A stretch of DNA of 20,481 nt from a virus, in IMG/VR virus record IMGVR_UViG_3300025909_000018, positions 1-20,481 of that record. One strand, written 5' to 3'. Position 1 is the stretch's first letter; every line of letters begins with the position of its first letter. The translations under genes and the position numbers were made by a program. The notes under the pieces were generated by a model, which was given only the letters and a program-made list of their open reading frames with translations, searched no databases and was not told the origin of the DNA. This document shows positions 1 through 20,481 of this stretch, one piece after another.

Positions 1-1
1 T

Positions 2-931
2 GACCCGGATGAGGCGTTGGAGGCGGCGCGCGCTGATTTGGACCGGGTGGTGCGGGTGGCGACGACGGATGCCCGGAATGTGCGGGAGTCGTTTTGGCGG
101 GTGGTGAAGGGGTTGGAGGAGCAGCCGAAGGGTGTGCCGACGCCGTGGTACGAGTTGGACACGCTGATGGTGGGTTTGATCCCGGGGAAACTGTACGTGG
201 TCGGTGGGCGTCCTGGTGACGGGAAAACGATCATGGGGTTGCAGTTGGCGCGGGCGTTGTGTGTTGCGGGCCCGGTGGCGTTCTCGTCGTTGGAGATGGG
301 TGAGGACGAGTTGACGGAGCGGCTGGTGTCGTCGATGGGGGATGTGCCGTTGGGGTCGCTGACCCGGCACCAGTTGACGGAGGACGAGTGGTCGAAGGTG
401 CAGGCGGTGCAGCCGCGGATTGAGAACATGCCGCTGTTCGTGGATGCGACCCCGGATGTGACGATCACGCACATCAAGTCGCACGCGCGGTCGGTGGCTC
501 GGAAGGGCGGGAAGTTGGGCGGCGTCGTCGTCGACTACCTGCAATTGATCTCGGGCACGGATTCGAAGCAGAAGAAGTACGAGATCGTGTCGGAGGTGTC
601 CCGGCAGTTGAAGATCATGGCGAAGGAGCTCGACTGTCCGGTGGTGGCGTTGTCGCAGCTGAATCGTGAGTCGGCTGGGGTGGGGAAGTTGCGGCGGGAG
701 CCGAATCTGGCGGATTTGCGTGAGTCGGGGTCGATTGAGCAGGACGCGGATGTGGTGTTGCTGTTGCAGCGGCAGGTGAATGAGGACGGGTCGAAGGCGC
801 CGGAGTTGAAGATCATTGTGGCGAAGAACCGGTCGGGTCGTGAGGGTCGGGTGTCGTTGCGGTGGGAGGGCGGTTTCGCCCGTGTGGTGAATAGGCCGGC
901 GGTGTTGTATGACGCGCCGGTCCCGAACTGA
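2..931 (+). CDS. dnaB: DnaB-type replicative helicase, C-terminal part (5' truncated by window edge)
   Basis: This is the ATP-driven hexameric helicase that unwinds phage DNA at the replication fork. The reading frame is open to the left edge, so the true start and probably the N-terminal domain lie outside; the TTG at 17 is not a credible start. The RecA-like motor domain is complete. Walker A GRPGDGKT lies near nt 206-229, followed by the SLEMG helix. Walker B VVVDYLQLI is near 527-553, the LSQLNR sensor near 650, the DLRESGSIEQDAD segment near 710-750, and the KNRSGREG arginine-finger/loop region near 825-848. The motifs match the DnaB C-terminal family in order and spacing. Codon use is rich in TTG and GTG. 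It heads a rightward cluster with the next gene 12 bp downstream. RecA-fold alternatives such as RadA are less likely because the DLRESGSIEQDAD block is DnaB-specific. Confidence 0.93.
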   Translation, partial: DPDEALEAARADLDRVVRVATTDARNVRESFWRVVKGLEEQPKGVPTPWYELDTLMVGLIPGKLYVVGGRPGDGKTIMGLQLARALCVAGPVAFSSLEMGEDELTERLVSSMGDVPLGSLTRHQLTEDEWSKVQAVQPRIENMPLFVDATPDVTITHIKSHARSVARKGGKLGGVVVDYLQLISGTDSKQKKYEIVSEVSRQLKIMAKELDCPVVALSQLNRESAGVGKLRREPNLADLRESGSIEQDADVVLLLQRQVNEDGSKAPELKIIVAKNRSGREGRVSLRWEGGFARVVNRPAVLYDAPVPN

Positions 932-943
932 GGAAGAGAGACG

Positions 944-1222
944 ATGGGTATCACGATCAAGAAGGCGTCGGTGACGACGGTCATCACGAGGAGTGCCCGC
1001 ATCTACGACGGCGCCGCGAAGGCGCTGACTGTCCTGCATCTCCGGGAGTTCCTGCGGTTGGTCGACGAAGTAGGTGGGATTGACGACAACGTGCGCGTGA
1101 GCCTTCGCGACGATCTGCAGCACGAGGGTTCATGGCACACAGTCGAGATCTCGGCTGCGGTCAAGGAGTTCCCGGAGTTGGATGATGAGCCCGAACCGCG
1201 TCAGCCGTACCCGAACGAGTAG
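944..1222 (+). CDS. Hypothetical small phage protein
   Basis: No family is recognised. The 92-residue product starts at ATG 944 behind a purine-rich AGGAAGAGAG stretch, 12 bp after the helicase stop. The N-terminus (MGITIKKASVTTV) is basic and beta-like. The middle (LREFLRLVDEVGG) looks helical. The C-terminus is acidic and proline-containing (DDEPEPRQPYPNE). No Cys motif, signal peptide or membrane segment is seen. The DDNVRVSLRDDLQHEGSWHTVEI stretch suggests a small mixed alpha/beta fold of the kind common among accessory genes in phage replication arms. The tight position between the helicase and the next gene suggests co-transcription. Function is unknown. Confidence 0.75.
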   Translation: MGITIKKASVTTVITRSARIYDGAAKALTVLHLREFLRLVDEVGGIDDNVRVSLRDDLQHEGSWHTVEISAAVKEFPELDDEPEPRQPYPNE

Positions 1223-1225
1223 CTC

Positions 1226-1879
1226 ATGGACGAGAACGAGGCACTGCTGGCGTTGAACGAGCGACGCGCTGCACGGGCACTGGACAAGGCGCCCGCGCTG
1301 GTCGGGTACATGCGTCACCTGGTCACCCCGGGCGGTGCAGCGCAGGATGGCACACCGCGCGCGCCGAAGGCCGACCCGCCGCTGCCGTTCCGTGCGGATG
1401 CTGTGGATGACGCGGACGCCCTGTACAGCGAACTGGTGAACCGTGTGGATGGGTGGATGCGGTTCCTGCCGGTGCTGCCTCCGGAGGTGCGGACGTGGCG
1501 TCCGGACGGCGGCGACGTCGCAGGGTTCCCCTCTGGGACGACACCGGCCGGTGCGGAGGTGCTGACGTGGCTGGTGTGCAGGTGGCTGATGCGCCACCAC
1601 CAGCAGTTCGTCGCGTTGCAGGCTGTGCTGGGTCTGCCGGTCGCGGATCACTACTTCGCGGATGTTGCGGATGCGGTGGGGCGGATGCGTGGCCGGTACC
1701 CGATGGCACCGCAACCGCCGCGTCGGGCGTTGCGTCGGGAGTGCCCAGTGTGTAAGGAGCGGGCGGTGGTGGCGAGGATTCCGCAGGATGTGCGGGACAC
1801 GGAGGTGGTGTGTGAGCAGTGCGGGTATGAGATCCCGTACGACTCGTACGCCGGACTAGTCGAAGGATGGCTGAAATGA
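1226..1879 (+). CDS. Hypothetical protein with C-terminal zinc-ribbon-like motif
   Basis: This 217-residue product starts at ATG 1226, 3 bp after the previous stop. The first ~60 residues are charged and probably flexible (RRAARALDKAP, then a Pro/Ala-rich stretch). The middle has a Trp-rich helical part (LTWLVCRWLMRHHQQF). The C-terminus has two CxxC pairs, CPVC and CEQC, about 21 residues apart, typical of a zinc ribbon that binds nucleic acid or proteins. The residues after it (YDSYAGLVEGWLK) are well preserved to the stop. Proteins with this layout occur in actinobacteriophage genomes without a known role. Zinc binding is inferred from the motif. The stop overlaps the next start (ATGA), suggesting translational coupling. 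Confidence 0.78.
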   Translation: MDENEALLALNERRAARALDKAPALVGYMRHLVTPGGAAQDGTPRAPKADPPLPFRADAVDDADALYSELVNRVDGWMRFLPVLPPEVRTWRPDGGDVAGFPSGTTPAGAEVLTWLVCRWLMRHHQQFVALQAVLGLPVADHYFADVADAVGRMRGRYPMAPQPPRRALRRECPVCKERAVVARIPQDVRDTEVVCEQCGYEIPYDSYAGLVEGWLK

Positions 1880-2334
1880 CAACGAGTGAGGACAACACCG
1901 CCGAGAAGGCGTCGAAACAGTATGCCGACGATCTATTCCACGATGGTGCCCGGTCGCCACTCTCAACGTGCGCCGTCATCGGATTCAAAGATGGCTGGCA
2001 CGCTCGTGATGCTGAGGTTGCTGTTCTGCGTGAGCGGGTAGCGGAACTCGAAGCCGCGGTCCAGGGTGTCAGTGACTTGGCTGACGCCGCCGAGCATGGC
2101 GCTCTGCGATGGGCGGACCCGCTGCCTGTACCGGAATGGGTGCCGCGAGTCCGAGCGGTACTCAAGTCGCCGTCTGAGGTTCTGGCTGCTGTGCGACGGG
2201 AAGCCGCAGCAGAAGGTGCGGCTTCGGCTCTCGAAGACGTCGCTCACGAATGGGGCAACAAGACATGGCTGCGGGTGCTCACGCAATCGCTGGTTACCCG
2301 CGCCGCCGAGATTCGTGCTGGAGGTAACCGATGA
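1876..2334 (+). CDS. Hypothetical coiled-coil protein
   Basis: The preferred start is ATG 1876, which overlaps the previous stop as ATGA and sits 8 nt behind AGGA at 1864-1867; an in-frame ATG at 1867 is too close to that ribosome binding site. The product is 152 residues. It has a helical, heptad-like segment (AEVAVLRERVAELEAAVQGV) in the middle and an Ala/Glu-rich helical C-terminal half. The GFKDGWHARDAE stretch resembles the F-x-x-G-x-x-W-A pattern also present in the next gene. No enzyme motif is seen. Codon use is less GC3-biased than in the helicase gene upstream, hinting at a separate origin for this gene and the next. Function is unknown. Confidence 0.72.
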   Translation: MTTSEDNTAEKASKQYADDLFHDGARSPLSTCAVIGFKDGWHARDAEVAVLRERVAELEAAVQGVSDLADAAEHGALRWADPLPVPEWVPRVRAVLKSPSEVLAAVRREAAAEGAASALEDVAHEWGNKTWLRVLTQSLVTRAAEIRAGGNR

Positions 2335-2567
2335 ACATCCCAGAGGAAGCCGCACGCCGGTACCCGCACAGCGGAAAGATCATGGACTACCAGCAGGACA
2401 TCTTCCGCGACGTGTTCATCGCTGGTGCTGAGTGGGCGCGCGCAGAAGCGTTTCGAGAAGCGGCCGAACTAATTGCAGACGCCGAGCATGTGCGCGACCG
2501 GACGGCAACATCTGTGCTTCGTACTCTGGCTGAGGGCACACTGGAAAGAGGCAACAGGTGCTGTTGA
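2331..2567 (+). CDS. Hypothetical small helical protein
   Basis: The 78-residue product starts at ATG 2331, which overlaps the previous stop (ATGA). A strong GGAGG at 2320-2324 lies 6 nt upstream. It is predicted mostly helical with the pattern FIAGAEWARAEAFREAAELIADAE, a motif that recurs in many short phage proteins of unknown role and resembles the GFKDGWHARDAE segment of the preceding product. It ends in GNRCC. The stop overlaps the next gene by 10 nt, consistent with coupling. No domain can be named. Confidence 0.72.
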   Translation: MNIPEEAARRYPHSGKIMDYQQDIFRDVFIAGAEWARAEAFREAAELIADAEHVRDRTATSVLRTLAEGTLERGNRCC

Positions 2568-2812
2568 CAGTGGCGCAGGCGGCGAAGCGGGTGAAACGCA
2601 GCCGGCGCACGATCGAACGGTGGATGGCGGACAAGACGGACCCGTTGCCGGTGCAGTGGTGGTCGAACATCCGCATGGTGAACATCGACGACCTGCTGCG
2701 CGTGTACCGGGCGCGACTCATGCAGGCACATCCGCACTTGACCTCGGAGCAGGTTGAGAGGCACCTGATCGGCAAATACCTGCCGATCAGATCAACACAC
2801 CGTCGAGATTGA
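2558..2812 (+). CDS. Small helix-turn-helix DNA-binding protein (MerR/excisionase-like)
   Basis: The 84-residue product starts at GTG 2558 with AAAGAGG about 6 nt upstream. The N-terminus LTVAQAAKRVKRSRRTIERWM is a classic winged-helix/HTH of the MerR-excisionase type: helix 1 TVAQAAKRVK, turn, then recognition helix RRTIERWMA. It continues with a wing-like segment (DPLPVQWWSNIRMVNIDDLLR) and a helical tail. Such proteins act as repressors, activators or recombination directionality factors. No integrase is visible nearby, so a transcriptional role is the simpler reading. It is the last gene before a non-coding, dyad-rich gap whose first inverted repeat (2795-2822) overlaps its stop codon. 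Autoregulation or control of the downstream genes is possible but is inference. Confidence 0.8.
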   Translation: MLLTVAQAAKRVKRSRRTIERWMADKTDPLPVQWWSNIRMVNIDDLLRVYRARLMQAHPHLTSEQVERHLIGKYLPIRSTHRRD

Positions 2813-2822
2813 CACGGTGTGT
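2795..2822 (+). promoter_or_regulatory. 9-bp inverted repeat overlapping the HTH gene stop (operator or hairpin)
   Basis: ACACACCGT (2795-2803) is perfectly complementary to ACGGTGTGT (2814-2822) around a 10-nt centre. A second overlapping dyad, GGTGT-GTC-ACACC, spans 2816-2828. No T-run follows directly, so this is not a textbook terminator. A dyad next to a gene for a DNA-binding protein, over a TTGACA hexamer, fits an operator. Confidence 0.45.
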
Positions 2823-2841
2823 CACACCCTTCCGCTAGGAT
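2809..2841 (+). promoter_or_regulatory. Possible sigma-70-type promoter for the 3037-4920 gene run
   Basis: A consensus -35 hexamer TTGACA lies at 2809-2814 and a plausible actinobacterial -10, TAGGAT, at 2836-2841. The spacing is 21 bp, longer than the usual 16-19, which weakens the call. The -35 overlaps the stop of the HTH gene and the 2795-2822 dyad. A second small dyad, CTTGC-TAG-GCAAG (2842-2854), lies just after the -10. The position upstream of a non-coding gap and a new gene run is right for a promoter. Confidence 0.4.
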
Positions 2842-2851
2842 CTTGCTAGGC

Positions 2852-2883
2852 AAGCGCGCACCCTGAATTCAGGCGGCGCGCTT
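2852..2883 (+). terminator. Bipartite GC-rich hairpin with short T-run (possible terminator)
   Basis: AAGCGCGC (2852-2859) pairs with GCGCGCTT (2876-2883). Between them, after a 2x2 mismatch, lies the perfect palindrome CCTGAATTCAGG (2862-2873). Only three T residues (2882-2884) follow, so intrinsic termination would be weak. It could instead be a structured leader element or a protein-binding dyad. The structure is visible; its role is inference. Confidence 0.4.
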
Positions 2884-2892
2884 TCCGCGTTC

Positions 2893-2919
2893 TACCGGTG
2901 CACCCCTTCAGCGCCGGTA
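2893..2919 (+). other. Stem-loop in the non-coding gap
   Basis: TACCGGTGC (2893-2901) pairs with GCGCCGGTA (2911-2919), a 9-bp stem with one G-U type pair and a 9-nt loop. It is one of a series of consecutive hairpins in the 2813-3036 gap. No coding sequence is supported here. The role is unknown. Confidence 0.4.
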
Positions 2920-2964
2920 TCACCGCTCGACCTGCGGGCATTCGGGAGCGAAACGGTCGACAAA

Positions 2965-3013
2965 TCCGGTGGGCGTGCACATCACACGTGGGTGCTGTTG
3001 CACGCCCACCGGA
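2965..3013 (+). other. Strong 15-bp stem-loop upstream of the 3037 gene
   Basis: TCCGGTGGGCGTGCA (2965-2979) is perfectly complementary to TGCACGCCCACCGGA (2999-3013) around a 19-nt loop that itself contains the palindrome CACGTG. This is the most stable structure in the gap. It has no following T-tract and ends 23 nt before the GTG start of the next gene, so it would lie in the 5' leader of that mRNA. Possible roles are a translational or transcriptional control element, mRNA stabiliser, small RNA or protein-binding site. The sequence alone cannot decide. Confidence 0.6.
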
Positions 3014-3036
3014 ACCGGTCCTTTCGGGGGTGAAGC

Positions 3037-3330
3037 GTGTGGACCCTGGACGCGTCACCAGACGTTGACCTGCAGCTGGAACTGGATGAACTCCAGGACT
3101 TCGCCTGCTCCGACCCGCGGCATGAACGCGGTGAGTCGTATCACACCCCGGACACGGCGGCGGAGTTCATGCTGTTGAACCCGTGCTGCGGTGACCGTGC
3201 GATCGTGTGCCGGTCGCGCGCTTACTACTTGAAGTACCAGGCGGCAACGATCCGGTGCGCACGCTGTCAAACCGAGTGGGCACCTCACCGTTACCGGTTC
3301 ATCCCACTGCCGGGAGTGATGCCGTTATGA
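3037..3330 (+). CDS. Small Cys-rich protein, probable zinc binder
   Basis: The 97-residue product starts at GTG 3037 after a GGGGGTGAAG stretch. The N-terminal ~20 residues are acidic and Leu-rich (DVDLQLELDELQDF). Six Cys follow: C24, C50, C51, C58, and a CARC knuckle at 74-77, with His residues nearby. The C-terminal part, RCARCQTEWAPHRYRF, looks like half of a zinc ribbon. It is the first gene after the hairpin-rich gap, and its stop overlaps the next start (ATGA). No family is recognised. Metal binding is inferred from Cys spacing only. Confidence 0.7.
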   Translation: MWTLDASPDVDLQLELDELQDFACSDPRHERGESYHTPDTAAEFMLLNPCCGDRAIVCRSRAYYLKYQAATIRCARCQTEWAPHRYRFIPLPGVMPL

Positions 3331-3596
3331 GTCTGCCGCCTGCACCCACTCATCCGTTCGAGCATGAGGTGCGAATCCTGGTCGACGGTGACCTGTGTGA
3401 CGCACGCGGTTGCCCTGCTACCGCATTCGTCCGCGTGTACGTGTACCAGCCTGGCACGAAAGAACTTCACGGGTCGCCCCTGCATTTCTGCGGACACCAC
3501 TGGTCATCTGTCGCTGACCGTCTCGTCGTGGACGCCATGCACGGCAAGTGCAGCATCCACGACGAACGTGAATGGTTGGCACGGTACAGCCGATGA
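3327..3596 (+). CDS. Small zinc-binding-type protein (CxxxxC ... FCGHH)
   Basis: The start chosen is ATG 3327, overlapping the previous stop as ATGA; longer in-frame versions would lie wholly inside the upstream gene. The 89-residue product has C24-x4-C29, a beta-rich middle (AFVRVYVYQPGTKELHG), and FCGHH at 54-58. This is the Cys/His layout of short actinobacterial and phage zinc proteins of the DUF7455 kind. C75 and H78 are further possible ligands. The function of that family is unknown to me. It is part of a tightly coupled run (3037-4278). Assignment to the family is from pattern memory and needs a profile search. Confidence 0.7.
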   Translation: MSLPPAPTHPFEHEVRILVDGDLCDARGCPATAFVRVYVYQPGTKELHGSPLHFCGHHWSSVADRLVVDAMHGKCSIHDEREWLARYSR

Positions 3597-4129
3597 TCGA
3601 CAGGACAGGGCAAGTGGCACTGGTCCATTCGACAGGGTTCTGGCCGTGGCTGGTGACCGCGATCACCGGGTCGTACTGGAACCACATGGTCACCGCGATC
3701 AACCTCCACGAATGCGTGTCAGCGGAAACAACCGGTGTCCGCCGGCGGCAGTTGGCTGACTTCCGTGTCACCGCGTGGTCGATGTTCCCGGAGTCGGATT
3801 TGGCACGCCACAAGGTGGCAGCGTTCGCGGAGGCGCAGATCGGGAAACCGTACGCGTTCTTCGACGACTTCCTCATCGGGTTGGGCATCGTGTTCCGCAC
3901 GAGCGCACCAGCGTGGATTCAGTCGCGGTTGCGGTCTGGGCGTCGGTGGGAGTGCGCGGAGCTCGCGGACGCAGCACTGCAGCACGGTGGCGTGAACGTG
4001 TTCCATGACGGCCGCCCATACGGGGCGGTGTACCCGGGTTCGTTCGAACCAGTGTTCGAACGGTTCGGGTGGTTGCCGGGTGAGGCGGAGGAGTTGCCGC
4101 CGTGGGTGACGGGCGGGCACAGGTCATGA
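3593..4129 (+). CDS. Permuted papain-like (NlpC/P60-type) cysteine hydrolase
   Basis: The start is ATG 3593 (ATGA overlap with the previous gene), giving 178 residues. The order of motifs fits circularly permuted NlpC/P60-like enzymes such as YiiX. A catalytic-type His comes first (YWNHM, H31), then an acidic segment (HECVSAETTGV, E40/E45), then IGKPYAFFDDF (83-93). The likely nucleophile comes late in WECAELADAAL (C121). The family includes amidases and peptidases acting on cell-wall peptides or lipids. There is no signal peptide or cell-wall-binding domain. It sits among small early-region zinc-type proteins rather than in the lysis cassette, so a role other than lysis is plausible, but that is inference. 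His-before-Cys order argues against a standard NlpC/P60 or CHAP endolysin. Confidence 0.72.
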   Translation: MIDRTGQVALVHSTGFWPWLVTAITGSYWNHMVTAINLHECVSAETTGVRRRQLADFRVTAWSMFPESDLARHKVAAFAEAQIGKPYAFFDDFLIGLGIVFRTSAPAWIQSRLRSGRRWECAELADAALQHGGVNVFHDGRPYGAVYPGSFEPVFERFGWLPGEAEELPPWVTGGHRS

Positions 4130-4278
4130 ACAAGACGGTCAGCGTGTGCATGTGGTGTGCGATCTATAACCGGGTGTTGGTGGAGTTGTCGACGGTGACG
4201 GTGATCCTGCTGAGCGGTGAGCATTGGCATGCGTGGTACTGCGCCACGTGCAAGCACGGTGGGCAAGCGGACGGATAG
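4126..4278 (+). CDS. Very small zinc-ribbon-like protein (50 aa)
   Basis: This short gene starts at ATG 4126, overlapping the stop of the hydrolase gene (ATGA), and ends at TAG 4276-4278. The 50-residue product has CMWC at 8-11, HWH at 33-35 and CATC at 39-42, a compact CxxC...HxH...CxxC arrangement expected of a single zinc-binding module. Between the two knuckles is a hydrophobic beta-type stretch (RVLVELSTVTVILL). The coupled overlap, the intact frame and the neighbouring Cys-rich genes support it as real despite its size. Function is unknown. Confidence 0.68.
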   Translation: MNKTVSVCMWCAIYNRVLVELSTVTVILLSGEHWHAWYCATCKHGGQADG

Positions 4279-4288
4279 GGAGACGACG

Positions 4289-4636
4289 ATGACGTACGCA
4301 GAGCAGTACCTGAGTCAACCGGAGAACATGATCCGGATCAGCGACGACATCGGGTACACGTGGACGTGCTACGACCCGCAGGGCGACAACGGTCAGGGTC
4401 TGCAGTGGAGCAGCCACGTGCACGACATCACGTGCCTGTGGGTCTGGCATGACTGCGGGCAGATCCTCGGTGAAGACACGATCATGCCGGGTGCACGCTT
4501 CGGCTGGCGTCCGGGTGGTGTGCGAGCTCACACGCTCGTGCAGATCGACCCGCTGACGATTACAGCGTCGGTGTACTGGCCCGACTGCTGCGGCAAGCAC
4601 GGGTTCATCACGAACGGCGCGTGGATCGCAGCCTGA
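4289..4636 (+). CDS. Hypothetical protein, DUF6527-like
   Basis: The start is ATG 4289, with AGGGAG at 4277-4282 six nt upstream; an upstream in-frame start at 4217 would overlap the preceding gene. The 115-residue product has Cys at 27, 49, 56, 100 and 101. Its C-terminal half reads DPLTITASVYWPDCCGKHGFITNGAW in order (residues 87-112), resembling the Thr-x-x-x-Ser-(V/I) followed by Cys-x-x-His-Gly-F-I-x-x-G pattern I associate with DUF6527 phage proteins. That family's role is not known to me. The stop overlaps the start of the HNH gene by one base. The family call is tentative. Confidence 0.68.
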   Translation: MTYAEQYLSQPENMIRISDDIGYTWTCYDPQGDNGQGLQWSSHVHDITCLWVWHDCGQILGEDTIMPGARFGWRPGGVRAHTLVQIDPLTITASVYWPDCCGKHGFITNGAWIAA

Positions 4637-4920
4637 TGGGCCGTCGCAGCGGTCGCCCGTACGAACGCAGCAAGACGATCGTCAAGCGGAACGCTGAACA
4701 GTGTTGGCGCTGCGGTCGACCATTGGACCCAGCCGCACGCCGTGGTGAACCAGGGTTCGTCACGGTCGGTCACCTGGTCGCAGTCGAGGACGGCGGCACC
4801 GACGACCTGTCGAATCTCGCACCGGAGTGCGGGCCATGTAACTACGGTGACGGCGCGAACCGCACGAACGCTAAGCGCGCAGGACGCGCATTGAACGTCT
4901 GGCACAAGCCGGGCTGGTAA
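4636..4920 (+). CDS. HNH endonuclease
   Basis: The 94-residue product starts at ATG 4636 (TGATG overlap with the previous stop). It carries the beta-beta-alpha-metal nuclease signature: zinc knuckles C23-x2-C26 and C65-x2-C68, the general-base His in VGHLVAVEDGG (H46), and SNLAPECGPCN with N60 and N69. The usual DH of the motif is GH here. In HK97-like phages an HNH protein often lies beside the terminase genes and helps cut DNA at cos during packaging. This gene is the last before the non-coding block and the terminase genes, which fits that role. A free-standing homing-type nuclease is the alternative. Confidence 0.85.
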   Translation: MGRRSGRPYERSKTIVKRNAEQCWRCGRPLDPAARRGEPGFVTVGHLVAVEDGGTDDLSNLAPECGPCNYGDGANRTNAKRAGRALNVWHKPGW

Positions 4921-4989
4921 CAGGATCTCTGACTCAGACGTCCAAGCAGCCCACCCGTGAATCCCACACCCACCTTGCCGCACAGCACA

Positions 4990-5232
4990 CAGGGCAGTTC
5001 CTGCCACCACGCACAGCACACCCCACCACATAGGCCAGGGCGAGGCTGAAGCAGACGGGCAGCCAAGGCGCACACCACCGCAGGCGCAAACACCCAGACT
5101 CACCCACCCCCACCCACCCCTGCCATCACACAGCAGGGCAGCACAGCATGACCATGCACATGGGTAGGGACTGCCAAGCATGCAGTGAACAGAAACAACC
5201 AACGTCTCAACAAGACGATGCGTGCAGGGCAG
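4990..5232 (+). repeat. Three direct copies of CAGGGCAG
   Basis: Exact copies lie at 4990-4997, 5134-5141 and 5225-5232, all on the + strand and all inside the gene-free block upstream of terminase. The near-copy GACGGGCAG occurs around 5052-5060. Spaced short direct repeats beside cos are typical of terminase small-subunit binding sites, but 8-mers can also recur by chance in this skewed sequence. Confidence 0.35.
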
Positions 5233-5252
5233 TACCAATAACGGCAGCCCTC

Positions 5253-5276
5253 GCACCAGCGCACGCACCAGCGCGC
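5253..5276 (+). repeat. Short tandem repeat, period 12
   Basis: Two adjacent 12-bp units, GCACCAGCGCAC and GCACCAGCGCGC, differ at one base. They overlap the stem of the T-tailed hairpin at 5260-5287. They could be a protein-binding repeat or a chance by-product of the hairpin. Confidence 0.45.
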
Positions 5277-5287
5277 GAAATTTTTTT
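5260..5287 (+). terminator. Probable rho-independent terminator
   Basis: CGCACGC (5260-5266) pairs with GCGCGCG (5271-5277) with one A/C mismatch and the loop ACCA. AAA and then seven T residues (5281-5287) follow. This would end rightward transcripts of the early arm before the late operon. It is the only long T-run seen in the window. The short imperfect stem limits confidence. Confidence 0.5.
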
Positions 5288-5329
5288 ATACCACCAGCAC
5301 CGATAGACCGCGCCGTGTTCCAAAAATCT

Positions 5330-5366
5330 CCCCCCGATTTGTTTTGGGGGTCGCGTGCGCGCGCGA
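5330..5366 (+). other. Adjacent dyads upstream of the packaging genes; candidate cos nicking region
   Basis: Five C residues (5331-5335) pair with GGGGG (5346-5350) around GATTTGTTTT. Immediately after comes TCGCGTGCGCGCGCGA (5351-5366), a near-perfect 16-bp palindrome. Two-fold symmetry next to the terminase operon is expected of a cos nicking site. The C-run hairpin also resembles a minus-strand terminator, since read leftward it is followed by GAGATTTTT. Neither role is proven. Confidence 0.35.
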
Positions 5367-5379
5367 GGGGAGCGTTCGA

Positions 5380-5559
5380 ATGGGTCCGTTGCGCGCGGAG
5401 CTGGAGGTGGTCGAGCGGTTCCTGTTGTCGTTGGGGATCGTGCTCGATGAGGACATGAAGTTCGTGGAGGTGCGGCTGACTGCTGATGCTGTGGTGCTGG
5501 TCTGGTTGACGGATGAGTGGACGCGGCTTGAGCGGACGTATCCGGTGGTGTGGTCGTGA
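5380..5559 (+). CDS. Hypothetical small protein, first gene of late operon
   Basis: The 59-residue product starts at ATG 5380, with GGGGAG at 5367-5372 seven nt upstream. An in-frame TTG at 5344 lies in the dyad region and is not favoured. The sequence is a short helix (PLRAELEVVERFLLSLG) followed by two beta-type segments (KFVEVRLTADAVVLVWL) and a charged end. It contains no known motif. It is coupled to the next gene by a GTGA overlap. A position between the candidate cos region and the terminase small subunit suggests a packaging-associated or accessory role, but nothing in the sequence shows it. Confidence 0.65.
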   Translation: MGPLRAELEVVERFLLSLGIVLDEDMKFVEVRLTADAVVLVWLTDEWTRLERTYPVVWS

Positions 5560-5759
5560 CCGCGGGGAAGCCAGAGCAGAAGGTGATCCTCTGCGGCGAC
5601 GATGGGGCCGACCAGATCATCACTCATGAGGGTGCGATGACCGATCGCGAGTTCGATCTCTGGGCTGAGGGTATCGCGAAGGGTGCAGTGGCCGCGGCGC
5701 GGATGCTCGGACGACCGGACACGTTCATGGACGATCCGATCATGGACCCGCTCGCATGA
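5556..5759 (+). CDS. Hypothetical small protein upstream of terminase
   Basis: The chosen start is GTG 5556, overlapping the previous stop (GTGA); GTG 5550 is in the same frame and cannot be excluded. The 67-residue product contains ILCGDDGADQIITHEGAMTD in order near residues 12-31, then a helix FDLWAEGIAKGAVAAARML and a Pro/Asp-rich end. No family is recognised. The ribosome binding site is weak, which fits translation coupled to the upstream gene. The stop overlaps the next start as ATGA. Confidence 0.65.
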   Translation: MTAGKPEQKVILCGDDGADQIITHEGAMTDREFDLWAEGIAKGAVAAARMLGRPDTFMDDPIMDPLA

Positions 5760-6217
5760 GCACCCGGCGGCGTCCGGAGCCGAAGACGTTGAGCCTGGTG
5801 GAGTCGACGGAAAAGGCGATCGCTGCGGCGCATCATCTGACGGACATGGATGGTGCGGCGGTGGATTTGCTGCGCGGGTTGGCTCGGAAGATCGACGCGT
5901 GGGATCGGATCGTGGCGTGGGCGCTTGAGGATGTCGCGGAGACGTCTGGTCGGCCGGCGGTGCCGGCGAACGACAACGTGTCGATGCCGACGTACATGAA
6001 GTTGTGTGAGCAGTTGGGGTTGACGCCGGCGGGTCGGAAGAACCTTGATCTGAAGGAGGCGCAGCGTGGCGGCAAGCTCAACGCGGTCCGCGCGCTCCGA
6101 CCGGTCGAAGGCGGCAGGCAGCCGGCGAAGCGTGCCGCGCCCGCGCGGTCCGGTGTTCGGGTGCGAGCAGCCAAGAGTGTTCACTCCGCCGTTGCGGAGG
6201 CTGACACCGCGGACTAG
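5756..6217 (+). CDS. terS: Terminase small subunit
   Basis: This 153-residue protein is the expected DNA-recognition subunit that brings terminase to the packaging site. It begins at ATG 5756, coupled to the previous stop. Residues ~10-90 are helical, with LTDMDGAAVDLLRGLARKIDAWDRIVAWALE and a later YMKLCEQLGLTPAGRKNLDL segment. This matches the helical TerS-like proteins placed before HK97-type large terminases in actinobacteriophages. The last ~50 residues are Arg/Ala-rich and lie over the start of the large subunit gene in another frame. Sequence identity in small terminases is low, so the call rests mainly on position, size and helical pattern. Confidence 0.75.
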   Translation: MSTRRRPEPKTLSLVESTEKAIAAAHHLTDMDGAAVDLLRGLARKIDAWDRIVAWALEDVAETSGRPAVPANDNVSMPTYMKLCEQLGLTPAGRKNLDLKEAQRGGKLNAVRALRPVEGGRQPAKRAAPARSGVRVRAAKSVHSAVAEADTAD

Positions 6218-7652
6218 TCGCGGGTTCGAGGTGATCACGTTCGCGGAGGATGTGCTCGAGGTTGAGCTGTTCCCGTGGGAGAAGTGGCTGCTGATCCACG
6301 CGCTCGAGCTGAACCCGGATAACACGTTCCGGTTTCGGATCATTGTGCTGCTGGTTGCCCGGCAGAACGGGAAGTCGCTGCTGCTGCAGATCCTGTCATT
6401 GTGGCGCATGTTCGTGGATGGTGCGCCGTTGGTCCTCGGGACCGCGCAGAACCTGGACATTGCTGAGGAGATCTGGCAGGGTGCCGTCGATATCGCGGAG
6501 GGCATCCCGGATCTCGCGGCGGAGATCGCTGAGGGCGGCGTGGTCCGCACGAACGGCAAGAAGGCGTTGCGCCTGGTGTCGGGTTCCCGGTACAAGGTGC
6601 AGGCGGCGACGCGGCGCGGTGGTCGTGGTCTAACTGGTGACCTGGTGCTCCTCGACGAGTTGCGGGAGCACCAGAACTGGGAGGCGTGGGGCGCGATCAC
6701 GAAGACGACCCGTACCCGGTCGTTGGCTCAGATTTGGGCGGCGTCCAACGCGGGTGATGAGTCATCGGTGGTGCTGGGTCGCCTGCGGATGCTCGCGCAC
6801 CTCGCACTGGGCGACCCCGACGGGTTGTTCTCTGAGGACGACCTTGACCTGCCTGACGACATCGAATTCGACGACTCGCTGGGCCTGTTCGAGTGGTCGG
6901 CGCCGCCGGACTGTGACGTCCTCGACCGTGACGGGTGGGCGCAAGCGAACCCATCGATGGGGCATATCCCGTCGATGGAACGCTCGATCGCGTCGGACGC
7001 GAGCACAGACCCGGAGGCGGTGTTCCGCACTGAGGTGCTGTGCCAGTGGGTCGACAGCATGCAAGAGGGTGCGTTCCCTCCGGGCGTGTGGGAAGCGACC
7101 CGGGTGTCGGAGTCGGAGCAGATCACAGGGCAGATGAAGTTTGCGCTGGATGTGCGCACCGGGGTGAAGCAGTCGTTCGCGCTCACCGCAGTGGGGACCG
7201 GCACGAAGGGCCGTGACGTGCTCGATCTCGTGCACTACGAGTCCGGGGTGGATCAGCGGTGGGCGCGCGATCACATCGTGGACACGGTGGTGAGAATCCT
7301 GAAGGAGCACGGCGTCTACGAACTCGCGATGGACAAGTACGGCGAGAACGGGCACCTGCAGGCACGGCTTGAGGACAACGACATCACCATCCTCTGGTTG
7401 GACTCCTTGGACATGCGCAGCGGGTGCGCGGCGATCACGGATGGGCTGGTCAACCGGACGCTGGTGCATCACGGTGACGAACCGCTCACGGTCGCGGTGA
7501 TGGGTGCCGGGAAGCGGAAGTCGGTTGAAGGCTTCCTGTGGTCGCAGGCCATGTCGACGTCCGACATCACAGCGTTGCGTGCGGCGACGGTCGCCTATTG
7601 GGTGCACGTCGGTGAACCCGGCGACTACGACCTCATGGATTCGTTCGGATAG
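6066..7652 (+). CDS. terL: Terminase large subunit
   Basis: This is the packaging ATPase and nuclease that pumps DNA through the portal and cuts it. The start is GTG 6066, supported by a perfect AAGGAGG at 6053-6059 with a 6-nt spacer, although it lies 152 bp inside the small-subunit gene. The 528-residue product has the conserved entry segment RRLTPRTSRGFEVITFAEDVL (44-64), Walker A ARQNGKS (98-104), Walker B LVLLDE (193-198) and a coupling motif WAASNAG (224-230). An RNase-H-like nuclease half has candidate metal ligands D362 (FALDVRTG), D423 (LAMDKYG) and one of the Asp at the C-terminus (YDLMDSFG). Length and motif order are normal for the family. Confidence 0.95.
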   Translation: MAASSTRSARSDRSKAAGSRRSVPRPRGPVFGCEQPRVFTPPLRRLTPRTSRGFEVITFAEDVLEVELFPWEKWLLIHALELNPDNTFRFRIIVLLVARQNGKSLLLQILSLWRMFVDGAPLVLGTAQNLDIAEEIWQGAVDIAEGIPDLAAEIAEGGVVRTNGKKALRLVSGSRYKVQAATRRGGRGLTGDLVLLDELREHQNWEAWGAITKTTRTRSLAQIWAASNAGDESSVVLGRLRMLAHLALGDPDGLFSEDDLDLPDDIEFDDSLGLFEWSAPPDCDVLDRDGWAQANPSMGHIPSMERSIASDASTDPEAVFRTEVLCQWVDSMQEGAFPPGVWEATRVSESEQITGQMKFALDVRTGVKQSFALTAVGTGTKGRDVLDLVHYESGVDQRWARDHIVDTVVRILKEHGVYELAMDKYGENGHLQARLEDNDITILWLDSLDMRSGCAAITDGLVNRTLVHHGDEPLTVAVMGAGKRKSVEGFLWSQAMSTSDITALRAATVAYWVHVGEPGDYDLMDSFG

Positions 7653-7660
7653 GAGGCGTC

Positions 7661-7804
7661 ATGCGCGAAGCGATGACCACGGTTGGCGAGCTCGCCGGCA
7701 TTGCGTTGATCACCGCTGGTGTGGCGCTCATTTTCGTGCCGGCCGCGTTCATCTTCGCGGGTGCGGCGTTGGCGTTCCTCAGCTACTGGCAGGTGAAGCG
7801 ATGA
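7661..7804 (+). CDS. Small membrane protein (47 aa)
   Basis: The gene starts at ATG 7661 behind AGGAGG (7651-7656), which overlaps the terminase stop, and ends at 7804, overlapping the portal start as ATGA. The 47-residue product has a short charged N-terminus. Residues ~11-40 form a continuous hydrophobic stretch rich in Ala, Val, Ile and Phe with a Pro near the middle, and a basic end (YWQVKR) follows. One long or two short membrane helices are likely, with the C-terminus probably cytoplasmic by the positive-inside rule. Tiny membrane proteins between terminase and portal genes are common in phages. Function is unknown. Confidence 0.72.
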   Translation: MREAMTTVGELAGIALITAGVALIFVPAAFIFAGAALAFLSYWQVKR

Positions 7805-9003
7805 GCCTGTTCGCGCGTCGCGCGCTGGGGGACACCCCGAACAACCTGATCCCGTCCCGGCTGCCGGATCGTACCGGTTCGGTGCGGGTCACGGATGACA
7901 CGGCGAAGCGGGCGTCGGCGGTGTGGGCGGCGACGCGTCTCCGCGGCGACCTGCTCTCAACCCTGCCGGCGAAGGTGTACCGGCGGGTGAACGGCATCGA
8001 TGTGGAGGTGCCGATGCCGCCGGTCCTGGTGAACCCGGGCGGGGATCGGGTGGACCTGATGGAGTGGCTGTACTCCACGCAGGTGGACTTGGACACGGTG
8101 GGGAACACGTACGGGATCATCAGCGAGGTCGACTCGCTCGGGAATCCGCGCCGCATCGACCTGCAGGACCACAACACGGTCGCGATCGTGCAGAACCGTT
8201 CGACGGGGGATTACTACTACCGCATCGCGGGTCACCCGTACGAGAAGGAGCAGATCTGGCACGAGCGCCAGTTCACTGCTTCCGGTCTGATCATGGGCCT
8301 GTCGCCGGTCACGTACGCGGCGTACACGATCGGGCAGTACCAGTCGGCGGTCGACTTCGGCCTGGAGTGGTTCGCGAACGGTGCGCAGATCCCCGGTGGT
8401 GTGCTGAAGAACGCGTCGAAGGTGCTCGGTGCTGGTGTCGCGGATGCGGCGAAGCGCCGGTTCAAGGAGTCCGTCAGCAACCGTGACATTTTCGTCACCG
8501 GCAACGACTGGGAGTTCTCCACCGTCAACGTGGCGCAGAACGAGTCCCAGTTCCTGGACACGCAGAAGCTGACCGCGACGGACATTGCGCGGTTCTTCGG
8601 TGTGCCCGCTGACCTGATCGATGTGGCGCCGCTGGGGAAAGCGGCGATCACGTACGCGAACGTCACCCAACGGAACCTGCAGTTCCTGATCATGAACATC
8701 GGTCCGGCGATCCGGCGTCGTGAGGCTGCGTTGTCGCGGTGGCTGCCGGCACCCCGGTTCGTGAAGTTCGACACGGATGCGTTGCTGCGCATGGACCCGG
8801 ACACCCGTCAGAGCATGTTCGCCCTGCAGGTGGGTGCGAAGTTGCGGGTGCCGTCCGAACTGCGGGCGTTGGACAACCTGCCCCCGTTCACTCCGGCGCA
8901 GATCCAGGAGATGGAAGACCTGGGGTTGCTCACCGAGCAGCCGCCGACCACTGAGAACGACACCGTGGGATCTGTCCCGCAAGACGAGGGAGCGCTGATA
9001 TGA
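7801..9003 (+). CDS. Portal protein, HK97 family
   Basis: The dodecameric portal forms the DNA channel at one capsid vertex and docks terminase and connector. The start is ATG 7801, overlapping the upstream stop, which gives 400 residues, normal for HK97-type portals. Family features are the N-terminal KRASAVWAATRLRGDLLSTLP helix, the DLDTVGNTYGII segment, the ANGAQIPGGVLK loop, and the long FLDTQKLTATDIARFFGVP region typical of the wing/stem. A longer in-frame extension upstream of 7801 lies inside the terminase gene and is not used. The C-terminal tail (PPFTPAQIQEMEDLGLL and an acidic end) is typical and probably flexible. The stop overlaps the protease start (ATGA). Confidence 0.93.
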   Translation: MSLFARRALGDTPNNLIPSRLPDRTGSVRVTDDTAKRASAVWAATRLRGDLLSTLPAKVYRRVNGIDVEVPMPPVLVNPGGDRVDLMEWLYSTQVDLDTVGNTYGIISEVDSLGNPRRIDLQDHNTVAIVQNRSTGDYYYRIAGHPYEKEQIWHERQFTASGLIMGLSPVTYAAYTIGQYQSAVDFGLEWFANGAQIPGGVLKNASKVLGAGVADAAKRRFKESVSNRDIFVTGNDWEFSTVNVAQNESQFLDTQKLTATDIARFFGVPADLIDVAPLGKAAITYANVTQRNLQFLIMNIGPAIRRREAALSRWLPAPRFVKFDTDALLRMDPDTRQSMFALQVGAKLRVPSELRALDNLPPFTPAQIQEMEDLGLLTEQPPTTENDTVGSVPQDEGALI

Positions 9004-9752
9004 GCACCGTGATCGACTCGCGCGCAGCTGCTGCCGCTGCCGGCCAACTGCCCACCCACTGGGGCGAGCAGCGCCGGCAGGAGTTCCGGTCCCGCATGGA
9101 GATGCGGACAGCGACGAAGGACGACAAGTCGTTCCTGGTGCTCGACGGTTACGCATCAACCGTCGAGCAGGGCTACACCATGTACGACTTCTTCGGACCA
9201 TACACGGAGGTCATCGACCGGGGAGCGTTTGACGCAACCTTGGCGAACTCCCCGGACGTGAACTTCCTGATCAACCACACGGGCCTGTCGATGGCGCGGA
9301 CGGTGGCGGGGACGCTTGAGCTCTCGGCGGATGACACCGGGTTGCGGTCGGTCGCGTACCTGAACCCGCAGCGCACCGACGTGCAGGACCTGGAGCATGC
9401 GATCCGAGACGGTGCGCTCGATCAGATGTCGTTCGCGTTCCGCATCCTGGAAGGTCAGTGGTCGCCGGATTACACGGAGTACCGCATCACGCAGGTTGAC
9501 CTGGACCGTGGCGACGTCTCGGCGGTGAACTACGGGGCGAACCCGAACACGTCGATCAGTGCCCGCGCGAAGCAGGCGTTCGACGCGATCGAGCACCTCG
9601 AGGGCGAACCGTTGCGGATGCTTGCCGCGCGCGCGCAGGCGCGTGTCGCGGAGTCGCAGCGCACTGCCGATGAGCCTGTCGTGGATGAGCCGGTGAAGCG
9701 CGCCGGCCCGTCTGTCCGCCTGCTCCGAGCCCGCCTCGAAGTCGGGCTGTAG
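9000..9752 (+). CDS. Prohead (capsid maturation) protease, HK97/S78 family
   Basis: This serine protease cuts the N-terminal scaffold-like segment from the major capsid protein and then destroys itself. The start is ATG 9000, overlapping the portal stop. Of 250 residues, the core spans about 45-185. It contains YTEVIDRGAFDATL (68-81), the catalytic His in FLINHTGL (H93), and the nucleophile Ser in DQMSFAF (S144), followed by VDLDRGDVSAVNYGANP. These are the hallmark S78 motifs. The Ala/Arg-rich C-terminus (~195-250) is linker-like, as expected for the self-cleaved tail. A T-tailed hairpin follows, separating this gene from the capsid gene. Confidence 0.93.
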   Translation: MSTVIDSRAAAAAAGQLPTHWGEQRRQEFRSRMEMRTATKDDKSFLVLDGYASTVEQGYTMYDFFGPYTEVIDRGAFDATLANSPDVNFLINHTGLSMARTVAGTLELSADDTGLRSVAYLNPQRTDVQDLEHAIRDGALDQMSFAFRILEGQWSPDYTEYRITQVDLDRGDVSAVNYGANPNTSISARAKQAFDAIEHLEGEPLRMLAARAQARVAESQRTADEPVVDEPVKRAGPSVRLLRARLEVGL

Positions 9753-9770
9753 CCCTCAACCACCTGAACC

Positions 9771-9799
9771 ACCCCATCGCATCCGCGGTGGGGTTCTTT
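9771..9799 (+). terminator. Rho-independent terminator between protease and capsid genes
   Basis: ACCCCATCGC (9771-9780) pairs with GCGGTGGGGT (9785-9794), a 10-bp GC-rich stem with one T-G wobble and the 4-nt loop ATCC. TCTTT (9795-9799) follows. This is the best-formed intrinsic terminator in the window. It would cut or reduce read-through from the packaging genes into the capsid gene. Confidence 0.7.
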
Positions 9800-9820
9800 G
9801 TGCTGCCAAGCCACCACCGC

Positions 9821-9853
9821 GCCAGATGAGCGCGACGGGAAAGCCAGATGAGC
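9821..9853 (+). repeat. 11-bp direct repeat upstream of the capsid gene
   Basis: GCCAGATGAGC occurs at 9821-9831 and 9843-9853, two exact copies 22 bp apart, in the 150-bp gap between the terminator and the capsid start. A period of about two helical turns would suit a protein-binding site for late-gene control. No clear -35/-10 pair is seen in the gap, so a regulatory role is inference. Confidence 0.45.
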
Positions 9854-9902
9854 CGGATGCGCCAGCACGCACCCCAACAAACACCCTGAAAGGGGAATCA
9901 TC

Positions 9903-11339
9903 ATGGCAACACTCGCGACTCTTATCGCGAACCAGGAGGCCCGCGTCGCCGCGGAGCAGGCGCGCTTCGACGCATGCCTGACCGAGCAGCGCAGCCTCCT
10001 CGAGGAAGCGACCGGCGACACGCTCGACGAGACGGCGCAGGCGCGTTACGACACGCTGAACACCGACAAGCGCAGCGCGACGGAGGCGCTCGACGCTGCG
10101 AAGGCGAAGCTCACCGAGCTCCGCAAGGATGCCGAAGACGACGAGCGGCTGCAGCGTGCGGCCGAAGGTCGCGAGCCGGCCGCGCAGCGCCAGGCACCGG
10201 GTGTCGTCACCCGTGAGGAGCGCACCTACAACCCCGGCAACAGGTTCGAGCGCTCGTTCTTCGGGGACATGTACGGCGCCGAGAACGGCGACTACGCAGC
10301 CCGGGAGCGTCTCTCGACCCACCGCCGCGAGGCGGATGTCGAGGGTGCAACCAACGGGTTCGCCAAGCGCGCCGGCACCACCGGCGGCTTCGCCGGCCTC
10401 GTCCCGCCGCAGTACCTGATCGACGAGGCGGCACTGGTGGCGCGTGCGGGTCGCCCGACCGCGAACATCGTTCGTCACCTCCCGCTGCCCGACAACGGCA
10501 TGTCGCTGATCATCCCGAAGGGGTCGACCGGCGTCACCGAGGCGATTCAGGCGACGGAGAACTCGTCGGTGTCCAACACCGATGAGGTGTGGGCCAACGT
10601 GACCGTCCCGGTCGTGACGATCGCCGGTCAGCAGGACGTGTCCCGGCAGTCGCTGGAGCGCGCGGTCGGCATTGATTCGCTCATCTACACCGACCTGGCC
10701 GCTGCGTACAACGTGACGCTGGACCTGCAGGTGCTCTCGGGCACCGGTTCGTCCGGGCAGATGCTGGGCATCCTGCAGACCTCGGGGATCAACCAGGCGA
10801 CTGCGTTCGGTGCTGCCGCCACGGTCGCGACGTTCTACAGCAAGCAGGCCGGTCAGATCAACGCGGTGGAGACGTCGCGGTTCATGGCGCCGGATGTGAT
10901 CATCATGCACCCGCGCCGGTGGAACTGGCTGATCTCGCAGACGGACAGCTCGAACCGTCCGCTGGTCGTGCCGGTGCTCGGTGGCCCGAACAACGCTGTT
11001 GGCGTGTCCGAGGCACCGATCGACACGCCGTCGTCCTCGGCGGTCGGCTACATCCAGGGTCTCCCCGTCGTCACCGACGCGAACATTCCGACCGCTGTCG
11101 GTACCGCGTCGGAGGACCAGGTGATCGTGGCCCGCTGGGAGGACCTGCTGCTGTGGGAGAACGGGGACGGTGCGCCGTTCCAGCTCCGCTTCGAGCAGAC
11201 CCTCGGCAACCAGCTGACCGTGAAGCTCGTCGCGTACAACTACGCGGCGTTCACCGCGGCGCGGTTCCCGACTGCGGTCGGTGTCGTCGGCGGCAACGCG
11301 TCCGCGGGTGGCAACGGTCTCGTGGCGCCGACGTTCTGA
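9903..11339 (+). CDS. Major capsid protein, HK97 fold, with N-terminal delta domain
   Basis: This is the shell subunit of the icosahedral head. The start is ATG 9903 with GAAAGGGG about 8 nt upstream. The 478-residue product begins with ~95 residues of Ala/Glu/Lys-rich coiled coil (from LATLIANQEARVAAEQARF to LRKDAEDDERLQRA), the delta or scaffold-like domain expected to be removed by the protease. The basic segment around VVTREERTYNP marks a likely cleavage zone. The HK97 core follows: a GGFAGLVPPQYLIDEAALVARAGR-type entry, PDVIIMHPRRWNWLI in the A-domain region, and a VARWEDLLLWENGD...QLRFEQTLGNQLTVKLVAYNYAAFTAAR ending. It is flanked by a terminator and a stem-loop, consistent with separate high-level expression. 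Confidence 0.93.
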   Translation: MATLATLIANQEARVAAEQARFDACLTEQRSLLEEATGDTLDETAQARYDTLNTDKRSATEALDAAKAKLTELRKDAEDDERLQRAAEGREPAAQRQAPGVVTREERTYNPGNRFERSFFGDMYGAENGDYAARERLSTHRREADVEGATNGFAKRAGTTGGFAGLVPPQYLIDEAALVARAGRPTANIVRHLPLPDNGMSLIIPKGSTGVTEAIQATENSSVSNTDEVWANVTVPVVTIAGQQDVSRQSLERAVGIDSLIYTDLAAAYNVTLDLQVLSGTGSSGQMLGILQTSGINQATAFGAAATVATFYSKQAGQINAVETSRFMAPDVIIMHPRRWNWLISQTDSSNRPLVVPVLGGPNNAVGVSEAPIDTPSSSAVGYIQGLPVVTDANIPTAVGTASEDQVIVARWEDLLLWENGDGAPFQLRFEQTLGNQLTVKLVAYNYAAFTAARFPTAVGVVGGNASAGGNGLVAPTF

Positions 11340-11347
11340 GTCACCCC

Positions 11348-11382
11348 GTGAGGGCCGTACCCCGTGTGGGTGCGGCCCTCAC
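11348..11382 (+). terminator. Strong stem-loop after the capsid gene (terminator-like, no T-tract)
   Basis: GTGAGGGCCGTACCC (11348-11362) pairs with GGGTGCGGCCCTCAC (11368-11382), a 15-bp stem with one T-G wobble and the 5-nt loop CGTGT. It lies just after the capsid stop and 20 nt before the next start. No T-run follows, so it may reduce read-through or protect the capsid mRNA 3' end rather than terminate fully. Confidence 0.6.
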
Positions 11383-11402
11383 CTGACAGATGGGAGCCAA
11401 TC

Positions 11403-11636
11403 ATGGCTGCGGAGATCGAAGAGCACATCGCTGAGAACTATGACGCGATCGTGGCGGACGAGAACCGGAACGTGTCCTATGAGCAGATCGCGGAGCACGC
11501 GGAGCACATGGACGACAAGACCCTTGCAGCGTGGGCGCGTGAGCGTGCCGCCGCCAAGGGCGAGAACGTGACCCCGGACGACGCTGAGCCGGCGAAGAAG
11601 TCGAAGCGGGCAGCGAAGGCGGACGAGGCCGTATGA
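11403..11636 (+). CDS. Hypothetical small protein after capsid
   Basis: The start chosen is ATG 11403, with GGGAG at 11392-11396 six nt upstream; the longer frame from 11364 would begin inside the stem-loop. The 77-residue product has an acidic helical N-terminal half (EIEEHIAENYDAIVADENRNVSYEQIAEHAEHMDD in order) and a Lys/Ala-rich C-terminus (AKKSKRAAKADEAV). No family is recognised. Small charged proteins in this place are common in actinobacteriophages and could be head accessory or connector-associated, but nothing in the sequence proves it. The stop overlaps the next start (ATGA). Confidence 0.68.
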   Translation: MAAEIEEHIAENYDAIVADENRNVSYEQIAEHAEHMDDKTLAAWARERAAAKGENVTPDDAEPAKKSKRAAKADEAV

Positions 11637-12208
11637 CCACCATCACGGGCGGTCTGATCGACCTTGAGTATGCTGCCGCCGGTCTGAATTTCCCGGACCT
11701 TGGTGACCCGGCGAAGGCCGCCCGTGATGCCGACCTCACCGCGTACGTGGTCGCTGCGACCGCGGTGATCGAAGACATTGTGGGGCCGGTGCTGCAAACC
11801 ACGAAAACGGTCTCATTCGACGGTGGCGTGACCGCCATTGTCCTCCCGGACCGTGCGAACTCGATCACCGCCGTGGTGGAGAACGGGTCGACTCTCGCCG
11901 CCGGAACCTACTTCTTCGACCCGATCGCGTCGGTCGTCTACGGCGGCACACCGATCTACCCGCGCGTGTTCTACCCGGGCAAGCTCGCCATCCAGATCAC
12001 CTACGTGGTCGGCTACAGCCCCGTCCCCGCGACATTGCAGCTTGCCGCACGTGAGCTTGTCCGGTTCTGGTGGCAGCAGGGGAAGGCCGCGACCCGGCCA
12101 GCGTACGGCGACGCGATTGAAGCGACACCCCCGCAAGGGTTCGCCGTGCCGAAGCGTGTCATCGAACTGTGCACCCCGTTCCTCGGACCGCAGATCGGAT
12201 TCGCATGA
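11633..12208 (+). CDS. Head-tail adaptor (connector) protein
   Basis: The 191-residue product is coupled to the gene before it (ATG 11633). The N-terminal half is helical (AKAARDADLTAYVVAATAVIEDIVGP) and leads to a beta-rich insert (IVLPDRANSITAVVENGSTL and TYFFDPIASVVYGG). The TYVVGYSPVPATLQLAARELVRFWWQQ helix and a C-terminal VPKRVIELCTPFLGP follow. This helix-insert-helix layout with a GY.P.P..L..A..EL...W segment is typical of the gp6/gp15-like adaptors that bind the portal in HK97-type siphoviruses. Position directly after the capsid region agrees. It is expected to form a ring below the portal. Confidence 0.8.
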   Translation: MTTITGGLIDLEYAAAGLNFPDLGDPAKAARDADLTAYVVAATAVIEDIVGPVLQTTKTVSFDGGVTAIVLPDRANSITAVVENGSTLAAGTYFFDPIASVVYGGTPIYPRVFYPGKLAIQITYVVGYSPVPATLQLAARELVRFWWQQGKAATRPAYGDAIEATPPQGFAVPKRVIELCTPFLGPQIGFA

Positions 12209-12672
12209 GCTTCCCCACGTTCACCTCCGCCCCGCAGGTGAAAGCGAACCTGTACACCATCGCGAAGGACACCGTGTTCGCGGCCGACGCGAACGTGGGC
12301 GTCTACCTGGGGCACCCTGGCATGGTCGACCCCGACCAGGACATGGTGCTGTTCCTCGACGTGCACGCCACACAGGACCCGGCAACCCTCGCAAACCGGT
12401 CACGTGACGAGACGGTCGAACTTGACGTGATGTTCTCGTCATTCATCGCCGGTCAGGACGACGACTCCGCGGCAACAGCCCGCGTATACGCCCTGGTCGG
12501 CCAACTTGAGCAGTACTGCCGTGTCACGGACCCAACCCTCGGCGGCGCGGTCTTGTGGTGCTTCCTGACCGAACACCAGTCGAAGGGTGCTACCGCCCCG
12601 GAATCATTGCCGGGCGGTCGCCTCATCTACGTTCTCGCCCGATTCACCGCCCGCGCGCGGATCTCCAACTGA
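12205..12672 (+). CDS. Probable tail terminator / head-tail joining protein
   Basis: The start is ATG 12205 (ATGA overlap), giving 155 residues; a longer frame from 12169 lies inside the adaptor gene. The pattern is short N-terminal helix (APQVKANLYTIAKD), beta strands (VELDVMFSSFIAG), helix (AATARVYALVGQLEQYCR), DPTLGGAVLWC and a final GGRLIYVLARFTARARIS strand pair. This matches tail-terminator or tail-completion proteins (gpU/gp17-like), which cap the tail tube and join it to the head. Its place between the adaptor and the tail tube gene agrees. A head-closure (stopper) protein is the alternative, since no other candidate stopper is obvious. Confidence 0.68.
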   Translation: MSFPTFTSAPQVKANLYTIAKDTVFAADANVGVYLGHPGMVDPDQDMVLFLDVHATQDPATLANRSRDETVELDVMFSSFIAGQDDDSAATARVYALVGQLEQYCRVTDPTLGGAVLWCFLTEHQSKGATAPESLPGGRLIYVLARFTARARISN

Positions 12673-12685
12673 AAGGACGCCCGTG

Positions 12686-12961
12686 ATGGCGAAGAAGCAG
12701 CAGCCGGCGACGCTCCGGTTCAAGAACGTGTCCCCGCTCGGGGACTTGGAAGTGCCTGCGCTCGGCCGGGTGGTCGCCGCTGGCGAGGAGTTCGAGGTCG
12801 ACGACTTTGAGCTCGGTGTGGCGCTGCACTGGCAGCCCGGGAACTTCCAGAGCCTCGACGACGGCGTGGACTGGGGCGACGACCCCGCCACCGCCGGTCA
12901 GCCTGCCCCAGCACCCGCTGAGGAGCAGCCCGCAGCTACCGATGAAGAGGTGAACGCGTGA
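12686..12961 (+). CDS. Hypothetical small protein before the tail tube gene
   Basis: The start is ATG 12686, 8 nt after GAAAGGA (12671-12677); GTG 12683 is adjacent and possible. The 91-residue product has a basic N-terminus (MAKKQQPATLRFKNVSPLGD), a beta-rich middle resembling a small domain (DLEVPALGRVVAAGEEFEV), and a low-complexity acidic Pro/Ala/Glu tail (APAEEQPAATDEEVNA). Comparable short proteins occur at this place in many actinobacteriophages, and I know of no assigned role. The stop overlaps the tail tube start (GTGA). Confidence 0.68.
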   Translation: MAKKQQPATLRFKNVSPLGDLEVPALGRVVAAGEEFEVDDFELGVALHWQPGNFQSLDDGVDWGDDPATAGQPAPAPAEEQPAATDEEVNA

Positions 12962-13989
12962 CCACCCAGCAGGATGTGCAGGTGGGCTTCGGCAAGGAGT
13001 CCACATACGGCACCGCAGTTACCGTCGACCACTTCTTCGAGACAACGGATGAGGGGTTCGACTGGAACCCGACGTTCGCGCAGGGCGCTGGCCTCCGCGT
13101 CGGACGCATCGTGAACGCCGCCGACCGTCGCGTGCTCGTGAAGGAGGAGTCGGACGGTTCGATCGACATTGAGCTGTTCCAGAAGGGCCTCGGCTTCCTG
13201 TTCCTCGGTGCGCTCGGCGCCGGCACGTCCACGGTCGTGTCCGGTTCCGCGTTCCAGCAGGTCATCACCCCGGCCACCTCCGACTTCCTCCCGTCGTACA
13301 CGGTGCAGGTGGGGTTGCCGCCGCTCGGTGGTGGGGCACTGAACCCGCAGACGTATTCGGGCATGCTGTGTGACACGTTCGCGATGAAGGCGGCGTCGGG
13401 TTCGATCCCGACGATCAAGTTCACGTACAAGGGCAAGTCGAAGTCAACAGCGACCGCGCTCGCCACCCCGTCCTACCCGGCGGGGAACGGCCTGTACACG
13501 TTCGTGCAGGGCTCCCTGCAGGTTGGTGGTGCTCTGACGTTGCCGACAACGACGGCGCTCGCCAGCATGACCTCCCCGACCCTGACGGGCGCGGATGTGC
13601 GCGAGTTTGACCTGAACTGGAACAACAACCTGGACGCGAACGGGTTCAACCTGAACACGGCCGGGACTCTCTCCCGGTCGAAGGCTGTAGGTCTGCGCGC
13701 CGGCACCGGAACGATGACGGTGGAGTACGACGCGAACGTTTGGCGTGACGCGTTTCTCAACCAGACGGACCTGTCCCTGGTGCTGACGTTCCAGTCGACG
13801 GTGCCGATCACCGGCGCCGTGTTCCCGACGTTCCAGGTGGTGATCCCGGACCTGCGTCTGAACGGTGGCATGCCACAGCCGAACAAGGGTGAGGTGATCA
13901 CCACGTCGGTGGGGTTCGAGGTGCTCGACAACCGGTCGGCGTCCTCGGCCCTATACATCGTGATCGTCACCCCGGAGACCGCGTTCTGA
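12958..13989 (+). CDS. Major tail tube protein
   Basis: This is the subunit stacked in hexameric rings to build the tail tube. The start is GTG 12958, overlapping the previous stop. The 343-residue protein is almost entirely beta-rich. It opens with VQVGFGKESTYGTAVTVDHFFE, a start typical of siphovirus tail tube proteins, followed by repeated Gly/Thr/Ser-rich strands. LKEE-like (VLVKEESDGSIDIEL) and RAGTGTMTVEYDANVWRDAFLNQTDLSLVLTFQS segments are also present. Position before the tail chaperones and tape measure is canonical. It is longer than minimal tube proteins, so an extra surface domain is possible in the central part (about residues 100-200). Confidence 0.85.
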   Translation: MTTQQDVQVGFGKESTYGTAVTVDHFFETTDEGFDWNPTFAQGAGLRVGRIVNAADRRVLVKEESDGSIDIELFQKGLGFLFLGALGAGTSTVVSGSAFQQVITPATSDFLPSYTVQVGLPPLGGGALNPQTYSGMLCDTFAMKAASGSIPTIKFTYKGKSKSTATALATPSYPAGNGLYTFVQGSLQVGGALTLPTTTALASMTSPTLTGADVREFDLNWNNNLDANGFNLNTAGTLSRSKAVGLRAGTGTMTVEYDANVWRDAFLNQTDLSLVLTFQSTVPITGAVFPTFQVVIPDLRLNGGMPQPNKGEVITTSVGFEVLDNRSASSALYIVIVTPETAF

Positions 13990-14486
13990 TGGCGGGAACC
14001 GGTACCGGTGGTGTCAAGGTGTCGGTCGACACGGCCGACTGGAACCGGTTGTACGGGACGCTCAAGAACTTCGACCCGACGTTGGCGCGTTCTCTGCGCC
14101 GCAACATCCGGGTCGCAGCGACGGTCGCTTCGGACGCTGTGAAGGCTGCCCTCCGGCAGGCAACACCTGAAGGCAGCCCGTCCGGGCCGGTTCGTGAAGC
14201 ACTGATCTCAGGCACCCGGGTGACCGTCTCGTTCGGGGTCCGGTCAGCCGGGGCGAAGATCACCACGTCGGGGGCGAAACTCCCGGCAGGGCACGAGGCG
14301 ATGTTGAAGCTCTACAACTCGGGGGAGTGGCGTCACCCGGTGTTCGGTGACCGCGGGAACTGGGTGGTAGAGGACGGCAACCCCTACTTCGAGAAGTCGA
14401 TCGAAGAGGTCATCAGCCCCAGCATGTACGCGGAAATGAGCGGTGCCTTGGATGAGGCGATCGCGTCGATCGGAGGAAGACTGTGA
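13989..14486 (+). CDS. Probable tail component, HK97 gp10-like
   Basis: The 165-residue product starts at ATG 13989 (one-base overlap with the tube gene stop). It shows the gp10-like layout: VKVSVDTADWNRLYGTLKNFDPTLARSLRRNIRVAATVASDAVKAALRQATP is a strand followed by long helices. A Gly-rich strand region (SGTRVTVSFGVRSAGAKI) comes next, and the end is FEKSIEEVISPSMYAEMSGALDEAI. Proteins of this kind act in the neck or tail completion. In most phages the gp10-like gene precedes the tail tube gene, whereas here it follows. The family call is from pattern and context, with moderate confidence. Confidence 0.6.
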   Translation: MAGTGTGGVKVSVDTADWNRLYGTLKNFDPTLARSLRRNIRVAATVASDAVKAALRQATPEGSPSGPVREALISGTRVTVSFGVRSAGAKITTSGAKLPAGHEAMLKLYNSGEWRHPVFGDRGNWVVEDGNPYFEKSIEEVISPSMYAEMSGALDEAIASIGGRL

Positions 14487-14851
14487 AGCTCATTGTCCAC
14501 GATGTCCCGTACGACCTGTTCGACGCGATCGGCGCCGCCAGCCTGGATGACCTGATCGCGTTGAAACGGCACAACGGCGCCACCGTCCGATCCATGAAGA
14601 GCGTGTTCGAACGGCTGTCGAACATCTCAGCCAGTGACGACTTCGACCAGCTCGACTTCCTCTCCGACCCGGACGTTCTCCGCGATTTCGTGGGCCTCAT
14701 TTACGTGGTGCGCCGCAACGCAGGCGAGGATCTGACCCCTGCGGATGCTGGGAAGACACCGTGGTCGGAGTTCATGTTCGACTTCTCCGACGACCCGGAG
14801 GAGGCGGACGCCCCAAAAGCCGACGCCGGCGCGGAGCCGATGACGACATAG
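14483..14851 (+). CDS. Tail assembly chaperone, short form (gpG-like)
   Basis: The start is GTG 14483 with GGAGGA 6 nt upstream, overlapping the previous stop. The 122-residue product has a short strand (KLIVHDVPYDLFDAI), then helices including FVGLIYVVRRNAGE, and an acidic end (DFSDDPEEADAPKADAGAEPMTT in order). It lies between the tail tube module and the tape measure, the standard place of the G/GT chaperones that bind the tape measure during tail assembly. A CCCAAAA slippery site near its 3' end lets some ribosomes shift to make the long form. Identity is by position, size and frameshift site. Confidence 0.85.
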   Translation: MKLIVHDVPYDLFDAIGAASLDDLIALKRHNGATVRSMKSVFERLSNISASDDFDQLDFLSDPDVLRDFVGLIYVVRRNAGEDLTPADAGKTPWSEFMFDFSDDPEEADAPKADAGAEPMTT

Positions 14852-15015
14852 ACGATCTTGAGTCGTCGGTCCTTGAGGTGTTGCCGGTGCTGCAGCAACT
14901 CATTCCCGCGTGCGGCATCACCGTGTTCAACGTGCGGTCGCTGACGTACACGTGGTGGTTGACGTACGTCCGGATGACACGCTCGATGATCGAGAACAGG
15001 AGGAGCCGTGTCTGA
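14483..15015 (+). CDS. Tail assembly chaperone, long -1 frameshift form (gpGT-like)
   Basis: Ribosomes that slip -1 on CCCAAAA (14812-14818) read through to TGA 15013-15015. The result is 112 residues shared with the short form plus 65 from the -1 frame, 177 in all. The extension begins SRRRRGADDDIDDLESS and has a helical core (VLEVLPVLQQLIP) and a Trp-rich part (SLTYTWWLTYVRM). The -1 frame has no plausible start or ribosome binding site of its own near the junction, which supports expression by frameshift. The final codons overlap the tape measure start (GTG 15008). In lambda-like systems the long form is made at a few percent and binds the tape measure. Confidence 0.85.
14812..14818 (+). 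other. -1 programmed ribosomal frameshift slippery heptamer
   Basis: CCCAAAA is read in the zero frame as C CCA AAA, exactly the X XXY YYZ form. After the slip the codons are CCC AAA AGC, entering the frame that stays open to 15015. It is 33 nt before the zero-frame stop. A GC-rich downstream segment containing CGCCGGCG (14826-14833) could stimulate slipping. The location is the one conserved in tail chaperone genes. Confidence 0.88.
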
Positions 15016-16783
15016 CCGGTCACTCACGTTCAACCTGTTCGGCAAGGACGTTTCGGCGTCGAAGGCGGTCTCCGATTTCGGGGAGAACGCGGGCAAGCAC
15101 ATCACCGGTCTGGTGAAGGATCTCGCGGGGCTCGCGATCGGCTACTTCGGTGTGTCGTCGGTGATCGACTTCGGGGAGAAGTCGGTCGATGCGGCGATGG
15201 AGGCCGAGCAGTCGACGGTCAAGCTGAACCAGGCGCTGGCGAACACAAAGTCTGGGTTCCAGGCGACTTCCGAGGCGGTCACGAAGTCGAAGGAGAAGCT
15301 GTCCGATTACGGCTTCACCGGCGCCCAGGTGTCCGATGCTTTGGCGATCATGACCACAGGGCTCGGGTCGGGGCAGAAGGCGCTCGACTCGTTGCAGGTC
15401 ACCGCGGACCTGGCGAAGTACAAGAACATTTCCCTGGCGGACGCGGCGGCGATCGTGACGAAGGGTTGGGAAGGCCAGATCCGGCCGCTGAAGCAGCTTG
15501 GCATTGACCTGCCTGTGTACACGGGGAACGCGCAGGCGGTCGCGGTGGCGAACAAAAAGGTCGCTGACGCGCAGAAGGCAGTGAACGACCTGCTGGCGAA
15601 GTACCCGGCTGCTGCGGAAACCGCGTCGAAGCATCACGACGAGTACACGAAGGCGACGGAGCGGCTCGCCGCAGCTCAGCAGCTCGCGAACGACAAAGCC
15701 GGGTCGGGTCAGCAGATCATCGACACCCTGTCGCAGAAGCTGCGAGGGCAGGCGGCGGACGCGGCGGCAACGTACAAGGGCAAGTGGGACGCGATCTCTG
15801 CGAAGTGGGACGAGATCCAGGTGAAGGCCGGGAACGTGGTCCTTCCGGCGCTCGGGTCGATCTCCGACTTCATCGACAAGACGCTGCTGCCGGACCTGGA
15901 CAAGCTGGGCACGTCGAAGGGTCCGGAGAAGCTCGGGAAGGACATCGCGAAGGCGCTCGGTTGGAACGGCGGCGACTCCGCTGGCCCCCTGTCCGGGAAC
16001 GCGTGGGCGAACGGCTGGGACCAGCTGATGGGCAAGTTCGGTAACGGCTGGGACCAGTGGATGTCGAAGTTCGGGAACGGGGCTAAGCAGTACGCCGATG
16101 GTCCGTTCAACAAGGACTCTTGGGGTCACGGCTGGGACCAGATCATGTCCGCTTTCGGTAACGGCTGGGACCAGTGGAAGAAGAAGCTGGACAACGGCGC
16201 GAAGCAATATGCTGACGGGCCATTCTCGAAGTCGTCTTGGGGTCACGGCTGGGACCAGATCATGTCCGCTTTCGGTAACGGCTGGGACCAGTGGAAGAAG
16301 AAGCTGGACAACGGCGCGAAGCAATATGCTGACGGACCGTTCAACAAATCGTCGTGGGAAAACGGCTGGGATCAGATTGTCACGAAGTTTGAGAACGGGT
16401 GGCAGCAGATCCAGGACTTCTTCTCTGGACACCCCGTGCACGCCCAGATCGTGTACTCGAACGTTGTCCCGCCCGCACCATCCGGCGGCGGTGGAGGCTC
16501 GCTGGTTGCACGGCCCACCGCGTCCGGTGGCATCTTCCAGGCACGTTCTGGCGGTCATTTCCTCCAGGTTGCGGAGGCTGGCACCGATGAGGCGGTGGTC
16601 CCGCTGACCGCATCCAACCTGGCTGCTATGGGCGGTGGCGGCGGCAGTGAACTGCACGTGCACCTCGATGGTCCCGTGTACGGCGACCCCAACGCGTTCG
16701 GGAAAGCCGTCTACGACGCACTCGTGAACGGTCAGAAGACCGGTCGCATCCCCCGGGCTGCCTTCGGCGGTCCTCTCCCATAA
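15008..16783 (+). CDS. Tape measure protein (short, Trp-rich repeats)
   Basis: This protein sets tail length and is ejected with the DNA. The start is GTG 15008, with AGGAGG at 14998-15003, overlapping the end of the chaperone long form. It is 591 residues, short for the family, predicting a tail of roughly 90 nm at 0.15 nm per residue. Residues ~30-60 include a hydrophobic helix (VKDLAGLAIGYFGVSSVIDFG). Residues ~60-310 are coiled-coil/helical with the typical IVTKGWEGQIRPLKQLGID. Residues ~330-480 contain tandem 39-residue repeats with NGWDQ units. The C-terminus has EAGTDEAVVPLTASNLAAMGGGGG, a frequent tape-measure end. No lytic transglycosylase motif is visible. Confidence 0.9.
   Translation: MSDRSLTFNLFGKDVSASKAVSDFGENAGKHITGLVKDLAGLAIGYFGVSSVIDFGEKSVDAAMEAEQSTVKLNQALANTKSGFQATSEAVTKSKEKLSDYGFTGAQVSDALAIMTTGLGSGQKALDSLQVTADLAKYKNISLADAAAIVTKGWEGQIRPLKQLGIDLPVYTGNAQAVAVANKKVADAQKAVNDLLAKYPAAAETASKHHDEYTKATERLAAAQQLANDKAGSGQQIIDTLSQKLRGQAADAAATYKGKWDAISAKWDEIQVKAGNVVLPALGSISDFIDKTLLPDLDKLGTSKGPEKLGKDIAKALGWNGGDSAGPLSGNAWANGWDQLMGKFGNGWDQWMSKFGNGAKQYADGPFNKDSWGHGWDQIMSAFGNGWDQWKKKLDNGAKQYADGPFSKSSWGHGWDQIMSAFGNGWDQWKKKLDNGAKQYADGPFNKSSWENGWDQIVTKFENGWQQIQDFFSGHPVHAQIVYSNVVPPAPSGGGGGSLVARPTASGGIFQARSGGHFLQVAEAGTDEAVVPLTASNLAAMGGGGGSELHVHLDGPVYGDPNAFGKAVYDALVNGQKTGRIPRAAFGGPLP
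16118..16351 (+). repeat. Two tandem 117-bp repeats within the tape measure gene
   Basis: Positions 16118-16234 and 16235-16351 are two 39-codon units, identical over the first 101 nt (16118-16218 versus 16235-16335) and diverging in the last 16. A degenerate unit precedes them (from about 16000) and another follows (to about 16430). Each unit encodes SWGHGWDQIM, NGWDQWKKKL and NGAKQYADGPF in order. Near-identity at synonymous sites indicates a recent duplication. Confidence 0.9.
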
Positions 16784-16793
16784 AGGAGGAGCC

Positions 16794-18899
16794 GTGCCAC
16801 GCATCACCACGAACAGTTTCGCGATGGGTGTTGGCACGGCTGGGGCGATGGTCGACGTCACTGCGTCGGTAAAGATCGACAAGGGCATCACCTACCAGTG
16901 GGGCACACAGGACCAGTTCCGTCCGGTGAGCCCAGCGACGTGGACGTTCTACCTGGACAACCAGGACGGCCGGTACACGCCCGACAACCCGAACTCGTCT
17001 CTGGCGACCACGCTGGTAGAGGGCATGCCGGTGTCGTGGCTGCTCGGCACCCGGCTGCTCGCCGGGTCCATCCTGTCGATCAACCCCACCTTCGACGGGA
17101 ACGTGTCCGGTTGGGCGTACGTCGCCGTCACCGTGGACGACCCGCTTGGTGTGGCGTCGCGGACGAACATCGGGTCGCTCGCGGACTCGATCGATGAGGG
17201 CGCCGGACTGCTGGCGTACTTCTCAATGGACGGCGACCAGAACACCGCGTACGCGAACGACACGGTGGGTGACCTGGGCATCATGGCGCCGGCACCGTAC
17301 GCACCACCGTCGACCGCACCGCAGATCGCCGTGTTCGGTCAGCCGCCGATCCCGGGCCTGGCAACGAACCAGGTGCAGTTCAACTCTGTCGCGGAGCTGA
17401 ACTACTTCCAGGTGGTCCCGCGGACGCCGACGAACATCCCGTACCCGGACACGACCATCGGCGGGTGGGGGTTCTGGTTCACCCCCGACGCCACATCAGC
17501 GTTCGAGTTCGACGTGGCTGTGGAAGGCCTGTCGAACTTCATCTCGTTCTCCTACCAGCGCGGCAGCTTCCTGTTCGAACCGGGCACGGGCACAACCGTG
17601 TCCACCACGATCGCCGCAGGTCCGGGACTGTACCGGCCGCACTATGTGGCGTGGACGTCCTCCACGACGTTCTCCGGCGGGGCATGGACGATCACGTTCA
17701 ATGTCTACCTCGACGGGGTGCTGCTGGGCACGACGAACTACGCACAGGTGGTCCCCACCTCCACAGTGAGCGTGCTGGGCACGGCGGAACGTCAACCGTC
17801 TGATGTGCGGTTCCAGATCGGGGACGGCAGCACCACTGCCAGCGTGGTTGTCGGCCGGCTAACGCACACCCTGAACCTGTGCCGTGAGGATCTCGCGATC
17901 GGAACGACCGAAGCGACCCGGATACAAGCGCTCGCTGCGATCATCCCCACGATCACCCTGGACACGCTGCCCACGGACCTGTCGGCCCAGCCGATCGGTG
18001 TGAGCTCGCCAACCGGGTCTGTTCTTGACGGGCTGAACGATGTGATGAAGACGGAGCAGGGTTACATCTGGTCGGCTGCGTCCGGGACGCTGCTTGCGCC
18101 GGTGCCGTTGGTGAAGATCCGCGCCCGGGAACGGCCTGTCACCCCGGCCGCATCGTTCGATGTGGAGCGGGAACTTGAGGGAGCCCCGGCGTTCGTCCGG
18201 GACATCACGAACATGCTCGCCCGAGTCGACGTGTCCGGCCCGACCGGGACGCACAGCTACTTCGACGGCACCGTGTCCGGTCGGGTGGGTTCCGCGTCCG
18301 GGGCGGAAGCGATCCTGAACTCGTTCCCTGGTGACATGGAGGCGTGGGCGCAGGACCGGCTGCTGCGTGGGAAGAACGTGCACCCGCGGATCGTGTCCGT
18401 GGTCATCGACGCGATCACCACACCGACCGATCGGTCCGCCGACATTCTCGGTCTGCGTCCCGGTGACCGGGTGTCGTTCACGAACCTGCCGCTCACCCAG
18501 TTGGGGTTCACCACCTGGGACGGGTGGCTGATCGGCGGTTCCGAGTCGCACACGGTGTTGGAGCACAAGTTCACCTTGTACTTCGCCCCCGTGCTGGACA
18601 TCACGCAGGCACTGTTCGACACCGCCCGGTACATGTCCGGTGGTGCCCTCCACCTGACCGCTGCGGTCACGTCCGGCGCGACCAGCATGACCGTGAACGG
18701 CACCGCAGCCCCGTCAACCTCAACCCCGTACACCATCCAGGTGGACGCGGAGCAGATGACGATCACCGCCGTGTCTGGCGGTGTCAGCGGGGCCGACTGG
18801 ACGCTCACCGTCACCCGTGGGGTGAACGGCACAACCGCGGCGGCGCACACCAACGGCACCACGTTCGAGCTCGCACAGTCGACCGTTTTCACGTTCTGA
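16794..18899 (+). CDS. Large minor tail protein (tail tip) with lectin-like segment
   Basis: The 701-residue product starts at GTG 16794 behind AAAGGAGGA. The first ~110 residues (VDVTASVKIDKGITYQWG, then TWTFYLDNQDGRYTP) match the opening domain of actinobacteriophage distal tail/minor tail proteins. Residues ~135-360, from GLLAYFSMDGD through GGWGFWFTPD to YVAWTSS and VYLDGVLLGTT, look like a concanavalin A/LamG-type carbohydrate-binding jelly roll. Residues ~370-600 resemble the tail-hub part (LDGLNDVMKTEQGYIW...GLRPGDRVSF...WLIGGSESH). The last ~80 (AVTSGATSMTVNG, EQMTITAVSG, VTRGVNGTTAAAHTNGT) form a small beta domain common in phage tail tips. It probably combines Dit and Tal roles and may bind host glycans. 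Confidence 0.82.
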   Translation: MPRITTNSFAMGVGTAGAMVDVTASVKIDKGITYQWGTQDQFRPVSPATWTFYLDNQDGRYTPDNPNSSLATTLVEGMPVSWLLGTRLLAGSILSINPTFDGNVSGWAYVAVTVDDPLGVASRTNIGSLADSIDEGAGLLAYFSMDGDQNTAYANDTVGDLGIMAPAPYAPPSTAPQIAVFGQPPIPGLATNQVQFNSVAELNYFQVVPRTPTNIPYPDTTIGGWGFWFTPDATSAFEFDVAVEGLSNFISFSYQRGSFLFEPGTGTTVSTTIAAGPGLYRPHYVAWTSSTTFSGGAWTITFNVYLDGVLLGTTNYAQVVPTSTVSVLGTAERQPSDVRFQIGDGSTTASVVVGRLTHTLNLCREDLAIGTTEATRIQALAAIIPTITLDTLPTDLSAQPIGVSSPTGSVLDGLNDVMKTEQGYIWSAASGTLLAPVPLVKIRARERPVTPAASFDVERELEGAPAFVRDITNMLARVDVSGPTGTHSYFDGTVSGRVGSASGAEAILNSFPGDMEAWAQDRLLRGKNVHPRIVSVVIDAITTPTDRSADILGLRPGDRVSFTNLPLTQLGFTTWDGWLIGGSESHTVLEHKFTLYFAPVLDITQALFDTARYMSGGALHLTAAVTSGATSMTVNGTAAPSTSTPYTIQVDAEQMTITAVSGGVSGADWTLTVTRGVNGTTAAAHTNGTTFELAQSTVFTF

Positions 18900-18909
18900 G
18901 GAGGACCAG

Positions 18910-19419
18910 GTGGGTATCGCGTTCACTCGTGCGACGGTCGGCGGGGTCATCACGTCGGCCATGCACAACCAGTTGATCGACGCGTGGGACAACCCGATCT
19001 GCCGGGTGACCACAGCAACGGTGCAGACCACCTCTGCGACAGCGGGTGCTCTGACGGTGATCAACTTCGACACGGAAGCGTTCGACGTGTACGGCATGCA
19101 CTCGACGACAACGAACAACAGCCGCATCACCATCCCAACCGGGTGGGGCGGCTACTACCTGGCCTTCGGTCGTGCCCGCATCAACGTGGGCAGCGCCCAA
19201 CTGGTCACCCAGTTCGCAGTGAACGGCAACCAGGTGGGGTCTTCCGCGGACCGCTCGATCGGGTTCGGGCCGTCAGCGCAGGGCGCGTTCGGGAAGGTGT
19301 TCGACATCCTCCAACTCAACGCGAACGACTACGTGGAGTTGCAGGTCCTGTCGGACACAGCCTCCCAAACACTCGTCGCCGGGAACTGTTTCCTGTCGCT
19401 CGGCTTCATCCACCAGTAG
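18910..19419 (+). CDS. Minor tail protein, C1q/TNF-like jelly roll (candidate receptor binder)
   Basis: The 169-residue product starts at GTG 18910, four nt after GAGGAGGA (18898-18905). The N-terminal ~30 residues (AFTRATVGGVITSAMHNQLIDAWDN) resemble the start of other actinophage tail proteins. Residues ~45-168 alternate strands, with NFDTEAFDVYGMH, ITIPTGWGGYYLAFGRARI, a VNGNQVGSS hairpin, and LQLNANDYVELQVLS near the end. The final pattern, an L-x-x-x-D-Y-V-E-L strand, is a hallmark of C1q/TNF-like trimeric domains seen in phage receptor-binding proteins. It lies between the tail-tip protein and the endolysin. Host-binding is inferred from fold type and place. Confidence 0.72.
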   Translation: MGIAFTRATVGGVITSAMHNQLIDAWDNPICRVTTATVQTTSATAGALTVINFDTEAFDVYGMHSTTTNNSRITIPTGWGGYYLAFGRARINVGSAQLVTQFAVNGNQVGSSADRSIGFGPSAQGAFGKVFDILQLNANDYVELQVLSDTASQTLVAGNCFLSLGFIHQ

Positions 19420-19432
19420 AAGGGATCACCCG

Positions 19433-20401
19433 ATGGAACTCGGTGCTGACTACTCGTACGCACGACCCGGCGGCGCAGCACTCAAAGCGGCCGGTGTCGT
19501 TGCTGTGGGCCGTTACCTCGCGGACGATGACCGCGGCATCACCACCGCCGAATACCAGGAGCTCCTGGCGTACGGCATCGGCGTGTGGCTGACCCGTGAG
19601 GGCCGCGCCAACGGCATGCTGGGTGGTTTCAACCAGGGGTCCGCGGACGGTCAGATCGCCGTCCAGCAGATCGCCCTGGTGGGGCTGCCCGCCGGGGCGG
19701 TTGTGTTCGCCACCGCCGACTTCGACGTGGAGACGGACGCACAGTTCGCCGCCTGCGACGACTACCTGCGCGGGTTCGCATCCGTGCTCGGTGTCGCCCG
19801 GGTCGGCATCTACGGCGGACTCCACTACCTGAACCACGCATACCAGGCCGGCCTCGCCACGCATTTCTGGCAGGCCGGCGCGACGTCGTGGGACCACGGC
19901 GAGCAGCCGCTGATGAAGCTCGACTTCCACCAGACCACGCAGACACCGCCTGTCCCGGGCACGGATCACAACTACGTGCTCGACGCCAGTTCAACAACCC
20001 TCGGGGTGCAAGAAACGACATTGGAGGATGACGTGCCCAACATTTACGAAATCGTCGCAGGACGCACCGACACCAGCGGCAGCCACTACCTGTCGGTGAA
20101 CCGGGCCATGCGATACGGGCTGTCGAAGCAGTCGGAGGCCGACTACCAGTTCTGGCTGCAGAACACTCTCGGGTACACGCCGGCGCAGGTAGCTGTTAAG
20201 GTGGTCGACCAACTCGCCAGCTTCGGCCCGGTCATTCAGGACGCGACAACCCCGGCACCTGCTCCGGCCGTCGATCTCGATGCGCTCGCCCAGAAGATCG
20301 TTGCAGCGCTTCCCGCCGCAACCGTGGAGAACGTGTCCACGTCGGACATCGCGGCAGCGGTCGCCGCGGAGATCAGGCAGCTGTCGTTCAAGGCGGAGTA
20401 G
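19433..20401 (+). CDS. lysA: Endolysin, DUF1906/GH25-like glycoside hydrolase fold
   Basis: The enzyme is expected to cut peptidoglycan and burst the host. The start is ATG 19433, 7 nt after AGAAGGGA. Residues ~1-185 match the Rv2525c-like (DUF1906) glycoside-hydrolase domain: LGADYSYARPG, a VVAVGRYLADD strand, GIGVWLTREG, VVFATADFDVE with acidic residues at the barrel end, VGIYGGLHYLNHA, and a FWQAGATSW strand. Residues ~200-260 (NIYEIVAGRTDTSGSHYLSVNRAMRYGLS and later) may bind the wall. After a Pro/Ala linker, residues ~280-322 form a helical tail (DLDALAQKIVAALP ... DIAAAVAAEIRQL) typical of actinophage lysins. No separate lysin B is seen. An in-frame GTG with its own ribosome binding site lies at 20033. 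Confidence 0.82.
   Translation: MELGADYSYARPGGAALKAAGVVAVGRYLADDDRGITTAEYQELLAYGIGVWLTREGRANGMLGGFNQGSADGQIAVQQIALVGLPAGAVVFATADFDVETDAQFAACDDYLRGFASVLGVARVGIYGGLHYLNHAYQAGLATHFWQAGATSWDHGEQPLMKLDFHQTTQTPPVPGTDHNYVLDASSTTLGVQETTLEDDVPNIYEIVAGRTDTSGSHYLSVNRAMRYGLSKQSEADYQFWLQNTLGYTPAQVAVKVVDQLASFGPVIQDATTPAPAPAVDLDALAQKIVAALPAATVENVSTSDIAAAVAAEIRQLSFKAE
20023..20035 (+). promoter_or_regulatory. Internal ribosome binding site and GTG start inside the lysin gene
   Basis: GGAGG (20023-20027) precedes GTG 20033 by 5 nt, and this GTG is in the lysin frame. Initiation here would give a 122-residue C-terminal product starting at PNIYEIV, that is, the putative wall-binding region plus the helical tail without the catalytic domain. 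An out-of-frame ATG at 20028 directly abuts GGAGG and is less well spaced. The signal is visible; its use is inference. Confidence 0.5.
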
Positions 20402-20406
20402 GCCGG

Positions 20407-20481
20407 ATGAACGTCAACTTCGCTGACGCGTGGCCGTGGCTCCAATGGGTTCTCGCCGCAGCCGGGGTGGTGGCTTTCGAG
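20407..20481 (+). CDS. Putative holin or small membrane protein (3' cut by window edge)
   Basis: The start is ATG 20407, six bases after the lysin stop. The visible 25 residues begin MNVNFADAWPWLQWVLAAAGVVAFE, a short polar N-terminus followed by a Trp/Ala/Val-rich hydrophobic stretch that looks like the first membrane helix. A membrane protein directly after the endolysin is the usual place for a holin in actinobacteriophages. Only the start is visible, so number of helices and family cannot be judged. Confidence 0.55.
   Translation, partial: MNVNFADAWPWLQWVLAAAGVVAFE

Follow-up and report, generated by a model that had tools for sequence, protein, structure and literature searches.

A stem-loop cluster behind an HTH gene as a candidate early/late control region of an actinobacterial phage

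What could a gene-free gap packed with strong stem-loops be doing directly behind the gene of a small HTH protein? The question arises in the viral contig IMGVR_UViG_3300025909_000018, whose 20,481 bases are called the window below. All genes lie on the + strand. A DnaB-like helicase and small genes precede the HTH gene and the gap; further small genes and HNH come next, and beyond a second gap stand the genes for TerS, TerL, portal, protease, capsid and tail, then a lysin-like one (Table 1). TerL is closest to Arthrobacter phages (53% to Coral). A near-identical contig, L004, has one difference in 5,425 bases (99.98%), which falls within the 15-bp stem's loop. It extends beyond the right end of the window and reaches a tyrosine integrase on the opposite strand; the phage is therefore probably temperate. 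The source is most likely a temperate actinobacterial siphophage, a virus of soil bacteria.

L004 starts at window position 2903, within the hairpin cluster, which perhaps reflects an assembly break at strong structure. Elsewhere in the window, the protein encoded at 3572-4129 matches phrog_1128 ('enoyl-CoA hydratase-like'); its Streptomyces phage relatives are annotated as peptidases, and the product is possibly an NlpC/P60-type enzyme. A strong hairpin, GTGAGGGCCGT...GCGGCCCTCAC, stands at 11348-11382, immediately 3' of the capsid gene, and is probably a terminator.

Table 1. Positions of the features discussed in the text.
Feature	Position	Strand	Remarks
Zn-ribbon protein, phrog_1467	1226-1879	+	PHROG match; phrog_1467 overlaps phrog_908; putative role
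HTH protein, candidate late regulator	2558-2812	+	84 aa, basic, pI 11.3, HTH_17-like; putative function
Fifth stem	2765-2774/2781-2790	unstranded	perfect 10-bp palindrome, 3' end of HTH gene
Dyad 1	2795-2803/2814-2822	unstranded	9 bp, perfect; encloses TTGACA; candidate operator, putative binding
Candidate promoter	2809-2841	+	TTGACA 2809-2814, TAGGAT 2836-2841, spacing 21; not canonical
Second dyad	2810-2824		TGACAC-GGT-GTGTCA
Hairpin 2	2852-2859/2876-2883	+	8 bp; inner 12-bp palindrome CCTGAATTCAGG
Hairpin 3	2893-2901/2911-2919	+	8/9 Watson-Crick, one G-U as RNA
Stem 4	2965-2979/2999-3013	unstranded	15 bp, perfect; 19-nt loop; -37.8 kcal/mol with flanks
First gene 3' of gap	3037-3330	+	GTG start, GGGGG ribosome-binding site
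HNH endonuclease	4621-4920	+	in related phages the final gene ahead of cos
cos-like sequence	about 5310-5375	unstranded	CTCCCCCC...GGGGGTCGCG..., also GGGGGTCGCGTGCGCGCGCGAGGGG; resembles Coral left end
TerS and TerL	5756-7652	+	TerS 5756-6217, TerL 6174-7652; late module begins here

The stem-loop cluster and its surroundings

The original prediction had described four inverted repeats at 2795-3013 in a region free of genes, and all four are present at the positions claimed. It had missed a fifth stem, at 2765-2790. The non-coding gap spans 2813-3036 (224 nt). A gene through the gap was considered and is ruled out by the six reading frames, which carry no coding signal. The density of stem-loops is above chance, and fold energy, perfect-stem count and window rank all agree on this. 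The region 2795-3036 folds at -125.8 kcal/mol, compared with -92.6 +/- 4.9 for dinucleotide shuffles (z -6.8), and its opposite strand gives a z of -5.6. Perfect stems of at least 8 bp number three in 2781-3036 (shuffles: mean 0.09, maximum 2 in 500), and 2821-3040 takes first place among 1014 windows ranked by G+C-corrected fold energy. None of the other three long gaps stands out (z -0.6 to -1.7).

The full fold of hairpin 2 (2849-2886) has an energy of -24.1 kcal/mol, is followed by the tail CTTTCC and is terminator-like. A terminator scan for five T in eight gave zero matches; 2849-2886 has a strong stem and, as RNA, the tail CUUUCC. The 15-bp stem ends 13 nt upstream of the ribosome-binding site of the gene at 3037, which lies outside the stem. 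No Rfam family reaches its gathering score in the region, and the gap DNA has no similarity to any phage record. Relatives sought in IMG/VR via the HTH and DnaB proteins gave none, and scans for the 15-bp stem found only the same phage in IMG/VR and nothing in plasmids. The gaps of distant relatives cannot be aligned to that of the window, and those of close relatives are near-identical.

Candidate promoter, operator and regulator

Two promoter-like hexamers had been reported to lie over the first stem. TTGACA is indeed inside it; TAGGAT is 14 nt past it. A consensus sigma-70 scan of this region found no promoter, because the two hexamers stand 21 nt apart. The TGA stop codon of the HTH gene is the TGA within TTGACA. 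The motif CGTC-N4-TTGAC occurs once in the window, both strands included, exactly at this stop (about 0.16 expected by base count). The palindromes at 2765-2790 and 2795-2822 have no half-site in common, and no copies of either were found across the rest of the window. The former may serve as an upstream binding site. An operator array for the adjacent HTH protein had been suggested; the phage comparison below favours this for the first dyad, and for hairpin 2 the favoured role is to end or gate a transcript.

The HTH gene is the last one after the DnaB cluster. In Pfam its protein matches only generic HTH models, with weak scores below the cut-off, and its best PHROG match is phrog_66, 'excisionase and transcriptional regulator'. 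Searches of Pfam and PHROGs did not place it in the RinA, Ltr or ArpU families, and the Q-family models PF06530, PF03589 and PF06323 gave no match up to E 0.05. A match to Arthrobacter MerR-like proteins came from a profile that contained the window protein and was circular: it was gone once that protein was left out. The profile built without it fails to detect the HTH protein, and homology of the regulators is therefore not demonstrated. The predicted structure (pLDDT 65) is too weak for a fold search.

Similar layouts in other phages

When the gap that separates HNH from the MerR-like gene in Coral was used as the query, 27 Arthrobacter phage records (some duplicates) were retrieved, 14 of which were read and aligned. 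Common to the 27 records is a conserved box, approximately CGTCCA-N4-AAGTG, then GCGTC-N4-TTGACT-N18-AACACT. It is located after the MerR-like gene, overlapping the 3' end of that gene in most records, with other genes intervening in LittleTokyo and Marchesin. Downstream follow a strong hairpin, HNH, cos, TerS and TerL. The hairpin is very strong, stands about 50-60 nt 3' of the box and is complete in 12 of the 14 phages read; for Cupello and Marchesin, the stretch read stops ahead of or inside it. Its sequence varies by group (CTCCCCCGG...CCGGGGGGG, GGCCCGGCCTAGTG...CACTAGGCCGGGCC and GTAGCTCCCCGGTA...TACCGGGGGGCTAT); pairing is kept across groups, and the tail is CTTTCC or similar. The stop codon of the regulator is the TGA inside TTGAC in seven phages (Coral, RedFox, Andrew, Renna12, Leona, KHumphrey and PhluffyCoco) and in the window, and several of the seven, like the window, have CGTC 4 nt ahead of TTGAC. 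A dyad surrounds the -35-like element in the window (9-bp arms) and in Coral (CGTCC-N9-GGACG).

The window thus resembles the Coral/Andrew/Kuleana-type phages in the place before cos, TGA in TTGAC, CGTC-N4-TTGAC and the CTTTCC-ended hairpin, but its DNA cannot be aligned to theirs and the regulators are without detectable homology. Those phages have one strong hairpin, whereas the window has three, plus extra genes between gap and HNH, its cassette lying 1.6 kb upstream of HNH and not adjoining it. These resemblances were picked out in hindsight, and taken singly each is modest; in combination they make it likely that the window and the Arthrobacter phages share one plan, through descent or convergence. 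The cassette was not recognised in the relatives with 57-64% TerL identity that were searched (L012, L013, L017 and L077), and is therefore common but not universal. We found no description of the corresponding region in the literature on Arthrobacter phages.

L077, a Galbitalea prophage, was the one 57% relative in a TerL scan of bacterial genomes. It has an 11-bp palindrome (5546-5583) immediately 5' of a ribosome-binding-site-like sequence, near HNH, a placement resembling that of the window's 15-bp stem before 3037.

The covariation test called for in the original prediction was carried out on the corresponding hairpin from other phages, since the only near relative of the window is near-identical and distant ones are unalignable. 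The Arthrobacter hairpin alignments are too gappy for a formal pair count, and covariation was counted on loci with phrog_908 proteins only. A search with the phrog_908 protein gave ten IMG/VR loci, eight of which align. ArV2 gp66 (E 6e-13) and MrSmee gp75 (E 1e-41) match phrog_908, both with a MerR-like domain at the end. Directly behind the gene in ArV2, and two small genes on in MrSmee, stands a -10-like TAGTGT or TAGTCT and then a hairpin ending in CTTTTC or CTTTC. The same plan recurs with phrog_908 proteins in ArV2, MrSmee and IMG/VR actinobacterial prophages. Most of the eight gaps conserve TGTAGTAC; they also have a small hairpin, GGGA/TCCC, and a terminator stem of 13 bp. This stem covaries across the eight loci: three pairs are changed on both sides, and 97% of cells are paired. 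The covariation score was reached by none of 500 shuffles, and slid controls scored lower. The window's Zn-ribbon protein belongs to phrog_1467 and phrog_8013, two families that MrSmee gp75 matches as well, so the window may carry the same parts on two genes. In the actinobacterial prophages L066-L074, a near-invariant small element, GGGATAGCTGTCCC, is found about 20-60 nt past the phrog_908 gene, next to where transcription presumably starts; it may be a recognition site.

The window gap between HNH and TerS (423 bp) holds a cos-like sequence, which also resembles a place in L012. In Coral and LittleTokyo, HNH is the last gene before the genome end, and the first genes beyond lead to TerS and TerL. 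Given the likeness to the Coral left end, in the same place as cos, cos is probably at about 5310-5375 and not at 2795-3013, which would make the former the likely packaging end of the phage. The hairpin cluster has no similarity to the known genome ends of relatives; that similarity sits at about 5310-5375.

In phage lambda, the Q-pR'-tR' module consists of the regulator gene, a promoter with a binding element, a promoter-proximal hairpin and late genes running through cos. The window has a comparable order: regulator, candidate promoter with putative binding element, hairpin and late genes across cos. It differs from the Q system in having no Q-family Pfam match, a leader that would be much shorter and no identified pause element, and antitermination is putative. 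The loading of lambda Q has been described (PMC7171158). The early cluster of Gram-positive phages closes with the gene of the late regulator, a small basic protein; the 3' end of that gene carries the regulator's binding repeats, and directly behind it come the late promoter, then endonuclease, terS and terL (PMC13123087). As with RinA, LtrC of phi13 and Alt of TP901-1, the final early gene of the window encodes a small basic protein and has repeats at its 3' end, with a promoter position behind it and then HNH, terS and terL. Unlike theirs, its protein is HTH_17/MerR-like, its repeats are palindromes and not direct repeats, and terminator-like hairpins follow the candidate promoter. By analogy, the HTH protein could be an Ltr-type activator of late transcription, a match of position only. 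In the ESAS elements of cluster K mycobacteriophages, an inverted repeat and a putative promoter occur together ahead of a gene (PMC11373665), and the window also joins these two before a gene. ESAS occur several times per genome and are linked to a repeated 13-bp start-associated sequence, whereas the window has one region only. A search of the window for a repeated start motif of the cluster K kind found the ribosome-binding-site motif exactly once and otherwise little beyond chance. Late expression in mycobacteriophages Adephagia and ZoeJ starts near the right cos end, and mycobacteriophage promoters are described as poorly defined (PMC11373665).

Alternative readings and the candidate early/late switch

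We consider it moderately probable that the gap controls the passage from early to late genes, with the HTH protein acting as activator of the adjoining promoter and the hairpins separating, and perhaps gating, early and late transcription. The HTH protein, made from the last early gene, would bind two palindromes: that at 2765-2790, inside the 3' part of its gene, and that at 2795-2822, around the -35-like element. Bound there, it would activate a promoter at about 2809-2841 with hexamers too widely spaced for unaided use. Transcription would proceed into a short structured leader with terminator-like hairpins at 2849-2886, 2893-2919 and 2965-3013. These hairpins would halt read-through out of the early operon. 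They may in addition hold back the late transcript, up to the point at which the regulator or some other factor allows passage. The late transcript would run from 3037 onward, across cos, into the terminase and structural genes. A start near 2848 would put the first hairpin almost at the RNA 5' end, a poor spot for a terminator of its own transcript, so this hairpin may mainly stop transcripts that arrive from the early genes. Late transcripts, or translation of 3037, may instead be the target of the 15-bp stem.

Ordinary punctuation would need less: tandem terminators close the early operon, an unregulated host-type promoter restarts transcription, and the HTH protein has another job, for example as an excisionase-like protein or a repressor of a different promoter. 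Strong hairpins commonly follow operons, and the CTTTCC tail and the phrog_66 match fit this account. It would make a coincidence of the dyad around TTGACA and of the recurring order of regulator, box and hairpin, and an unregulated promoter is not favoured, given the lack of canonical spacing. We judge this account unlikely.

A promoter here would yield a short structured RNA, and a structured leader or small RNA is therefore possible, either a trans-acting hairpin RNA or a leader controlling translation of 3037 via the 15-bp stem. The strong fold (z -6.8), the stem 13 nt ahead of the ribosome-binding site, and the conserved small hairpin and covarying terminator in the short transcript of the phrog_908 loci are consistent with such an RNA. 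It becomes quite improbable in view of the near-equal folding of both strands (z -6.8 and -5.6), the missing Rfam match and a ribosome-binding site outside the stem. Two perfect palindromes beside an HTH gene, one over a -35-like element, might also form a repressor operator region for immunity or early-promoter control instead of a late promoter; their lack of further copies in the window makes this very unlikely, as does their place where early and late genes meet, a long way from the integrase, which the near-identical contig carries at its right end. A packaging, replication or partition site, the last two raised by the original prediction, is scarcely credible: inverted repeats are clustered and L004 begins among them, but the gap is without iterated repeats and the cos-like sequence lies where Coral and LittleTokyo have cos, on which grounds we reject such a site at the cluster.

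Returning to the early/late control region, late-gene activation in actinobacteriophages is poorly known, and a cassette that recurs at one set position in the genome points to a candidate late regulator and promoter. The cassette is present in many cultured Arthrobacter phages and is thus directly testable with existing isolates. Tentatively, and with considerable doubt, we suggest a widespread, undescribed actinobacteriophage switch, in which MerR-like or HTH_17 proteins (phrog_908, phrog_2474 and the window type) activate a promoter overlapping the end of their own gene and act together with a promoter-proximal terminator. If true, that switch would unite two principles, Ltr-like activation and a gating of the late operon like that by Q.
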